From Verrucomicrobiota bacterium (lineage in GTDB: Bacteria; Verrucomicrobiota; Verrucomicrobiia; JADLBR01), in assembly GCA_029560585.1 (NCBI GenBank), contig JAKQKQ010000092.1, positions 1 to 64,000 on the forward strand: a stretch of 64,000 nucleotides of DNA, read 5' to 3'. The stretch's first letter is position 1. Every line of letters starts with the position of its first letter. The translations under genes were made by a program, and so were the position numbers. The notes beneath the pieces are model-generated. The model was not told the DNA's origin. It worked only from the letters and a program-made list of their open reading frames with translations, and did not search any database. Of this stretch, positions 1 through 64,000 are shown piece after piece.

Positions 1-96
1 GCCACCGGTCCGCGAAACACACTCCGCAACCGCGAAAAAACCCAGTCTTTGCCTGACCTTTCCCAATAAATGGCTTTCATGGCGCGGTTTTCCCAG

Positions 97-139
97 AGCC
101 CGGAATTTCACAGCCGGCAGGCTGTGAAATATCCGGGCT
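97..139. repeat. Long palindromic hairpin (REP-like or bidirectional terminator)
   Basis: The arms AGCCCGG (97-103) plus ATTTCACAGCC (105-115) pair perfectly with GGCTGTGAAAT (120-130) plus CCGGGCT (133-139). The loop is GGCA, and a small internal bulge places A104 opposite A131-T132. It lies about 45 bp past the stop codon of the minus-strand operon, so it could end that transcript, but no T-tract follows on the minus strand. A dispersed REP-like palindrome is the alternative. Confidence 0.6.
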
Positions 140-184
140 AGTTGGTATTTTGACACCATTGGGCTCTGACCTTTCAAAGCATAA

Positions 185-1129
185 TCATCGCACTGAAGCA
201 ATCCTGCTCCAAACGTCTCTCTGTTCCCGGCTCGGCAGCAGGACGGTGGCGGGTATCGAAGCCTTGAAGATCGCCGCATAGATTTCGGCGCAGCGCTCGC
301 AGCAGCCGGATTCCTGCCCCCAATCGGGGAATTCGGCACGGATGCCGGATGCCGCGATGGCCAATGCCCGTTCATCCGCCCAATGGAATGTCGCGAACCC
401 ACACACGGGGCACGCCGCACCGGAGAGCCGGCTTCCCGCAGTTGAGCTCAAGCGGCGAGGATCGCACGCGACCTCCCAAAGCCGACCGTGCCGCGGCGCA
501 TCCCCACCGGATAACTCAAGGAATAGTGCACCTCGCTCGTCATCTGGCAAAAAGGAGAAAGTGCGATCAAACGCGTCGCGGTGTCTTCGAAGGGCGCGGG
601 GAAACTCCGGCGCGGCCGGAAAGCGACGAGACAGGCGCGCATCGATGGAGATGTCCCACAGGAGACCGTAGCGGTCGCGGCGCAGGTTGCCCTCGGGCGC
701 CGGATCTGGCCTGCCAGGCGCAGGATAACCGAATGCCGGATCAAGCATGTCGTGGATGTGCTGCAGCTCGTGGCGCAGGAATCCCACGAATGAGCCATCG
801 CCGATCCGAGCCGACCGAATGCCGACGCCCACGCGATCCATGCCCTCATCATTGCGAAAGAGTTCGGCGACTTCATCGACCGGATTTCGGACCCGCCTGA
901 GCACCCCTTCGGCACACGCGCCAACGACGAGAGGCCACTCGTAGAAAGCGTCGCGCAACCGCTGTTCAAGTCCGGCACCCCGAAACCAGGCGGCGAGGTG
1001 CGCGGAGAATGCCTCCTCGCGCCGCTGTGGATCTTCGATCTCGTAAAGTTCCTCGCGGCGTGGGTCGAGGCGCGGCCCTTGCGCAAGGTATGCCGCCTCG
1101 ATCAGGTCCCGGTCAAACGTGAGCTTCAT
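185..1129 (-). CDS. Unknown protein with HExxH motif and C-terminal zinc ribbon, last gene of NXR operon
   Basis: This 314-residue protein is not recognised as a named family. About one third in it carries HELQHIHD, an HExxH motif followed by Asp, which is the zinc-site pattern of metallopeptidases. A CPVC pair near residue 240 and a CCERC group near 280 look like a zinc ribbon or an Fe-S or metal site. No signal peptide or membrane segment is visible, so it is probably cytoplasmic. Its ATG overlaps the stop of the NarJ-like chaperone gene by ATGA (1129-1126), so the two are translationally coupled. Position after a molybdoenzyme chaperone suggests a role in maturation of the enzyme, for example proteolysis, quality control or metal handling, but this is inference. 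The HExxH could also be non-catalytic. Confidence 0.8.
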   Translation of the reverse strand: MKLTFDRDLIEAAYLAQGPRLDPRREELYEIEDPQRREEAFSAHLAAWFRGAGLEQRLRDAFYEWPLVVGACAEGVLRRVRNPVDEVAELFRNDEGMDRVGVGIRSARIGDGSFVGFLRHELQHIHDMLDPAFGYPAPGRPDPAPEGNLRRDRYGLLWDISIDARLSRRFPAAPEFPRALRRHRDAFDRTFSFLPDDERGALFLELSGGDAPRHGRLWEVACDPRRLSSTAGSRLSGAACPVCGFATFHWADERALAIAASGIRAEFPDWGQESGCCERCAEIYAAIFKASIPATVLLPSREQRDVWSRIASVR

Positions 1130-1932
1130 GGGACTAGGCCAGATTCCGGAGGGCTATCGGTTGGCGCACCGTTCAAACCGCATCGATCCGCACAAAACGC
1201 TTCGTCCGATCCGTCGTAAGAAACAAGCTGGATATCGTCGGAACCCGGTCGGATTCCCAGGGCCGCGCAGTCGGCGCGGACCACCGCGAGCATCAGGGCA
1301 ACGGAGTCAAGGAGCCAGCGCGCGGGCCGCATGCCCTCGAGGCGCGACGCGAACGCCTGGACCCAGCGGCCAAGGTGTTCTCGGAGGAACAGGCGCCATG
1401 CTCTCTCGCACGCATCGATCCACTCCGCCCGATTGTTCTCCAGGGCGTGGGCGGCGCGCGCGGCAAGGATCGACGCGAATTCGCATTCGATCGCCAGATG
1501 GTCCTGCCGCTCATGGGCCAGATCGTCCATCTCTAAACCGAAAGCACGGTAGAGGGCCGAAAGATCGGCGAGGCGGTGCGGGCGAAAGAGCGCGTCGGCC
1601 TTGGCATCACCATATTCGATCTCGTGCGGCGGACAGGCCCCGCGAACGGTGTAGCCGAATGCGCGCAGGTGATCGGCGCGCGCGGCCTCCAGCCCGATGC
1701 CCGCGATCGCCAGCGCTGCGATGCCCGCCAAAGCGCTCGTTTCCGGCAACGACCCCCATGCCTCCCGGACCGCCGCGTCGAGCGCCTCGCGCGTGGCCGG
1801 CTCGCGGATCCAAACCCACCCCTCGGGTTCCGGATACGCAAAGGCCTCCGCAAGAAAACGGTAAGTGAACGCCCTGGCCGAGGCGTCCGCCGGATTCCTA
1901 TTCAGTCGCTTGACCTCAGATGCTGTTGGCAT
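1126..1932 (-). CDS. NarJ/TorD-type molybdoenzyme maturation chaperone
   Basis: A 268-residue, mostly helical Ala/Leu/Arg-rich protein of the TorD/NarJ (DMSO reductase chaperone) type. Such chaperones bind the catalytic subunit in the cytoplasm during molybdenum-cofactor insertion, before TAT export. Family-like features are the N-terminal helical start (FTYRFLAEAFAYPEPEGW, residues 22-39) and the PPHEIEYG stretch (101-108), which resembles the family's P-x-ExxY motif. The ATG at 1932 overlaps the end of the Fe-S subunit gene by 17 bp. The C-terminus extends about 30 residues past the helical body. The order catalytic subunit, Fe-S subunit, chaperone is that of nar operons. The family is fairly secure from context and motif; NarJ versus TorD cannot be decided. 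Confidence 0.85.
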   Translation of the reverse strand: MPTASEVKRLNRNPADASARAFTYRFLAEAFAYPEPEGWVWIREPATREALDAAVREAWGSLPETSALAGIAALAIAGIGLEAARADHLRAFGYTVRGACPPHEIEYGDAKADALFRPHRLADLSALYRAFGLEMDDLAHERQDHLAIECEFASILAARAAHALENNRAEWIDACERAWRLFLREHLGRWVQAFASRLEGMRPARWLLDSVALMLAVVRADCAALGIRPGSDDIQLVSYDGSDEAFCADRCGLNGAPTDSPPESGLVP

Positions 1933-3190
1933 GTTTCGCGCTCCGGACATGGAGCGGTTCCTCCACGGTGCATCGGATGATCTCCCGCCCATCGCGATCG
2001 TAACCGATGACGGTGTCGTTGTAGATCTGCACGCGCCGGCCCCGGATCTCCCTGTCAAATACCTTGGGGCCCTCCTTGATCTCGTAGCGGTGACAGATGT
2101 GATTGTCTTTGCCAAAGAGCTGCAGCACCGCGAGCGTCTCGCGGTCGGGCGCCATGTATTTCTCCACCGCGGCGTCGACCCCGGGCCCGAACATCTGCCG
2201 GAGATAGGCGCGCGGGACCCACCGAGGCGGAATGTAATACCCGTTCGGCTCGGTCCCGAACTGAGGATAGAGCGGGAGCGCCAGCTTGGCCACGTGGACC
2301 AAGTAGTAGATGGGGTTATCGCGCTCTTCGATCCATGTCCCGTTCGGGTTGAGGCCCACGAAGCCCTGAAGGCGAATCTGTCCGATGCAGGCGGCCATGC
2401 AGCGTGTCGTGAGAGGCCGACCGTTGGCACCAGAGTCATTGCCCTCGATGCGCGGGTAGCAGCCGATGCACTTTTCGCTCGTTCGCGTGGTGGCCCGATA
2501 ATGCGTCTTTTTGTAGGGGCATGCCTCCATGCACTTGCGATACCCTCGGCATTCTTTCTGGTCGATGAGCACGATGCCGTCCTCGGGTCGTTTGTAGATC
2601 GCTTTTCGGGGACACGCCGCGAGGCACGCCGGGTACGTGCAGTGGTTGCAGATGCGCGCCAGATAGAAGAACCATGCGTCGTGGGCTGGCAGCTCCGCGC
2701 CCTTGTCGAAATACTCCCCCCGCCTCGTGGCCGGTGGGCCCGTGGGGTTGTCCTCGAACAGGTTGGGCGTGTTCCACTCTTCGTCGTTCGGCAAATAGCC
2801 CAAGGCGACTTGCGAGCCATTTTCGGCAGGTGCCTCCGGCGCGGACTCGAAGATGGTCTTGCCCTTGAATTCCCCGTAGGGGGCCCTGCGCGCATCGGCG
2901 GGGCGCGCCCACGCGCCGGGGCCTCCGTTGGCCTGGTGGAGCATGTCCAGCAGCCTGACGTCCCAGTGACGGGGATAGCCGCCGTAGGGCTTGGTCTCCA
3001 CGTTGTTCCACCACATGTATTCCTGTCCGGCGGAAAAGGTCCACGTGGATTTGCAGGCCATCGTGCAGGATTGGCATCCGATGCAGCGGTTGATGTTAAA
3101 GACAAACGCGAATTGCCTGTCGGGATAGACCGCGTCATAGGGGTAGGCCATCTCGCGGCCCAATTGCCAGTTGTAGGCGCGATTGCTCAT
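1916..3190 (-). CDS. nxrB: NXR/nitrate reductase-type beta subunit (four-cluster ferredoxin), NxrB-like
   Basis: This 424-residue electron-transfer subunit carries one 3Fe-4S and three 4Fe-4S clusters linking the molybdenum site to a haem subunit. Cysteine groups are C36-x2-C-x2-C-x3-C, CNHCTYPACLAAC, CRGYRKCMEAC and CIGCYP...CMAACIG. In the third group Tyr replaces the second Cys, where NarH has Trp, as expected for the 3Fe-4S site. From memory, the N-terminus YNWQLGREMAYPY and the TMACKSTWTF...GQEYMWWNNVE stretch are close to Nitrospira-type NxrB (about 430 residues) and shorter than NarH (about 510). The chosen ATG at 3190 overlaps the preceding stop as ATGA and matches the NxrB N-terminus; an in-frame ATG at 3205 is less likely. 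It has no signal peptide, so it is probably exported with the TAT-bearing alpha subunit. Confidence 0.93.
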   Translation of the reverse strand: MSNRAYNWQLGREMAYPYDAVYPDRQFAFVFNINRCIGCQSCTMACKSTWTFSAGQEYMWWNNVETKPYGGYPRHWDVRLLDMLHQANGGPGAWARPADARRAPYGEFKGKTIFESAPEAPAENGSQVALGYLPNDEEWNTPNLFEDNPTGPPATRRGEYFDKGAELPAHDAWFFYLARICNHCTYPACLAACPRKAIYKRPEDGIVLIDQKECRGYRKCMEACPYKKTHYRATTRTSEKCIGCYPRIEGNDSGANGRPLTTRCMAACIGQIRLQGFVGLNPNGTWIEERDNPIYYLVHVAKLALPLYPQFGTEPNGYYIPPRWVPRAYLRQMFGPGVDAAVEKYMAPDRETLAVLQLFGKDNHICHRYEIKEGPKVFDREIRGRRVQIYNDTVIGYDRDGREIIRCTVEEPLHVRSAKHANSI

Positions 3191-3447
3191 TTGGGACGGG
3201 TCCATGGTTCGAGGGTTTGGGCGATAAGATCGCGGACATAGTCCCCGCCCTTGTTCCGGAAAACACGATGGGGCCCGATGTAGGCCGGGTTCAGAAACAG
3301 ATCGAGGATCCCGTCGGCGGTGAAATTCAAGAGCAGGAACTCCTCTATAAAGGCGATGGCCATCGCCTCATCGTTGTCCTCCGCACAAGGGACGACCGCC
3401 CCATTCAGTTCCAGCGGGTCGTCGGCATCTAATTCGTCTTTGGGCAT
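3187..3447 (-). CDS. Small acidic protein of unknown function between nxrA and nxrB
   Basis: An 86-residue acidic protein (begins MPKDELDADDPLELNG). The middle is helical and hydrophobic (AIAFIEEFLLLNFTADGILDLFL) and the end is basic (YVRDLIAQTLEPWTRPK). I do not recognise the family. It starts 6 bp after the catalytic-subunit stop and ends in an ATGA overlap with the beta-subunit start, so it is co-translated between the two core subunits. That placement suggests an accessory subunit or a dedicated assembly factor, which is inference. It has no signal peptide and only one cysteine. Confidence 0.8.
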   Translation of the reverse strand: MPKDELDADDPLELNGAVVPCAEDNDEAMAIAFIEEFLLLNFTADGILDLFLNPAYIGPHRVFRNKGGDYVRDLIAQTLEPWTRPK

Positions 3448-3453
3448 AATCGG

Positions 3454-6400
3454 TCAGGCGATGTGCCCCCCGTTGATGTAGCGCCTCATGAGATCATCCT
3501 CGCCACCCGGCGATCGGCCGTCGGTTGCGCCCTGCCAGCGCCCCCGCCCACCGGGGCCACCGTCCTCGGCCTTGACGATGCGCACGAGGCATTCCTTGGG
3601 GACGGTGTTGATGGCGTGATTGTCGGCCTCCCCGCCGAACAGAAATCCCATGAAGGCCTTGCTCTTGTGGAAGAGCGTGTCTGTCTGGTGCATCGGCATG
3701 TGCCAGTTGCGGGTGATGGACTGCTGCGAGCCAAAGCGGAAGTTGGCCATGTAGCCGTCGGGGCTCACGGCCATTCCGTCCGGGCGTTCCTTCTGGGCCC
3801 TCACCGTCTTGGGCGTGGCAATGTACGTGCCGTGCTTCATCATCACAACGTGATAGGGATAGGCCGCGTTATAAGTGACGCGGAGCATGCAGCGGCTGAT
3901 CTTGTAGAAGGGATCGGCGGGCGTGGCCCCATAATACGGGCGGTCGGCCGGGTTGGCGTCCACATAGACGTAGTCACCATCCTGAATGCCCATGTCGCGG
4001 GCGGCCTGCGGGTTCAGGTGGATCTGGTGTTCGCCGACGCCCGCCAGGCGCCGGTCGATGCGGTAAGGATCGCCGAAGTTCGAATCCCAGATCTGGTGCC
4101 AGTCCACGTTCGACCATGTCGAATGTACGCGGTGGCGTGATTTCGGGGTGAGGCAGTAGAACTGGTAGCCCTTCTCCCAGAGAAAATTCTTCGATGCCTT
4201 CAGCTCGCCCCATGGCACCTTGATGTTGCGCACGCTCCGCTCGTCCCAGCCTTCGGCACCGAGCGGGATCCCGTAGTCGTTCGGTCGGACGTGGGGGTTG
4301 TTCGACAGGATGGCGTTGGGAAGATAGGGGGTGGCCTCTGGGCCCTCGCGGTGGACGATGAAGTTCTCCCCGCACGCGATCGCCGTGGGATCATCGCTGT
4401 AGGCGTGCATGCGCCCCGTGTCCGTGTGAAATGGCTCGCCATCGTGGATCTGCTCGTAGAATGGGATCCGCGGGTACGTCCGAAACAGCATGAGGGCCGC
4501 GCCGGGCGGGCCGTATTTCCCGGCCATGATGTCCGCGAGCCTATAGCCGCGGGTTGTCGTGCACGTGTCGAGCAACCGCTGGATGTAGACAGAACGCCTC
4601 CCCTCGTGCTCGAACCTGAAATAATCGTGGAAACGCCTGTCGCCGGTCTCCTCGCCGAGCGCGGCGGCGATGCCCGCGAGGATGCGCAGGTCGTCCCGCG
4701 AGTCGTAGAGCGGCCTGATTCCCCCCTTCCATATCTGCAGGAACGGGTTGGAACAACTGGCGGTGATCTCGAGATCCTCGAACTCGACCCAGGAGTTCGC
4801 CGGCAGAGCGAAGTCCGCAAATTGGACCGAGGCAGTCATCTGGATGTCCACCGAGACGATCAGTTCGACCTTGGGGTTGACGTTCTTGATGACGCCGTAG
4901 CACCACTTCGCGTTATTGATGAGGTTGACGTTGGTGAAGAAGATCGCCTTCGTCGGCGTCGGCATGTGGCTCTTGCCCGTGAAGCACTTCCGTCCCTCGG
5001 CGGGCGTGTTCACGATCAGCGGGACGTCACCGTGGTCCCAATAGGCGGGTTCCTCGTCCTTGCAATACGGGTGCGCGTGAACCTCTTTGCCGGGGGCGGA
5101 GGGATCCAGCAGAGGGTGAAACGGATCCTCGGCCACCCAACCCTTGAATCCGTACCCGGTCTCCTTCGATCCCTGGAAGAGGGCCGCCTTGTAGTTTCCT
5201 GCCCACCCGTGACACCCCGCCCCCGGTTTGCCGATGTTACCGGTGAGCATCAGCGGCAGGTAGGCGGCACGGTTCGCCTCGGTGCCGTGGAACCAGTGGT
5301 TGATGCCCTCCCCCTGGTGGATCGAGACCGGCGCGATCGTGGCGATGTCTTGCGCCAATTGCTCGATGAGGTGTTTCGGCGCACTGGTGACCTCGGAGAC
5401 CGTATCGAGGTCATAGTCCGCCAAGTGCGTTCGATACAGTGTCCAGAGGGCGAACACCTCGACCTCCGAACCATCGACCAACCGGAGCTTCCATCGCCCG
5501 TCGAGGGCGGGGTCCACCCCCTTCATGTTATCGCCAATCTGGTCGCGGGTGATCGGTTTCGCGGAATTCGACGCATTGTCCCAGACGACAAAATCGCCGA
5601 GCTTGGCGTACTGCTCGTCGGTGAGCCCCTGGACCTTGAAGCTCTTCCCCTCCTTTGACAGCCCCGCTTTGTAGCCGGGGAAAACCTCGTGCGCGCGAAG
5701 GCGCCGGAGGTTGTCGGTGCGCACGAGCAGCGGAAAATCCGTGAATCCCTTGACGAAGGCCTCGTCGTACCAGCCCCGGTCCATCATCACGCGGGTGACC
5801 CCGAGCCAGAGCGCCGCGTCGGTCGATGGCCGCACCGGAATCCAATAATCGGACTTCGTGGAGGGGGCCCCATATTCCGGGGCGATGACAACGATCTTGG
5901 CGCCGCGCTCCATGCACTCGATGAACCAGTGGGCCTCCGTCATCTTGTTCTCGACGAGGTTCTTCCCGTTCATGATGATGAGCTTCGACGACCGCATGTC
6001 GTTGAAGTCACACTCGCTGTTCTGAAGCCCGTGGACCCACGGGTGGCCGGGGGCCTGATCGCCGTGCCAGGTATAGTTGGACCAGATGCGGCCGGCGCGC
6101 GCTTCCGCGTCCGGCACCTTGCGCACGTGCTGGTCGAGCAGGGCGAGCGAATTGCAGAGCCGGTACATCCCGTACTTGCCCATCACGCCGAGGAGCCCCA
6201 TGCCGCCGCGCATCTTTATCGTGCGGGTTCCCGCGCCGCCCATGTCGTCGATCATCTCCTCGGGATACCCCTCGGCGCGGAGGCGCGAGGCGCCCTGTTC
6301 GCCGCTGTACCGAGTTGCGATGGACTTCAGTCCGCGGGCTATGAGCCGGTTGGCCTCGTCCCAAGAGACCTTTTCAAATTCATCGTTGCCCCGGTCGTCG

Positions 6401-6921
6401 AACTTGAATTTTGAGCGCAGTTCCGGGGTAAGGTCCGGAAAACCCGCATCGGCCCACTGTTTCCAGCCGCGGCGAACGATCGGGTGCTTCAGGCGAAACG
6501 GGCCATAGACGATCCGGTGGAAGGTGTAACCCTTGGCGCATTGCCGGATGCCCCACGAGGCCGTGGCCTTATTGCCATAGAGATCCGCATAGGAACCGAC
6601 ATCGTACTGGTCGCCCATCCGGACGATGACGCCCCCGCGGGTGTGGGCGAGCACGCGGCAGTTGTGCGTGTCGTTCGGGGCGCAGACCCAAGAGAACGTG
6701 CCGTCGTGGGCGTACTGGTTACGATATGCTGCCTCCCAGTCGCGATCGGGGTAGTAGGCAAGCGGGTTCTCGATAGATCGCGCGGGTTTCAGAAAGCGCG
6801 TTGGAAGAAACTGGGCCAGGAGCACCCCTGCCCCCGCCACACCCGTGAGGTAGAGGAAGGTTCGACGGTTGATCCGCGCGCTGTCGGGCGCGGCTTCGGG
6901 CGCTGCGGGTTCGGTGCTCAT
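3454..6921 (-). CDS. nxrA: Exported NXR/NarG-type molybdopterin oxidoreductase alpha subunit
   Basis: A 1155-residue catalytic subunit of the type II DMSO reductase family, which interconverts nitrate and nitrite at a Mo-bis-MGD centre. A TAT signal is visible (NRRTFLYLTG, residues 18-27, then a hydrophobic run), so the enzyme should face the periplasm, unlike cytoplasmic NarG. Cys80, Cys88 and Cys128 with a nearby Asp/His fit the FS0 cluster. The stretch YTWHGDQAPGHP aligns with the NarG segment holding the molybdenum ligand, making Asp288 the probable ligand. Length and sequence resemble Nitrospira/anammox-type NxrA. The start at ATG 6921 lies 4 bp after the upstream stop and leaves a compact TAT leader; an upstream in-frame ATG would overlap the previous gene. 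Direction of catalysis (nitrate reduction or nitrite oxidation) cannot be read from sequence. Chlorate, perchlorate or selenate reductase-like activity is less likely. Confidence 0.92.
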   Translation of the reverse strand: MSTEPAAPEAAPDSARINRRTFLYLTGVAGAGVLLAQFLPTRFLKPARSIENPLAYYPDRDWEAAYRNQYAHDGTFSWVCAPNDTHNCRVLAHTRGGVIVRMGDQYDVGSYADLYGNKATASWGIRQCAKGYTFHRIVYGPFRLKHPIVRRGWKQWADAGFPDLTPELRSKFKFDDRGNDEFEKVSWDEANRLIARGLKSIATRYSGEQGASRLRAEGYPEEMIDDMGGAGTRTIKMRGGMGLLGVMGKYGMYRLCNSLALLDQHVRKVPDAEARAGRIWSNYTWHGDQAPGHPWVHGLQNSECDFNDMRSSKLIIMNGKNLVENKMTEAHWFIECMERGAKIVVIAPEYGAPSTKSDYWIPVRPSTDAALWLGVTRVMMDRGWYDEAFVKGFTDFPLLVRTDNLRRLRAHEVFPGYKAGLSKEGKSFKVQGLTDEQYAKLGDFVVWDNASNSAKPITRDQIGDNMKGVDPALDGRWKLRLVDGSEVEVFALWTLYRTHLADYDLDTVSEVTSAPKHLIEQLAQDIATIAPVSIHQGEGINHWFHGTEANRAAYLPLMLTGNIGKPGAGCHGWAGNYKAALFQGSKETGYGFKGWVAEDPFHPLLDPSAPGKEVHAHPYCKDEEPAYWDHGDVPLIVNTPAEGRKCFTGKSHMPTPTKAIFFTNVNLINNAKWCYGVIKNVNPKVELIVSVDIQMTASVQFADFALPANSWVEFEDLEITASCSNPFLQIWKGGIRPLYDSRDDLRILAGIAAALGEETGDRRFHDYFRFEHEGRRSVYIQRLLDTCTTTRGYRLADIMAGKYGPPGAALMLFRTYPRIPFYEQIHDGEPFHTDTGRMHAYSDDPTAIACGENFIVHREGPEATPYLPNAILSNNPHVRPNDYGIPLGAEGWDERSVRNIKVPWGELKASKNFLWEKGYQFYCLTPKSRHRVHSTWSNVDWHQIWDSNFGDPYRIDRRLAGVGEHQIHLNPQAARDMGIQDGDYVYVDANPADRPYYGATPADPFYKISRCMLRVTYNAAYPYHVVMMKHGTYIATPKTVRAQKERPDGMAVSPDGYMANFRFGSQQSITRNWHMPMHQTDTLFHKSKAFMGFLFGGEADNHAINTVPKECLVRIVKAEDGGPGGRGRWQGATDGRSPGGEDDLMRRYINGGHIA

Positions 6922-6925
6922 CGGT

Positions 6926-8542
6926 TCATTTCTCCACCTCGAGGACATGCCAGGCCGAGACATTCTTCTGGCCGTTGCGATCGCCATTGCGGCCATCCCA
7001 GATGGCCAATGCCAACGGCACCCGGCGCCCCGGCGAGAGATTCGCGTCGCGCCGGGACATCGGCACCAGCAGGCGCGTGAAGACCACCCGCCACCGTCCG
7101 TCCACCCATGCGCCAGAACCGGCTAGGTCCTGTTCGGCGGCCGGCTGGACCGAGAGGGTGCCAAATCCGCTCGCGTTGGCCTCTTCCACCGTCGACCTGC
7201 GCTCGCCCGCCAGCGGATTGCCCGCCATCGCGGCGGAGAAATACTGGCCCCCGGCGCCCGGGTAGATATCGCGCTTCCTCTGCGGGTAGATTCCGGCCAT
7301 CTGCGCGAGGGGATCCTCCTTTGGCACGGCGGCCCGCCACTGCCAGAGGTTCACAGGGTGAAAGGGATCGCCCATGCCGAGGAACCCCGGTCTGTCGGTC
7401 AGACTGAACTGCACCGCGGCAGAGTCCGCGAAGTCTTGCACGCGCAGTGCAGCGCTGCCCGTGGGGCTTGCGCTGGCCCACTCCAGCAGCATCGCGAGCC
7501 GCTTGCCATCGTGCAGCCCACGCACGGAAACGTAGCGCGTCGGCTCATTCTTTCTCCAAACGGGATTCACCATGACCGCGTGCTGCGCGGCCCTATTCCA
7601 AGCGGCGTCCGCCGGGTCTGTCGGCAACGTTCCTTCGCATCGCGTCGCCAGTAGACTCGTCCCATCGTCCGCCTGTCCGACGCCATGTCCGCCGGCCGCC
7701 TTGCGCAGGGCCAAGATGTGGGCGACCAGCGCCCATCGGTCTTGCGGCGAAATGCGACTGTCGGGATACGCATTCATGGGCGTGCCGCCGATTCCCGCCG
7801 CGATCCGCATATAAATCGCTTCCGGCGAATCACCCCCAACGAATCTGTCGCGGGAATAGCTCCGTGGTTTCAGTTGGCCGCCCCAGGCATCTTTCATGCC
7901 CACGGATTGCGGCCCGTCGCCCGCACCCGTTGGTCCGTGACAATTGGCGCAATCGAGACTCGCGTAAACGCGGGCGCCCTTGGCCGCCAGCTCAGGGGTG
8001 AAGTCGGGCACCGCGGGCATCGGGATCGATGATCCGGCAGGGTTCTCGGCAAAATGATTGATCCTGCGCCCGTCCTCCTCCTTCGCGCTGAGCTGTTTGA
8101 CGTAGGCGATCAGGTCCCTTCGGTCGCGCTCCGCAAGGAACTCAAACGCTGGCATCGACGACCCGGGCATGCCGGCGGTGATTACACCAAAGAGATCCTC
8201 ATCGGTCGGCATCCCGGAGGCCGTCGAGCGAATCTTGAACTGTCCCGCCGTAAAGTCCCGCGGCCTCGGGTACAGGAACACTGCAGCAGGGCCACGCCCG
8301 TCGCCGTTCGCGCCATGGCATGAGCCACAGTGCGATGCGTAGAGCGCCTTGCCACGCACGGACGGCTCATCTTTCACCCCAAAGACCTTCCGCATCGGGC
8401 AGGCTGGCCCCTCGTCCCCGAAACGGACATCGGCCTTGCCTGGCGTGGCCGCCAACCTGGCTGGCCTCGACACCCTTGCTATCCCCGACCATGCCGCCGC
8501 CACGGCGAGCCCGGCAATCGATGCGCGAGTGAATGTCTTCAT
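6926..8542 (-). CDS. Dihaem cytochrome c fused to ethylbenzene-dehydrogenase-like haem-binding domain (NXR gamma-like)
   Basis: A 538-residue exported protein with an N-terminal signal (MKTFTRASIAGLAVAAA). Two c-type haem sites follow: CGSCH (72-76) with GMPGSSMPAF as probable axial-Met region, and CANCH (198-202). The C-terminal half resembles the haem-binding gamma subunit of type II DMSO reductases (ethylbenzene dehydrogenase-like), with SVRGLHDGKRLAMLLEWA near residue 320 and a DPFHPVNLWQW stretch. It would pass electrons between the Fe-S subunit and the respiratory chain. The start at 8542 is preceded by GAGGCGAC and overlaps the upstream stop by ATGA. The fusion joins in one chain what is often encoded as separate cytochrome c and gamma subunits. 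Assignment is by motifs and operon position. Confidence 0.88.
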   Translation of the reverse strand: MKTFTRASIAGLAVAAAWSGIARVSRPARLAATPGKADVRFGDEGPACPMRKVFGVKDEPSVRGKALYASHCGSCHGANGDGRGPAAVFLYPRPRDFTAGQFKIRSTASGMPTDEDLFGVITAGMPGSSMPAFEFLAERDRRDLIAYVKQLSAKEEDGRRINHFAENPAGSSIPMPAVPDFTPELAAKGARVYASLDCANCHGPTGAGDGPQSVGMKDAWGGQLKPRSYSRDRFVGGDSPEAIYMRIAAGIGGTPMNAYPDSRISPQDRWALVAHILALRKAAGGHGVGQADDGTSLLATRCEGTLPTDPADAAWNRAAQHAVMVNPVWRKNEPTRYVSVRGLHDGKRLAMLLEWASASPTGSAALRVQDFADSAAVQFSLTDRPGFLGMGDPFHPVNLWQWRAAVPKEDPLAQMAGIYPQRKRDIYPGAGGQYFSAAMAGNPLAGERRSTVEEANASGFGTLSVQPAAEQDLAGSGAWVDGRWRVVFTRLLVPMSRRDANLSPGRRVPLALAIWDGRNGDRNGQKNVSAWHVLEVEK

Positions 8543-9837
8543 GTCGCCTCGCCCACCGATTTGGCCGCAGCTGGGCGCGACCCCCATGAGTCATCCGTAT
8601 GCCGCCCCGGCGCAAGAATCGCCCTCGCGCACGGGGGCACGATCGCGGCCAACGCCCCCGCGCCTCCCGCAAGTAACAGCAAGCCCCCCACGCGCACCGC
8701 AACCGCATCCCCGCGCGCAATCCCCCACGCCCCGATCGCTGTGCCCGCAAGATAGAGAAAGACCGCGAAACCGGGACTCCGCGCCCCTTCGCCCCCGGTC
8801 ACGCCGAGGGCCCTCCCCGCAATGCACCACAGCGGCAGTCCCGTCGCCAGCACCATCCAGAGAAAACCATAGAGCACCCTCATCGATCCCCTCATCTCGG
8901 CGGGGACCATGTCGAGTTCGCCAATCAGCAGGCCGACACCCAACAGCAAGAATAGCCCTATGAATCCTGCCGCATACCCGTGATTCCACGCGTCGAGCTT
9001 CCCGCCGCGCGCCGCCACACCAGAGGCCACCTCGACCGCATAAAAAATCAGCCCCCCTGCGACCGACAGGGCCCCCGGCAGGACCACCGGCAGCCCAAAT
9101 GCCAGCCCGAGGACCACGACGTACAGCCCGCCGTTGCACAGCAGAAAGGCCCAGAGCCTGCGCTCGCCGCCACCGCACACCGCCACGTCAAACACCAGAT
9201 AGGAAAGCCCCATCAGAAGCAGCGACAGATAGCCGCCGAAACCCGCGTGCATCCCCGCGTGGATCGCCGTCAGCGTCTGCATCGGCAGGAAAAACCAATA
9301 GTGGTTTGCCGCCGCCAGCACCCCCATGAACATCGTCAGCATCAGCCACAGAATGCTGCTCGCCACCGTGATCTGCACCATCGGGAGCCGCTCCCCCTTC
9401 TCCAGCCGCCGGGCCACCAGCACGAGGAACACCAGAAGGCCCAGCAACATCACCGACCCCGCGTGGGCCACGGCCGCAATGTCCCAGCGAGCAAAAGCCG
9501 GCAGGATCCAGCAAAGCCCCAACCCATGCAGGAAAAAGTGCGACTGCGCCCCCAGCCCATCCCGCGTCCCCGCATCGCCCAGCCGCGGCAGCGACAGGTG
9601 GGTCACCGCGAAACCCGTCGGCAACAGCCATCCCAGGATCGCCGCGTGCAGCGCCGCCGCCGCCCTCGGCGACCGCCCCACCGAAAAAACCTCCCCCGGC
9701 GAAAATACCATCCCCGCGCAGAACACCACGAAAAATGCCGCGCCCAAGAGCAGGAAGGCCGAGGCCACCATCGATGGCCGCGCGGGCGATCGTCGTGTTT
9801 CGGGCTGCGGGACCACTGGCGTGTCGGCGGCGCTCAT
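8539..9837 (-). CDS. Polytopic membrane protein, heme-copper oxidase subunit I-like or NnrS-like
   Basis: A 432-residue integral membrane protein with about twelve hydrophobic segments after a short polar N-terminus. Conserved-looking histidines sit in membrane segments: H64 in LHAAILGWLLPTGFAVTHL, then HFFLHGLG, ANHYWFFLP and IHAGMHAGFGGYLS. This pattern recalls short heme-copper-oxidase subunit I-like proteins and, less closely, NnrS-type haem/copper proteins of denitrifiers. It is the first gene of the NXR operon, ends in an ATGA overlap with the cytochrome gene, and may be a quinol- or cytochrome-linked membrane module for the enzyme. The start at 9837 was chosen because the in-frame extension upstream is low-complexity and crosses the shared promoter motif. 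The family call is tentative. Confidence 0.75.
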   Translation of the reverse strand: MSAADTPVVPQPETRRSPARPSMVASAFLLLGAAFFVVFCAGMVFSPGEVFSVGRSPRAAAALHAAILGWLLPTGFAVTHLSLPRLGDAGTRDGLGAQSHFFLHGLGLCWILPAFARWDIAAVAHAGSVMLLGLLVFLVLVARRLEKGERLPMVQITVASSILWLMLTMFMGVLAAANHYWFFLPMQTLTAIHAGMHAGFGGYLSLLLMGLSYLVFDVAVCGGGERRLWAFLLCNGGLYVVVLGLAFGLPVVLPGALSVAGGLIFYAVEVASGVAARGGKLDAWNHGYAAGFIGLFLLLGVGLLIGELDMVPAEMRGSMRVLYGFLWMVLATGLPLWCIAGRALGVTGGEGARSPGFAVFLYLAGTAIGAWGIARGDAVAVRVGGLLLLAGGAGALAAIVPPCARAILAPGRHTDDSWGSRPAAAKSVGEAT

Positions 9838-9874
9838 GGCAAATCTTGGCAGAGCATGGGCCCCCGGGCCGGGA

Positions 9875-9907
9875 TTGCAAGAATAAAAGATGCTTATTTC
9901 TTTGTTT
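9875..9907. promoter_or_regulatory. Shared promoter/operator motif upstream of NXR operon (candidate NsrR-type site)
   Basis: This AT-rich stretch in otherwise GC-rich DNA begins TTGCAA and contains AAAGA-N8-TCTTT (9886-9903), followed after one base by TTT. It matches 23 of 33 positions, without gaps, with the copy at 12783-12815. It lies 37 bp upstream of the first gene of the NXR operon. AAAGATGC and ATTTCTTT resemble halves of the NsrR site (AAGATGCATTT-type), and an Rrf2 regulator with clustered cysteines is encoded nearby. Regulator assignment is inference. Confidence 0.5.
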
Positions 9908-9955
9908 GGACCGGTCCCTCGCCCCCGTCTGGATTCCGGCGCTGTGGGGGGCGCC

Positions 9956-10429
9956 TCAGCCGGCGATGATCTCGATGGCCTTGCGGAGCGCGGGGCCCAG
10001 GACGGCGATGCACTCGCGCACGGCGGCGGGGCGCCCGGGCAGGTTGACGATGAGGCATCGGCCGCGGACGCCGGCGGTGGCGCGGCTGAGGATCGAGGTG
10101 GGCGCGACATCGAAGGTGCGCACCCGCTGTATCTCCCCGAAGCCGGGAAGCTCTTTCTCGATGACTGCGCGGGTGGCCTCGGGGGTGATGTCGCGCGAGG
10201 CCGGTCCCGTGCCGCCGGTGGTGACGATCAGGGAACAGCCCCTCTCATCGGCCATCGAACGGAGGGCATCCTGGATGGCGCTCTGGTCGTCTGGCACGAG
10301 CGCCCGCTCCCATTCGATGGCGGCGTCCGCGAAGACCTCGCCCATCGCCGCCTCAATCTCTGGCCCGCTCTTGTCCTCGTAGATCCCAGCGCTGGCCCGG
10401 TCGCTGGCCGTCAGGCGTCCGAATTTCAT
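9956..10429 (-). CDS. mog: Molybdopterin adenylyltransferase (MogA/MoaB family)
   Basis: A 157-residue cytoplasmic enzyme that adenylylates molybdopterin before molybdenum insertion. Family motifs are clear: [18 protein letters not shown] (about 68-85), the nucleotide and pterin-binding loop, and [14 protein letters not shown] (about 126-139). Its ATG overlaps the moaC stop by ATGA (10429-10426), and it is the last gene of the cofactor operon. MoaB and Mog share this fold; with MoeA in the same operon, the Mog role fits. Confidence 0.93.
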
Positions 10430-10899
10430 TCCTTGATCTTCTCCAATAGGCGGATCGATTCGATACTCATGGTCTTGTCCACGGCCTTCATCATGTCATA
10501 GAGGGTGAGCGCGGCCACGCTCACCGCGGCCAATGCCTCCATCTCGACGCCGGTCTTGGCGCGGCAGATCGCCTCGGACCTGATCTCGATCCGGTCGCGT
10601 TTCACGGCGAAATCCACCGACACCCTGTCCAATGGCAACGTGTGGCAAAGCGGCACCAGGTCCGCGGTGCGCTTTGCCGCCTGAATTCCCGCGATCCGGG
10701 CCACGGCCAACACGTCCCCCTTGGGCAAAGCCCGCGCCTTCAAGGCGCGCAGCGTGGACGGCCGACAGCGCAGTTCCCCCATCGCCACGGCCGTCCGACG
10801 TTGGGCGGGCTTGGCGCCCACGTCCACCATCCGGGCCGCCCCAGATTCATCGAGGTGGCTGAATTTCCGTGCGCCTTCGCGCCGCTGTCGCATTTTCAT
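10426..10899 (-). CDS. moaC: Cyclic pyranopterin monophosphate synthase MoaC
   Basis: A 157-residue enzyme for the second half-step of cyclic pyranopterin formation, acting on the MoaA product. Signature blocks are the N-terminal [34 protein letters not shown] (active-site His region) and [20 protein letters not shown] followed by MMKAVDK. The ATG at 10899 overlaps the moeA stop as ATGA, which decides the start. No moaA lies in this window, so the preceding enzyme must be encoded elsewhere. Confidence 0.95.
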
Positions 10900-12104
10900 C
10901 TGTCCCAAACTCCGGTCGCCAAGACCTCCGCCGCGCCCGACGGTCCGATGCCATCGGGCGGCACCCGCAGCAATCCCTCGACTCGTGCCAGCGCCGTTAT
11001 ATCCGACGAATCCCTCCAGGGCAATGGCGCCACCCTCAATCCCGCATCCGCCCGCACAAAACGGCACGGCCACCAACTCTCGCGCGGATTCGCCCGAATA
11101 GCGGCGGCATCTTCCACGGGCAGGCGCACCAGCGGGCGCGGCGCGGCCCCCGATAGCCGGTCGATGGCCCTTCGCACGAAAAGGTGGAAAGAGACAAAAT
11201 GCGAGAGCGGATTCCCCGGCATGCCAAATGCCAGAAGCTGATCGCGGCGCGCCACGATCAGCGGTTTGCCCGGACGGGTCGCGACGCCTCGAACCAGCAG
11301 ATCGAAACCGGATTCGCGCAGTACGCCCCCCGTGTGGTCGTGGTCGCCGACGCTCGCACCGCCACTGATCAGCAGCAGGTGCGGCCTCGCCCCCAAAGCC
11401 GCCGCGATGGCGGAAGCCAGCGCGGCCGGATCCTCATCCACCCGCCGGTGCCAGACCGCATCCGCACCGGCCTCCCCGAGGAGCGCCGAGATCATGGGCG
11501 AGTTGCTGTCGCGGATCTCACCTTCACCCGGCACGGTATCGCATTCGACCAGCTCCCGGCCCGTCGCGACATGCGCGGCCCGTATCACCGGAGACACCAT
11601 CGGACGCGCGGCGCCTGCCGCCGCCAAAACCGCGATCGCGCCCGGCGCCAATCTGGTCCCCGCATCCACCAGGAGGTCACCGCGCCGGGCCTGGGACCCC
11701 CGAGCGCGGATATGTTCACGGCCGACCATCGCCCGCAATCGAACCTGCCCCTCCTCCCGATCGACATCCTCCTGCATGACCACGACCGCGCCCTCGTCCG
11801 GGACCGCCGACCCGGTGAAGACCCGGAGCGCGGACCCAGGCCCCGGCATCTTTGCCGCTTCTCCGGGAACAACTTCGCCCGCCAGTCGCAGAACTTCCGC
11901 GGTCTCCCCCGCCCGCACCAGGTACCCATCCATCGCCGAGCGCGCGAAGGGCGGCTGGTCGGAATCGGCCCGCACCTCCGACCGCAAGATCCGCCCCCCG
12001 GCCCCAGACAGCCCCACCGCCTCAGGCGCCAGCGGTGCCACTGCCGCATCGAGCAGCCCCCAGGTCTCCTCCACCGTCTTCACCCCAAGACCGCCGCTTT
12101 CCAT
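10896..12104 (-). CDS. moeA: Molybdopterin molybdenumtransferase MoeA
   Basis: A 402-residue enzyme that inserts molybdate into adenylylated molybdopterin. Motifs in order: [17 protein letters not shown] (entry domain), [10 protein letters not shown], the [15 protein letters not shown] loop, [14 protein letters not shown] and [16 protein letters not shown] in the catalytic core, then a short C-terminal beta domain ([19 protein letters not shown]). The ATG at 12104 follows AAGGAGG by 10 bases and overlaps the end of moaE by 25 bp. A GTG at 12083 would give a 4-base GTGA overlap, a plausible alternative start. It is translated with moaC through an ATGA overlap at its end. Confidence 0.95.
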
Positions 12105-12478
12105 ATCGGGACGTCCTCCTTGAGCCGATCCATGAAAACCGACACCAGCGCGAACGCCTCCGCCCGGTGGACCGCCTCCACGCTCACATGGATTGCCGCC
12201 TCCCCCACGGGCACCACCCCGATGCGGTGGATGACGCGCGCCCGCAAGCACGGGTGCGATCGATTCAGTTCCAGCAGGATCTTGCGCATCTGGTTCTCGG
12301 CCATCGGGCGATAGGCCTCATAGCGCAACGCCGATATCGCCCGCCCCCCCTCCGTCCCCCGAACCACACCAACGAACTCCACCCGGGCTCCGGCTCCTCC
12401 CCCCGCGCCAACGCCGCCCCCCCCCGTCCCGCGGCCGCCCCCTATTCGTTCCCCGGTGATCTCAACTTCCGTCTCCAC
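12080..12478 (-). CDS. moaE: Molybdopterin synthase catalytic subunit MoaE
   Basis: A 132-residue large subunit of molybdopterin synthase, which transfers sulfur from MoaD thiocarboxylate to cyclic pyranopterin monophosphate. Recognisable blocks are FVGVVRGTEGGRAISALRYE with MAENQMRKILLE, HRIGVVPVGEAAIHV, HRAEAFALV and the C-terminal [11 protein letters not shown] containing the catalytic Lys region. A Gly-rich insert lies at residues 12-30. The usual acidic residue after WKK is absent (WKAAVLG). It begins 5 bp after moaD. Confidence 0.92.
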   Translation of the reverse strand: METEVEITGERIGGGRGTGGGGVGAGGGAGARVEFVGVVRGTEGGRAISALRYEAYRPMAENQMRKILLELNRSHPCLRARVIHRIGVVPVGEAAIHVSVEAVHRAEAFALVSVFMDRLKEDVPIWKAAVLG

Positions 12479-12483
12479 GACCG

Positions 12484-12753
12484 TCAGCCTCCCGATACCG
12501 GCGGAATCAGCGCCACCTCGTCGCCCGGAAAAACGCCCTCGTCCATGCGGGCAAACTCACCGTTTCGCGCCAGCCGCACCTGCCCCCGCAACGGCGCGAG
12601 CCCCGCATGCCGCCGCACCAGTTCCTCCAAGAGATCCCCGATCCTCATGCCAGAAGGGCACGCGACCATCGCCTCGGCAAGCCCGCAGGCCTCCCGCGCG
12701 CCGCTGAAAAACAGGACCCGCACCTGCCCGCCGTCCGACGAGGGATCGCCCAT
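12484..12753 (-). CDS. moaD: Molybdopterin synthase sulfur carrier MoaD
   Basis: An 89-residue ubiquitin-fold sulfur carrier for MoaE. It has the VRVLFFSGAREACG opening, the EVALIPPVSGG end and the required C-terminal Gly-Gly. The ATG at 12753 was chosen because it places the beta-strand start near the N-terminus and leaves the shared control motif outside the gene. It is the first gene of the cofactor operon (moaD-moaE-moeA-moaC-mog). Confidence 0.92.
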   Translation of the reverse strand: MGDPSSDGGQVRVLFFSGAREACGLAEAMVACPSGMRIGDLLEELVRRHAGLAPLRGQVRLARNGEFARMDEGVFPGDEVALIPPVSGG

Positions 12754-12759
12754 GCCCGT

Positions 12760-12775
12760 GAGTTCACAGGAACTC
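12760..12775. promoter_or_regulatory. Perfect inverted repeat in moaD leader
   Basis: GAGTTC-ACAG-GAACTC is a perfect 6-bp inverted repeat with a 4-base spacer. It lies 6 bp upstream of the moaD start codon in the divergent moaD/ric control region. It could be an operator half-pair or a small mRNA hairpin over the moaD ribosome binding site; the sequence alone does not decide. Confidence 0.35.
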
Positions 12776-12782
12776 GGCCATT

Positions 12783-12815
12783 TTGCAATAACTAAAGAAT
12801 TCCATATCTTTTTTT
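12783..12815. promoter_or_regulatory. Shared promoter/operator motif in divergent moaD/ric region (candidate NsrR-type site)
   Basis: This second copy of the 33-bp motif has TTGCAA at 12783-12788, AAAGA (12794-12798), an 8-base spacer, TCTTT (12807-12811) and then TTT. It lies 29 bp from the moaD ATG and about 38 bp from the divergent ric ATG. The close match in sequence, orientation and distance to the copy before the NXR operon argues for one regulator controlling both operons. Confidence 0.5.
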
Positions 12816-12853
12816 CTCTTGAAATCGCGCCGTCCGGCGATAGGGTCCTGGGC

Positions 12854-13579
12854 ATGAGCCATTCGCCCACAGTCATCTCGCCCCCGGGAACCCCGCTGGC
12901 CGACCGCACGGTCGGAGAACTCGTCGCGGAAAGGCCCGGGCGCTCCCGCGTTTTCGAATCCCTCGGCATCGATTTCTGCTGTCAGGGGGGCCGCACCCTG
13001 CGCGAGGCGTGCGAGCGCAAGGGCCTCGCCCTGGAGACGCTCATGGCGCGTCTCGAGGTCGAGTTGGCCGACAAGGCCACCCCGACGCAAAACCCCGCGG
13101 GCCTGCCCGCGCACGACCTGGCGACCTACATCGTCGAGACCCACCACGGCTATCTCCGCCGCGAGCTGCCACGGCTGCGCGCCATGTCCGAGCGCGTGGC
13201 GAAGGTCCATGGCGGCCACACCCCATCCCTGGTAGAGGTGTTTCACGTCACGGTGGAACTCCAGACGGAACTTGAGAGCCACATGATGAAGGAGGAGCAG
13301 ATCCTCTTTCCCATGATCGTCGCCCTCAGCCACGGCGAGCCGCCCCCGATGCCGCTGGATTGCCCCATCAACCAGATGGTCCACGAGCACGATATCGCCG
13401 GTGCGGCGCTCGCCCGCCTGCGCGAACTCAGCCGCGGTTTTCAACCTCCCCCTGAGGCATGCAACACCTACCGTGCCCTCTTCGCCGGGCTCCTTGAACT
13501 CGAGGAAGACCTTCATCGCCACATCCACCTGGAGAACTCCGTCCTCTTCCCTGCAGCGCAGGCCATGATGAGGAATTGA
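12854..13579 (+). CDS. ric: RIC/ScdA/YtfE-type di-iron Fe-S cluster repair protein
   Basis: A 241-residue cytoplasmic hemerythrin-like protein that helps repair iron-sulfur clusters after nitrosative or oxidative stress. The N-terminal ScdA-type domain has the CC pair at 42-43 (GIDFCCQGGRTLREAC). The hemerythrin-like part has histidine and acidic iron ligands in ETHHGYLRRELP (95-106), ESHMMKEEQILFP (141-153), HEHD (177-180) and HRHIHLENSVLFP (221-233). It is the first gene of a plus-strand operon with an Rrf2 regulator, Rieske protein and NarK, and diverges from moaD across the shared motif, which fits NO-responsive control. Confidence 0.95.
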   Translation: MSHSPTVISPPGTPLADRTVGELVAERPGRSRVFESLGIDFCCQGGRTLREACERKGLALETLMARLEVELADKATPTQNPAGLPAHDLATYIVETHHGYLRRELPRLRAMSERVAKVHGGHTPSLVEVFHVTVELQTELESHMMKEEQILFPMIVALSHGEPPPMPLDCPINQMVHEHDIAGAALARLRELSRGFQPPPEACNTYRALFAGLLELEEDLHRHIHLENSVLFPAAQAMMRN

Positions 13580-13627
13580 CGGCGGCGCCAGGGGGGCGCA
13601 AGAAAGACGCACCACAGCCCCATAGCC

Positions 13628-14065
13628 ATGTTCATCTACGGAAAGACCTCGGCCAACGCCATCGCGGTGATGAGCTATCTCGCGGCGGACCCTGGGCGGC
13701 GCGCCGGATCCGGCGAGATCGCAAAGGCGCGGGGCATATCGCGGGCCCTCACCGCCAAGCTGCTGACCCAGCTTGCCTCGGCAGGCCTAGTGACGGGGCA
13801 ACCGGGACCCGGCGGTGGCTACACGCTGGCCAAGCCGGCCAACAGGATCTGCCTGATGGACATCGCCACGCTATTCGAGCAAACGGAACCGCCGTCCCTA
13901 TGCCCGTTCGGCCACAACTGGTGCGGCAGGGGCGACCCGTGCCCACTGCATGAGACCATCACCGAAATGATCGACGCCAACCGGCGGTTCATGAACAGCA
14001 CGCGGCTCACGATATTTCAAAACAGGGACAGGAAACCGGCAAAGGGATCGAAAGCCCGCCCATGA
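13628..14065 (+). CDS. Rrf2-family Fe-S transcription regulator, NsrR-like
   Basis: A 145-residue winged-helix regulator. The DNA-binding part spans about residues 5-75 (KTSANAIAVMSYLAADPG, GEIAKARGISRALTAKLLTQL, GLVTGQPGPGGGYTLAKP). Three cysteines cluster at about 97-111 (CPFGHNWCGRGDPC), the position used for an Fe-S cluster in NsrR and IscR. The following ET resembles the end of the family ligand loop, and the C-terminus is basic. Located between ric and Rieske/narK genes, it is most simply an NO-sensing repressor of this island, binding the two AAAGA-N8-TCTTT sites. IscR/RirA-like function is the alternative. Confidence 0.88.
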   Translation: MFIYGKTSANAIAVMSYLAADPGRRAGSGEIAKARGISRALTAKLLTQLASAGLVTGQPGPGGGYTLAKPANRICLMDIATLFEQTEPPSLCPFGHNWCGRGDPCPLHETITEMIDANRRFMNSTRLTIFQNRDRKPAKGSKARP

Positions 14066-14066
14066 G

Positions 14067-14534
14067 GTGGACTTCCCCATCGAGCGCGTCGAGGCCGAGC
14101 ACGTGGCGCGTCGCGACTTCGCCAAGTTCCTCTGTCTGGTCTCCGGGGGCATGGCCGTCGGCAGTGGTTGGGTGGCGGTGCAGGACAGGCTATTCCCACC
14201 GCACCGCATCCAGGGTGATGTTTTCGTTTGCAGGAAATCCGACGTCCCCGCCGGGGGGACGCGTGGCTTCACGGTGCCCGGATCAAGAACGCCCTTCATC
14301 CTGATCCATCTCAACGATGGGAGCTGGCGCGCCTACGGGCAGAAATGCACGCACCTGTCATGCGCGGTCTACTACTCGCCCGACAAGGACAGGATCGAGT
14401 GCCCCTGTCACAACGGATACTTCGACGCGAGCACCGGCAACGTCCTGCAGGGACCCCCTCCCCGGCCCCTCCCTCGCCTCGATGTCGTCCTAAAGGGCGA
14501 GGACGTTTTCGTGAGAGAACCCAAAGACGCGTGA
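14067..14534 (+). CDS. Membrane-anchored Rieske [2Fe-2S] protein
   Basis: A 155-residue protein with an N-terminal membrane or TAT-like anchor (ARRDFAKFLCLVSGG, about 14-28) and a Rieske domain. Cluster ligands are in CTHLSC and CPCHNGYFD, followed by the family's GNVLQGPPPRPLP segment. It begins at GTG 14067, 1 bp after the regulator's stop, and ends 4 bp before narK. No cytochrome b gene is adjacent, so it is not an obvious bc1 complex member here. A role as extra electron carrier for the nitrate/nitrite system is inference. Confidence 0.88.
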   Translation: MDFPIERVEAEHVARRDFAKFLCLVSGGMAVGSGWVAVQDRLFPPHRIQGDVFVCRKSDVPAGGTRGFTVPGSRTPFILIHLNDGSWRAYGQKCTHLSCAVYYSPDKDRIECPCHNGYFDASTGNVLQGPPPRPLPRLDVVLKGEDVFVREPKDA

Positions 14535-14538
14535 GCCC

Positions 14539-16053
14539 ATGAGCACATTTCGCGAAGCCCAGCGCCAGGCCCACCCGACGAAAACCAATACGCTGCTGCT
14601 CGGCGTCATCTGTGTTCTCATCCTGATCCTCACGATGCAGGTCTGGCTGCTGACGGCGGCGCTGAATGAGACCCTGGGCGGTCACACTTCCATCAAATGG
14701 CCCGCATTCTGGGGCTCACTCGCGCTTTTCGTTTCAGGGGTGGCACTATTGCGGTATCTCCCGCCGCCCATACGCCTGCCGGCGCGCACGATGATCCAGG
14801 AGGCCTTCCCCCACGCCGCCCTTGCGTGGCGCACGCTTGGGATCAGCGCCGTGTCCCTGGCGCTCGCGTTTGCGGTGTGGTTCATGTGGTCCGCCATCCC
14901 GATCCGGCTCAAGGACGCGGGGTTCAGCCTTTCGCGGCAGCAACTCTTTTGGCTCGCCGCCACGCCGGTCATCCTCGGCTCGTTCCTGAGGATTCCCTAC
15001 GGGCTCATCGTGTCCACATTCGGCAGTCGCCGGAGTTATGCGGTGGTCACGCTGCTGCTCTTGTTGCCATGCCTGGCCACGGGTTTCGCCGTCATGAATC
15101 CGGCCACGCCCTATTGGGTGCTGCTCGCGTGCGCCGCGCTGACGGGCATCGCCGGCGCAAACTTCGCGACCTCGATGGGCGTCGTCAACCTCTGGTTTCC
15201 CAAGAGGACACAGGGCACCGCCCTCGGGATCAATGGCCTCGGCAATCTGGGCGTCACGATCGCGCAGCTCACGGTCCCCCTCGTCATCGGATTCTCTCTC
15301 GCGGGCGCGCCCGAGGCGTCGGGTGCTGGCCGCCCCCGCCCCATCCACCTCGAGAATGCCGCCTTTGTCTGGATCCCTTTCATCCTGCTGTGTTCCGGCG
15401 CCATCTGGTTTGGCACCAAAGACTATCCGGCGCAGCCGAGGACCCTCGCGTCGCAGCTCGTGGCCGGCAAGCGACTGCACACGTGGGTGCTCTCGCTCGT
15501 CTATTTCCTGACGTTCGGCTGTTTCGTCGCGATGGGGGCATCGCTGCCGCTCATGATCAAAGAAGTGTTCGCCGAGGCACCCGGGGGGGCCCCAAACCCG
15601 CTGCTGTTCGCGCCATGGGCCGCCGCGATCGCCACGCTGATGCGGCCGCTCGGCGGCTGGCTTGCGGACAAGTGTGGCGCCGGTTTGATCACGTCGATCT
15701 CCATTGGGACGATGTCGTTAGGTGGATTCAGCCTGTCGGGATTCCTGCAACCCGACCAGTTCGCTGGCTTCTTTACGGTGATCCTGATCATTTGCGCCGC
15801 GGCGGGCCTGGGCAACGGCAGCATTTTCAAAATAATCCCGCTCGTGCTCACTAACGAGGCCGGGGCCGCCATCGGCATCATCAGTTGCATCGGGGCGCTC
15901 GGGGGATTTGTCCCGCCCCTGCTGCTGGGCTGGACGCTGGACAATCTCGGCAGTCCGGCATGGGCCTACACCGGAATGACGCTGTTCGCCCTGCTCTGCT
16001 TTCTTGCAAATGGCTGGTTCTATCATCGCCCCACATCTCCCACCCACTGTTGA
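14539..16053 (+). CDS. narK: NarK-type MFS nitrate/nitrite transporter with extra N-terminal membrane pair
   Basis: A 504-residue inner-membrane transporter of the nitrate/nitrite porter family. The nitrate signature is clear: GIAGANFATSMGVVNLWFPK, QGTALGINGLGNLGVTIAQL and a second GLGNGSIFKIIP block. Before the usual 12-helix body come two extra hydrophobic segments (about 20-40 and 53-70), giving about 14. It is last in the ric-rrf2-Rieske-narK operon. It would import nitrate or export nitrite; direction is not determined by sequence. Confidence 0.93.
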   Translation: MSTFREAQRQAHPTKTNTLLLGVICVLILILTMQVWLLTAALNETLGGHTSIKWPAFWGSLALFVSGVALLRYLPPPIRLPARTMIQEAFPHAALAWRTLGISAVSLALAFAVWFMWSAIPIRLKDAGFSLSRQQLFWLAATPVILGSFLRIPYGLIVSTFGSRRSYAVVTLLLLLPCLATGFAVMNPATPYWVLLACAALTGIAGANFATSMGVVNLWFPKRTQGTALGINGLGNLGVTIAQLTVPLVIGFSLAGAPEASGAGRPRPIHLENAAFVWIPFILLCSGAIWFGTKDYPAQPRTLASQLVAGKRLHTWVLSLVYFLTFGCFVAMGASLPLMIKEVFAEAPGGAPNPLLFAPWAAAIATLMRPLGGWLADKCGAGLITSISIGTMSLGGFSLSGFLQPDQFAGFFTVILIICAAAGLGNGSIFKIIPLVLTNEAGAAIGIISCIGALGGFVPPLLLGWTLDNLGSPAWAYTGMTLFALLCFLANGWFYHRPTSPTHC

Positions 16054-16153
16054 CCCACGGGAAACTCCCGGTCTTGCCCATGCCGGGGCATTCTGGCATT
16101 TGTTTGGGTCGGAGCGTCGTGCCGGATGCCGACGCGCCGGAGGTGCGGCGACA

Positions 16154-17473
16154 ATGAGAACGATGCGATGGCTGGGATCTCTGACGTTGTGCCTGGCCAC
16201 GATTGCGGCGCGCGCCGCGGCGGCGGACCAGATCGGCCTCGACTGGAAGGCCGGTGCGGCATCGGCGGTGATCACGCCGCAAACAAACATGTGGATGGCC
16301 GGCTACGCGGCGCGCAAGAAACCATCCGACGGGACCGCGCAGGACCTGTTCGCCAAAGCGCTGGCCCTCGAGGACGCAAAAGGCACGCCGCTGGTGCTCG
16401 TGACGATGGACCTGATCGGCGTCCTGCCATCGCTGCGGCAGTCCGTGGAGAGACAGGTCCAAGAGAGACACGGGCTTTCCCCGGAGTATCTCCTGTTGAA
16501 CGCCTCGCACACGCACTGCGGGCCTGAGTACCGGGTGCGGTCGGGGCACGAGCAAGAGGCAAAGGACTATACGAGTTTCTTGGAGCAACGGCTCTTGCGC
16601 GTAATCGGCGAGGCCCTCGCACAAAGGAAACCCGCGCGGCTGCTCTACGCCCATGCCCGGTGCGGTTTTGCGATGAACCGCCGCCGCAACTACGCCCTGG
16701 CACCGGATGATCCCAATGCCAAGAGAGCCCCAAATCCTGATGGGCCAGTGGATCACGACGTGCCGGTGCTCATGGTCGAGGGAGCAAACACCAACCTGTG
16801 CGCCGTCCTCTTCGGCTACGCCTGCCACAACACGACGCTCAGCGCCGTCTCGATGACGAACAACGTCCCGCGCTTCGAGTTCAACGGCGATTATGCCGGC
16901 TTCGCGCAGGAGACGCTCCAGGCCGGGCGACCCGGTCTGACGGCGATGTTTCTGAGCGGCTGCGGCGCCGACCAGAATCCCTATCCGCGCCACTTCATGG
17001 TGCCGTTCGTCAAACCCTTGGAGTTCGCGCAGCTGCACGGCCGCACGCTGGCCATGTCCGTCGAAGCCGCCATGGCCGCGCATGTCCGGCCGATCCGCGG
17101 CCCCGTCCGCGCCGCGCTTGAATACGTTGCCCTCGAACGCCAACCCCTGCCGGCCAAGGCGCCAAACCCACCGAAGGCGCAATCCCCCCCACCCCCCCGC
17201 CAGTACCCAGTGCAGGTGATCCGATTCGGGGATGACCTGTCGCTCGTGGCACTCGGCAGCGAGGTGGTCGTGGATTACTCGCTGCGGCTAAAACGCGAAC
17301 TGGCTGGCAAAGCGATCGTGTGGGTGGCGGGTTACTCGAACGACTACGGCGGCTATATCCCGAGCCGCCGTGTGCTGGCCGAGGGTGGCTACGAGGCGCC
17401 TGATTACAGACCCGAGATCGAGGACCGGATCGTGGGCCTTGTCCACCGACTCCACGATCGACTCGCGCCCTAA
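16154..17473 (+). CDS. Secreted neutral/alkaline ceramidase-like hydrolase
   Basis: A 439-residue exported protein with a signal peptide (RWLGSLTLCLATIAARAAAA, residues 5-24). It has neutral-ceramidase family (pfam04734-type) motifs: GMAAVITP-like opening AASAVITPQTNMWMAGYAAR, the zinc-site block LLNASHTHCGPEY, GYACHNTTLSA and the LSGCGADQNPYPR region. A Pro-rich spacer (KAPNPPKAQSPPPPRQYP) precedes the C-terminal part. It is shorter than characterised neutral ceramidases, as is usual for such homologues in Planctomycetes/Verrucomicrobia, where the true substrate is unknown. It starts 100 bp after narK and is probably transcribed separately. Confidence 0.85.
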   Translation: MRTMRWLGSLTLCLATIAARAAAADQIGLDWKAGAASAVITPQTNMWMAGYAARKKPSDGTAQDLFAKALALEDAKGTPLVLVTMDLIGVLPSLRQSVERQVQERHGLSPEYLLLNASHTHCGPEYRVRSGHEQEAKDYTSFLEQRLLRVIGEALAQRKPARLLYAHARCGFAMNRRRNYALAPDDPNAKRAPNPDGPVDHDVPVLMVEGANTNLCAVLFGYACHNTTLSAVSMTNNVPRFEFNGDYAGFAQETLQAGRPGLTAMFLSGCGADQNPYPRHFMVPFVKPLEFAQLHGRTLAMSVEAAMAAHVRPIRGPVRAALEYVALERQPLPAKAPNPPKAQSPPPPRQYPVQVIRFGDDLSLVALGSEVVVDYSLRLKRELAGKAIVWVAGYSNDYGGYIPSRRVLAEGGYEAPDYRPEIEDRIVGLVHRLHDRLAP

Positions 17474-17475
17474 TA

Positions 17476-17589
17476 GCCCGTTGAAAAGCGCCTTCGGACG
17501 CCGAGGCCGGTGTCCCCCCGATTATGTCGGAAGGCCGGTGGCCTCGCGGGCCGCGCCGATCGTGATCACAGACGGATTCTGCAACGGGC
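17476..17589. repeat. Possible MITE-like remnant with 8-bp terminal inverted repeats
   Basis: GCCCGTTG (17476-17483) and CAACGGGC (17582-17589) are perfect inverted ends around about 98 bp in the convergent gap between the ceramidase and PQQ-propeller genes. Inside, the motif AGGCCGGTG occurs twice. The end sequence TAGCCCGTTGAAAA resembles ends of some insertion-sequence-derived elements. There is no coding capacity. It could also be a long stem-loop terminator. Confidence 0.3.
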
Positions 17590-17613
17590 CGCCAGCACCG
17601 TGGCATCACGACG

Positions 17614-19224
17614 TCACTTCCCGCCAACGCAGTAGAGGGTCTGCGGCGCGCGAATGAAGAATCTCCCGTCTGCCGTCGCAAACGAGGCGAGGATCGGTTC
17701 CCCGAGCTTGTTCTCGGCCACGACGTCGAGATCGCCGTCAGTCCTGATGACGGTCGTCAGTCCGTCTTCATTCGAGAGATAGATGCGATTGCCGGCCACG
17801 ATGGGGGAAGCGGAGAACTTACCCCCCATCCGCCGCTGGAGAATTGTGGCGCCTGAGGTCGCGTCTAGGCAGGTGAGAATACCATGGTCGTTGATGAGGA
17901 ATATCCTGCCGGCCGCCAGGGCGGGCGAAGGAACGTGTGGGCCCCCGCGCAAAACACTCCAGACGAGCCGCGAGCCCGTGACGTCGCCCTCGCCGCCCGG
18001 GCGAACGGCCAGGGTCGGGCCGTTCCGTCCCGACGTGCCGAAGATCAGGCCGTTCCCCATCACGACAGACGGGATGGGTTCGCGGGTCGGCCCAGCGCAT
18101 GACCACAGTCCCTTGCCCGTGGCGGGGTCGACACCGAGAAGCCGCTCGTTGCTGGCGAAAATCATCTCGTCCCGCCCGGCTTCGGCGACCGAAAAAACCA
18201 TCGGCGTACACCAGCCCATCGAGGCCGGTCGGTCCTCGCGCCACACGACGCTTCCGTTATTACGGTCGAGCGCGACCGTGAGCGAGGCCGATGGCCTGCT
18301 CTGGTCTTGATTGAGAATCACCAAATCCTTGTAGAGGATCGTCGACGCCCCGGGGCCCCACGTCCCGTCGAACTTGCCCAAATCGGTCCGCCATTTCTGA
18401 TTCCCCTCGAAGTCGAAGCAGACAACGCCAAGATTCCCAAAGAAGACATACGCCTGTTTGCCATCGACTGCGGGGGTGGCGGAGGCGAAGCCGTTCTTAT
18501 CGCGCACCATCCGCTCGATCGTTTCGACCTTCAGGTCGCGTCGCCACCGCACCTGGCCACTGTCTCGGTCGACGCAGAGCATTGAGCGAACCGTGCCCTT
18601 GTCATCGGCGAACGTGAGGAAAATGCGATCATTCCAGATAACGGGCGAGGAATTCCCACGGCCCGGAAGCCGGGTCTTCCAAACGATATTCTCGGTCGCG
18701 CTCCAGCGGATCGGGACATTCGGATCATCGACCGTCCCCTGGCCGGACGGCCCACGAAAACGGTACCACTGATGTGCGGCCTCGTCATTCGGGTGAACGA
18801 CGCTGAGGTCTCCAGCGCCAGCGACCGACCGCCCAGATCCCTTCGGCGCGGTCAAGGTCACCGCCCCCTCTTGGTCAAACGGCGCCTTTAGCTTCCGTCG
18901 CTCGTACTCTCCCCGCATCACCGCCAAAAAGTTCTTCCCGATTCTGTCCCGCCGCTCGTAGGCGGCTTTCAGCCTCGAATCCGCCAGAACCTTATCGATG
19001 CCGCCGTGCCCTTCCGCGAAGTTCATTGCGTCGTCTGGATTAACGGCCCGCTGCCACTCTGCCGCAAGATCCGTCACGAGCATTGGCGGGAGCGTTGCCC
19101 GATAGTCGGCCGAAGCCGTGTCCCGCTCCAGCAGCGCCATCTCTGGACTGAGTGGGTACTCCTCCGCCCTCAGAACCGACGCCGCGATCAGGACCGCTAA
19201 CGAAACCCAGCCACGCGACATCAT
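17614..19224 (-). CDS. Secreted PQQ-like beta-propeller protein
   Basis: A 536-residue exported protein with a signal peptide (residues about 1-21, SLAVLIAASVLRAEEYPLS). After an N-terminal helical region with many charged residues (to about 150) come the repeated blades of a PQQ-type propeller: WKTRLPGRGNSSPVIWNDRIFLT, DRDSGQVRWRRDL, SATPAVDGKQAYVFFGNLGVVCFDF, ALDRNNGSVVWRED and further repeats. Such proteins in this group are usually structural or binding proteins rather than dehydrogenases, and no catalytic signature is seen. The ATG at 19224 overlaps the upstream stop by ATGA; a second ATG follows immediately. It converges with the ceramidase gene. Confidence 0.87.
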   Translation of the reverse strand: MMSRGWVSLAVLIAASVLRAEEYPLSPEMALLERDTASADYRATLPPMLVTDLAAEWQRAVNPDDAMNFAEGHGGIDKVLADSRLKAAYERRDRIGKNFLAVMRGEYERRKLKAPFDQEGAVTLTAPKGSGRSVAGAGDLSVVHPNDEAAHQWYRFRGPSGQGTVDDPNVPIRWSATENIVWKTRLPGRGNSSPVIWNDRIFLTFADDKGTVRSMLCVDRDSGQVRWRRDLKVETIERMVRDKNGFASATPAVDGKQAYVFFGNLGVVCFDFEGNQKWRTDLGKFDGTWGPGASTILYKDLVILNQDQSRPSASLTVALDRNNGSVVWREDRPASMGWCTPMVFSVAEAGRDEMIFASNERLLGVDPATGKGLWSCAGPTREPIPSVVMGNGLIFGTSGRNGPTLAVRPGGEGDVTGSRLVWSVLRGGPHVPSPALAAGRIFLINDHGILTCLDATSGATILQRRMGGKFSASPIVAGNRIYLSNEDGLTTVIRTDGDLDVVAENKLGEPILASFATADGRFFIRAPQTLYCVGGK

Positions 19225-19439
19225 CGGGTGGACCCGGGGGGGGTGCGGATGCTGGAGAGTTTCCACAGCCATAGGCTTAGGCCACCGGCGAAAATCACCG
19301 CCGGGGCGCTTGCCCAAAGCGGTATCGGATACCCCCCGACCAACACTTCGGTCCGCGTCATCAGACGAAGCAACTGCGCCACGGCCACCAGTCCGAATAT
19401 CGTTCCCGCGACTCGCAATCCCAAAGCCTGAACGCTCAT
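19221..19439 (-). CDS. Small two-helix membrane protein
   Basis: A 72-residue protein with two hydrophobic helices (LGLRVAGTIFGLVAVAQLLRLM and IPLWASAPAVIFAGGLSLWLW) separated by a short loop containing TEVLVGGYPIP. Similar small proteins of unknown function are common in Planctomycetes and Verrucomicrobia. GGAGG lies about 10 bases upstream of the ATG. Its stop overlaps the PQQ-propeller start (ATGA), so the two are co-translated. No function is assigned. Confidence 0.72.
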   Translation of the reverse strand: MSVQALGLRVAGTIFGLVAVAQLLRLMTRTEVLVGGYPIPLWASAPAVIFAGGLSLWLWKLSSIRTPPGSTR

Positions 19440-19670
19440 AAGCGCGCGCCTCCAATCTTTGTATTCTCTCTGGGCCAACGGCCGATCATATCCCACGAGA
19501 TCTTCCACTCGATCTCTACAGGAGTCGTCCGACGGCGACAATGCACAACGCATGCCCTAATTCGGCACACAAATCCGCGGCCGAAAACGACTCGCGCATG
19601 CCCGCCATCACTCCGGCATCATTCTTGTCGTGCGGAATATGAGCGTGATCGGGTGCGTGAGCGAGCGGTG

Positions 19671-19856
19671 ATGCCCACCGCGACGGACACGATCCCGATC
19701 CCTTCTCTTCTGCACACCCTCGGCTATTATATTCCGATGATGCGAATCGTGGAGCAGCACCGGCGGCCGGGCGCGAGTCCCCGGGGGCACCGTCGCGCGA
19801 TCGATCCGACCCGGGCGCTTGCCCCGGAACGGATCGAGACACGGGGGGACGTTTGA
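19671..19856 (+). CDS. Possible 61-aa ORF overlapping the radical-SAM/cupin start
   Basis: This short frame encodes a peptide starting MPTATDTIPIPSLLHTLGYY and ending in a basic Arg-rich tail. Its stop overlaps the TTG start of the radical-SAM gene (TTGA), and third-base GC is high, both weak signs of real coding. An upstream GTG at 19653 is in frame. It has no cysteines and no clear leader/core layout. It may be a leader peptide, a small substrate of the radical-SAM enzyme, or chance. Between 19440 and 19670 I see only the upstream region of the minus-strand membrane-protein gene. Confidence 0.35.
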   Translation: MPTATDTIPIPSLLHTLGYYIPMMRIVEQHRRPGASPRGHRRAIDPTRALAPERIETRGDV

Positions 19857-21577
19857 AGCTGCGGTTCCTGGAACTGCATGTCGGGGCGCACTGCAATCTT
19901 CAATGCCGCGCGTGCAATCACGCATCGCCCGCAAAGGCTAGAGACAACGTGTCCGTGGGCGAATTCCACGAGTCCCTCCAACACATCAAGAGGCTGGGGA
20001 TCACCGCACGGCGCGTGAAATTGATGGGGGGCGAACCGACCCTCCACCCCGACATCGATCAGCTGTGCGCGGCGGCCAAAGCCGCGGGAGTCGGGCCAGT
20101 GCACGTCGTCACGAACGGCACCCTCTTGCATCGGATGTCACCGTCTTTCTGGACAGCCGTCGATGCGGTTCGGGTGTCCGTGTATCCGCAAACCAAAGCC
20201 ACGTGGCCAGACGAATTCGCCGATAAGATCAGGGCAAGAAACATCCGCACTTTCCGGGAGATGTTCACCTTTCAGCGCAACGACGACCCTGCGCTGATCG
20301 AAAGAATCTGGACCACCTGCAAGGTGAGGAACTCATGTTTCGGCGTGGCGGGGGGAAGATTCTATAAGTGCATGCGCGCCGCATTCCTGGGCCGGCTCTT
20401 GCCGTTGCCGCATGATGACGGCGTTCCACTCGCCACGGCAACCACCCAGCGGCTTCTTGATTACATTCAAGATGATCGGCCTCTTGCCGCGTGCTCCCAC
20501 TGCACGGGCTCGCTTGGAAAGCCGTTTCCGCACCAGCAGATCGCGAGGGCGGAATTCATGTCGCTTCAGAACCGGCCCATCGCGGAAATGCTGGACACGG
20601 GCAACCTGGATCCGTCCGGTGCGCTGCGTCCCCGCCATGTTCACAGGAAGGCGTCGCGGTGGAGCACCCCTCGCCCACAGCTAGCCAGCCAAGTCCATCA
20701 ACTGCTCTTGCCATTCGAGCCTGATCCGGCAACGGGCTGGCGCCCCCACCGACTGTTCCGCGGCCCCACCCCCGGCCTGGCGGGTTTCGCCTGTCATGTC
20801 TCGGTCCTGGACCAAGGCAGATCGCCGCATCCGCCCCACCGGCACTCCGAGGAAGAGATACTCATAGTGCTGGCGGGCGAGGCCGACCTTATTTTGCCAG
20901 AGCGCAAGGGGACGCGGGAATCCGAACCACCATTCCGACTCCGGGCACACCAGTTCGTCTACTATCCCGCCGGTTATCCGCACACCCTCGTGGGTGCCAG
21001 CCGCGAACCCGTTCATTACCTGATGCTAAAGTGGATGTCCGAACCCACGGGGATCACGGACCCCCTGTCCTTCGGCGTCTTTTCGCCTTTCGAAACCCCG
21101 GCCGCTGTCGCCGCTACTGGCGCTCATCCCTTCCAAACGCATCGCCTCCTCAAAGGTCACACCCGGTGGCTTCGCCGTCTTCGTTGCCACTCCACGGTGC
21201 TCGCATCACGCGCGGGCTATGAACCCCACGCCGATGCGTATGACGTGATCATCCTTGTGCTCGAGGGCCGCGTCGAAACCCTCGGAAAGGAAGTCGGCCC
21301 CAACGGAGTGATCTTCTACGCCGCTGGCGAACAGCACGGCATCCACAATCCCGGCGAAGCCATGGCCCGATATCTGGTCTTCGAATTCCACGGCCAGCAG
21401 TCGCCTCCCGGCACAAAGGGGATCGCGCGGCATCGGCGCGCAGCGGAGCAACCCGGACCGCGGGAGCCTGATCCGAAGAAGCGCAAGGGCCGCCGCTCGC
21501 TCTGGCATAAGGCCACCGACCGCAAGCGGTGGTCGCGTCGGCTGAATCGATGGTTTGGCCGTCGGGGGCCCACCTGA
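19853..21577 (+). CDS. Radical-SAM enzyme fused to two cupin domains
   Basis: A 574-residue protein. Residues 1 to about 230 form a radical-SAM domain: C14-x3-C18-x2-C21 (CNLQCRAC), GGEPT (59-63) and further cysteines at 156, 162, 173, 214 and 217 that could hold an auxiliary Fe-S cluster. Two cupin-like barrels follow: one with HPPHRHSEEE (326-335) and a second with EPHADAYD (457-464) and H495/H498. The C-terminus is strongly basic. The TTG start at 19853 follows a GGGGGGAC ribosome site and overlaps the preceding small frame by TTGA. Radical chemistry fused to metal-binding cupins suggests a bifunctional modifying enzyme; the substrate is unknown. Confidence 0.85.
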   Translation: MKLRFLELHVGAHCNLQCRACNHASPAKARDNVSVGEFHESLQHIKRLGITARRVKLMGGEPTLHPDIDQLCAAAKAAGVGPVHVVTNGTLLHRMSPSFWTAVDAVRVSVYPQTKATWPDEFADKIRARNIRTFREMFTFQRNDDPALIERIWTTCKVRNSCFGVAGGRFYKCMRAAFLGRLLPLPHDDGVPLATATTQRLLDYIQDDRPLAACSHCTGSLGKPFPHQQIARAEFMSLQNRPIAEMLDTGNLDPSGALRPRHVHRKASRWSTPRPQLASQVHQLLLPFEPDPATGWRPHRLFRGPTPGLAGFACHVSVLDQGRSPHPPHRHSEEEILIVLAGEADLILPERKGTRESEPPFRLRAHQFVYYPAGYPHTLVGASREPVHYLMLKWMSEPTGITDPLSFGVFSPFETPAAVAATGAHPFQTHRLLKGHTRWLRRLRCHSTVLASRAGYEPHADAYDVIILVLEGRVETLGKEVGPNGVIFYAAGEQHGIHNPGEAMARYLVFEFHGQQSPPGTKGIARHRRAAEQPGPREPDPKKRKGRRSLWHKATDRKRWSRRLNRWFGRRGPT

Positions 21578-21684
21578 GCTCCGTGCCCGAGGCTCCCGTC
21601 GGCGGCCCGATCCACTCCCGCCCGATCGCGGCGGCCCACAGGTCCGCCCTTGGCGCGCACGGCGGCATGGCCTAATAGGGTCCG

Positions 21685-24600
21685 ATGATGATACATTGGG
21701 CGCATCCATTCTCACTGGTCTGCTTCCTTGGGGCGTCTCCGCTCGCCGCCAGCGAGAACCCAGTTCTCTTCGCTGACGGATTCAACGATGGCGCCCACGA
21801 ATGGCTGACCACCGGCGGCGAATGGGCCGCGCGCGATGGCGCATTCCACGGACGCGAACAGGATCCGGGACGCAATGCCATGGCGATGCCGGCTGACTGC
21901 GCAGAGATCGATGGCGGCGTGATCGAAGCGCGGGTGCTCATGGGCGAGAGATTGGCGGCCACCGGCTGGGCGCTGGCCGGCATCGCGCTTTTTCAGGGAC
22001 CCGATGACTTCTGGGTGCTCGCCCTCAACGAGGATGCGCGCGGCGCGCGTTCGGTGGACTTCATCGAGTGCCGGCACCGCCGCTGGCAGGCCCAACGCGA
22101 TGAGGGCGCGACGCTGCGAGAGATCCTCCAGGAGGGCGGTCGCGGTGACTGGCGGCGCGACGCGGCCCACACCCTGCGCCTCGCGCTGGACGAAAACGGC
22201 ATCACGGGCACGGTGGTCGGTCCAGACGGGACCATCCTCGTCGCGCGACGATTTGAGTTTGGGGCAGCAGATGCCGTGCGCAGCGGCCAACCCGCCCTGC
22301 TGACGCGCGGCTGCGCATCTGTCTTCGACGACCTGCGCGTGACCTCCCCGCTCCCCGGGGGCATGCGCCGCAAGGAGATCGCCGCCGCGCGCGGCCCCGC
22401 CGGCGCCGCCGCGGTTCTGAAGGATGGCTTTCCTGGGGCGGATCCGGGACTGGTGGATCTTGTGGTTGGGGCGCTGCGGGAGGCTGGATTTGGGGTCAGC
22501 ACGTTGTCCGCTGAGCAGGCGTGCGACACGGCCGTGCTCCATTCCCACACCTTCAACCTCTATGCCGTGCCGGGCGCCGCATCGTACCCCCGCGACGGAT
22601 TTCCCGCGCTTTCCGCCTACGCGCGCCATGGCGGGGATGTTCTCCTTGTCGGCGGGTCCGCCTTCAACAACCTGTTGGTGCGCGTCGATGGCACTTGGCT
22701 GGACCGTGCGGCATTCGATGCGCGCCTCGCCGCGCTGCCCGCCGGGAAGATCCTCTTCGATGGCGATGCAGCCGGGCCCGCCTGGAAGATGTCGGCGAAA
22801 GCGACGAACTGCGGCGCAAGCCTGCAACAGACCACGGATGGTGACGCCAAATGCCTCAAGTACGAAGTCGCCAACCTCGACGGTTGGGCAATGTTCGGCT
22901 GCCAACCGCCCACACCAATTTTTTTGCCGGGGCACGACACCGTATGTTTCCGCGCAAAGGGCACGGTGGGCTCGCCACCGTTGACCATCGAACTCATCGA
23001 GAAGGATGGCTCGCGCTGGATGGTGGCAGTTCCGATGCCGCCCGACTGGACGCGGCGCGCGGTGCCTGTCACCTCGTTCGAGTACTGGAAAGATTCCCCG
23101 ACCGCCAAGCGGCGCGGCGGCGCCCGCGACCGATGCAATCCCGCGGCGGTCGTGCGATTGCAGATCGGGCTGGCAAACGCTATCGCACAGGCATCCCCGG
23201 GCAGGCACGTCTTTTGGATCGATGACTTCGGCACGGCAAAGAATGTGATCGGTGTTTTCGCGGGCCTAGGCGCACCAGAGGTGCCCATCTTTGAAACCGT
23301 AAGCCCTTCCTACAAAACGTACCCCCTCGTGGACGTTCGGGCGCTGCGGCCTCACGCCGGCGTACAACTTCCGGCGTCCGACCTTCCGGCGCCGCTATCG
23401 GGCTCGGCATTCGCGCCGGTCCGGCGGCCCGGTGCGGCGGGCTTCGGGACCGGGCGACCCTGGCGTTTTCTGCCGCTGATGGATGCCTTCGATGCCAAGG
23501 GGCACCGCAGCGGTTCTGCGGCTTGGTTGCTGGCTAATATCGCACCCCCTTACCGAGGGTGCGTGATGGGCACCATCGGCATCGATGGTGCCGACCTGGC
23601 GAACGGTACGGGCGGCCGAGCATTGATCGGGGCGATCGCTCGGCAGATGAAGGCCGGGCTGTTCTTGACGGAAGCCGGCGCCAGTCGGTTCACCTGCCGT
23701 CCGGGGGAGGCATTGGAAGTGGGCGCTCGGGTACTGAATTGCGGCGACGCGGAAACCGCCACCACGGTGCGCATCGAGATCGCCGGGCCTGGCAAGGTTC
23801 TGTTTTGCGAGACCGCCGGGTTGAATCTGCCGCCGAGTGGCACCCGCACCGTGCGGTTCCCCTGGCGGGCGCCGGAGGATGCCGCGGTGACACTCTCGGT
23901 GCGGACCGAATTGACGCGTGACGGAGTGACGGTGGATTCCGCGGCGCATGACCTGTCTATCGAGCCAGATCGCGTTCCAGTCCGCGAGGATTTCATAATG
24001 GTCCGCGGGGGGGAGTTCGTGCTGCGCGGAAAACCCTGGCATCCCATCGGAGTCAACTACTGGCCACTCTACGCCGCGGGGCTCGAGCCGGACCAGTACG
24101 CGGGCGGTTGGCTTGACCCGAAGTTCTACGACCCGGCCCTCATCGAAGATGATCTCTCGCTCATGCGGGAACTGGGCATGAACCTGGTGAGCATCCAGCT
24201 GGGCACGCCGGAGGAGATTCCCAACCTAAGGGACTTCCTGCGCAGGTGCGGTGCGCACGGCATCTGGGTCAACGGTTTTCTTCGCACCGCGTCGCCGATG
24301 GCGTTTGACGAAGCCGCCACGCGAGCGTTTATCGAAGGGGCCGGACTGCGGGACAACCCCACCCTGTTCGCGTACGACACCATCTGGGAGGCGGGCAACC
24401 ACCTTTTCAAATCGCCACAGCGGAAGGCGTGGGACATCGATTGGCGGCGGTGGATCATCCAGCGATACGGCAGTCTCGAGTGCGCCGAAAAGGACTGGGG
24501 AATGGCGGCACCGAGCGAGGGCGGAAAGGTCACGGCACCTTCGGATAAACAGATGCAGGAGGACGGCCCGTGGCGCGTCATGGTGGCCGCATACCGCCGC

Positions 24601-25716
24601 TTCATGGACGACATCACCAGCCGGCGCTGGAACGACGCCTCGCGCGCGCTCCGGGCGATCGATCCCAACCATCTTGTCAGCTTCAGGCAGGGTAACACGT
24701 TGTTCTACGATTTTGCGCTCACGGGACCGGTCAAACACATCGACTTCATTTCACCCGAGGGTTATGCCATCCCGCACACCGAGGACGGGTACGACGCCAG
24801 TGGATTCATCACGCGCTACGTGAAATTCACCACCGCAGGAAAGCCCGTGTATTGGGCCGAATTCGGCAAAAGCGTCTGGAATCAGGTCGGGATGGCAGTC
24901 GATCCGAAGATGGTTGGCGCGCAGGCCGATTACCACGAGCTCTTTCACCGGATGGCGATCGAGGCGGGGGCCAACGGCCTCGCCCCGTGGTGGTGGCCAG
25001 GAGGATACCGGGTCAACGAGCGAAGCGATTACGGCATCATCAGCCCAGATGGCACACCACGACCCTCCGCGGAGCTTTTCCGAAAATACGGGCCCAGATT
25101 ACAGGCCGCTGGCCCAGACCGGGCCCCAGACCACTGGTTCCAGTTTGATCGCGACGCGCATCCCGGCGGCTACTGGCACATCGTATTCCACGAGGGGGCG
25201 GCCAGCTACCGCAAGGCGCGGCAGGCCGGGGCTGTGCTGGGTATCCGAACCGACGCCACCGGCACTCACTCCGGCAACGTGCCCCTGACGGCCGTTGGCA
25301 ATACGACCTACAACGGGACCAATCCTCCAAAATACCTCAATGCCGAGTTCAATGATCTGGTCGTCTGCGACGCGCGGGAGCAGTGGGTGAGCATCGGCCC
25401 CGACGGTGCGGAGGTGCGCGTGCGGCGCGGCCAGCCGGTGCGGGCGAAGGTCAGCGTCGGCAACCTCGGCGAGGCGCTATGGCTTGCACCAGAAAACCAC
25501 CCCGGCCCCGGGGGCGTGTACATCTCCTCCCGCAAGGGCGAAATCCGATTCCAGCAGCCCGTCGCCCGCGACATCCCCCGCTTCGGTGATGCGGACTTTG
25601 GGGAATTCGTTCTGTGCCGCGCACCAGAACATCCCGCCCACGTCACCTTGGAGATGACCGCCCTCGACCGGGCGTGGTTTGGGGAACAGCGCGAGGTGCG
25701 GCTAATACCCGAATGA
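21685..25716 (+). CDS. Large secreted multidomain glycoside hydrolase (clan GH-A-like)
   Basis: A 1343-residue exported protein with a signal peptide (HPFSLVCFLGASPLAAS). N-terminal concanavalin/LamG-like domain (about 25-220) is followed by a region resembling glutamine-amidotransferase/ThuA-like folds (about 240-350), a carbohydrate-binding-like beta domain (about 360-520), a CARDB-like beta domain (about 660-760) and a TIM-barrel hydrolase domain (about 770-1130). That domain has GKPWHPIGVNYWPLY, the probable acid/base Glu in YDTIWEAGNH (about 899) and the probable nucleophile in PVYWAEFGKS (about 1057). The end is another beta domain. Closest type is GH5-like or beta-galactosidase-like. 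Substrate is unknown, and boundaries are approximate. Confidence 0.83.
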   Translation: MMIHWAHPFSLVCFLGASPLAASENPVLFADGFNDGAHEWLTTGGEWAARDGAFHGREQDPGRNAMAMPADCAEIDGGVIEARVLMGERLAATGWALAGIALFQGPDDFWVLALNEDARGARSVDFIECRHRRWQAQRDEGATLREILQEGGRGDWRRDAAHTLRLALDENGITGTVVGPDGTILVARRFEFGAADAVRSGQPALLTRGCASVFDDLRVTSPLPGGMRRKEIAAARGPAGAAAVLKDGFPGADPGLVDLVVGALREAGFGVSTLSAEQACDTAVLHSHTFNLYAVPGAASYPRDGFPALSAYARHGGDVLLVGGSAFNNLLVRVDGTWLDRAAFDARLAALPAGKILFDGDAAGPAWKMSAKATNCGASLQQTTDGDAKCLKYEVANLDGWAMFGCQPPTPIFLPGHDTVCFRAKGTVGSPPLTIELIEKDGSRWMVAVPMPPDWTRRAVPVTSFEYWKDSPTAKRRGGARDRCNPAAVVRLQIGLANAIAQASPGRHVFWIDDFGTAKNVIGVFAGLGAPEVPIFETVSPSYKTYPLVDVRALRPHAGVQLPASDLPAPLSGSAFAPVRRPGAAGFGTGRPWRFLPLMDAFDAKGHRSGSAAWLLANIAPPYRGCVMGTIGIDGADLANGTGGRALIGAIARQMKAGLFLTEAGASRFTCRPGEALEVGARVLNCGDAETATTVRIEIAGPGKVLFCETAGLNLPPSGTRTVRFPWRAPEDAAVTLSVRTELTRDGVTVDSAAHDLSIEPDRVPVREDFIMVRGGEFVLRGKPWHPIGVNYWPLYAAGLEPDQYAGGWLDPKFYDPALIEDDLSLMRELGMNLVSIQLGTPEEIPNLRDFLRRCGAHGIWVNGFLRTASPMAFDEAATRAFIEGAGLRDNPTLFAYDTIWEAGNHLFKSPQRKAWDIDWRRWIIQRYGSLECAEKDWGMAAPSEGGKVTAPSDKQMQEDGPWRVMVAAYRRFMDDITSRRWNDASRALRAIDPNHLVSFRQGNTLFYDFALTGPVKHIDFISPEGYAIPHTEDGYDASGFITRYVKFTTAGKPVYWAEFGKSVWNQVGMAVDPKMVGAQADYHELFHRMAIEAGANGLAPWWWPGGYRVNERSDYGIISPDGTPRPSAELFRKYGPRLQAAGPDRAPDHWFQFDRDAHPGGYWHIVFHEGAASYRKARQAGAVLGIRTDATGTHSGNVPLTAVGNTTYNGTNPPKYLNAEFNDLVVCDAREQWVSIGPDGAEVRVRRGQPVRAKVSVGNLGEALWLAPENHPGPGGVYISSRKGEIRFQQPVARDIPRFGDADFGEFVLCRAPEHPAHVTLEMTALDRAWFGEQREVRLIPE

Positions 25717-25779
25717 GAATGCCGCCCGACTCTGCATCCGGGTCCCCTTCGACCGCCAGCTGTCCTGTGACTTCCCAGG

Positions 25780-25809
25780 GCGTTGGCCCTTCGCCCCCAA
25801 AGCCAACGC
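25780..25809 (+). terminator. Stem-loop between the hydrolase and subtilase genes
   Basis: GCGTTGGC (25780-25787) pairs perfectly with GCCAACGC (25802-25809) around a 14-base loop, about 64 bp after the hydrolase stop codon. No T-tract follows, so it is a possible Rho-independent-like or processing hairpin rather than a canonical terminator. Confidence 0.35.
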
Positions 25810-25885
25810 GGTCGCATGGTGCGAACGTGAAAGGATGGTATATTAATTCTTAGGGTAGTCGTTACAACGTGTCAGAACATCCAGA

Positions 25886-27994
25886 ATGACCTTGATTCGA
25901 AAGACCATATGCCTCGCGGGTCTCATGGTGCCCGGGTTCGGCGCACCAACCCTCTCCGCACGACCTCCGACGCAGTACGTCGAGGGAGAGGCGCTTGTCA
26001 TTTTCAAAACGGGGTCAACCATCGACACGGCAAGAGTGGCGGCCTCTCGACATGCCTCAGAACTGGCAGCGCACTTCCGGTGGCTCTCGGCGCAGCGCAA
26101 CCAGGCTTGTGGTCTGGTGAAAGCGAAGAAAAAGACTACCGCAGTGCTCATCGCCGAACTCAGCCAAGACCCCGACGTCGAAACCGCGGAGCCCAATTAC
26201 CTGCGCTGGCCGACCAGCGCCTCCGCGCCGAACGATCCGTTCTTTCCCCAGCTATGGGGGCTGCTGAATACGGGCCAGGCCGTCAATGGTGTCTCTGGTA
26301 CGGCACATTCTGACATCTCATTCCTCGACGCACTGCCACTGGCCCGAAACCCAGCGACGAATATCGTGGTCGCGGTCATCGATACGGGCATCGATTACAC
26401 ACATCCGGACTTGGCCGGGAATCTCTGGATCAATCCCAATGAGATCCCAAACAATGGCGTCGACGATGATGGCAACGGTTATGTTGACGACGTGCATGGA
26501 TTCGACTTCGCCACGGGGATCGGCAATCCCGTGGATTCGGGAGATCACGGAACACACGTCTCGGGAACCATCGCGGCCACCGGTGATAACGGCGTGGGCG
26601 TGATCGGCGTGGACAGCCTGGTCCAGATCATGGTCCTCAAGGCATCCGCAAATGGCAGCAACTTCACCGACTCGGCACTGAACGCCGCGGTCAACTATGC
26701 CTCCATGATGCGCGCTCGAGGGGTCAACATCGTGGCGATCAACGCTTCCTACGGGGGACCCGGCTATACCAAGATGGGAAAGTCGGCCATCCAGGCCGCC
26801 GGGAACGCCGGCATCGTTTTCTGCGCCGCCGCCGGAAACGACTCCCTCAACACTGATCAATCCACAAACTATACCTATCCCGCCAGCTACCGTCTCTCGA
26901 ACATGATCGTCGTGGCCGCCAGCGATCAAAAAGACGCACTGGCCAGTTTTTCCAACTACGGGGCGACTACCGTCGATCTCGCCGCCCCAGGTGTCAACAT
27001 CCTCTCCACCCTTCCCGTTTGGGTAACCAATAACACTGTCGCTTCGGTCTCCAGGGACACGACGACCTATTTTGCGATCGGCCTTACCTACGCGGGCCAA
27101 ACGACCGGCGTCACCGGGCTGATCTACAACTGCGGCTTAGGCTATCCAACGAATTTTCCCCCCGGTGTCTCGAACAACATCGCGCTCATTCAGCGAGGCA
27201 CGCTGTTCTTTTCCGACAAAGTGTCCAACGCCATGACGGCGGGTGCCAGAGCCGCGATCATCTACAATAACACGAACAGCGCACTCAACTTCACCCTCCA
27301 GACCCCGGGCGACTGGATCCCGGCCGTATCCATCTCCCTGACAAACGGCCAAACGCTGCTGAATTCTGGACTGCCCGCGACAGGCGTCGTGGTCAACGCC
27401 CAGTTCCCCCTCTACCAGTACCTGGACGGCACATCCATGGCCACGCCCCACGTCGCGGGAGCCGTCGCATTCGCAGCCGCCAACTTCCCGTCAGAGACCG
27501 TAACGCAGCGCATTCAGCGCATTCTCGCAAATGTCACCACTGTGTCGGGGCTCAATGGCAAGGTGAAGACGGGCGGCCGACTCAATCTCGTTCGCACCGT
27601 GGACGCCGACGGCAATGGCCTGCCGGACTGGTGGGAACAACAGCACTTCAACCACCTCACCGGCACAGACCCCCAGGCTGACCCCGACGCGGACGGTCTG
27701 ATCAACCGGTACGAATTCTATGCCGGAACCAACCCGGCGAATCCGACCAGCTGTCTCGTGGTTACCGGCGTGCGCTGGTCCGCCGCCGACGGGGGCTTTA
27801 CGATCACGTGGCCCTGCGCCGCAGGCAAAACCTACCAGATCCAGTACGCAGATTCCCCGGCCGGCCCATGGCTGGAGGACCTCCCCAATTCCCGGCTGAC
27901 CGCATCGTCCGGCGACATCACGCTCAGCTACACCGATGCCACCGGAATCCCGTTGCCCCGCCGCTTCTACCGCGTCCGCCTGGTCACCCAATGA
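25886..27994 (+). CDS. Secreted subtilisin-like serine protease (S8) with PA domain and Ca-binding tail
   Basis: A 702-residue exported protease. After a signal peptide (residues 1 to about 24) is an inhibitor-like propeptide (YVEGEALVIFKTG to about residue 110). The catalytic triad is clear: Asp in VAVIDTGIDYTHPDL (about 165), His in DHGTHVSGTIAATG (about 222) and Ser in DGTSMATPHVAG (about 516). A PA domain is inserted before the Ser (about 390-500). Past about 565 is an EF-like/thrombospondin-3-like repeat (DADGNGLPDWWEQ and DPDADGLINRYEF), then a C-terminal beta domain (FTITWPCAAGKTYQIQYA). It would degrade extracellular protein. Codon use and GC match the surroundings. Confidence 0.95.
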   Translation: MTLIRKTICLAGLMVPGFGAPTLSARPPTQYVEGEALVIFKTGSTIDTARVAASRHASELAAHFRWLSAQRNQACGLVKAKKKTTAVLIAELSQDPDVETAEPNYLRWPTSASAPNDPFFPQLWGLLNTGQAVNGVSGTAHSDISFLDALPLARNPATNIVVAVIDTGIDYTHPDLAGNLWINPNEIPNNGVDDDGNGYVDDVHGFDFATGIGNPVDSGDHGTHVSGTIAATGDNGVGVIGVDSLVQIMVLKASANGSNFTDSALNAAVNYASMMRARGVNIVAINASYGGPGYTKMGKSAIQAAGNAGIVFCAAAGNDSLNTDQSTNYTYPASYRLSNMIVVAASDQKDALASFSNYGATTVDLAAPGVNILSTLPVWVTNNTVASVSRDTTTYFAIGLTYAGQTTGVTGLIYNCGLGYPTNFPPGVSNNIALIQRGTLFFSDKVSNAMTAGARAAIIYNNTNSALNFTLQTPGDWIPAVSISLTNGQTLLNSGLPATGVVVNAQFPLYQYLDGTSMATPHVAGAVAFAAANFPSETVTQRIQRILANVTTVSGLNGKVKTGGRLNLVRTVDADGNGLPDWWEQQHFNHLTGTDPQADPDADGLINRYEFYAGTNPANPTSCLVVTGVRWSAADGGFTITWPCAAGKTYQIQYADSPAGPWLEDLPNSRLTASSGDITLSYTDATGIPLPRRFYRVRLVTQ

Positions 27995-28081
27995 GGGCGA
28001 GCGTTCCACGAGGCCGCCCCGCGACACACGGCACCCCTCCCAGTGCAATGATCGTTCCAACGAGCCCCGATAACCCCAAGG

Positions 28082-29056
28082 TCATTCTCCCGCGATGATG
28101 AGGTCCAGGCGCCGACTGAACTCCCCCGACGGAAGTCCGCCATCCTCGATGGTAAGCCAACCGCTGTATCCAATCTCGTCGAGCGCCTTCCTCACCTCGG
28201 GCCAGTTGATGTCGCCATCGCGCGGATGGACAAACTTCCCCCCGTTGGGCTGCGCGCGGTCCAGTTTGAAGTCCTTGATGTGACCCTTGGCCATGAGCGG
28301 ACCAAGGGCCCGAATCCAGTCCTCCGGCTTCTGATACTTAAGGTGGTTGCCAATGTCGAAGTAGGCCTTCACCCACTCATCCTGAAACGAGGCGACGAAG
28401 TTCTTGAATATCGCCGGCTTGACCCAGAGGTTGTTCCAGACGTTTTCGAGCGCGATGACGACCTTCAACTGTTTCGCCAGCGGGATCAATTTCCGGACGT
28501 TGGCCACCGAGGCGTCGGTCGCCTTGTTGTGGGCCGCGATGTAGTCGCCATAGGGCGTGTTGTCGCCCGCCACAACCCTAGAGATGTGACCCGTCTTCTC
28601 GTCGAACTCGATCTCGAACTCCCAGGGCTGCGGCATCTTCATCTCTTTGCCGCCGATGCGGCAAGGCACCAACAGCATGGCGTCGGCGCCAAACGCCTGG
28701 GCCACGCGCAGAGCATCCTCCGATACCTTCAGGGAGTTCTGCACTTTCACGGGGTCATCGCTATTGAACTCGGCCCAACCGCGCAGAACGGAGTGGATGC
28801 GCATGCCGAGCCTCTCGGCGATCCTACGGCATTCCGAGGCCTCTTCGACCGTCACGATACCGCCCTCCACCCCATCGAAACCGGCCGCCTTGAGTTCCTG
28901 CAGTTCGGCCTCTGTCGGTTTCTTCCGTATCATTGCCTTGCGCAATTTGGTCGTGGACGCCCCGCGCGCGTGCGCCCCACCGCCCCACGCCAATAGGCCG
29001 ACACTCCCAACGGCAGACGTTTTCAGGAAACTGCGTCGGCTGATGTCCGGGGTCAT
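28082..29056 (-). CDS. TAT-exported sugar phosphate isomerase/epimerase-like TIM-barrel protein
   Basis: A 324-residue protein with a TAT signal (SRRSFLKTSAVGSVGLLAWG, residues 5-24) and a xylose-isomerase-like TIM barrel. Visible metal-site residues include LENVWNN, YFDIGNHLKY, GHIKDFKLDR and the closing GYSGWLTIEDGG. The start at 29056 has GGAAGGAGA just upstream. Such exported isomerase-like proteins are abundant in Planctomycetes/Verrucomicrobia and often lie near sugar-degradation genes; substrate is unknown. It stands alone, convergent with the subtilase. Confidence 0.9.
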   Translation of the reverse strand: MTPDISRRSFLKTSAVGSVGLLAWGGGAHARGASTTKLRKAMIRKKPTEAELQELKAAGFDGVEGGIVTVEEASECRRIAERLGMRIHSVLRGWAEFNSDDPVKVQNSLKVSEDALRVAQAFGADAMLLVPCRIGGKEMKMPQPWEFEIEFDEKTGHISRVVAGDNTPYGDYIAAHNKATDASVANVRKLIPLAKQLKVVIALENVWNNLWVKPAIFKNFVASFQDEWVKAYFDIGNHLKYQKPEDWIRALGPLMAKGHIKDFKLDRAQPNGGKFVHPRDGDINWPEVRKALDEIGYSGWLTIEDGGLPSGEFSRRLDLIIAGE

Positions 29057-29308
29057 GGGAATCTCCTTCCGTTCAATGTCCATGAAACTGTTCCATGGGA
29101 GCAATCTCGCGGAGGGTGACATGGTGACCATCGCCCGTCAACCACGGCCCCGAAATAGCACCGCCGAGACAATTCCCCCAATTGCGCGCCGCATCCCGCC
29201 ATCTTCGCAACCGGGCGAGTGCGCTCCGCCCCTCTCGACGGGCACCACAAAGGGACCATGGATGCACCCATCCACTGGCTCGTGCTTCAGCACCAGGCCC
29301 CCGAGCGA

Positions 29309-29554
29309 TCAACGGCGCCGATCATCTTTGTCGTGGTCGTCGTCGTGGCGATCCTTGTCGTGGTGTTTCTTGTCGTGATTATCGCGATCGTAGCGGTGGC
29401 CGTCGTAATCGTAGCCGCGACCATAATATCCATGTTTGTGGTAGTCCCCATGGTGATGGTGATAATCCACGGTCTCACAGCCGCCAAGGACACTGAGCAC
29501 AGCGCCGAGGGCCACGATGCGGCCCAGCCATGTCTGGATTCGTCTGGTGTTCAT
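29309..29554 (-). CDS. Small His/Asp-rich lipoprotein
   Basis: An 81-residue protein with a lipoprotein signal peptide. Residues 8-25 are hydrophobic and LGGC gives the lipobox, so Cys26 would be acylated. The mature part is extremely rich in His, Asp, Tyr, Lys and Arg (DYHHHHGDYHKHGYYGRG, then HDKKHHDKDRHDDDHDKDD), typical of low-complexity metal-binding tails. It is too short for easy detection and has no strong ribosome site; the lipobox is the main support. It may bind Ni, Zn, Cu or Co at the cell surface, or be an intrinsically disordered spacer. The stretch 29057-29308 upstream of the isomerase gene shows no further gene. Confidence 0.7.
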   Translation of the reverse strand: MNTRRIQTWLGRIVALGAVLSVLGGCETVDYHHHHGDYHKHGYYGRGYDYDGHRYDRDNHDKKHHDKDRHDDDHDKDDRRR

Positions 29555-29707
29555 GGGGAAAGTTCGGCCAGTCCGACCGCGAGTCAAGAAACCCGACCCA
29601 CGGCGGCTTTGCCAGAGCCGATCAATGCGAGGCGGCGCCGCGCCCCGATTCCAACGAGGCACGGGTAGGGATTGCCGCGGTGGGTGCGCGCGTGATATGA
29701 GGAAGGG

Positions 29708-31252
29708 ATGCAGCCAGCACAGACCACCCCCACCCTGGAACGACGCGCCTTTGACAATGAACGTTATCTCGCCGAACAGACGGCGGCGATCCTGGAGCGG
29801 GTGGCACGATTCGACAACAAGCTGTACCTGGAATTCGGCGGGAAGCTGCTGTTTGACTATCACGCGGCGCGGGTGCTGCCGGGCTTCGACCCCAACGTGA
29901 AAATGCGGCTGCTGCACCAGCTCCGGGACAAGACCGAAATCCTTATCTGTGTGTACGCCGGCCACATAGAGAATCGCAAGATGCGCCTGGATTTCGGCAT
30001 CACGTACGACTCGGATGTGTTCAAACTCATAGACGACCTCCGCGAATGGGGACTGGAGGTGCGCGCGGTCGTCATCACCCGCTACACCGATCAGCCGGCG
30101 GCCACGGCTTTCAAGGCCCGGCTCGAACGGCGTGGCCTCGCCGTCTACACCCACGGCCCGCTCCCAGGCTACCCGGCGGACATCGATCGGATCGCCAGCG
30201 ACGACGGCTGGGGTGCCTGCCAGCGCGTCGAGACCACCCGCCCCCTGGTGGTGGTCACGGGACCCGGCCCCAACAGTGGAAAAATGGCTACCTGCCTCTC
30301 CCAAGTCTACCACGAGCACCGGAGGGGCGTTCGGGCGGGCTACGCAAAGTTCGAGACTTTTCCAATATGGAACCTGCCGCTCCGCCACCCCGTGAACGCC
30401 GCCTACGAGGCTGCCACATCCGAGCTGCGCGACGTCAACATGCTCGATCCTTTCCATCTCGAGGCCTACAATCAACGTGCGGTCAACTACAACCGCGACA
30501 TCGAGAGCTTCCCCCTGCTCCGGCGGATCCTGGCCCGGATCAGTGGGACGGAAGCCGCCTATCGTTCGCCGACCGACATGGGGGTCAATCGCGCCGGATT
30601 CGCCATCATCGATGACGATGCGGCGGCCGAGGCAGCGCGGCAGGAGATCATCCGGCGCTACTTCCGCTACGCCTGCGAGTACGCGGTGGGCTCCGTGGAC
30701 CTGGAATCAGTCGCCAGAATCGAGCGTCTCATGAAGGAATTCGATCTCGCGCCGGAACACCGCCGCGTCGTCCCACCCGCGCGGCAGGCCGCGGAAGCGG
30801 CCGAGGGGCGGCCTGGAAAGGGCAACGCCGGCGTGTATTGCGGCGCAGCCATCGAGCTGCCCGATGGCTCGATCGTCACCGGCTGCAACTCGCCCCTCAT
30901 GCACGCCGCCTCAAGCCTCGTCCTCAATAGCGTCAAAAGGCTCGCGGCCATCCCGCCACACCTCGATCTGATCAGCAAGAATCTGGTCGAGTCCATTGGC
31001 GCGCTCAAAACTGAAATCCTCAAACGCAAAAGCATCAGCCTCGACCTGGAAGAGACCCTGGTGGCCCTCAGTTCCAGTTCGACGACCAGCCCCGTCGCCC
31101 GCCTAGCCATGGAGAACCTCAAAACCCTCGCCGGTTGCGAGGTTCACCTGACCCACATCCCATCCCCGGCCGACGACGCGGCATTGCGGCGGCTCGGCGT
31201 CAACCTCACTTGTGACGCCAGCTTTGCCACAGATAAGCTATTCGTCGCCTGA
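29708..31252 (+). CDS. DUF1846 family protein
   Basis: A 514-residue protein that matches the DUF1846 family over its length from memory: RAFDNERYLAEQTAAILERV at the start, FGGKLLFDYHAARVLPGFDP, CVYAGHIENRKMRLDFGITYD, VVVTGPGPNSGKMATCLSQVYH, FETFPIWNLPL HPVN and YNRDIESFPLL. The function of the family is unsettled; the loop GPGPNSGK resembles a nucleotide-binding loop and the protein is cytoplasmic. AGGAAGG lies just before the ATG. It ends about 330 bp before the candidate RiPP peptide and is probably a separate unit. Confidence 0.92.
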   Translation: MQPAQTTPTLERRAFDNERYLAEQTAAILERVARFDNKLYLEFGGKLLFDYHAARVLPGFDPNVKMRLLHQLRDKTEILICVYAGHIENRKMRLDFGITYDSDVFKLIDDLREWGLEVRAVVITRYTDQPAATAFKARLERRGLAVYTHGPLPGYPADIDRIASDDGWGACQRVETTRPLVVVTGPGPNSGKMATCLSQVYHEHRRGVRAGYAKFETFPIWNLPLRHPVNAAYEAATSELRDVNMLDPFHLEAYNQRAVNYNRDIESFPLLRRILARISGTEAAYRSPTDMGVNRAGFAIIDDDAAAEAARQEIIRRYFRYACEYAVGSVDLESVARIERLMKEFDLAPEHRRVVPPARQAAEAAEGRPGKGNAGVYCGAAIELPDGSIVTGCNSPLMHAASSLVLNSVKRLAAIPPHLDLISKNLVESIGALKTEILKRKSISLDLEETLVALSSSSTTSPVARLAMENLKTLAGCEVHLTHIPSPADDAALRRLGVNLTCDASFATDKLFVA

Positions 31253-31356
31253 TCCGACCCCTGACCGCCGGGTGGGCTCAGGATCGACCGGCACGGGCCC
31301 CACAGACGGCAGCCCAATCGGCGGGCATCTTCCGGCCGGAGCCCGGGAGCCATCGG

Positions 31357-31530
31357 TTGATAATTCGAATCAATCTATGCCCATGCATCAGCCAGGAACC
31401 TGTTTCGTTTGACCCACGGCCCATAACGCCACAGGATTTCGTCGCCAAGAATCTGCAATGGGAACATTGCGAGCGACAGATACCGGCAGTGGCGCTGAGC
31501 GTAATCGCGGCGGCGCTGGCAGCCATCTGA
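31357..31530 (+). CDS. Low-confidence 57-aa ORF upstream of Cys-rich peptide
   Basis: This TTG-started frame has GGGAG about 10 bases upstream. It encodes a peptide with a Cys-rich start (NLCPC), a polar middle (TPQDFVAKNLQWEHCERQ) and a hydrophobic end (IPAVALSVIAAALAAI). The polar-then-hydrophobic layout could be a second precursor or small membrane peptide of the adjacent peptide operon. Third-base GC is only moderately biased, so chance is a real alternative. Confidence 0.22.
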   Translation: MIIRINLCPCISQEPVSFDPRPITPQDFVAKNLQWEHCERQIPAVALSVIAAALAAI

Positions 31531-31567
31531 TCGACCGCAAATCGTGGGGCGGCTGATCCTTGGCTCG

Positions 31568-31578
31568 AAAGGAGGTGA
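31568..31578 (+). promoter_or_regulatory. Near-perfect Shine-Dalgarno before the 48-aa ORF
   Basis: AAAGGAGGTGA matches the anti-Shine-Dalgarno sequence almost perfectly and is separated by 6 bases from ATG 31585. It is stronger than the ribosome sites seen at other genes of this window, argues that the 48-aa ORF is real, and decides its start. Confidence 0.8.
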
Positions 31579-31584
31579 AGAAGC

Positions 31585-31731
31585 ATGATCGTCCGAACAT
31601 TCCCAAGCGAACCAACCGAGGAGCAAATCCAGGAATCCCTTGAGTTGGCGAGCTGCAAGTGCAGCCGTTGCACGCGCACCGGCGAGCAATCCGATTCCAA
31701 GTCTGCATCCGAAGATCTCGGCTCCACCTGA
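31585..31731 (+). CDS. Candidate RiPP precursor peptide, Cys-rich, 48 aa
   Basis: A 48-residue ORF starting at ATG 31585 behind a near-perfect ribosome site. The N-terminal leader-like part is acidic and helical (MIVRTFPSEPTEEQIQESLE). It is followed by a tight cysteine motif, C24-K-C26-S-R-C29, and a polar Ser/Asp/Glu-rich tail (RTGEQSDSKSASEDLGST). No homologue is recognised. The layout (short, strongly translated, leader plus Cys-rich core) and the downstream genes (stem-loop, ABC exporter, SPASM radical-SAM maturase) fit a precursor for thioether-type (sactipeptide or ranthipeptide-like) modification. A small metal-binding or regulatory protein would be the alternative. Any modification and its site are inference. 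Confidence 0.75.
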   Translation: MIVRTFPSEPTEEQIQESLELASCKCSRCTRTGEQSDSKSASEDLGST

Positions 31732-31756
31732 TGCCGACAGTCTAGGATTTAGCAAA

Positions 31757-31788
31757 GACCCGTCGCCGGGTCATACCGGCGGCGGGTC
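31757..31788 (+). terminator. Stem-loop attenuator between precursor ORF and transporter genes
   Basis: GACCCGTCGCCGG (31757-31769) pairs with CCGGCGGCGGGTC (31776-31788), 12 of 13 bases, around loop GTCATA, followed by AATTTTG. It sits 25 bp after the precursor stop and 13 bp before the permease ATG. Leaky terminators in this position typically give more peptide than enzyme transcript. Confidence 0.6.
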
Positions 31789-31801
31789 AATTTTGAAACG
31801 A

Positions 31802-32659
31802 ATGCGCGACCACAGACTTTCCGAGAGGCATATCACGCCCGGTCCGGCACTTGGAGACCCCGTGGGCCTCGTGCGAGCGATGTGTGGCGACTACGCCCGC
31901 TCCGGGGAACTGGCATGGGCCCTATTCCGCCGCAGCCTGCGCTCACAGTACCGCCAGACTTTGCTGGGCTACGGCTGGCTACTGATCCCGCCGCTCGCCA
32001 CCACAGTCACCTTTCTCGCCCTGCAGCGCGCGAATATTGTCAACCCTGGAACCAGCGCCGCCGGCTATGCGGCATTCGTGATGACGGGCGCCGTTCTCTG
32101 GCAGGGATTCACGGACGCCCTGGGCAGTCCACTGCGCGTCATCCGATCGGCGATCTCCATGCTGGCATCGGTAAATTTTCCCCGCGAGGCGCTGGTGGTG
32201 GGCGGTCTCATGGAGGTGCTGTTTTCTCTCGGCGTGCGAGTCGCGTTTCTGCTGATCGCCCTCGCGGCCATGGGTTCGCCACCGTCCTGGGCAACGCCCC
32301 TCGCCGTGGGGGCGATCGCGGCACTCGTCTTGCTGGGCTGGATGGTGGGCCTCCTGCTGGTCCCCGCGGGCATACTCTTCCGGGACGTGGAATTGGGGCT
32401 GCCGATCATCACCACCGTCTGGTTCTTCATCACGCCCGTGGCGTACAACCTGCCTTCGGAGGGCCTCCTTGCGATCGTCGGTCGCCTCAATCCGGTCACC
32501 CCATTGCTGGTCCTCGGGCGCGACCTGATTCTGCGGGGAGAGACCGAGCACGTCATGGCGGCCGCGCCCGCGCTCGCCGCCACGCTCGGCCTGGCGTTTG
32601 CGGTGTCGGTTCTCTTCCGGATCACCATCCCGCACGTCGTCAAGCGCCTACCCGGATGA
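31802..32659 (+). CDS. ABC-2 type exporter permease (Wzm/TagG-like)
   Basis: A 285-residue inner-membrane permease with six hydrophobic segments. The N-terminal amphipathic entry (LAWALFRRSLRSQYRQTLLGYGW) is the family pattern before the first membrane helix. The loop VNFPREALVVGG and the VWFFITPVAYNLPSEG segment are typical of polysaccharide ABC-2 exporters. Start 31802 gives the normal family length; an in-frame start upstream would run through the precursor ORF. Its stop overlaps the ATPase start by ATGA. The glycan-exporter type is unusual beside a peptide maturase. Confidence 0.85.
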   Translation: MRDHRLSERHITPGPALGDPVGLVRAMCGDYARSGELAWALFRRSLRSQYRQTLLGYGWLLIPPLATTVTFLALQRANIVNPGTSAAGYAAFVMTGAVLWQGFTDALGSPLRVIRSAISMLASVNFPREALVVGGLMEVLFSLGVRVAFLLIALAAMGSPPSWATPLAVGAIAALVLLGWMVGLLLVPAGILFRDVELGLPIITTVWFFITPVAYNLPSEGLLAIVGRLNPVTPLLVLGRDLILRGETEHVMAAAPALAATLGLAFAVSVLFRITIPHVVKRLPG

Positions 32660-33888
32660 ACACTTCGGATGCCCCCCTGATTCGAGTCAAGGATCTTTCG
32701 GTCCGGTACTGCCGCGGCCTTTTTCGCTCACTCCTATATGCGGCTGGCGACTGCGCGAGGGAGTTGGTCGCCCGAGGTGCACCGGGTCCCGACCTGCGAG
32801 CCGGCGAGTTCTGGGCCCTCCGCGATGTCACCTTCGAACTGCGCCGTGGCGAATGCCTGGGCGTGATCGGCGCCAACGGTGCCGGCAAATCCACCCTTCT
32901 CAAGGTCCTGAACGGCCTCTTCAAGCCCGATGCGGGCACCATCACAACTCGAGGGAGAGTCGGCGCACTCATCGAACTGGGCACCGGTTTCAGCCCGGTC
33001 CTCAGCGGCCGGGAAAACGTCTTCATCAATGGAGCGGTGCTCGGAATCCCCCGATCCGAGATCGTGCGCAGGTTCGAGCGCATCGTTGACTTCTCTGAGA
33101 TTGGCGACGCCATCGACGCCCCCGTGCGCACGTACAGCACCGGGATGGCGCTCCGGCTCGCGTTTGCCATCGCGCTCGAGATGGACCTCGATGTCCTGCT
33201 GCTCGATGAAATCCTCGCCGTGGGCGACGTCGGATTCCGCGCAAAATGCCACCGCGCCATGGAGGAGCGCCTCGCCGACTCGGCTGTCATATTCGTCTCC
33301 CATTCCATGCCCCAGGTCGCCCGCCTCTGCACGCGCCTGCTCGTGCTCGATAAGGGACGCATCGCTTACCATGGCCCGGACATTCCCGCCGGCATCGAGT
33401 GCTACTACAACCACTTCCCATTCGAGGGCGATGATCGCGCCCGTGCCGCAGGATGGTCGCTGGAGTCCATCGCACTGGCACCGCACCCCCCCCAGGAGAT
33501 CACCTGCCATGCCCCCAGACTTTCGCCCGGCGATGGTTTGCGGATCGATGCCACCGTCCGGTTTGAGCGCGCCTTTCGTCGGTTGGCGCTCAGCGTCCTG
33601 TTCTCCGATCGCGAGACCCGCGGCGTCGCGCAATGCAATCCGTCGGGCGCGCTCCGGGCCGAGGATCTGGTCGCCGACCGCGTGAGTTTCCAGATCGCGG
33701 TACCACGATTGCCCCTGAACCCCGGCAGCTACGCCGTGTCTCTGGTCGCCATGGACGAAGAAACCGGCCGGTTCTTCGGCACCCTGCAGCATGCCGCACA
33801 GTTCCGCATCGACGGCGACAGATTCGGCTTCACCCCCGTGCAGTTAGATGGCTCGTTGGCGCTGGATGGCCAAAACGCAACATGCTGA
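32656..33888 (+). CDS. ABC exporter ATPase with Wzt-like C-terminal domain
   Basis: A 410-residue ATPase of the Wzt/TagH/RfbE type. Walker A is GANGAGKST (about 76-84), the signature YSTGMALRLAFAIALE and Walker B DVLLLDEILAVGD follow; the switch His is in VIFVSHSM. After about residue 250 is a beta-rich C-terminal domain of the Wzt_C kind, which in O-antigen systems recognises the capped glycan. It powers the permease encoded just upstream. The last 7 bp overlap the start of the radical-SAM gene, so transporter and maturase are co-translated. The C-terminal domain may recognise a peptide or glycopeptide here; that is inference. Confidence 0.9.
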   Translation: MNTSDAPLIRVKDLSVRYCRGLFRSLLYAAGDCARELVARGAPGPDLRAGEFWALRDVTFELRRGECLGVIGANGAGKSTLLKVLNGLFKPDAGTITTRGRVGALIELGTGFSPVLSGRENVFINGAVLGIPRSEIVRRFERIVDFSEIGDAIDAPVRTYSTGMALRLAFAIALEMDLDVLLLDEILAVGDVGFRAKCHRAMEERLADSAVIFVSHSMPQVARLCTRLLVLDKGRIAYHGPDIPAGIECYYNHFPFEGDDRARAAGWSLESIALAPHPPQEITCHAPRLSPGDGLRIDATVRFERAFRRLALSVLFSDRETRGVAQCNPSGALRAEDLVADRVSFQIAVPRLPLNPGSYAVSLVAMDEETGRFFGTLQHAAQFRIDGDRFGFTPVQLDGSLALDGQNATC

Positions 33889-35312
33889 TCCACAAATTCC
33901 AGACCGCATCGGGTCGACGCTACGTTTACGACGCGTGGACGAACGAGATTTTGGAGGTCGATGCGGAGATCTACGACGCGCTGCCACCGCGCAGCGGGAA
34001 TTCCGCGGAACTCTCGCCCCGCGTGGCCACGGAGATTGCCTCGGCACGCCAGGCCGGGCTGCTCCGGGAGGACCGACCTGATGTCCGCAGTTTCCCACCC
34101 GCGGAACGGGCACGGCTGCTTCGTCGCCTCAAGGAACGAGGGCCAGAACTCCTCATCCTCAACGTGACCGAACGATGCAATCTCCGGTGCCGCTATTGCC
34201 CGTGGTCGGGCGCCTACGAGGACAATCGGACGCACAGCGAGCGAGTCATGCCCGAAGAGACCCTGCGCAAGGCGATCGCATGGTATCTCTCCTTCCCCAG
34301 GGATGCCGACAGCATCTCCTTCTACGGCGGAGAACCCCTCTGCGATCTCGAACTCATCCGACGCGCCGTGGACTTTGCGCTGGATCTCGCCAAGCGACCG
34401 ATCCAATTCCGCATCACCACCAACGCCACCCTGCTTCACCCACGCGCCTGCGATTTCCTCGCCAAACATGATTTCCGGCTATCCGTCAGCATCGATGGCC
34501 CCCAGGAGGTGCACGACCGCTATCGGCTCTTTGGGGACGGCAGGGGATCCTTCGCGGCCGTATGGAAGGGGCTGGAGACGCTCCGCAGCAGCCATCCTGA
34601 TTACTTCCGAAAGCGCGTTGCCTACAACGTCGTCGCGGCATCACCCGCCCGGCTCATTGCCATCCGCGACTTTTTCGCCAGCCACCCGGAGTTCTTTGCT
34701 TCCCACCGTCTCTCAATTTCCAGGGTCAACCCCTACCCCTCTTGCCTGCCAGAGTTTCTGCTGGGGGGCTGGCGTGATCCGGAATTTCGCGCCCAGCGGG
34801 AAGAGGCCTTTGGCGAGTTTCGCGCCCGGCTCCTTCGGGGCGAAATCGACACCGACGATTTTCACTTCCAGCTCTTCGCCGACAATTTCATCGACATGCA
34901 CCAGCGGGTGACAGTCCCCATGAAACCGGCGGTGCCCAGCCATGGGCAGTGCGTTCCGGGTGGCGCAAAATGCTTCGTCGATACCGATGGCTCCCTCCAC
35001 ATGTGCGAGCGCGTGGGTGACGGGAGACCGATCGGGCACGTGTCGACCGGACTCGACCTCAGGGCCATCTCGCGCTTCCTCAGGGAATACGACGAGTTCT
35101 TCCGCGCGTGCTGCGCAGATTGCTGGGCGCTCCGGCTCTGCTCAAAATGCTTCGTGCACCTGCGGGTTGGGGGGGAGTTCTCGACATCGCGCCGCGCGGA
35201 AGTCTGCGCGACCGAGCAGCGCAAATGGTCGTGGATCATCCGGCAGTACTGCGAGATCCGGGAAGAAAAGGCCGACGCCTTTGCCTGGTGCAAGGGGATC
35301 CCGGCGGTCTGA
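33882..35312 (+). CDS. Radical-SAM/SPASM peptide maturase
   Basis: A 476-residue enzyme with an N-terminal segment YVYDAWTNEILEVDAEIYDAL (about 14-34) that resembles the start of peptide-modifying SPASM enzymes. The radical-SAM core has C99-x3-C103-x2-C106 (CNLRCRYC), FYGGEPL (147-153), TTNATLL and SVSIDGP. The C-terminal SPASM domain has C357, C364 and C375 (CFVDTDGSLHMC), then C411-x2-C414-x5-C420-x2-C423 and C442, enough for two auxiliary clusters. It would make a radical-based crosslink on a peptide, most plausibly the 48-aa ORF upstream. ATG 33882 overlaps the ATPase end by 7 bp. AnSME-type sulfatase activation is the other main SPASM role; a sulfatase does occur in this window but 23 kb away. 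Confidence 0.92.
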   Translation: MLIHKFQTASGRRYVYDAWTNEILEVDAEIYDALPPRSGNSAELSPRVATEIASARQAGLLREDRPDVRSFPPAERARLLRRLKERGPELLILNVTERCNLRCRYCPWSGAYEDNRTHSERVMPEETLRKAIAWYLSFPRDADSISFYGGEPLCDLELIRRAVDFALDLAKRPIQFRITTNATLLHPRACDFLAKHDFRLSVSIDGPQEVHDRYRLFGDGRGSFAAVWKGLETLRSSHPDYFRKRVAYNVVAASPARLIAIRDFFASHPEFFASHRLSISRVNPYPSCLPEFLLGGWRDPEFRAQREEAFGEFRARLLRGEIDTDDFHFQLFADNFIDMHQRVTVPMKPAVPSHGQCVPGGAKCFVDTDGSLHMCERVGDGRPIGHVSTGLDLRAISRFLREYDEFFRACCADCWALRLCSKCFVHLRVGGEFSTSRRAEVCATEQRKWSWIIRQYCEIREEKADAFAWCKGIPAV

Positions 35313-35449
35313 TCGGAGCGCGTACCCACCCCGTGAGTCGCAGGACGCACCCCGCGCGCCTGAAGGAATCTCCCCGCCATTGGACCCCGGGATCCCGGCC
35401 TCCGCGAAAACTGCCCCCCCCCGACGGTTCCCAGCATGCGTCGTCCTGC

Positions 35450-36658
35450 CTACCCCCGCCGGATTTCTGAGCCCTTGAACCGAACGTGGAAGCGGAAGAG
35501 CTTCTTCTGGCGGCAACGGATCTCTCCCGTCTTGAGATCGATTCGATCCGGGATCTCCAGGCGCTCGATGGTGACGCTCGCACGAAACCCCCGCTCGGAG
35601 AAGATATCGATGAGGATGGCCAGGGCCGCGGGATCCTCAAACAGCGTGTCTTCCGAATGGATCGTGGCGTCTCCCGGAATCGCGTGCCGCACCACCACCG
35701 GCATCATCTTGCCCTCGATGAACTCTATCACGCCGCGAAGCAGGTCCGGATGTTCCACCTGATAGCTCTCCAGCCTCCGCACCAGATCCTGCCTCGCGTG
35801 GCGCACAATCTCGCTGGACAGCGGAAGCTTGCGCAATAGGTCGAAAGTGCGCGGGTCCAGCTCGAGGGAACTCTGGTACTCCAGCTCGTGCACGATGTTC
35901 TCGCGAACGATTTCCAGCGGCGCCTGTGCATTGATGAAATGGTAGTGGAAAATCTCTTTCAGCGACACGAGCGCGTCGTAGGTCTGCTCCTTGAATACCC
36001 GGTACCGATTGCGTGCCAGGGCCTCGCTGAAATCCGTGGGCCTCTCCTCCAGCAGTTCGCCGATGCCCGACCGCTTCACCTCCTCGTTGTGCGCGATGAC
36101 TTGGCGGCCGCGTTTCAACTGCCTCGCAACGCTCTCCGATTCGTCCACGAACAGGACCATGATGTGAAACATCGGCAGTTTGAAATGGAAGGCCTCCGGG
36201 GTCTCCGAAAACTCCCGCCGCAATGCTATCATCTCATCGAAGAGAAGTTTCAGGCACCCGACCTGCACCTTGGTGCGAGGAAACCCGTCGAGCACCGCGC
36301 CGTTCTGTTGCTCGGGTTCCAGCAACTTCCGGAACAGGGTCCCCACAACCTCGCGGTCGCCCACCATCCCCCCCTGCGCCTTGACCTTCCGCGCCTCGGC
36401 GCTGTCGAGCAACTGGCTGACGACGATAGGACGCGCAGTGATGTCGCGCAGTTTTCGGATGAAGTCGGTATTGGTCCCCTTACCGGCGCCGGGGGCGCCT
36501 CCAAGCAGGATCAGTTCCTTGGGGAACCGGAGGCTGGCCCTGCCGTATACCTCCTCTAGTTTTTTCCAAACACTATTGAAAATAAGCTGGGCGTCTTTGA
36601 TCTCGAGATCGGCCGGCGCCGCGAGCTTCGCGGGAGCTGTCTGCAAGGGAGAGTTCAC
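35450..36658 (-). CDS. Nucleoside monophosphate kinase (adenylate-kinase-like) with long C-terminal extension
   Basis: A 402-residue cytoplasmic protein. Residues about 32-260 form an adenylate-kinase-like P-loop kinase: LILLGGAPGAGKGTNTDFIRKLRD, AVLDGFPRTKVQVGCLKLL (AMP-site DGFPR) and ARNRYRVFKEQT. About 180 more residues follow (ELEYQSSLELDPRTFDLLRKLP to the Lys/Arg-rich end); that domain is not recognised. Verrucomicrobiota encode long kinases of this kind. There is no ATG upstream before the divergent gene; the GTG at 36658 was chosen, and the true start could differ slightly. Convergent with the radical-SAM gene across 137 bp that holds a CCGGGATCCCGG palindrome and no gene. Confidence 0.8.
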   Translation of the reverse strand: MNSPLQTAPAKLAAPADLEIKDAQLIFNSVWKKLEEVYGRASLRFPKELILLGGAPGAGKGTNTDFIRKLRDITARPIVVSQLLDSAEARKVKAQGGMVGDREVVGTLFRKLLEPEQQNGAVLDGFPRTKVQVGCLKLLFDEMIALRREFSETPEAFHFKLPMFHIMVLFVDESESVARQLKRGRQVIAHNEEVKRSGIGELLEERPTDFSEALARNRYRVFKEQTYDALVSLKEIFHYHFINAQAPLEIVRENIVHELEYQSSLELDPRTFDLLRKLPLSSEIVRHARQDLVRRLESYQVEHPDLLRGVIEFIEGKMMPVVVRHAIPGDATIHSEDTLFEDPAALAILIDIFSERGFRASVTIERLEIPDRIDLKTGEIRCRQKKLFRFHVRFKGSEIRRG

Positions 36659-36819
36659 AGTTGCACCAAGTTGGCGCAAGACCTGCCCCCCGTCGAGAGG
36701 CGGATCGCGGATCGCCCGACCGCAGGCTATCCCCCGCCCGACATGATCCACACTCTCGCGGGCGGCGAACCCGGACCCCCCAACTTGTGCATCAATCGCC
36801 GCGCAGCTACACTGCCTCG

Positions 36820-38868
36820 ATGTTTGGTGCAGCACGGGCGATGCGCGCAATCGCCAAAAAGCCCATTGGGCGGAGGGCAGTCGGCCGCGCCACAGGAACC
36901 CTTTGCCCATCGGGGGGCACAATCGTTCGATGGTCGATCATCATCGCCGGGATCATCGTCTCCCCGGCCGTATCGCCCTGCACGCGCGCTTTCGCCGCGG
37001 CGGCATCGTCCGATCTCGAACAATCTGTCAGTACGCCGCCGAGGGAGTTGCTGGCACGAGTCGCTCGCGATCAAGGAGCCGCGAAGGCCCGCGACTCCCT
37101 CGTCGCCCAGGCCAGGATCGATGCCGCAAAGCCGATCCTGCGCCGACCGACCACCCTGAAGGGCCTCAGAGAATCGCGCGTGCCGCTCAAGTATGCTGTC
37201 CGCCCTCCCAGGTTTTCCGCACTGGGGGACAGAGAGTGGGAAGTCTTCTGCCTGTCACAGGGCGACAACGGCACCGGCAGCATCCTCAAGACCGAACTGC
37301 CCCGGATCGCCGCCGCCGCCACACTCACGGCAGAGGCCCCCCTGCTGGAACGCGCCCTGGCCCAGCTCGCCGAGTTGGCGACCTGGGAACCCCTTGAACG
37401 GCGGGGCTGGTCTTTGAGCAACGCCAAGCCCAGCCTCCAGGGCGACGACGGGGCCTGGCTTGGAACGGGATGGCTCGTGCGAGCCATCGCGGATACCATT
37501 GATCTTTTGCCACCAGAAAAGGTGCCGCAGGCACTGGCCGCGGCCCTGCGATCACGCCTCGCGGCGGAGCTCGCCCTCATGGAAGGCGACTGGCAATCGG
37601 GGCGACCGTGGTATGTCCGGGCGCAGGCCGCCCATAGCAACCAATGGATTCTCCCCAATGAGGCATTGGTCCGCGCGTGCCTCTATCTTGGCCCAGATGC
37701 GCACCGCGAGGCCTACGAGCGCGGGATCGCTAATCTTCTTCGCTCCATGGACTCGCAGGGTCCCGATGGCGAGTTTGTCGAGGGACTCCGCTACTCCGGC
37801 CTGTCGCTGGAGAGCCTCTATTCCATCGCGCGGGCCACGGCCCGGGCCGGCGATGATCGACTGCGCAAACACCCGTTCCTAAGGAAGTTCCCCACATGGC
37901 TGGCCCACCACTTTCAACCCGGCGGATTCCTGATCAATGCCTTCGATTCGCCCGGCAGCTCGCGCGGAAACCTGTCGCGCGACCAGGGCCTGTTGGCGAC
38001 GGCCACGGCCGTGAGCGGGAACCCCCACGCGATCTGGGCCCTCCGCACCCGCGCGGGATTCGGCGACACCCTCGACACGATCATCGTGGCAAATGTTGCG
38101 GCACAATCGGGCGCCGCGCCGCCCCTGCACGCCCATTACACCTTCGCCACGCGCCTCAACTGGCGCAGCAGCTGGGACGACGACACCGCGACCGGCCTCT
38201 GGATCAGGGGCGGACACCCCACCGATTTCCATGACCACATGGACCGTGGCCACGTGAACTTCATCATCGGCAAACGCCCGATATTGATCGAGGCCGGAAC
38301 CCTGACTTATGCCGTCCCCAATAATGCGACGCACCTCCGAAGCGTCGCCGGCCACAACGTACTGCAGATTGGCGATGCGGCGCCCGATCGCCTCGACCCA
38401 TCCGCCCTGAAACACGCGGGCCAGATTCTCACCCGAGAGCACCGCGCGGCGCCCATCACCGTCGCCAGCATGGATGGCGCGGGCGGCATCGCCACCGTGG
38501 ATGTCTCAAAATGCTACGCTTCCGTCGCAAGATGGCTGAGACGCGTGGAATGGGACTCTGTCGCCGTCACCGTTGAAGATGATCTCGAGTTGAAGGAGGA
38601 CGACATTGCGCAGTTTCGCTGGCATCTCGGCGTCCTCGCGAATGCACCCCAGTCAACCGCCCCTGGCCGAATCCATGTCGTCGACATTGTCCTGACCTAC
38701 GAGGCGGATCAGCCGCTCGTCGCCCGCATTGAGGCCATGCCAGACGCAACCCTCGAATCCGGCAAGATCACCGAACACGCCTGCGTCGTCCTGCGCACGG
38801 CCTCCCCCGTCAAACGGCTGAAGATCAAAACCAACGTCGGGCTCACCGCGGCGCCGGCACGCCGCTAA
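36820..38868 (+). CDS. Secreted heparinase II/III-like polysaccharide lyase
   Basis: A 682-residue exported protein. An N-terminal hydrophobic segment (WSIIIAGIIVSPAVSPC, about 38-54) serves as signal or anchor. The alpha-toroid region (about 150-400, with SGRPWYVRAQAAHSNQWILPNEA and GEFVEGLRYSGLSLESLY) resembles alginate/heparinase lyases. The beta-domain of the heparinase II/III family (HPTDFHDHMDRGHVNF, residues about 465-480, then GKRPILIEAGT) carries the His/Asp metal-site pattern. It would cleave acidic polysaccharide. Its 3' end overlaps the opposing GH51 gene by 26 bp. Start chosen at ATG 36820 because it precedes the hydrophobic segment; substrate unknown. Confidence 0.85.
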   Translation: MFGAARAMRAIAKKPIGRRAVGRATGTLCPSGGTIVRWSIIIAGIIVSPAVSPCTRAFAAAASSDLEQSVSTPPRELLARVARDQGAAKARDSLVAQARIDAAKPILRRPTTLKGLRESRVPLKYAVRPPRFSALGDREWEVFCLSQGDNGTGSILKTELPRIAAAATLTAEAPLLERALAQLAELATWEPLERRGWSLSNAKPSLQGDDGAWLGTGWLVRAIADTIDLLPPEKVPQALAAALRSRLAAELALMEGDWQSGRPWYVRAQAAHSNQWILPNEALVRACLYLGPDAHREAYERGIANLLRSMDSQGPDGEFVEGLRYSGLSLESLYSIARATARAGDDRLRKHPFLRKFPTWLAHHFQPGGFLINAFDSPGSSRGNLSRDQGLLATATAVSGNPHAIWALRTRAGFGDTLDTIIVANVAAQSGAAPPLHAHYTFATRLNWRSSWDDDTATGLWIRGGHPTDFHDHMDRGHVNFIIGKRPILIEAGTLTYAVPNNATHLRSVAGHNVLQIGDAAPDRLDPSALKHAGQILTREHRAAPITVASMDGAGGIATVDVSKCYASVARWLRRVEWDSVAVTVEDDLELKEDDIAQFRWHLGVLANAPQSTAPGRIHVVDIVLTYEADQPLVARIEAMPDATLESGKITEHACVVLRTASPVKRLKIKTNVGLTAAPARR

Positions 38869-40888
38869 AGCTCCGGCCTTCGACCTCCAATGCCGTCAGC
38901 GAATGCGGCGGCAGCGAAACGGTAAACCCATTTGTCACACTGCCAAGATCGCGCACATCCACGGCCACGTTGTCAGGCGCTTTCTCGTTGGTCGCATCCA
39001 CCGATGGGCCACCCAACGTCCAGGCCTGGGCGCGACGTGGCTCGAGCCCCTCGAGCCGAACGGTGGTCGTGACCGCCCCATCCAGTCTCTTGTTCACGAT
39101 CATGAGATACGCTTTTCCACCATCCGGGTCGCGACTCGCGTTGACGTCCAGATAAGGCACAGCCGCAAATCGTTTTGGGACGAACCTTCGAATGCGCACA
39201 TCGCGATAGAATGCGCGGCCGCTCACGGGGCCCCCGCCACTGATGCGGCGGGCAACGACCTCGATCTGCCTCGTGTCCGGCAGCGTCACATAATCCACTT
39301 CGACCTGCGTCCACTCCTTGGTGCCAACGACGTCGGGCGTATTCGCCGCCGACTTGGTCGTCGGATAGCCGCGCGCATCGCCAATCTGAAAACAGGCACC
39401 GTGAGACGAGGTCAATGCCTCCGTCTTCACCCAACCCGTCAACCGATAGCCTGAGTTCGGTTCGGCCGACAAAAACTTGCGCGCGTGGAAATAGTTAACA
39501 TCGTCACCTGTGTTGAAGTCCACAACGAGCGCATCCCCGTCCATTCGCTGGTCGATGCCCCGCTGTTGGCCGAGTTTCCAGGTGCCCAGAAGTGGCACCG
39601 CTGGCTCGAGCCACCTGAATTCGCTGGCTTGCCCGCGGGCCATCGCCACGCCATAGCCGCCATCGGTCTCATAAGTCCCGCATTGGACACTCGCGGCGAC
39701 CAACTCGGGCCCAAAGTGGTTGTGGTAAAGCGCGAACGGGAAATACTGAGGCCGTTTGATGATCGGCTCGCCCTTGTGTGGATATCCTTTGACCTGGCCC
39801 CAATACTCGTTGGCGAATTGCCAGAAGTTGGCCATGACGATGTTATTCCGCGGGCGCAGGAAGACGTGGAGCATCTCGGCGTTGACGAGGGCGTTGCCCA
39901 GACAATGGCGATAGGGCGTGGGTCGCTCCTGCACAAAGTGGCCATTGAACTCGGTCACCGCGATTGGCAGATTCCGGCGGCCCGTGATCTCGGAGATGAG
40001 CGCGTTCATCTCGTCGTAGTAGTCCTGGATCTGCTCCGCTACCGCGAGGCCTGCGGCGAACAGGGTGTTGGCGTCTGGTTTGCCCTCGTTAGAGGCGTAG
40101 GCGGGCTTGTAGGAGTGGTGGATGACAAAATCGGCGTCCCTGCCGACGGCTTCGAGAACGGGTCGCGCCCAATCCTTGAGCGCAGGAAAACCCGTTGCGA
40201 TAACGGCGCCCAGTTTGATGCGCGGATCCACGGCTTTCATCGCGCGCTGATACCCCAAAAAGCTTCGCGCGTATTCCTGGGCGGTCATCTTGTGCCCTTT
40301 GTGGTCGCCGTGCTCGCTCTCGTTACCGTACTCGAACCACACGACATTCCACGGCGCGGGATGCCCATCGGCCGCGCGCATGGCTGCCCACGGGCGTTTG
40401 CCATCGGCGGCCGCGTTGAGATACTCAATCAGATCGGCGGCGTCCTGCGCCGTGCCAAAATACTCTGCCAGCGTAATGAGTGGCACGGCCCCGATGTCGC
40501 CGCAGTTCTGTAAGAATTCCGGCAGGCCGAAGATCTGGCCATTGCGTGCGGCGAGCGAGCCGACAGTCTTCTTCCAGTCAAACCGGTGCGCGGCGCAACC
40601 GCCCGGCCAGCGCGAGACGCTCAAACCAATGTCCCTTGCCAACGCGACGAATTCCGGGGTCGAACGGCGGTGGTCTGGATCCCAAATGCCCGAACCCCGC
40701 TCATAAAACTCGGCCCGCACGTAGTCCCAGGCACCGCGCTGATAGCCGAGCATGTTGTTGCCAAAAACCCATGGGTTCACTTTGCCAATGACCTCGCGCG
40801 TGACGACAGTGATGCTGGCGTTTGGGTCCGGCGCCGATATGCCACGCGGCAGGAGGACGTACACCGACAGGGCTGCGAATACCTTCAA
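38843..40888 (-). CDS. Secreted GH51-like alpha-L-arabinofuranosidase
   Basis: A 681-residue exported enzyme. The TTG at 40888 begins a signal-like MKVFAALSVYVLLPRG, so I chose it over an ATG at 41044 whose extra 52 residues look like translated non-coding GC-rich DNA. The GH51 layout is visible: VNPWVFGNNMLGYQRG, SVSRWPGGCAAHRFDW, acid/base Glu in WFEYGNESEHGDH, nucleophile Glu in IAVTEFNGHF, then a C-terminal beta domain ending NGFTVSLPPHSLTALEVEG. It would release arabinose or related side chains. It is convergent with and overlaps the heparinase-like gene, suggesting joint roles in polysaccharide use. Family assignment is strong, exact start is not. Confidence 0.88.
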   Translation of the reverse strand: MKVFAALSVYVLLPRGISAPDPNASITVVTREVIGKVNPWVFGNNMLGYQRGAWDYVRAEFYERGSGIWDPDHRRSTPEFVALARDIGLSVSRWPGGCAAHRFDWKKTVGSLAARNGQIFGLPEFLQNCGDIGAVPLITLAEYFGTAQDAADLIEYLNAAADGKRPWAAMRAADGHPAPWNVVWFEYGNESEHGDHKGHKMTAQEYARSFLGYQRAMKAVDPRIKLGAVIATGFPALKDWARPVLEAVGRDADFVIHHSYKPAYASNEGKPDANTLFAAGLAVAEQIQDYYDEMNALISEITGRRNLPIAVTEFNGHFVQERPTPYRHCLGNALVNAEMLHVFLRPRNNIVMANFWQFANEYWGQVKGYPHKGEPIIKRPQYFPFALYHNHFGPELVAASVQCGTYETDGGYGVAMARGQASEFRWLEPAVPLLGTWKLGQQRGIDQRMDGDALVVDFNTGDDVNYFHARKFLSAEPNSGYRLTGWVKTEALTSSHGACFQIGDARGYPTTKSAANTPDVVGTKEWTQVEVDYVTLPDTRQIEVVARRISGGGPVSGRAFYRDVRIRRFVPKRFAAVPYLDVNASRDPDGGKAYLMIVNKRLDGAVTTTVRLEGLEPRRAQAWTLGGPSVDATNEKAPDNVAVDVRDLGSVTNGFTVSLPPHSLTALEVEGRSFSGVPAPR

Positions 40889-41247
40889 CGCATCCGCGGC
40901 CCCCCCGAGAAACTGGCCGATGGTCTCTCTCCTCCGCACGGCCACATGAGACGCACACGAGTCATTTCTCGCCACGCCGGCCGACGGACCTCCCCGCGGG
41001 GATAGGCCAGGCAGTCGCTGCCGTCGCCAATGCTGCTCTAACATGCCGCCAGCGTGACCGGCAGGGGTCCGCCAGTCCAGTTCTGATCCCCATCTTCACT
41101 TGATGCCCTCACAAGAGAGGCAAAGAACGGGTTACCTGCAGACTGCTCTGCACGGTACCGGAGAGAGGGCCTCTGATGGAGACTTGAGGCCAAATTCCGA
41201 GCCACGAAGGTTGACGACCCCGGCCACGGCCTGCCACGCTCAGTGCC

Positions 41248-41688
41248 ATGCGGGCACGAATCATTCTCCCTCTCGCCATTGGCCTCGTCGTCGGTTCCCT
41301 GCAAGGTGCCCCTGCGACCCCGGCCCCAGGCTCCCCCGAGCGCAAGGCCATATGCGACGCCGTGCGACATCATTTGGCCGCAAGCCGGGGTCCCTCCGTT
41401 GAAAATCGTCTCTTCAAAATCGACGCGCTTCGGGTGGACGGCGAGTTCGCCTACTTCGAGGGTTTCTTCGCCCATCCCGACGGCACACCCTCCGGCGTCG
41501 GAACCGCCGATGACATCGTCTTCAACATCTTCCTGAAGCGGGTCGCCGAAACTTGGCGGGTGATCCAAGATCTTTCGCGGACCGACGTCCCATCCGAAAG
41601 CGAACAAGAGACCATCCGCCGCGATTTCCCCCAAGAGATTCCCACATCCATCATCCCGTCATTCTGGCGCAAGATCCTTGCCAGATGA
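41248..41688 (+). CDS. Small secreted protein of unknown function
   Basis: A 146-residue protein with a signal peptide (ILPLAIGLVVGSLQGAPA, residues 6-23). The mature part has a central FKIDALRVDGEFAYFEGFFAHPDG and IVFNIFLKRVAETWRVIQDLSRTD pattern that recalls a small beta-rich export domain seen in Verrucomicrobiota, but I cannot name it. It lies in the 203-bp-upstream gap between the GH51 gene and the histidine kinase gene, its plus-strand 3' end converging with the kinase. No function assigned. Confidence 0.6.
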   Translation: MRARIILPLAIGLVVGSLQGAPATPAPGSPERKAICDAVRHHLAASRGPSVENRLFKIDALRVDGEFAYFEGFFAHPDGTPSGVGTADDIVFNIFLKRVAETWRVIQDLSRTDVPSESEQETIRRDFPQEIPTSIIPSFWRKILAR

Positions 41689-41698
41689 TCGCGTGCTC

Positions 41699-44305
41699 TC
41701 ATTGGCTGGAATCGCCCTCAATCGCCGCCCGCAATTTCTCTCGCAGGCCTGCAATCTCGAATGGCTTCTGCAAAAAGCCGGCCAGACCCCGTCCCGCGAA
41801 TCGGTTCGTCGCATCCTGCTCGTTGTAGCCACTCGTCAGGACGATCCGGGCGCCAGGCCGAATCCGCCGCATCTCCCGGAATGCCTCCTCCCCGCTCAGC
41901 CGTGGCATGGTCATGTCCAGAACCACGGCACTGATCTCATCGGCGTGCTCACGAAACATCGCCACGCCCTGAACGCCATCCTCCGCCAACAACACCCGGA
42001 AACCGAGGTGCTCCAGCATTCTCTCACCGACCACCCGCACGGCCTCGTCGTCGTCCACCAGGAGAATGACCCCCCCACCGAGCCGCTTATCAATCTCAAC
42101 GCTTTCCCCCTTCTCCGTCGCCATATTTCGCGACGCGGGAAGCAACACTTTCACCGTCGTGCCCACCCCCGGCTCACTCTGGACACGGATCGTGCCGCAG
42201 TGGCCACGGACGATCCCCAGCGTCGCCGCCAGACCCAACCCCCGACCCGAGAACTTCGTCGAAAAGAAAGGATCAAAGATCCGGCGCCGCGTTTCCTCGT
42301 CCATCCCGCAGCCGGTGTCTCCCACCTCCACGAACACATACGTTCCCGCAGGGAGTTCATCGTGGAGATAGATGCTTCGCAGTTCTTCGCCGCAGCAGAC
42401 CTGCGCGCCGGTCGTCACGGTCACAGTCCCTTCTCTCTCCCCGATCGCCTCGGAGGCGTTGATCACGAGATTCAGGAGGATCTGCCGCAACTGCGTCGCG
42501 TCCCCATCCACGGCAGGGAGCGGCTGGGCGAGATTCAGTCCGAGCACGGCCTTCTTTGATAACGAGACCTCGAGCAGTTTCCGCATCTGGGCGACCAGGG
42601 TGGATAGATCCAGTGCCTCGACGACAAATCGCCCTTTTCCCGAATAGGCCAGCATCTGGCGACACAGCTCCGTGGCCCGTTGCGCCGTCTCTCTCAGCAA
42701 CGCCAAGTCCGATCGCGCGGGATGCCCCGGCTCAAGACGGACCAGCGCCAGTTCCGAGCTTCCAAGAATTCCGCACAACAGATTGTTGAAATCGTGAGCA
42801 ATGCCACCCGCCAGCACGCCAAGGCTCTCCAGCTTCTGCGCCTGCTGCACGCGCCGCTCCAACTCGATGCGCTCTTGCTGGACCCTCTGCCTCTCGGTGA
42901 TGTCACGGGCCACCGCATAGATGTGGTGCCCACTGGGGAGCGCGCGCCACTCGATCCAGCGGTACGAGCCGTCGCGGCAACGGAAACGGTTGACGAAATT
43001 CAGAACATCTCGCTGCGCGGCCAGATCGGCAATCGCGGCCCGCGTGCTCGCCATGTCATCCGGGTGCACGAAATCCAAGAATGCCTTCCCCGTCAGTTCC
43101 TCGAGGGAATAGCCCAGGGTGCGAGCCCACTCCGGATTCAACCGGCGGAAGTGCCCGCCCGTGTCCGCGATACACAGAAGATCCAGGCTGCCTGTGAAAT
43201 AGCGGTCCAATTCCTCCGTCTTGGCCCGCAGGGCTTCCTCCATCATCGCCGTCTGGAGCACTTGCGCCGTCGTGTTCGCCACGTTCTGCAGCAACGCGTC
43301 CTCGTCGGCAGTGATCTCGTGTCGGCTAAAGAGCGCCAGCACGCCGATCGGCTTGCCCGCCGACGAAAGCAAACGATAACCGGCGAATGCAACCAACCCC
43401 AGCCGACGCGCCCATTCGTGGTCGTGCACCCGCGCATCATGCGCGGCATCGTTCGTGATGAACTTCGCCTCATCACCTGCGGCGACACGGCCTATCTTAT
43501 AGGCGCCAAATGGGACCCGGCGATGCTGCTCACCATCCAGGTGCGTATAGCGTCCCGAACTCGCGACCAGATGCAGACAGCGCTCGTGATCGCGACATGT
43601 GTGCCGGTCCTCCCTGGCCTCGGCATGGAAGCATCCCGCCTTGCAGAGGTCCCCGGGCCTCACGATCCAGATCCGCGCGAAATCGCTGCCGAAGATGTCC
43701 ACGACTGCCTGAGTGATCATCTTGAGCTTTCCGTCCAGAGGCTCGGGGAGAAGCAGTCGCTCCTTCAGGTGATTGAGCAGCGCCATGCGCAGCTCGGCGC
43801 GTCTCCGCTCAGTGAGGTTCCGCCAAAGGCTCACGATGCGTTTACCTTCAGGCACGGCCATGACCATCGCGTTGATCTCGACCGGCTGCAGTCGGCCGTC
43901 GGCCATCAGATAGTCCACCTCGAGATTCCTGATCGAACCGCTCTCCAAGCAATCGCCCATCGCGCGCTCCAACCGTTGTTGATCCCGTGGTGGCGCCCAC
44001 TCAACAACGGAACGGCCTTTCACCTGACACAGATCAGTACGACCTGCCAGTTGCGCGTATTCGCGATTCGCCTCGATGATTCGCCCCTTCTCATCCAAAA
44101 TTACAAATCCGATGCCGGTGGCCGCCAGCAGCCTCGTGAACCAGCCATCGCTCCCCCCGCCGCACCCCACCTCCGCAGCCTCTCCTCCACTCGCCCGTCC
44201 CACCCCGGCCGCGTCTCTGACCGGCCTGTCACTCCGGCGTTTCGGTGATTGTTTGTGGCGGACCTTCCTTTTCTCAACCCGTGTCGGTCTCTGGCGCCCG
44301 CTCAT
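41699..44305 (-). CDS. Hybrid sensor histidine kinase (PAS-GAF-PAS-HisKA-HATPase-REC)
   Basis: An 868-residue hybrid kinase. A PAS domain is at about 55-170 (TGIGFVILDEKGRIIEANREYA), a GAF domain at about 185-340 (LCKAGCFHAEAREDRHTCRDHERC), and a second PAS at about 360-480 (SLDLLCIADTGGHFRRLNPEWART). The phosphoacceptor is His in VLAGGIAHDFNNLL; ATPase motifs are LRQILLNLVINASEA, GDTGCGMDEETR and FSGRGLGLAATLGIV. The C-terminal receiver has phosphoacceptor Asp in SAVVLDMTMPRLSG. There are no membrane segments, so it is likely cytoplasmic. AAAGGATT before ATG 44305 supports that start over 44392. No partner regulator is adjacent, so targets are unknown. Confidence 0.93.
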   Translation of the reverse strand: MSGRQRPTRVEKRKVRHKQSPKRRSDRPVRDAAGVGRASGGEAAEVGCGGGSDGWFTRLLAATGIGFVILDEKGRIIEANREYAQLAGRTDLCQVKGRSVVEWAPPRDQQRLERAMGDCLESGSIRNLEVDYLMADGRLQPVEINAMVMAVPEGKRIVSLWRNLTERRRAELRMALLNHLKERLLLPEPLDGKLKMITQAVVDIFGSDFARIWIVRPGDLCKAGCFHAEAREDRHTCRDHERCLHLVASSGRYTHLDGEQHRRVPFGAYKIGRVAAGDEAKFITNDAAHDARVHDHEWARRLGLVAFAGYRLLSSAGKPIGVLALFSRHEITADEDALLQNVANTTAQVLQTAMMEEALRAKTEELDRYFTGSLDLLCIADTGGHFRRLNPEWARTLGYSLEELTGKAFLDFVHPDDMASTRAAIADLAAQRDVLNFVNRFRCRDGSYRWIEWRALPSGHHIYAVARDITERQRVQQERIELERRVQQAQKLESLGVLAGGIAHDFNNLLCGILGSSELALVRLEPGHPARSDLALLRETAQRATELCRQMLAYSGKGRFVVEALDLSTLVAQMRKLLEVSLSKKAVLGLNLAQPLPAVDGDATQLRQILLNLVINASEAIGEREGTVTVTTGAQVCCGEELRSIYLHDELPAGTYVFVEVGDTGCGMDEETRRRIFDPFFSTKFSGRGLGLAATLGIVRGHCGTIRVQSEPGVGTTVKVLLPASRNMATEKGESVEIDKRLGGGVILLVDDDEAVRVVGERMLEHLGFRVLLAEDGVQGVAMFREHADEISAVVLDMTMPRLSGEEAFREMRRIRPGARIVLTSGYNEQDATNRFAGRGLAGFLQKPFEIAGLREKLRAAIEGDSSQ

Positions 44306-44467
44306 AATCCTTTCACCCCTTCTCAAGGGACCGGTCATTCCCTCATCATCACATCGTCTTCGGACGGGCGCCCTTCCACGGGTTGGCCCCATCGCTCAGG
44401 CACCGGCCAATCACCGCCCGAACCTCAGTACAGCGAAGTCCATCGGTTCAAAAAGCAACCGGACCCG

Positions 44468-45278
44468 TCAGCCCTCGCATTCGACCGGCCGTCCGCTCAG
44501 CACATCGACCCCGACTAGTTTCTCCCCTTGCCCGAGTTTCGCCAGATCGAATTTCACCAGCGGCTCGAGCCGCTGCGAGCCCATGTTGGCGACCACGGCG
44601 ATGAGCCCGTGGCCCGGCCGATTGTAAATGCTGACTTTTAGGTCGTCGGAATCCGTCCCCACAAACTCTCTGTTCTCCCAATAGGGCAACCACCTCGCGC
44701 CCCTGCGCCCGAGACTGTCCATGGCCTTCCATAGGCGAGACGAGATGTCTATATCGCCGACGCGCTGCGGGTGCACGAAAACATCGTGCAGGAGGGCGCA
44801 CCCCATGGGCTCCCGTCGGCTGAACGGATCCGATGGGTACCAGAGTAGTTCGGCGGGGACGCCCCAATTGTGGCCCATGAACTCGCAACGAAACGCATCA
44901 AGCGGCAGGATCGCGGGGGTGGAAGGCTGCCGCTTGATCGATTGCAGATGTTCACCGTTCCAGTAACTCGTGGCAAACGCCACGGTCGGGATCGTCATGC
45001 AGCTCGACTGGCGCACGTTCACCCGGCCGCAGGGCTTTCGGGATCTCACAATCGTCTAGATGCGCCGCATCATCGAGCGCACCGCGAATATCGGCCACGT
45101 CTTGTCGACGGAGCCATCGGCCCTGCACGCGCCGCAGCCGTGGTTCCTCTTGGCGCAGCTGATCGCCATGCGTGGTCCTCGTGTACGCCTGGATGTCGGT
45201 CCAGTGCTCGTGAAAGCAGATCGTCCGGACGCCGGCAGAACTCATGGCCCATCCGTTCTCAAACGACAATCGTGTCAC
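44468..45278 (-). pseudogene. Decayed glycoside-hydrolase-like gene (DUF6067-type), frameshift and stop
   Basis: Two reading frames and an in-frame TAG show decay. The first part, in one frame from about 45278, reads ENGWAMSSAGVRTICFHEHW then TDIQAYTRTTHGDQLR. The next recognisable part, in another frame, reads NHGCGACRADGSVDKTWPIF then AVRSMMRRI and hits TAG at 45058-45056 where the family has Tyr. It resumes with FATSYWNGEHLQSI, FMGHNWGVPAELLWYPSDPF, LLHDVFVHPQR and ends VGVDVLSGRPVECEG. The pieces resemble large secreted glycoside-hydrolase-like proteins (DUF6067 from memory) with a big internal deletion. Sequencing error is possible for a single base but not for the missing middle. Confidence 0.65.
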
Positions 45279-47629
45279 AAAGGCGCGCCGGATACGATTC
45301 GGAAAGGGATCGCCGGGAGCGTGGCGAGCGGCACACGCGCCCGACCGGCGGCACGAGAGCCCCCGAAGGTGCTGAAGATGAGGTTCCCCTCCCGGCCCGG
45401 TTTGAGTTTGGCCGGATCGGCGCGAATTGCGATCTCGGCGCCGGCGCGAGAGTAAGTGATCTTCTCGATCATTACGCCCTCAGGAGGTTCGTCACACTCC
45501 AGCTGTCCCTTCGGCAGGACAACACCCGGTGCCCCACCAAAACGGATCTGTGCGACTCCGCCGGCGGGGATCGCCAGCGGCATTTCTCCCAAGATCTGAG
45601 GACCAACCTTTCCGCCTGCCTTGCCCGATACGACCACCTTGAATTCCTTGGCGGGTACCAGATGCCGATATTCGAACGCCTGCATCCTGTCATCCGCAGG
45701 CACAGCCGAATGGACGACATCCCGCCCGTCAATCGCGGCGCGCCCCACAATGCCCAGATTCACCGGTTCGGGCACGGAATTCGGCGGAGCCGTCAGGGTG
45801 AGACGCACCCGATCCTCACCCGCCGGAATGCGACCGCCACCTAGCGCAAAACCCTCGGGCGCACCGGCGAAAGCCAGGTCAATCTCTCCCGAGAAACCGT
45901 CCTTGCGCATGGCATAAACCGTGATCGGCACGGTTGCTCCGGCCGCGATGCCCAGACCGCTGGGCACGACCCGGAGGGCGAAATCCGGTCGCGGTGAACT
46001 CATGCGCAGTCGGTAACCGAAATCTGGGCCACCCTTGCCCTGGACGTCGCACAGGCGCAACCGATAGACCCCGTCGCTCGGCAGCTTGGCCATCACGAAT
46101 GAGTCGGCGTGGTGGGTGTCGAGCCCGCGGCCCCTGTCTTCAAAATCATCGTTGAATGCGACGCGGCCGCCGGATGGATCGATAAGCTCCAGCACTGCAT
46201 CGAGTGGAGAATCGAGCCGGCGGGCCAGCACTTCTGCTGCCACCCCTTGGCCGGCGCGGCCCTCAAAGACAAATGCGTCGGAGTCACCGGGCGGATCGAT
46301 TCGGCCGTTGATGATGATCGGCAAGCTCACACGCTGCGGCCTCGCGGTCGAATTAGGTTCCTTCTCCGGGGATTCCGGGAGGCTATCGAGCACAAAGGGC
46401 TCTGCGTTGGACGCCGCCTCCCCCCTGCGGACGGAGATCGGATGGAGCCCCGGCTCAGTTTCTGCGGCACCCACTGTCATCATATCCGCCGGGAGGTTCC
46501 AACCCCTGAGCGCTACGTCGGTGGTTGTCCCCACCCTGCCACCCAAGGGAAAAAGTCCTGTCAGGAACGGCAGCTCCCCGATGACAATTCGATACACGAA
46601 GTCCTCCCGTCCCCTGTAAAGGGCGTCACGGATCTCCATCACGTAGGTGCCATCCGCAGGGACCTCGTAGCTGAGAACCGGATCGGGCCGGAAATGGAAG
46701 TCGTCGTCAAAGGCCACTTCTCGTCCCCGGGCATCATAGAGGATCAGCGCGGCCTGGAACCAACCGGGAACCGCGTCGGCGATATAAGGGATCAGGCTCC
46801 GCGCGCTTGCCGCGAAGACCAGTCGCTGTCCCTTGTGGGCGGCGAACCGATATCGGTCAACGCCCTTGGCTGTGATCTGGCCATTGACGATGCCAGGCAG
46901 GCTGGAGATCTCCGAGGGAAACTCGGGCGGCGGTGCCTGACCACGATACTCGGGCTTCTTGGGCGGGGGCGTTTCAGGACTGGTGGCTGCGGCATCCTCG
47001 GCAATTTCCGGCAACTGGTCCACGCAGAACACCAACGGGTTGCTCAGCGCCGTGTCCGTCGCCAATCGGATCTCCCGTTGGCCCAGTTCGGCGTCGGCCG
47101 CCGCCGTGATCCGCACCAGAATCGTGTCGGCGATGGCCGGGCTGGCGGGTTTCCGGACCTTGGCGTTCTTCGCCAGTTTCGCGCGAAGGGCGGCCAGCAT
47201 CCGTTCGTCTTCCCCGCCCCACATAGGTGCCTGCGCGCTTGCCGACGCACCCTTGTTCCCGCGCCGCTTCTCGGCCTCCGTGGCGGCGCGTTTTCGCTTC
47301 TCCAAGGCTTGGAGTTGCATCTGCAACTCCTGGGCCATCTTCCGGTTCAGCGGCTCGTTGTACGAAACAACCACGGCATCGACGTCACCGCCGGACACGA
47401 ATGCTCGCTTGACCCCTTTCAACGACTGCCCCCCGACCGTCACCTGCAGCTCCGTGCCCCGGCGAACGCCCGCCGGATAGACATAGCCGATGCTCACGCC
47501 TCCCGCCTGTTGGGAATGGGATGTCGCAGGAAACCCCAAGAGCGCCGGCGCGACGAGGAGCGCGCCAAAGCCCCGCCACCTCAGGGCCCGCCGGGAACGG
47601 CACACCGCCGCATGAAGCCGCGCCATCAC
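45275..47629 (-). CDS. Secreted protein with two PPC (bacterial pre-peptidase C-terminal) domains
   Basis: A 784-residue exported protein with a signal peptide (FGALLVAPALLGFPATSHS). It has an N-terminal beta domain with YVYPAGVRRGTELQVTVGGQ, a charged coiled-coil-like stretch (about 98-125, MAQELQMQLQALEKRKR), a Pro-rich spacer, and PPC-type beta-sandwich domains at about 260-350 (RYRFAAHKGQRLVFAASA, DDDFHFRPDPVLSYEVPADG) and about 445-545 (DSDAFVFEGRAGQGVAAEVL, LPSDGVYRLRLCD). Such proteins are common surface or secreted proteins in Planctomycetes/Verrucomicrobia. No catalytic site was found. Two ATGs at 47629/47626 are equally possible starts. Confidence 0.82.
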   Translation of the reverse strand: MMARLHAAVCRSRRALRWRGFGALLVAPALLGFPATSHSQQAGGVSIGYVYPAGVRRGTELQVTVGGQSLKGVKRAFVSGGDVDAVVVSYNEPLNRKMAQELQMQLQALEKRKRAATEAEKRRGNKGASASAQAPMWGGEDERMLAALRAKLAKNAKVRKPASPAIADTILVRITAAADAELGQREIRLATDTALSNPLVFCVDQLPEIAEDAAATSPETPPPKKPEYRGQAPPPEFPSEISSLPGIVNGQITAKGVDRYRFAAHKGQRLVFAASARSLIPYIADAVPGWFQAALILYDARGREVAFDDDFHFRPDPVLSYEVPADGTYVMEIRDALYRGREDFVYRIVIGELPFLTGLFPLGGRVGTTTDVALRGWNLPADMMTVGAAETEPGLHPISVRRGEAASNAEPFVLDSLPESPEKEPNSTARPQRVSLPIIINGRIDPPGDSDAFVFEGRAGQGVAAEVLARRLDSPLDAVLELIDPSGGRVAFNDDFEDRGRGLDTHHADSFVMAKLPSDGVYRLRLCDVQGKGGPDFGYRLRMSSPRPDFALRVVPSGLGIAAGATVPITVYAMRKDGFSGEIDLAFAGAPEGFALGGGRIPAGEDRVRLTLTAPPNSVPEPVNLGIVGRAAIDGRDVVHSAVPADDRMQAFEYRHLVPAKEFKVVVSGKAGGKVGPQILGEMPLAIPAGGVAQIRFGGAPGVVLPKGQLECDEPPEGVMIEKITYSRAGAEIAIRADPAKLKPGREGNLIFSTFGGSRAAGRARVPLATLPAIPFRIVSGAPL

Positions 47630-47874
47630 CCATTGATCCTATCGACGCCCATCGCCGCCCTCAAGGCATCTGTGACTCTGGCCCGAATTCTCATCCCCCA
47701 TGGCATCCCCCCAGTGTCAGCCCGAACCGGTCTGCTCAGGGCAGGCCACTCGCACATCCCCAATCGGACTTTTACATTATCTTAAAAATTTCCCCGCCAC
47801 CCCGAAACATCGTCTTAACAAACCGGGTGTCTATTACATGTAGATCGAGAACCCGTCTAACCAGCGAAAGCACG

Positions 47875-47887
47875 GGACGAGTCGTCC
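47875..47887. promoter_or_regulatory. Inverted repeat upstream of deacetylase-like gene
   Basis: GGACGA-G-TCGTCC is a perfect 6-bp inverted repeat 38 bp before the ATG at 47926. The 296-bp stretch 47630-47925 otherwise contains an AT-rich patch (about 47765-47835) and no gene. Candidate operator or small hairpin only. Confidence 0.25.
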
Positions 47888-47925
47888 GGGCGGAAACTCG
47901 ATCCACTGAATCTTGAGGTGATCAG

Positions 47926-50900
47926 ATGCATCGGTTTTCCATCTATCACTTGTGGGCAGTGTCGATCATCGGCGCAGCAATGCCGGGGTTTGCGCAATCA
48001 CAATCCACCCCAGGGAACGATTCGCCCATTCACGTCACGTTTGTCATCCACTTCGATCCCCTGCCCGCGCCACAAGGGCGGGTGCCGCGCTGGGCCTACG
48101 AGGCCGAGCGTGACAATCTGGCGTGGCTCTCGGACTACCTGGATCGGTTGGAGAAAGAAAAGGGCATCGAATTCGTTCCGCGCCTGACGCTAGAGATGGC
48201 CGGGGACCACGCCGAATGGTATCTCGAGGACGAAACCGGCCTTGAGCTTCTTCGGCGCCTGCACCGCAAGGGCATCCACTGCTTCGGCACGCACTTCCAC
48301 AGGAACCTCCGCAGGGGAAACCACCTCTGGATCGACACGGCGTCTCCCGAATCGAGTCGCCAGGTCACCCAGGACCACATTTCGATGGTGGACCGGTTGA
48401 TCGCCAAGGTCATCGGAAGCACCGATCCGAAAGTCATTCGCGCGGCCAATCGAATTATCACCGGCCATTTTGTCGATCTCGAACTCGCCGCGAAGGAAGG
48501 CTTCGACACGCTAACCGGCGGCCGCAACGAGGCTATGAACCTGTTCTTCGATCACGACGTATATAACCCGTGGCGACCTGCCGACGAATGGCCGTTGGCA
48601 GAAGACCTCCAGAGCCGATGGATCCTGGTTCCGCAGGCGCCCGTGCTCGGCCAGATCGGCGAGCACGCACCGCTGCCCGAAGGGGTTTCCGAGGCATACA
48701 CCGCCGGGATGCACCAGATCTGGCAGGATCTCAGCGTGCCCGCGATGCGGCGCAAGTTTCTTCACCTCTACCTCGAATGCCAGAGTTCCAGGGCGCCCAG
48801 GATATGGGTCTTCGGATGGCACGAGCACACCAGCGACATCTTTCCCGACGATGCCCCGCACAGACAGAGAAAGTTCCGTGGCGCCGTCACCGAATTCGTC
48901 GGATGGCTCAACGCAAATTTCATCGGCACGAGTGATTCCGGGCACGGGCCCGTCGCTCGTTACTCGACCACCGAAGAAGTCCGCGAGGCGTTTCTGTCGT
49001 GGGAGAAGGCATATCCGCGACGATCCTCATTCAACTATGATGCGCGCACACCCGACTGGGAGAAATTCCCATACCATCTGAAGGGGCTGGCATGGGCACT
49101 CATCTGTTCCCACCACGATCGCCAAATCGACCACTTCAAGGCCCAGGGCGTCCACGTCCATAAGCTGTCAAAAACCCCGGCGCGCAACTGGGAACTCCGC
49201 GACGGTGCTGTAACCGCCACCGCCCCGGTTTCCGACATCTACCTTCTTTGGAGTGATCGGGGTGATGCCGTCATCGACTTCTCTGGCACGATCCCGGGCC
49301 GCGCAGAACGAATGGCGGGAGCAGGCGGCGCGAGGACGGTCGTTGAGACTGGAAAGCTGGTCATTGGCAATGAACCGATCATTCTGCGGTCGACCGCGCC
49401 CACCCCGCCGGCGCAGGCCGACAAAGGGCCCCGAATGCCCATCCAGTTCCGGATGAATGTGAATTGGTTTCCGGGCGATGATGCGGCGCGGGAAAACTGC
49501 CGCCTGTTGCGCAGGCATCTGGAGCTTTTCAAACAATCCGGCGTGAAGGCAAGCTACTGGTTCACCGGCCTCGGGGCTGAGCAAATCCAACGGCTCGATC
49601 CAGAATTTCTCCGACTTCTCAACGACGGGGGCATGCCAGTGGTGCACCATGGCGCGAACCGACCACCGAGACCCCAGCCCATCGATCGCGTCCGGGGCGA
49701 AAGCTGGGATGAGGATGTGCAGGCCATCATGGACTACGAGTCGTGTGCCATCGATCCCGGCACGGGTCACCTGGATAAGGCACAGACGGGCGGACTGAAG
49801 ATGATGCAGCAGATGTTCGGGGGCCGCATCACGGCAACCGGCCGTTTCTTCGAGGCATCAATCCTGTATGTCACCAAGCAATTCGGCTGTCGGGCGATGA
49901 TCGGGCTAAAGGGCAACACCGGCGCCAGCACGGAGGCCGGGTGGTTTCTTGGTATGAAGGGCATGCCCGACGCCATTTCGATCGCGCCCGGGCTGATCCG
50001 CCAGGCGGCCGCCGGTCAAGCCGACCTATTCCGCGTGATCGAGGAGTCTCTCGCCCAGCATCGGACCGGCGGTGTTCAATCCATTGCCGTGCTGGTACAC
50101 GATCATGACTTCCTGGACGGATCGACGTCCATTCGAGAGCGAGGCAGCCCCGCCGGTTCAGCCGATCTCCAACACCGTTTCTGGGAGACGTACGAGAAAC
50201 TCGTCAATTGGGCTGCGGCTCACCCACGGCTCAAGGTGGTCACCTTCGAGGAAATCCTCGACCAGATCTCGGATGACAGGGTGAAGACCGTGACGCGCGA
50301 CGCATTGCTCCAAGCTGCCGCAGTCGTCGTCGCCTCCCCAGCCGCACCTCCCGAATACATAGACGTGGGCGGTGATTATCTCTCGCTTGCCGACGCATTC
50401 CAGGCTTTCGCCTTTGCCCTCGCACATTTTGCGCAACACGGTGAACTGCCCCATCATGTCGAGGCGCGCGACATCCTCGGCCCCACCCACTACCGCGCCG
50501 AGGAACGGCCGGAACGCGGGACCCTCGAGTTCGCGCAGGGCGAGGATCACCTCCGCGTCAGAGGTGCCCCCCCCATCGACCCGCGAAGCGTCCCCACCAC
50601 CCCAAAACCGCAATCCGCCCAGATCGAAACTCCGGGACCAAAGGTCATCTCCGCCGCCAAAGTGCTCGATCTCTCGAGGGAGATACCATCGGATGTGATC
50701 GTCGATGAAATGGATGTCAATCCGGCGGTCTTCCTGCAGTTGATGGCGCAGACAATCCAGAATATCCACGCCACAAGGGAATGCGGGACCGCGCGCATCC
50801 ACGGTGACGTCAACGTCCTGCCCCGCCAGGTACAGCAGAATGTGCTGGCCGATGCTCTGACCAAACTGCAGTTCTGGACGTTCAAGCCAGAACGCTGGAA

Positions 50901-50949
50901 TGGCCCCAACTCAGGCTCCCAAACGACCAGACCCACACCCGCTCATTGA
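47926..50949 (+). CDS. Large secreted protein with two polysaccharide-deacetylase-like domains
   Basis: A 1007-residue exported protein with a signal peptide (WAVSIIGAAMPGFAQSQS). The N-terminal TIM-barrel-like region (HVTFVIHFDPL, GIHCFGTHFHRNLR, ITGHFVDLE, FGWHEHTSDIFP) suggests a deacetylase/NodB-like or metal hydrolase fold. A second such domain starts near residue 505 (FRMNVNWFPGDDAARENC, KASYWFTGLG, MPVVHHGANRP, VLVHDHDFLDG). The C-terminal region (about 800-950) repeats a pattern (YLSLADAFQAFAFALAHFAQ, HHVEARDILGPTHY) that resembles pseudomurein-binding-type repeats. It stands alone behind an inverted repeat. The catalytic Asp/His sets are not verified. Substrate unknown. Confidence 0.75.
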   Translation: MHRFSIYHLWAVSIIGAAMPGFAQSQSTPGNDSPIHVTFVIHFDPLPAPQGRVPRWAYEAERDNLAWLSDYLDRLEKEKGIEFVPRLTLEMAGDHAEWYLEDETGLELLRRLHRKGIHCFGTHFHRNLRRGNHLWIDTASPESSRQVTQDHISMVDRLIAKVIGSTDPKVIRAANRIITGHFVDLELAAKEGFDTLTGGRNEAMNLFFDHDVYNPWRPADEWPLAEDLQSRWILVPQAPVLGQIGEHAPLPEGVSEAYTAGMHQIWQDLSVPAMRRKFLHLYLECQSSRAPRIWVFGWHEHTSDIFPDDAPHRQRKFRGAVTEFVGWLNANFIGTSDSGHGPVARYSTTEEVREAFLSWEKAYPRRSSFNYDARTPDWEKFPYHLKGLAWALICSHHDRQIDHFKAQGVHVHKLSKTPARNWELRDGAVTATAPVSDIYLLWSDRGDAVIDFSGTIPGRAERMAGAGGARTVVETGKLVIGNEPIILRSTAPTPPAQADKGPRMPIQFRMNVNWFPGDDAARENCRLLRRHLELFKQSGVKASYWFTGLGAEQIQRLDPEFLRLLNDGGMPVVHHGANRPPRPQPIDRVRGESWDEDVQAIMDYESCAIDPGTGHLDKAQTGGLKMMQQMFGGRITATGRFFEASILYVTKQFGCRAMIGLKGNTGASTEAGWFLGMKGMPDAISIAPGLIRQAAAGQADLFRVIEESLAQHRTGGVQSIAVLVHDHDFLDGSTSIRERGSPAGSADLQHRFWETYEKLVNWAAAHPRLKVVTFEEILDQISDDRVKTVTRDALLQAAAVVVASPAAPPEYIDVGGDYLSLADAFQAFAFALAHFAQHGELPHHVEARDILGPTHYRAEERPERGTLEFAQGEDHLRVRGAPPIDPRSVPTTPKPQSAQIETPGPKVISAAKVLDLSREIPSDVIVDEMDVNPAVFLQLMAQTIQNIHATRECGTARIHGDVNVLPRQVQQNVLADALTKLQFWTFKPERWNGPNSGSQTTRPTPAH

Positions 50950-51050
50950 CGCGCGCGAGACCGCGCGCGGGCCGGGCATCGCCACGATATGGAGCGCGCA
51001 GGCCCCGCGGCCATTATTAGTTGTTCACAACTGGAAATGTAGCGCAAGTG

Positions 51051-51578
51051 ATGCACATTCCGGGCCATATGAGTCACGAAGACCCAGGTTCCCCAGCGAT
51101 TGTCATGCCCGGCCAATGCCGCGTCATAAACGCGTATGGCGACGAGCTCCATTTCCACCTCACTGCCACACAAACCGCCGGTGCCTTCACCCTCTTCACC
51201 GATATCACGCCCCCCGGCGGCGGTCCCCCACCCCATTATCACGTCAATGAGGATGAGACCTTTTGCGTGGTCGAGGGCGAGGCGGAGTTCTTTGTGGATG
51301 GGCGGTGGATCGGGGTTCCGGCAGGATGCGTGATCCACATGCCCCGGGGCGTGCGCCACGCCTTTCGCAACCCGGGCAACCGGCCACTCAGGCAGATCAT
51401 CAAGTTGTCCCCGGCGGGCTTCGAGGATTTCATGGCCGAGTCGGAGACAGAATTCAAGCGGAGCGACAGCCCGGCCGTGGAGCGACTCGCGACCATCGCC
51501 GCACGCCACGGCATCTTTTTCGATCCTCCCCTGCCCTCGCAAAAGGGCATAGAAACCCCGGAGGGTATCACTGCTTGA
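51051..51578 (+). CDS. Cupin-domain protein
   Basis: A 175-residue single-cupin protein. Motif 1 is PPPHYHVNEDETFCVVEGEAEF (metal ligands His, His, Glu); motif 2 is GCVIHMPRGVRHAFRNPGN, and KLSPAGFEDFMAE follows the barrel. ATG 51051 was chosen over a TTG at 51021 and an ATG at 51069. No signal peptide is seen. Cupins of this quercetinase-like kind can be dioxygenases, isomerases or sensor-like binding proteins; substrate unknown. Its 3' end overlaps the opposing ADP-ribosylglycohydrolase gene by 11 bp. Confidence 0.87.
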   Translation: MHIPGHMSHEDPGSPAIVMPGQCRVINAYGDELHFHLTATQTAGAFTLFTDITPPGGGPPPHYHVNEDETFCVVEGEAEFFVDGRWIGVPAGCVIHMPRGVRHAFRNPGNRPLRQIIKLSPAGFEDFMAESETEFKRSDSPAVERLATIAARHGIFFDPPLPSQKGIETPEGITA

Positions 51579-53256
51579 ACTCGATCGCGCCCCAATAGGC
51601 GGCCTCCGATGACCAGCCGTCCGGCTGATTCACCAGATCGACCGCCGCCGACCTGCCGCGGTACGCCCCAAGGTCGATCGTGATCGACCGCCACTTCGCC
51701 TTCTCGCCACCGACTTTCTGGCGCAACACATCTTCGCCGTCCACCCTTGCCACAAACAGGAAATCCCCCTTTGCGTGGTTCGCGACGATCACCTCGAGCC
51801 TGGGTGAACCTCCCTGCGGCACATCGATCCTCTTTGAAAGAGTGGCGCCCGTCTGTCGGTCCAGGGGATGCGTCATCACCACGTGAGAGCGACCGGCATA
51901 CTCCTCGCGATAGCCGGGACTCATGTCCTTGCCGTTCGGGGTCGTCTTCCATCCGGGGAACAGCACATCCACCGCGCCCTGCACGCGCACTGTCGGATCA
52001 TCTCCGCCAACGTCCGCGGGATGCGGTTTGAAACGGACCCTGGCATATTCCTCGGGCGTAAACGCCGAATTTGCGATCGGTCCCGGCGCCCAGCTGAACT
52101 CCAGCTTGCTCGGTTTCGGGGCCCTGGATGGAATCACCAAGGATTCCTTTCCGTCGGCCCCTTTCTCCACGCGTCCGCCCTCCCTCACCACGATCTGGCG
52201 CGCCAATTTCTCGCACGTGTCGATCAGTCCCGGCCACGTATAGGCCGTGTAACTGAACTTCGTCTCGAGATCCAACCTCTCGGTGAACCGGGGGGGCAGT
52301 CTGGAAAACCCGAGCGCGGCGCACAGCACGCCCGCGGAGCTGGACGGGTTGCAGTCGGAGTCCTGCCCACAGCGCGCCGATATCGTGATGGTCTTGTCGA
52401 TGTCCCCATTGCCATACAGGAGCCCCATCAGCACGTATGCGCCGTTGATCTTGACATCAATGCCGCCGTTGGACGCCTGCTGGTACTCGGGTGTCTCGCG
52501 ATACTTCTTCTGGCAGAGTTTCCACGTGCCCTCCCAGTCGCCGGGATTCTCTCCGTGCCAGCGGACCATGTCGCGCACCATCTCGGCATATTGGCTCTCG
52601 GCCGGGATGCACGCTAACCCCGCCGCGATGATTCTCTGGATGTCGGCCTCGAAGAAGGCCTCCGCGTACATGCCACCAACGAACTGGCCTCCATACACCC
52701 CATCGCCGTAGTTCATCAGCCGCCCGAACTTCTCCCCCAAGGCGATCACGGAGTTCGGCATGCCCGGCGAGATCAGTCCCGCGTAGTCGGCCTCGATCTG
52801 ATAATCAATATCATTCGGACACCTGTTGAATCTCGGGTGCGAAGAATCGGGCGGCGCAATGCCCCGCCTCAGGTTCTTGCGCCCCGCGGCATTCGCGCAC
52901 CACAACTTGTACCCGCTATTGGCGAAATCGATGCCCGCCTGACGAATCGGCACGTCCAACCCGTATTCCTCCAGCGACCTCAGGAAAGTCATCTCGACGT
53001 AGAGGTCGTCCTGGCCGAACGCGTGGTTGATCGTATCGGGCGTCCATGGCGGCATGTTGGTCGCCGGCATGATGGCGTCCTTCCACTTGAACTCCGTGGG
53101 TGCCGCCCACGACACCCCCGCGATCTGGCCGATCCACCCGCCCTTCATCTTGTCGCGGTACGCCTCGATAGAAATCCGCCTCTCCGCGTGTGTCGATGTG
53201 GCACCCGCCACCGCAAGCATCGCAAGAGCCACAGACCGTCGCCCAATCGCTTTCAT
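51568..53256 (-). CDS. Secreted ADP-ribosylglycohydrolase-family protein
   Basis: A 562-residue exported protein with a signal peptide (RSVALAMLAVAGATSTHA, about 7-24). Residues about 34-390 resemble the ADP-ribosylglycohydrolase fold: YRDKMKGGWIGQIAGVSWA, FGQDDLYVEMTFLRSLEEYG (metal-site acidic pattern), NYGDGVYGGQFVGGMYA and CGQDSDCNPSSSAGVLCAAL (second metal-site loop). A C-terminal beta domain (about 430-562) follows. The ATG at 53256 has AAGGAG upstream. Secreted forms are widespread in Planctomycetes/Verrucomicrobia with unknown, possibly non-ADP-ribose, substrates. Confidence 0.9.
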   Translation of the reverse strand: MKAIGRRSVALAMLAVAGATSTHAERRISIEAYRDKMKGGWIGQIAGVSWAAPTEFKWKDAIMPATNMPPWTPDTINHAFGQDDLYVEMTFLRSLEEYGLDVPIRQAGIDFANSGYKLWCANAAGRKNLRRGIAPPDSSHPRFNRCPNDIDYQIEADYAGLISPGMPNSVIALGEKFGRLMNYGDGVYGGQFVGGMYAEAFFEADIQRIIAAGLACIPAESQYAEMVRDMVRWHGENPGDWEGTWKLCQKKYRETPEYQQASNGGIDVKINGAYVLMGLLYGNGDIDKTITISARCGQDSDCNPSSSAGVLCAALGFSRLPPRFTERLDLETKFSYTAYTWPGLIDTCEKLARQIVVREGGRVEKGADGKESLVIPSRAPKPSKLEFSWAPGPIANSAFTPEEYARVRFKPHPADVGGDDPTVRVQGAVDVLFPGWKTTPNGKDMSPGYREEYAGRSHVVMTHPLDRQTGATLSKRIDVPQGGSPRLEVIVANHAKGDFLFVARVDGEDVLRQKVGGEKAKWRSITIDLGAYRGRSAAVDLVNQPDGWSSEAAYWGAIEFKQ

Positions 53257-53614
53257 GTCGGTTCTCCTTCCAAGCGACTGACCTATAGCCGATTCGCCTC
53301 GCCCTTTGAACAAAGTTCCCCAGCCACGCGCAGTCATCCCTTCCTGCGACCCCTCACGGCCCACCTCCGAGATCGGATGCGCGCACCGCACCCGAAAATC
53401 CGGTTGACCCAGCAGTATCTCTCTGACGGGAAAGATGCCGCTCGTCGCCGCAATCGCGACGGATCTGGCGAATTCAGCAGCGACCTCCCTCTGAAATGCC
53501 CCCTCGTCCGCAGGCCATCGGCGGGACAGATCGATCGGGCCAGCGCCGCGCCGAAATTCGCCCACCGACATTTTTTCCTGCAAAAACCCAACTCCGTGGG
53601 CTAGGATTCGACTC
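53257..53614. other. Intergenic region between divergent genes
   Basis: This 358-bp region separates the ADP-ribosylglycohydrolase and DUF1080-like genes, which diverge. I see no supported gene, repeat or hairpin in it. It presumably holds both promoters. Confidence 0.5.
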
Positions 53615-54322
53615 ATGAAGTCATCTCTGACCCTTATCTTATCCCTCATTGTCCCCGCCGTCATGGCGTACGACTTCCCGCTCAACTATTCCCGGAAGAT
53701 CTTCGCCGATGACTTTTCGGCCAAGGAATTTGGGCCCCGCTGGGGCCACTACAAGAGTGGCAGCATCATAAAAGACGGTGTCCTCGTCGGGATCACGCCG
53801 GAAGGGTCCGACCATTCGGCGGTGGACAGCGTGCGCGTTGATCCCGAGCGCGACCTCGAGGTGTCCGTGAAGTTCCGCTTCGCCAGCGAGAAGGCGAAGA
53901 GCTTCAACGTCTGGTTTGACGACAAGGACTACAAGGAGTCTCACGCCGGCCACATCTGCAACGTCAGCGTGACTCCCACGAGCGTCTCGGTCGGTGATGC
54001 CAAGACCGGCAACTTCCGAAACGACATCTACGAGAAGAAAAAGTCGCCGACCGGCCTGAGCCCCGAAGACAAGGAGATGCTGAAGACGAAGAACGCGACT
54101 TTCCCGGTGAAGCTAAAACTTCAGGACTGGCACACGCTCGTGATTCACACCCAGGGCGACTCGATCGAAGTCAGCATCGACAGGAAAGTGGCGGGCACAT
54201 TCAAATCCGAGGGCATCGCGCACGATCACAAGACGCTGATCAGCCTCACGACGAATCCGGTGGACGTGCACTACGACGACTTCAGCATCAAGGCCGCCGG
54301 CAAGGCCCCCGCCAAACACTGA
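53615..54322 (+). CDS. Secreted DUF1080-like beta-sandwich protein
   Basis: A 235-residue exported protein with a signal peptide (SLTLILSLIVPAVMA, about 3-17). It starts with RKIFADDFSAKEFGPRWGHY and closes with IEVSIDRKVAGTFKSEGIAH and DVHYDDFSIKA, the usual order for the DUF1080/3-keto-disaccharide-hydrolase-like jelly roll of secreted sugar-active proteins in this phylum. No catalytic residue assigned. It lies divergent from the ADP-ribosylglycohydrolase gene. Confidence 0.85.
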   Translation: MKSSLTLILSLIVPAVMAYDFPLNYSRKIFADDFSAKEFGPRWGHYKSGSIIKDGVLVGITPEGSDHSAVDSVRVDPERDLEVSVKFRFASEKAKSFNVWFDDKDYKESHAGHICNVSVTPTSVSVGDAKTGNFRNDIYEKKKSPTGLSPEDKEMLKTKNATFPVKLKLQDWHTLVIHTQGDSIEVSIDRKVAGTFKSEGIAHDHKTLISLTTNPVDVHYDDFSIKAAGKAPAKH

Positions 54323-54414
54323 TCCGGTCCCCCCCCGCGGCGCGATGACCGTCCCATCCGTTGCGACGACAAACATCCGCGTGGCCGCTGCCAACCGCAT
54401 CAGCGCGGGCCACG

Positions 54415-54633
54415 TTACGGGCCGCCGGTGCCCTTTCCGAACTTGGCCCGGATGATCCGCGCGAGGACATTGACGGTCTCATCGCCGATGACGTGGTGGC
54501 CCACGAGATTCGGGCGCCGGTCGCCAAACCAGCCCGACAGACTCCCGAAGTGTGCACCGAGACGGTTGTCTAGAACGGTCCCCAATACGAAGATGAGAGC
54601 CAAGGCAATGTCCCCCAAAGGCCACGTCACCAT
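54415..54633 (-). CDS. Small putative membrane-anchored protein of unknown function (low support)
   Basis: A 72-residue minus-strand frame with a GGAG ribosome site about 7 bases before its ATG. It begins with a hydrophobic stretch (LGDIALALIFVLGTVLDNRLG) and ends with NLVGHHVIGDETVNVLARII. The end recalls the last helix of SGNH hydrolases (GH.VI..), so it might be a remnant of such a gene, or a real small protein. The rest of the 512-bp gap (54323-54834) holds nothing else I can support. Confidence 0.35.
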   Translation of the reverse strand: MVTWPLGDIALALIFVLGTVLDNRLGAHFGSLSGWFGDRRPNLVGHHVIGDETVNVLARIIRAKFGKGTGGP

Positions 54634-54834
54634 GCGGGCTCCACGGCTGTATCCTGAAGTTTGACAAGTGTGCCCACCTTGGCATCTTGCCCGACAGGGA
54701 GGTCTTTTGATTTCGATCCGCTATCTCGCACTGGCTCTTCGCCCCGCCGCACCCTCCTTGCAAATCTGGAAGTCGATCCGGATACGCTAGATTCTCCCCC
54801 CCGCCCCACGGCGCCAACAACCGAGATCAGGCCC

Positions 54835-56061
54835 ATGGATTTAAGCATCAATTTCCGAAGTCTGTTCAAGGGCGTCACGGACACGCTATTCGGCATGGCG
54901 CTCACCCAGCCCGAGTCCTTTCACGGCGCCGTGCGCCCGATCATCGAGGCCCAGTGCGGCGGGGACGTGGTCAGGGGCCAAGCCATCGCGCTCCAGGGCA
55001 TCCGTGAGCACCTGCATGTGGTGAAAAGGCACTCGGATAAATTCCTCGTCCGGTTTAGCGAGAAGGTGACGTACGATGGCATCCGGGTTCCCGTCGCGGG
55101 TCGGCCCACGACACCGGTGGGCGCCGGCTGCGGACTCGATTCGAACGCCGAGGCACTCGAGCCGTTCTCATATCTCTACGGTTTTCAGATGCCTGGCCCC
55201 GTTTCGGTCCGGCCCCGATCGCCCGGTCCGACGCCCTTCCGCGACGACCAGGAGCACGCCGATCTCTACCTGCCGCCGACGTTCGCAAGCGTCGGTCTCG
55301 ACATCTTCAAAGCGCGGCTGCGCGCGTACCGGGATGGCGGCGGCCGGGCCATCCTCCTGCCTGGGATCGTCGGCATGGCGGAGTCCGGCGGTGCCGACGC
55401 CGCGCATGAGGAGATGCGGACACTGCTCGAAGCGTTCGTTCCGCACGCAGACGGTTTTCTGTGGACACCGTGCTGCGCTGGTGACGGGCGGGTGCTCGAA
55501 GTCGGGCACGTCCAACGCGTCGCCCAGTTGATGCGAGATATCGCGGGCGACAAACTGAACTTGCTCGATATGCCGGCGTTCGAGCCGCCTGATCGGAACA
55601 GGTGGCTAGACTTGGCCGGGGCATTCCTGTCCCATGGGGGCGGTGGGCTCGTCGTGGTGCGAGGCCTCGAAGTGCCAAAATCGCGCGTGCCCCATTCCGA
55701 GGATTGGCCCTTCACCACGGCCATCCAGTGCGGCAAGAGTCTTGCGCCCTATCGACACGGGGCGATCGAGGATGCACGGCGCGCATTCCCATCGGCCTTC
55801 ATCGCCGCCTGCGGCGGCATCCACATCGCCGACGAGGCGTTCGACGCACTCGGCTTCGCGAACGTTATCGTCGAAAACGAGGCGTTCACGCGTTTTGGGC
55901 CGGGCCTCGTGCCCCTGTTCCAAAATAAGATTGCGATGCGCGTCAACTTTCTGCACCGGGAAGAGTTGATCGACGCGCCCGAATTGACCGCATACCAGCG
56001 CCTCAGATTCGCGTCCCCGGATTATTGTCCGCCATCGCCCCCGGACGGCACCCGCCGGTAG
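54835..56061 (+). CDS. Dihydroorotate-dehydrogenase-like FMN TIM-barrel protein
   Basis: A 408-residue protein with DHODH-like features: CGLDSNAEALEPFSYLYGF, PGPVSVRPRSPGPTPFRDD, ILLPGIVGMAESGG, then SHGGGGLVVVRGLEVPKS and the closing AACGGIHIADEAFDALGFAN resembling the FMN phosphate-binding loops of PyrD. An N-terminal region (about 1-100) precedes the barrel, with an acidic helical part. The catalytic Ser/Cys of PyrD is not clear, so the role in pyrimidine synthesis is uncertain; a paralogue with another substrate is possible. The start at ATG 54835 avoids a Pro/Arg-rich N-terminal extension. Confidence 0.72.
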   Translation: MDLSINFRSLFKGVTDTLFGMALTQPESFHGAVRPIIEAQCGGDVVRGQAIALQGIREHLHVVKRHSDKFLVRFSEKVTYDGIRVPVAGRPTTPVGAGCGLDSNAEALEPFSYLYGFQMPGPVSVRPRSPGPTPFRDDQEHADLYLPPTFASVGLDIFKARLRAYRDGGGRAILLPGIVGMAESGGADAAHEEMRTLLEAFVPHADGFLWTPCCAGDGRVLEVGHVQRVAQLMRDIAGDKLNLLDMPAFEPPDRNRWLDLAGAFLSHGGGGLVVVRGLEVPKSRVPHSEDWPFTTAIQCGKSLAPYRHGAIEDARRAFPSAFIAACGGIHIADEAFDALGFANVIVENEAFTRFGPGLVPLFQNKIAMRVNFLHREELIDAPELTAYQRLRFASPDYCPPSPPDGTRR

Positions 56062-56062
56062 T

Positions 56063-56233
56063 GTGCCCGTGCCCCACACATCACGCGCAACCGATGCTAC
56101 GCGCGCGCCAGTCTCCCAGCTCATCGACTATCAGGGCCGCGTGAGCGTGGGCGGCACGAACTTCGATGGCACCGGCCAGTTCAAGTTCTCCCTGGTGGAC
56201 GGCGCGGGCAGATTACTGGCTCTGCTCGATTGA
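56063..56233 (+). pseudogene. Truncated remnant of a secreted collagen/tail-fibre-like protein
   Basis: The frame reads APVSQLIDYQGRVSVGG then TNFDGTGQFKFSLVDGAG before diverging into RLLALLD and a stop. This is the typical mature N-terminus of a large secreted tail-fibre or collagen-like protein found in Verrucomicrobiota, in which the family continues for hundreds of residues. The signal peptide and the rest are missing. The 3' end overlaps the opposing FKBP gene, so it is a remnant cut by rearrangement rather than a live gene. Confidence 0.55.
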
Positions 56234-56929
56234 GAGCAACTCCACCTCGAAAACCAGGGTGCAGTTCGGGCCAATCTTATCGCCGGCACCGCGCTCGCCG
56301 TAAGCGAGCTTGGACGGAATGGTCAACTGCCACTTGTCGCCTTCCTTCATGAGCTGGAGTGCCTCGGTCCAACCGGGAATCACCCTGTTTACGGGAAAGC
56401 TTACTGGCTCACCGCGCTCGACTGAGCTGTCGAACACGGTGCCGTCAATCAAAGTGCCGTGATAATGGGTCTTGACGGTGTCGGTGGCCTTGGGCGTCTT
56501 GCCGCCACCGGACTTGAGTACCTTGTATTGCAGCCCGCTGGCGGTGGTCCTGACACCCTCTTTCTTCGCGTTGGCAGCGAGAAACTCTTCGCCCTTTCTC
56601 AGATTCTCCGGCGCCGCCTTGGCGTTCTGCTCTTCCCTGGCATTCTCCTTGGCCGCCATCTTGGCCTCCATCTCCTGCTGAAAGGCGGTCATCACCTCGC
56701 GCATTTCTGCCTCGCTGAGCACGGTCTTTCCGGCAATGGCGTCAGAGATGCCGGCGACTAGCGCCTTTGCATCAATGTCCATCTCTTGGCGCTTCAAGTT
56801 GCCACCGATGTTGACGCCGATGCTGTAGCTCACGCGCTGCTTTGGAGTGGTGAGTTCGGATTGGTCCTGGCCGAGGGCGGAACTCGCAACAAGCCCGCAG
56901 GCCAACGTTTGAAGGATGTGGTATTTCAT
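56213..56929 (-). CDS. Exported FKBP-type peptidyl-prolyl cis-trans isomerase (FkpA/Mip-like)
   Basis: A 238-residue protein with a signal peptide (HILQTLACGLVASSALG, about 4-20). The N-terminal helical dimerisation domain (KQRVSYSIGVNIGGNLKRQ, residues 30-48, then a charged coiled helix to about 120) precedes the FKBP domain, with HYHGTLIDGTVFDSSVERG, PVSFPVNRVIPGWTEALQLM and KWQLTIPSKLAYGERGAG. This is the FkpA/Mip architecture for folding of periplasmic or surface proteins. Start at ATG 56929 begins the signal peptide. Confidence 0.95.
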   Translation of the reverse strand: MKYHILQTLACGLVASSALGQDQSELTTPKQRVSYSIGVNIGGNLKRQEMDIDAKALVAGISDAIAGKTVLSEAEMREVMTAFQQEMEAKMAAKENAREEQNAKAAPENLRKGEEFLAANAKKEGVRTTASGLQYKVLKSGGGKTPKATDTVKTHYHGTLIDGTVFDSSVERGEPVSFPVNRVIPGWTEALQLMKEGDKWQLTIPSKLAYGERGAGDKIGPNCTLVFEVELLSIEQSQ

Positions 56930-57208
56930 TTTTGTATGTTTGGTGCCGCCGACATTCGCCGACGTGAGGGCGCACCCTAACAACAAAAGCCCCCGGGTCA
57001 AGGAATCCCCGCCCAGCCCGGAAGCGGCGCGAACCTGCTGTTTGGCCACGCCCACCCCGGGGCACACCAGCCCGTGCTCGGCGCCGACCCGACCCTCACC
57101 GTTGGGATCAGGGAGTTGCCACAATGGGGGTCTGGCACAAGGCACAGCTCAACGGACATCGGGATGCCAGCCCCTCATGTCGCACGGAATCCGCGTGCGC
57201 CGCCACGG

Positions 57209-58189
57209 CTACGCGCCGAGAAGCGCGATGGCCCTCTTCATGGCGGCCGCCACCGCTGCCAACGCCTGCTCGGGCGGCATCTTGCGCAACTCCTGGCTGA
57301 ATGGCTCGCAGACGACCGGACCGTCATAGCCAATCTTGACCATCGCCCCAAGAAAGCGTTTCAAGTCGATGACCCCGGTGGCACATGGGAGGTCGCGGCG
57401 GTTGTCCATCTGCTGTTCCACGGGGACACCGCTCGGCGCATCGTTCAGATGGCAGAGGATCACGTCGCTGCCTTTGAGCGATAGAAGATCGGCCTCGGTT
57501 TCCTGGGCCGTGTACCAGTGCCAGCTATCCAACAGGAACCCGACATTGTCGCACTTGATCTCAGCTATGAGGTCCTTCATCTCCGCCATGGTGTGGATGA
57601 AAGGGTATCGGCCCCCGCTCCAGGATGTCTTGGGCCCCACATACTCGAGCCCGAGGCGCAATCCATGATCGCCCAGAACGCGGGCCACTTCGCGCAACCG
57701 CCGGGCGTGCTGTCGAAAATTCGCCACGTAAGTAAGCGAGTCGTGGCGTGGCGAAAGCCACGTGGCCACCCGAGTCACGCCCGCGCGCCGCAAAGCGAGC
57801 GCGAAGTCCGGCAGTGACTTAAGGCCCTGCTCGAAGGCCGGATCGCCACCGCGGAAATCCAACGGCAATCCGGCCGCGCCCCATGCCAGTTTCTTGTCCT
57901 TCATCTCGCCGAGGTACTCCCGCAACTCGACGTCGGTGAGCTTGCCTAAGAATTGGGCCGAAGGGTCGATGGCCTCGAAACCAAACTGGCTTGCCAAGCC
58001 GATCACCTTCCGCGGATCCCCCGGCACCCCAATCGGACCGCATGCCAGGCACAGCGTAAACTTCCGCATTGCTTTCGGCTCATCGGCCGCCCGACCCGCC
58101 AATGCGCCCATGCCACAACCGGCCAAGCCGGCGAGCGTCGCGGCCCTCACGAACTGCCGCCTGTCCAGATTCGCCAATGTGTCATTCAT
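57209..58189 (-). CDS. TAT-exported sugar phosphate isomerase/epimerase-like protein
   Basis: A 326-residue protein with a TAT signal (DRRQFVRAATLAGLAGCGMG, residues 9-28) and a xylose-isomerase-like TIM barrel. Possible metal-site residues lie in LGLEYVGPKTSW, GFLLDSWHWYTAQE, ILCHLNDAP and the end GYDGPVVCEPFS. It overlaps the upstream sulfatase gene stop by ATGA (58189-58186), so the two are co-translated and likely act in the same glycan pathway. Substrate unknown. Confidence 0.92.
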   Translation of the reverse strand: MNDTLANLDRRQFVRAATLAGLAGCGMGALAGRAADEPKAMRKFTLCLACGPIGVPGDPRKVIGLASQFGFEAIDPSAQFLGKLTDVELREYLGEMKDKKLAWGAAGLPLDFRGGDPAFEQGLKSLPDFALALRRAGVTRVATWLSPRHDSLTYVANFRQHARRLREVARVLGDHGLRLGLEYVGPKTSWSGGRYPFIHTMAEMKDLIAEIKCDNVGFLLDSWHWYTAQETEADLLSLKGSDVILCHLNDAPSGVPVEQQMDNRRDLPCATGVIDLKRFLGAMVKIGYDGPVVCEPFSQELRKMPPEQALAAVAAAMKRAIALLGA

Positions 58190-59793
58190 AAGCCTCGGGT
58201 GCCCTGGCGGTCGTGCGGTATCGCAGATGACGACTTCTGTTTGGCCGACTTTCGTCTCTTGCCACCGGCCGGCTTATCGGCGGCCCGCGGGTCAAAATTG
58301 CTCTCGTACTGCCTCTGGAGACGTTCGAGTTCCGCCTTCAGATCGGCCACTGTCCGCGCATACGCAGACTCGGCGTACACACTCCGCAGCTGCTGCGGGT
58401 CTTTTTCGTTGTCATACAGTTCCCACTCCCCCACCGGATAGAAATTCACCAACGTGAACCGGCCGGTCCGGACGCCGTAGTGTTTCGTCACGCCGTGGCC
58501 GGGGTCATAGTAGTGGTAGTAAAGACTCGTGCGCCAGTCGGGGGGCGGCTCGCCGCGCAGGATCGGGACGAGCGAGCGGCCATGCAATCCGTCGGGGGTC
58601 TTGCCCCCGGCCATTTCCACAAACGTCGCGGCGTAGTCGATGTTCTGCACGAGTGCATCCGGGCGGCTCCCGGGCTTTGCCACACCGGGCCACCGCACGA
58701 TCAGCGGCATGTGGATAGACTCCTCGTAAATCCACCGCTTGTCGAACCAGCCGTGCTCGCCGTTGTAGAAGCCCTGGTCGGCGGCATAGATCACGACCGT
58801 GTTCTCCTCCAAACCTTCAGCCTTCAGGTAGTCAAGTATCCGGCCGACGCTGTCGTCCACCGCCTTCACGCAACGCAGATAGTCCTTCATGTACTCCTGG
58901 TATTTCCAGCGCGTCAACGCCTCACCCTGCAGGCCGGCCTTTCGGAACGCCTCGTTGCGCGGACCGTACGCTGCCTGAAACTCGGCCTCGGGCCTTCCCT
59001 TGCCGGGCGAATCGACCTTCAGGTCGGCGCCAAGCGTCATGTCGCGGCCAATCTCCATCTTCTGCGCGTGGGCCGGCGTGCCGCGGCCAGCGTAATCGTC
59101 GAAGAGCGTGGGCGGCTCTGGAATGGCCACATCGGCCAGCCACCGGTAGTAGCGCGAGGGCGGCTCCCACGGCCGATGCGGAGCCTTGTGATGTACCTCG
59201 AGCATGAACGGCCTCGACTTGTCGCGCCGCTTGAGCCACGCCAGGCCCAGATCGGTAAGAAGGTCGGTGGCATAGCCCGCGAGTTTCTCCTCCCCGTTCG
59301 GCCCGAGGACGGAGGGATTCCAATAGTTGCCCTGCCCGGGAAACAGCCGCCAGTAATCCGTGTTGGCCGGCGTGTTGCCGAGGTGCCACTTGCCAATGAT
59401 CGCCGTCTGGTAGCCGGCGTCGCGCACCGCCGCCGGGTACACCCACACGCCCTGCCGCACCGGTTGGCCCAGATTGGTCACGCCATTCGCACCGCTATGC
59501 AGCCCCGTCAGAATCGAGGCACGGCTCGGCGAGCAAAGCGAGTTGCAGCAAAAGCTGTTCGGGAAGAGCGCGCCCGCCGCCGCGAGCCGATCCATGTTCG
59601 GCGTCACATTCTGCTGTCGGCAGAATTCCGACAGCCGTGCGCCGTAGGCCCCGATGGTCTGGATCGAGTGATCATCCGACAAGATGAACACGATGTTTGG
59701 CTTGCCCGCCGTGGCGGGCTCGTTGGCGCACGGGGCAATGGCAGCGCCAGCCGCAAAAACGAGAAACGACAAGACTCGGCTGAAAACTCTCAT
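58186..59793 (-). CDS. Secreted sulfatase (formylglycine-dependent)
   Basis: A 535-residue exported sulfatase with a signal peptide (RVLSFLVFAAGAAIAP). Metal ligands begin with IVFILSDDHS (Asp40, Asp41). The active-site motif is C87-S-P-S-R-A-S-I-L-T-G, with Cys87 the residue oxidised to formylglycine. GKWHLGN and the later DQGFYNGEHGWFDKRW are also family features. The C-terminus is Lys/Ser-rich. It is co-translated with a sugar-isomerase-like protein (ATGA overlap). Cys-type sulfatases need FGE or anSME; no such gene is seen beside it. Substrate is unknown, probably a sulfated glycan. Confidence 0.95.
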   Translation of the reverse strand: MRVFSRVLSFLVFAAGAAIAPCANEPATAGKPNIVFILSDDHSIQTIGAYGARLSEFCRQQNVTPNMDRLAAAGALFPNSFCCNSLCSPSRASILTGLHSGANGVTNLGQPVRQGVWVYPAAVRDAGYQTAIIGKWHLGNTPANTDYWRLFPGQGNYWNPSVLGPNGEEKLAGYATDLLTDLGLAWLKRRDKSRPFMLEVHHKAPHRPWEPPSRYYRWLADVAIPEPPTLFDDYAGRGTPAHAQKMEIGRDMTLGADLKVDSPGKGRPEAEFQAAYGPRNEAFRKAGLQGEALTRWKYQEYMKDYLRCVKAVDDSVGRILDYLKAEGLEENTVVIYAADQGFYNGEHGWFDKRWIYEESIHMPLIVRWPGVAKPGSRPDALVQNIDYAATFVEMAGGKTPDGLHGRSLVPILRGEPPPDWRTSLYYHYYDPGHGVTKHYGVRTGRFTLVNFYPVGEWELYDNEKDPQQLRSVYAESAYARTVADLKAELERLQRQYESNFDPRAADKPAGGKRRKSAKQKSSSAIPHDRQGTRGL

Positions 59794-60210
59794 CGGGCAC
59801 CTCTCGAAAAATCATCGCTTCCAGAAGCTCGGCCGACACGCCGCAACCCAACGGCCATGCCAATGGCAAAGTCCCTCCGCTGGAACGCTCCGGCCACGGA
59901 TCTGGCGTAGCAAATGGCAGATGGGAGGTCGAGCGGGATCAGCCCCTAGTCATGACGTGACACACCGAACCTCCGGATTCGACGCGCATAGCTCTGGCCA
60001 TGCGGAAGGAGGATGCGGGCAACGCCCATTTTCAAGTTTCAAGAGTTGACCCCAGATGTCCCACAGATGCCCCAGATGCGACCGGATGCCGAATTCGCTT
60101 CCCCAAGGACTCCCCAAGCGAGTAGAGATTGGCGCATGGGCAGCAATCTGCGTTGATGCCATGCAACGAACTCAAACCTCCCGGTTGCTCCAAAGCGCCA
60201 TTATCGCCGA
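59794..60210. other. Intergenic region
   Basis: This 417-bp region between divergent sulfatase and alcohol dehydrogenase genes has no gene I can support. It contains an imperfect tandem of CAGATG-type units near 60050-60075 (cccagatgt, cacagatgc, cccagatgc) that I regard as low-complexity. Confidence 0.4.
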
Positions 60211-61293
60211 ATGAAAAGACGACGCCAACGAACCTTGCCGGCCACGATGCTCGCCGCCCGCCTGCATGGGCCATCGGATCTCAGGGTGGAACGCATCCCC
60301 CACCCCGGACCGCCGGGGCGCGGCCAGGCTCTCTTGCGAGTGCGATGCACCGGAATCTGCGGCAGCGATCTGCATTCCTATCTCGACGCGCGCATCGGTG
60401 ACACGCCCATCGGAGGCCCGCTGATTCTTGGCCACGAGTTTTCTGCGGTCATCGAAGCCCTCGGGTCCGACTCGCTCGGCGGCAACTTCGAACCGTTGAA
60501 GCCGGGCATGCGGGTGGCCGTCGACCCGGCCCAGCCGTGCCATCGTTGCGAGCCTTGCGAGCAGGGCCATCCGAACCTCTGCTGCCGGCTGGCCTTCTGC
60601 GGCAATTACCCCTACGGCGGCAGCTTCTGCGAGTGGATGCACATGCCAGCGCGCTCCTGCTTTCCGGTGCCGAAGGCGATCGATGACGCCGGGGCGGCGT
60701 TGCTCGAGCCGCTGGGCGTGGGCTTGCACGCGGTCGATCTGGCCAGGATTCGCGTTAGCCACAGCGTGGCCATCCTGGGGATGGGGCCAATCGGACTGAT
60801 CATTCTGCAGCTCGCCAAACTCGGCGGCGCGGATCCCGTGTTCGTCACCGACAAACTCCCGTGGAGACTCAAGTTGGCCGAGCGATGGGGCGGCATTCCC
60901 ATCCACTGCGACCGCGAAGACGCCGTGCGGCGCATCGCCCGCGAGACGCGCGACCGCGGCGTGGACATCGCCATCGAGGCCGCGTGGGCGGGCGCGTCCG
61001 CGGCAGAAGCCGCCGAAATGGCGCGTTTGGGCGGGCGGGTCGTCCTCGTCGGCATCCCCGGAGATGACCGCCTCGTGCTCAAGCACTCCACCGCCCGTCG
61101 CAAAGGCCTGACCCTCGTCCTGAGCCGTCGCATGAAGCATGTCTACCCTCGCGCCATTCGAATGGCCGCCGGCGGCGCGGTGGATTTGAACGGACTGGTC
61201 AGCCACCGCTTTTCGCTGAAGCGAGCAACCGAAGCGTTCCGGTTGAACGCGGCCTATCGGGACAACGTCGTAAAGGCCATCATCGAGAGCTGA
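60211..61293 (+). CDS. Zinc-dependent alcohol/polyol dehydrogenase
   Basis: A 360-residue medium-chain dehydrogenase of the sorbitol/threonine dehydrogenase type. Catalytic-zinc residues are in [10 protein letters not shown] and [14 protein letters not shown]; the structural-zinc loop is [16 protein letters not shown]. The nucleotide-binding site is [20 protein letters not shown] followed by [10 protein letters not shown], where the Asp suggests NAD. It would oxidise a sugar alcohol or related polyol, consistent with nearby sugar-handling genes. The N-terminus is Lys/Arg-rich; start ATG 60211, with a downstream ATG at 60247 (MLAARLHG) possible. Confidence 0.93.
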
Positions 61294-61484
61294 GGCTCGA
61301 TGCCGGGGGCAGAAGGAGGCGGGATAGGAATCCTCTCAGAACGCCATTTGGCGGGGCCGGACACGTTCTTGCCGGCAACCTTCGGAACCCCTCCATTCAC
61401 GCCGGGCTCTCTCACCCCCGCCGCCCCCGCCATAAAGGCCGTGACGAAAGCAACCGATGCGATAACGGCGAGACGCTTCTTCCT

Positions 61485-62576
61485 TCAACCGTACTTGGCC
61501 GTGATCTTTTTCGCCAGCTTGGCCGCGTCCGCTGCGCTGAGCATGCCCATGTCATACTCGAAACTGACCTCGCCCAGAGGTGGTATGATCTTGATGTTGC
61601 CCTTTGCCTTCTCGGCGTGGTATCCGTCCGGCTCGGCGGTGGCGGGCAACACGATGCCGATGGCCGCCTGGTCGGCGACGCGGCAGATCCAGCGGACGGC
61701 CTTGTCGAGTTGGTCGGGGTGGTGTCGGACGTAGTCGGCCGTTCCGTCCGGGTGAACCTGCAGGGTCTGCGCCCAGCCGCTCGAGTCGGCTTCGTAATCG
61801 ATGAAGAAACACACTTCTGGATCGAGAAAGAGGTCCTCGGTCAGCACGTTGTGCTTCTCGGGATGTGCGGCGAAGTCCTCGAGGCACTGGCGATACTCCG
61901 GGCTCACCGCGATGTGCGTCGGAATGGTTTTGCGGACACGCACGTGCTCCGGCGTGCATCGCGCCGTATAGACCAACCGGCCGTTCGGAACGGGATTGAA
62001 GTTGATGTGCGCCAGATACATCCACTCCATCGGCACGCGTTTTAGATTGCGCAGCGTCACGGACATCCTCATCACCGACGAGCCAACGTGGAGCTTGAGC
62101 AGCGGTTCACAGATGTAGTGCGGGCCGAATGCCATCGTGTGTTCGTAGGCGCCGCCGAGGCCGAGGTAGTGCCCATCGCTATCCTCGCCGCAGACAATCC
62201 AGGCCCTCTGGAACGGCGCATTCGGCAGCTCGCCGTGCAGCGGGTGCCGGTCCTTCTCACCGGGATTGCCCATGGCGGTCGCGCCGCAATGAAGGAAGAA
62301 CGCCCCATAGTTCGCCAGATAGTCGCGCGTCGCCTGCGGTTCCCTGAACATCGAGCGCATCGTCAGATCACGGCCATGGAATGTCGCAGACCAGACTTGC
62401 TGGCCTTGGAATGGCAACAGGACGGCCTCGCCGATTTCGTTGCGGAATCGCAGCGCCGCGACCCCGGTCGAATACCTGAACGCGGATGCGGACAGTGTCC
62501 CGCATTCGAGCAGGGTCTTCTCTCGGTCGCAAAAGAACCCCGGGGCAAGGTGAACGGTTGTCGTCTCGTGGGTCAT
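61485..62576 (-). CDS. DUF4432 family (aldose-epimerase-like) protein
   Basis: A 363-residue protein resembling the DUF4432 aldose-1-epimerase-like group: a beta-sandwich with GEAVLLPFQGQQVWSATFHGRDL, FLHCGATAMGNPGEKDRHPLHGELPNA, YEHTMAFGPHYICEPLLKLH and EWMYLAHINFNPVPNG with histidines in the places expected of a sugar-binding pocket. No signal peptide. The start at 62576 removes a Ser/Arg-rich extension. It probably acts on a sugar or sugar derivative; substrate unknown. Confidence 0.85.
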   Translation of the reverse strand: MTHETTTVHLAPGFFCDREKTLLECGTLSASAFRYSTGVAALRFRNEIGEAVLLPFQGQQVWSATFHGRDLTMRSMFREPQATRDYLANYGAFFLHCGATAMGNPGEKDRHPLHGELPNAPFQRAWIVCGEDSDGHYLGLGGAYEHTMAFGPHYICEPLLKLHVGSSVMRMSVTLRNLKRVPMEWMYLAHINFNPVPNGRLVYTARCTPEHVRVRKTIPTHIAVSPEYRQCLEDFAAHPEKHNVLTEDLFLDPEVCFFIDYEADSSGWAQTLQVHPDGTADYVRHHPDQLDKAVRWICRVADQAAIGIVLPATAEPDGYHAEKAKGNIKIIPPLGEVSFEYDMGMLSAADAAKLAKKITAKYG

Positions 62577-62680
62577 GGGCGGGATCCTACTTAAACATCC
62601 TTCTTTCGACGAGCCTCTCCAGGCCTCCCGGAGATCTGAACCCCCGGCATGCCCGCCCGAATCTGATAGAATTCTCTTCC

Positions 62681-64000
62681 TTAGATCTCGGTCCATTGGC
62701 CCGGGATGGGCACCGGGTACCGACCCTCTGCGTCGGCCTGTATCGGAGGCGGGCTGTCTTCCCTGAGCTGGTCAATGTTGGGGCAGAACTGAAAGTTCGA
62801 CGCCATGGCCTCGTCCCAGGTCACGATGCGGCCCATGTGGACAGCCGCCCGCCCCATCATGTCGGCGAGGTTGGACAGGGCGGCGCGCTTGGCCTCGTTG
62901 TGCGGCCGATTCTCGCGGATGGCCCCCAGAAGTGCGTTCCACTCCGCCTGCCAAGGCGATATCTTTTCCTTCTCGGCCCGCCACGCGATGTTGTCCGGTG
63001 TGCAGCGCTGATCCTTGTAGATCTGAACGGTGCCGACGTGGACGTTGCCCGAAAATTGCGCCGCGCATTTGGTGCCGTGGACGAACGTGGCGAATTCATT
63101 GTGACATTTTGGGATGTATCGGACCACATCATATCCTTTCGCCCCGTCAGGGAAGGTCCACTCGACCGAGAAGGAGTCGAGGTTCTGGCTGCGGTCCGTC
63201 GAGGTGGCGACGCGGCCGCCAATGCCGTGGGCGGTTATGGGCCACATGTCCTTGAGCCAACAGATCTCGTCGATCTGGTGGATATCCATCTCCGCCCAGA
63301 GCCCCCCCGATACCCAGAGAAATTTCGTGAAGTTTCGAATCTGATAGGAGAGTTCCGTCTCGTCGGGTTTGCGTGGCCCCAAGGGTCCGGATGGCTCCAT
63401 CCGGTAGGCGCGGATCAACTGGATATCGCCGAGTTCGCCGTCGCGGATGCGCTTGATGAGCTCCTGGCGGTTCTGCGAGTGACGGCACATCAGCCCGGCG
63501 GCGATCTTCAGACCCTTCTTTTCCGCTGCATCCCCAGCCGCGATGACACGCCGCGCGGCGGGCGGATCAACGGCGAACGATTTCTCCATGAAGACGTTCA
63601 CGCCCTTCGCCACCGCGTATTCCAGCTGGGCGGGCCGAAAGCCCGCGTAACCGCACAGCATCGCGATGTCGCCGGTGCCCGGCCTCAGGCAGTCGATCGC
63701 TCTCTTGAATGAGTCAAAACCGACGAATCTCCGGTCCGGCGGCACATCCATGCGGTCCGCGTATTCCGTGCTCAGCGCCGCATGGGACTTATCGAGACGG
63801 GCCTGGAATAGATCGGCCATCGCAACCAGCTTCACCGGCCCACCGGTGGCCAAGAATGCATCGCGCGCCGCGCCGCTGCCTCGGCCACCGCATCCGATCA
63901 GCGCCAGTCGGATCGTGTTGTCCTCCGCGGCGTGGACCCACGGGATCGCCGCCCCCGCCAGCGCAGCGCCAGTCGCTAGCTTGCCACCCCGAGCAAAGAA
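62681..64000 (-). CDS. TAT-exported Gfo/Idh/MocA oxidoreductase, truncated by window end
   Basis: The coding frame runs to base 64000 without a start codon for the family, so the gene's 5' end lies outside the window; 439 residues are visible. The first of these (FFARGGKLATGAALAGAAIP) look like the end of a TAT signal. The Rossmann start is LIGCGGRGSGAARD, followed by CRHSQNRQELIKRIRDGELG, the family's EKSFAVD (cofactor-site Lys), and WAEMDIHQIDEICWL in the C-terminal domain. It is an NAD(P)-dependent dehydrogenase for a sugar or inositol-like substrate, probably periplasmic. Confidence 0.92.
   Translation of the reverse strand, partial: FFARGGKLATGAALAGAAIPWVHAAEDNTIRLALIGCGGRGSGAARDAFLATGGPVKLVAMADLFQARLDKSHAALSTEYADRMDVPPDRRFVGFDSFKRAIDCLRPGTGDIAMLCGYAGFRPAQLEYAVAKGVNVFMEKSFAVDPPAARRVIAAGDAAEKKGLKIAAGLMCRHSQNRQELIKRIRDGELGDIQLIRAYRMEPSGPLGPRKPDETELSYQIRNFTKFLWVSGGLWAEMDIHQIDEICWLKDMWPITAHGIGGRVATSTDRSQNLDSFSVEWTFPDGAKGYDVVRYIPKCHNEFATFVHGTKCAAQFSGNVHVGTVQIYKDQRCTPDNIAWRAEKEKISPWQAEWNALLGAIRENRPHNEAKRAALSNLADMMGRAAVHMGRIVTWDEAMASNFQFCPNIDQLREDSPPPIQADAEGRYPVPIPGQWTEI

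Follow-up and report, generated by a model that had tools for sequence, protein, structure and literature searches.

The described systems that lie closest to the locus considered here are radical SAM RiPP pathways. In the CcpM/CLI_3235 systems (maturase family TIGR04068 with precursor family TIGR04065; SacP23 of Paenibacillus polymyxa), a short Cys-rich precursor is encoded beside the enzyme and an ABC exporter lies in the cluster (PMC10731318). In ruminococcin C2, from the RumMC/ruminococcin C system, the bonds from the CxC donors reach acceptors 13 and 7 positions downstream, and there are two hairpins with four bonds (PMC8172795). A third point of reference is CteB, a SCIFF thioether maturase (PDB 5why and 5wgg) with an N-terminal RRE, a radical SAM barrel and a SPASM layout. 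On the side of transport, the Wzm/Wzt exporters form a class known for glycans, represented in the PDB by the O-antigen exporter of Aquifex aeolicus (6m96, 7k2t and 8dku).

The locus lies in the window (the whole stretch of 64,000 nucleotides that was analysed), where a four-gene unit at positions 31585–35312 of the forward strand encodes, in order, a peptide, a permease, an ATPase and a radical SAM enzyme. The permease and ATPase genes overlap by the four bases ATGA and the ATPase and radical SAM genes by 7 bp, as a preliminary description of this DNA had noted. We consider it probable that this is a compact RiPP operon, in which the peptide is crosslinked by leader-guided radical SAM chemistry that forms thioethers and is then exported by the Wzm/Wzt pair. 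The peptide gene (31585–31731, forward strand; 48 aa, MIVRTFPSEPTEEQIQESLELASCKCSRCTRTGEQSDSKSASEDLGST) begins 6 nt after a near-consensus ribosome-binding site (GGAGGTGA, 31571–31578, forward strand), and both this site, earlier called near-perfect, and the pattern C24-K-C26-S-R-C29 are present as first reported. The leader carries the motif IVRTFPS at residues 2–8; the core is ASCKCSRCTRTGEQSDSKSASEDLGST, with cysteines at positions 24, 26 and 29. For the unmodified precursor with its N-terminus unprocessed, the calculated monoisotopic mass is 5250.41 Da.

The same four genes, in identical order, occur in a genome of another phylum, Gammaproteobacteria bacterium RIFOXYD12_FULL_61_37 (MGZB01000002.1; this locus is referred to below as L019). 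The identities are 46% for the peptide, 43% for the permease, 54% for the ATPase and 48%, over the whole length, for the enzyme, which is the closest homologue of the window enzyme among the matches listed. The permease and ATPase genes of L019 also overlap by ATGA, its enzyme and ATPase genes overlap as well, and upstream stands an ORF, likewise of 48 aa (MIKPTFKGAVEKPLKQAPVVADECKCKCGRCTRNDERSDSSQASSDLC), that repeats the Cys pattern. The condition proposed earlier as refuting the reading, homologues of the enzyme that lack a conserved short ORF or its cysteines, therefore did not apply to this closest homologue. Because the same gene set and a matching peptide are found in an unrelated bacterium, we regard this as a real, undescribed peptide-modification system; the earlier proposal that peptide, SPASM maturase and exporter constitute a gene set of the sactipeptide/ranthipeptide type gains support from the second cassette. 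In the window, the cassette is flanked by a DUF1846 gene upstream and by an adenylate-kinase-like gene downstream, on the opposite strand, whereas the neighbours in L019 are a ClpB-type chaperone (assigned by sequence) and an unrelated downstream gene; given these differing flanks, the four genes appear to be transferred together. At the DNA level the DUF1846 gene is 82% identical to that of a genome from the same genus, which places the contig in this lineage. In that genome, a different gene follows DUF1846, and no relative of the radical SAM enzyme was found.

When 84,980 species genomes were scanned with an alignment of relatives, at least 78 loci were recovered, and a scan with the single sequence gave no match. 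The window and L019 are the members of the cassette among the matches listed, and more may exist. Relatives of the cassette were absent from 384 genomes of the window's class, 190 relatives of the L019 genome, 274 genomes of the class to which L019 belongs, 246 genomes of another phylum and viral contigs; a plasmid search returned distant maturases only. We call the system a radical SAM RiPP that is rare and horizontally scattered.

The enzyme (33882–35312, forward strand; 476 aa) has the radical SAM motif CxxxCxxC at C99, C103 and C106 and auxiliary-cluster cysteines at positions 357, 375, 411, 414, 420, 423 and 442, all of which are invariant in 25 relatives. The Pfam model for radical SAM proteins (PF04055) matches at 67 bits, above its gathering cutoff of 29.5. 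The SPASM part of the earlier assignment is retained on account of the seven invariant cysteines and the match of the structural model to CteB, although the Pfam SPASM model (PF13186) gives no match. An AlphaFold (AF2) model (pLDDT 89.8) has CteB as its best fold match in the PDB. The N-terminus of the model (about residues 1–60) consists of three strands followed by helices which, together with the overall match to the RRE-bearing CteB, suggests an RRE-like domain. The best NCBIfam matches are, in turn, the CcpM maturases (TIGR04068, 7.1e-85 over the full length, 285.6 bits, and 255.3 bits for the L019 enzyme; curated cutoff 500), RumMC (NF035951, 211.8 bits; cutoff 720) and the lachnocin maturases (172.4 bits, below cutoff). 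The positive control for TIGR04068, a Blautia CcpM (locus L029), passed with 568.7 bits. Membership in the CcpM, RumMC and lachnocin families was therefore rejected, as was identity with QhpD/PeaB, for which the score was weaker and no amine dehydrogenase genes were seen alongside. Judged by sequence, the enzyme is distantly related to the CcpM/RumMC sactipeptide maturases.

In a tree of 87 enzymes with SH-aLRT support, the window and L019 enzymes are sisters (99), and the adjoining clade (99) comprises enzymes from Chlorobiaceae, Rhodoblastus, Syntrophobacteraceae and the archaeon Methanothrix. These four CcpM-like enzymes adjoin short peptides (L020:4490–4624, L021:8409–8579, L023:8374–8739 at its 3' end, and L024:7227–7376) that end C-x-D-E-C-V-G-G-T-A-x-x-x-x-M-x-x-T; the NCBIfam precursor models matched none of the three that were compared with them. 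The leaders of three sister-clade peptides have I/L-x-x-V-F-x-G where the window has I-V-R-T-F-P-S, and the common motif (I-x-x-x-F-x-G/S) could serve for docking. In 41 of the 71 relatives with enough flank, a short ORF that encodes CxC and has a ribosome site lies near the enzyme, compared with four of 71 on the opposite strand. Short CxC peptides were noted at L034:607–750 and 817–951, L051:5989–6126 and L067:297–443 (MIKIFAP..., MIRLIPS..., MINIIGS..., MKDFKFF...), each with a ribosome site and upstream of a CcpM-like enzyme, in Aminicenantes, WOR-3 and Acidobacteriota. The relatives show that enzymes of the CcpM-like type accompanied by short CxC peptides extend well past the Firmicutes and occur across many phyla as well as in some archaea. 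Longer proteins are also found beside related enzymes. In one genome from the window's phylum, a 129-aa ORF (L015:5316–5705, reverse strand), with a Tat-like segment MSRREFARTVGSS and a core CSDSGCGICLSCSCICV, precedes a CcpM-like enzyme with a 4-base overlap; in two genomes from its class, PapB/QhpD-like enzymes are followed by Cys/Asp-rich proteins of 348 and 390 aa (L017:10052–11098 and L018:7331–8503, reverse strand) that have repeated Cys motifs and no Pfam match, the second being Tat-like.

It can be envisaged that the RRE-like domain of the enzyme recognises the N-terminal leader of the precursor through the I-x-x-x-F-x-G/S motif, and that a 5'-deoxyadenosyl radical, acting with auxiliary clusters held by the SPASM domain, would carry out radical abstraction at core residues. 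Thioethers would then join Cys 24, 26 and 29 to residues further down the core. By analogy with ruminococcin C, where the donors are CxC and the bonds nested (PMC8172795), the likeliest acceptor zone would be the conserved ExSDSxxASxDL (E34–L45), giving a nested hairpin. The dedicated Wzm/Wzt pair would finally export the modified peptide. In the gap between the peptide and exporter genes there is, as had been noticed, a hairpin (31757–31788, forward strand): it has 13 perfect base pairs and a stability of −31 kcal/mol (z −5.9), and none of 200 shuffles was as stable. A comparable hairpin occupies the same place in L019 (4850–4895). A plain terminator was rejected, as the U-tract is poor and the element was missed by the scan; Rfam has no family for the region. 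The hairpin resembles an attenuator or mRNA-processing element, and probably keeps the output of the precursor above that of the enzyme and exporter.

Several observations count against the RiPP-operon reading: there are two members among the matches listed; the cassette comes with neither a peptidase nor an immunity gene; exporters of this class are known from glycan transport, and the C-terminal domain of this one points to a glycan ligand; the peptide, with three cysteines and no hydrophobic core, is unlike antimicrobial sactipeptides; and the enzyme scores well below every curated maturase cutoff. By itself, the 48-aa ORF would be weak evidence, as the same 12 kb contain 109 ORFs of at least 40 aa. 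The peptide also fails every curated family cutoff, so that the earlier failure to place it in a described class is borne out; TIGR04065 gives no match at E up to 10 (the same model does match the precursors of L028 and L029), and tblastn against plasmids gives chance matches only. That the ORF arose by chance, with the true substrate encoded elsewhere, is nevertheless very improbable. The ORF is taken to be real because its length, place and core are conserved in L019, the start motif is shared, and the ribosome site is strong. The two peptides align over the start of the leader and the core, sharing CKCxRCTRxxExSDSxxASxDL, and the L019 peptide is the top match among 12,016 short ORFs from 83 related loci, with a score of 85 compared with a maximum of 63 in 5,000 shuffles; ranks 2–5 are short Cys-rich ORFs at loci of CcpM-type enzymes. 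Among all loci examined, the motif C.C.[RK]C[ST][RK] is confined to the two cassettes. Alternatively, the enzyme might modify the peptide without forming thioethers, by C–C or ether crosslinks of the cyclophane type, epimerisation or decarboxylation, leaving the cysteines free for metal or disulfides. SPASM maturases do perform many reactions, models of cyclophane and QhpD-like enzymes also score, more weakly, and CKC-x-x-C in a hydrophilic core could bind metal. However, CcpM, RumMC and CteB, the best family and fold matches, all form thioethers or are catalogued as doing so, aromatic residues like those of cyclophane substrates are missing from the core, and the cysteines are the conserved feature of the peptide; we consider this alternative improbable. 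The product would be hydrophilic, which makes a role as a signal, in metal binding or at the surface more likely than that of a membrane-active bacteriocin.

The cargo of the exporter is the more finely balanced question. The permease (31802–32659, forward strand; 285 aa), of the ABC-2 type, matches NF050109 (1e-6) and Wzm structures 6m96 and 9qfx (about 1e-8), and the ATPase (32656–33888, forward strand; 410 aa) matches ABC_tran (2.7e-20) and the Wzt structure 8dku (5.8e-70). The preliminary description of a Wzm/Wzt-like exporter was thus accurate for both genes, whose products show homology to Wzm and Wzt along the greater part of their sequence. Its remark that a glycan-type exporter is unusual here also holds: among 78 fetched relatives, from at least 78 loci, only L019 has such a pair beside the enzyme, and no paper on a RiPP with Wzm/Wzt was found in the literature. 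One possibility, to which we give roughly even chances, is that the pair was co-opted for recognition and export of the radical-SAM-crosslinked peptide or a peptide–glycan conjugate. Another, which we think rather unlikely, is that it exports a glycan or glycoconjugate, with the modified peptide as a partner, cap or regulator instead of cargo. Evidence for the latter includes the near full-length alignment of the ATPase to A. aeolicus Wzt (positions 50–397, through 8dku residue 374), in which the carbohydrate-binding C-terminal domain is included, and a match of this C-terminus to Wzt_C (PF14524; E 4.9e-5, 23.8 bits, against a gathering score of 30.4). Against it, no glycosyltransferase or sugar-nucleotide gene was seen in the cassette of either genome, and both cassettes stand alone between unrelated genes. 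Moreover, the window's genome has a second Wzt-like ATPase (G000:C220:52611–53912; L113:2611–3912, reverse strand) adjoining genes for a glucose-1-phosphate cytidylyltransferase-like and an epimerase/dehydratase-like protein, which is apparently its ordinary polysaccharide exporter. It follows that the Wzm/Wzt pair of the cassette can be seen as a dedicated copy and, since no glycosyltransferase accompanies it, that the peptide would be its likeliest cargo. If so, this would be, as far as we have found, the first case of an O-antigen-type transporter given over to a ribosomal peptide, and the RiPP family that it serves would have reached different phyla horizontally; current views of what Wzm/Wzt can transport, and of what the C-terminal domain of Wzt does, would need rethinking.

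Compared with the known systems, the cassette is of a familiar kind with unfamiliar parts. It shares with CcpM/CLI_3235 its best-scoring maturase family and the arrangement of precursor, enzyme and exporter, but the enzyme falls short of the family cutoff and the precursor lacks an MKKLGKK-type leader; a split Wzm/Wzt pair takes the place of the ‘multidrug’ ABC protein of SacP23 (PMC10731318), and there are no acyl-carrier, immunity or other accessory genes. With RumMC it has in common the CxC donors and the proposed acceptors downstream in the core, at a score far below the cutoff. CteB has the same domain layout at about 20% identity, and SCIFF precursors carry six cysteines in 45 residues. 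The exporter aligns with that of A. aeolicus and yet sits inside a peptide-maturase operon. The kind of system is known, that of the radical SAM RiPPs; what finds no match in the libraries and literature searched is the precursor family, the subfamily of the enzyme and, most of all, its pairing with this exporter. The cassette offers a minimal, testable RiPP system of four genes whose precursor family is new, and it connects radical SAM peptides with an exporter class known for polysaccharides.
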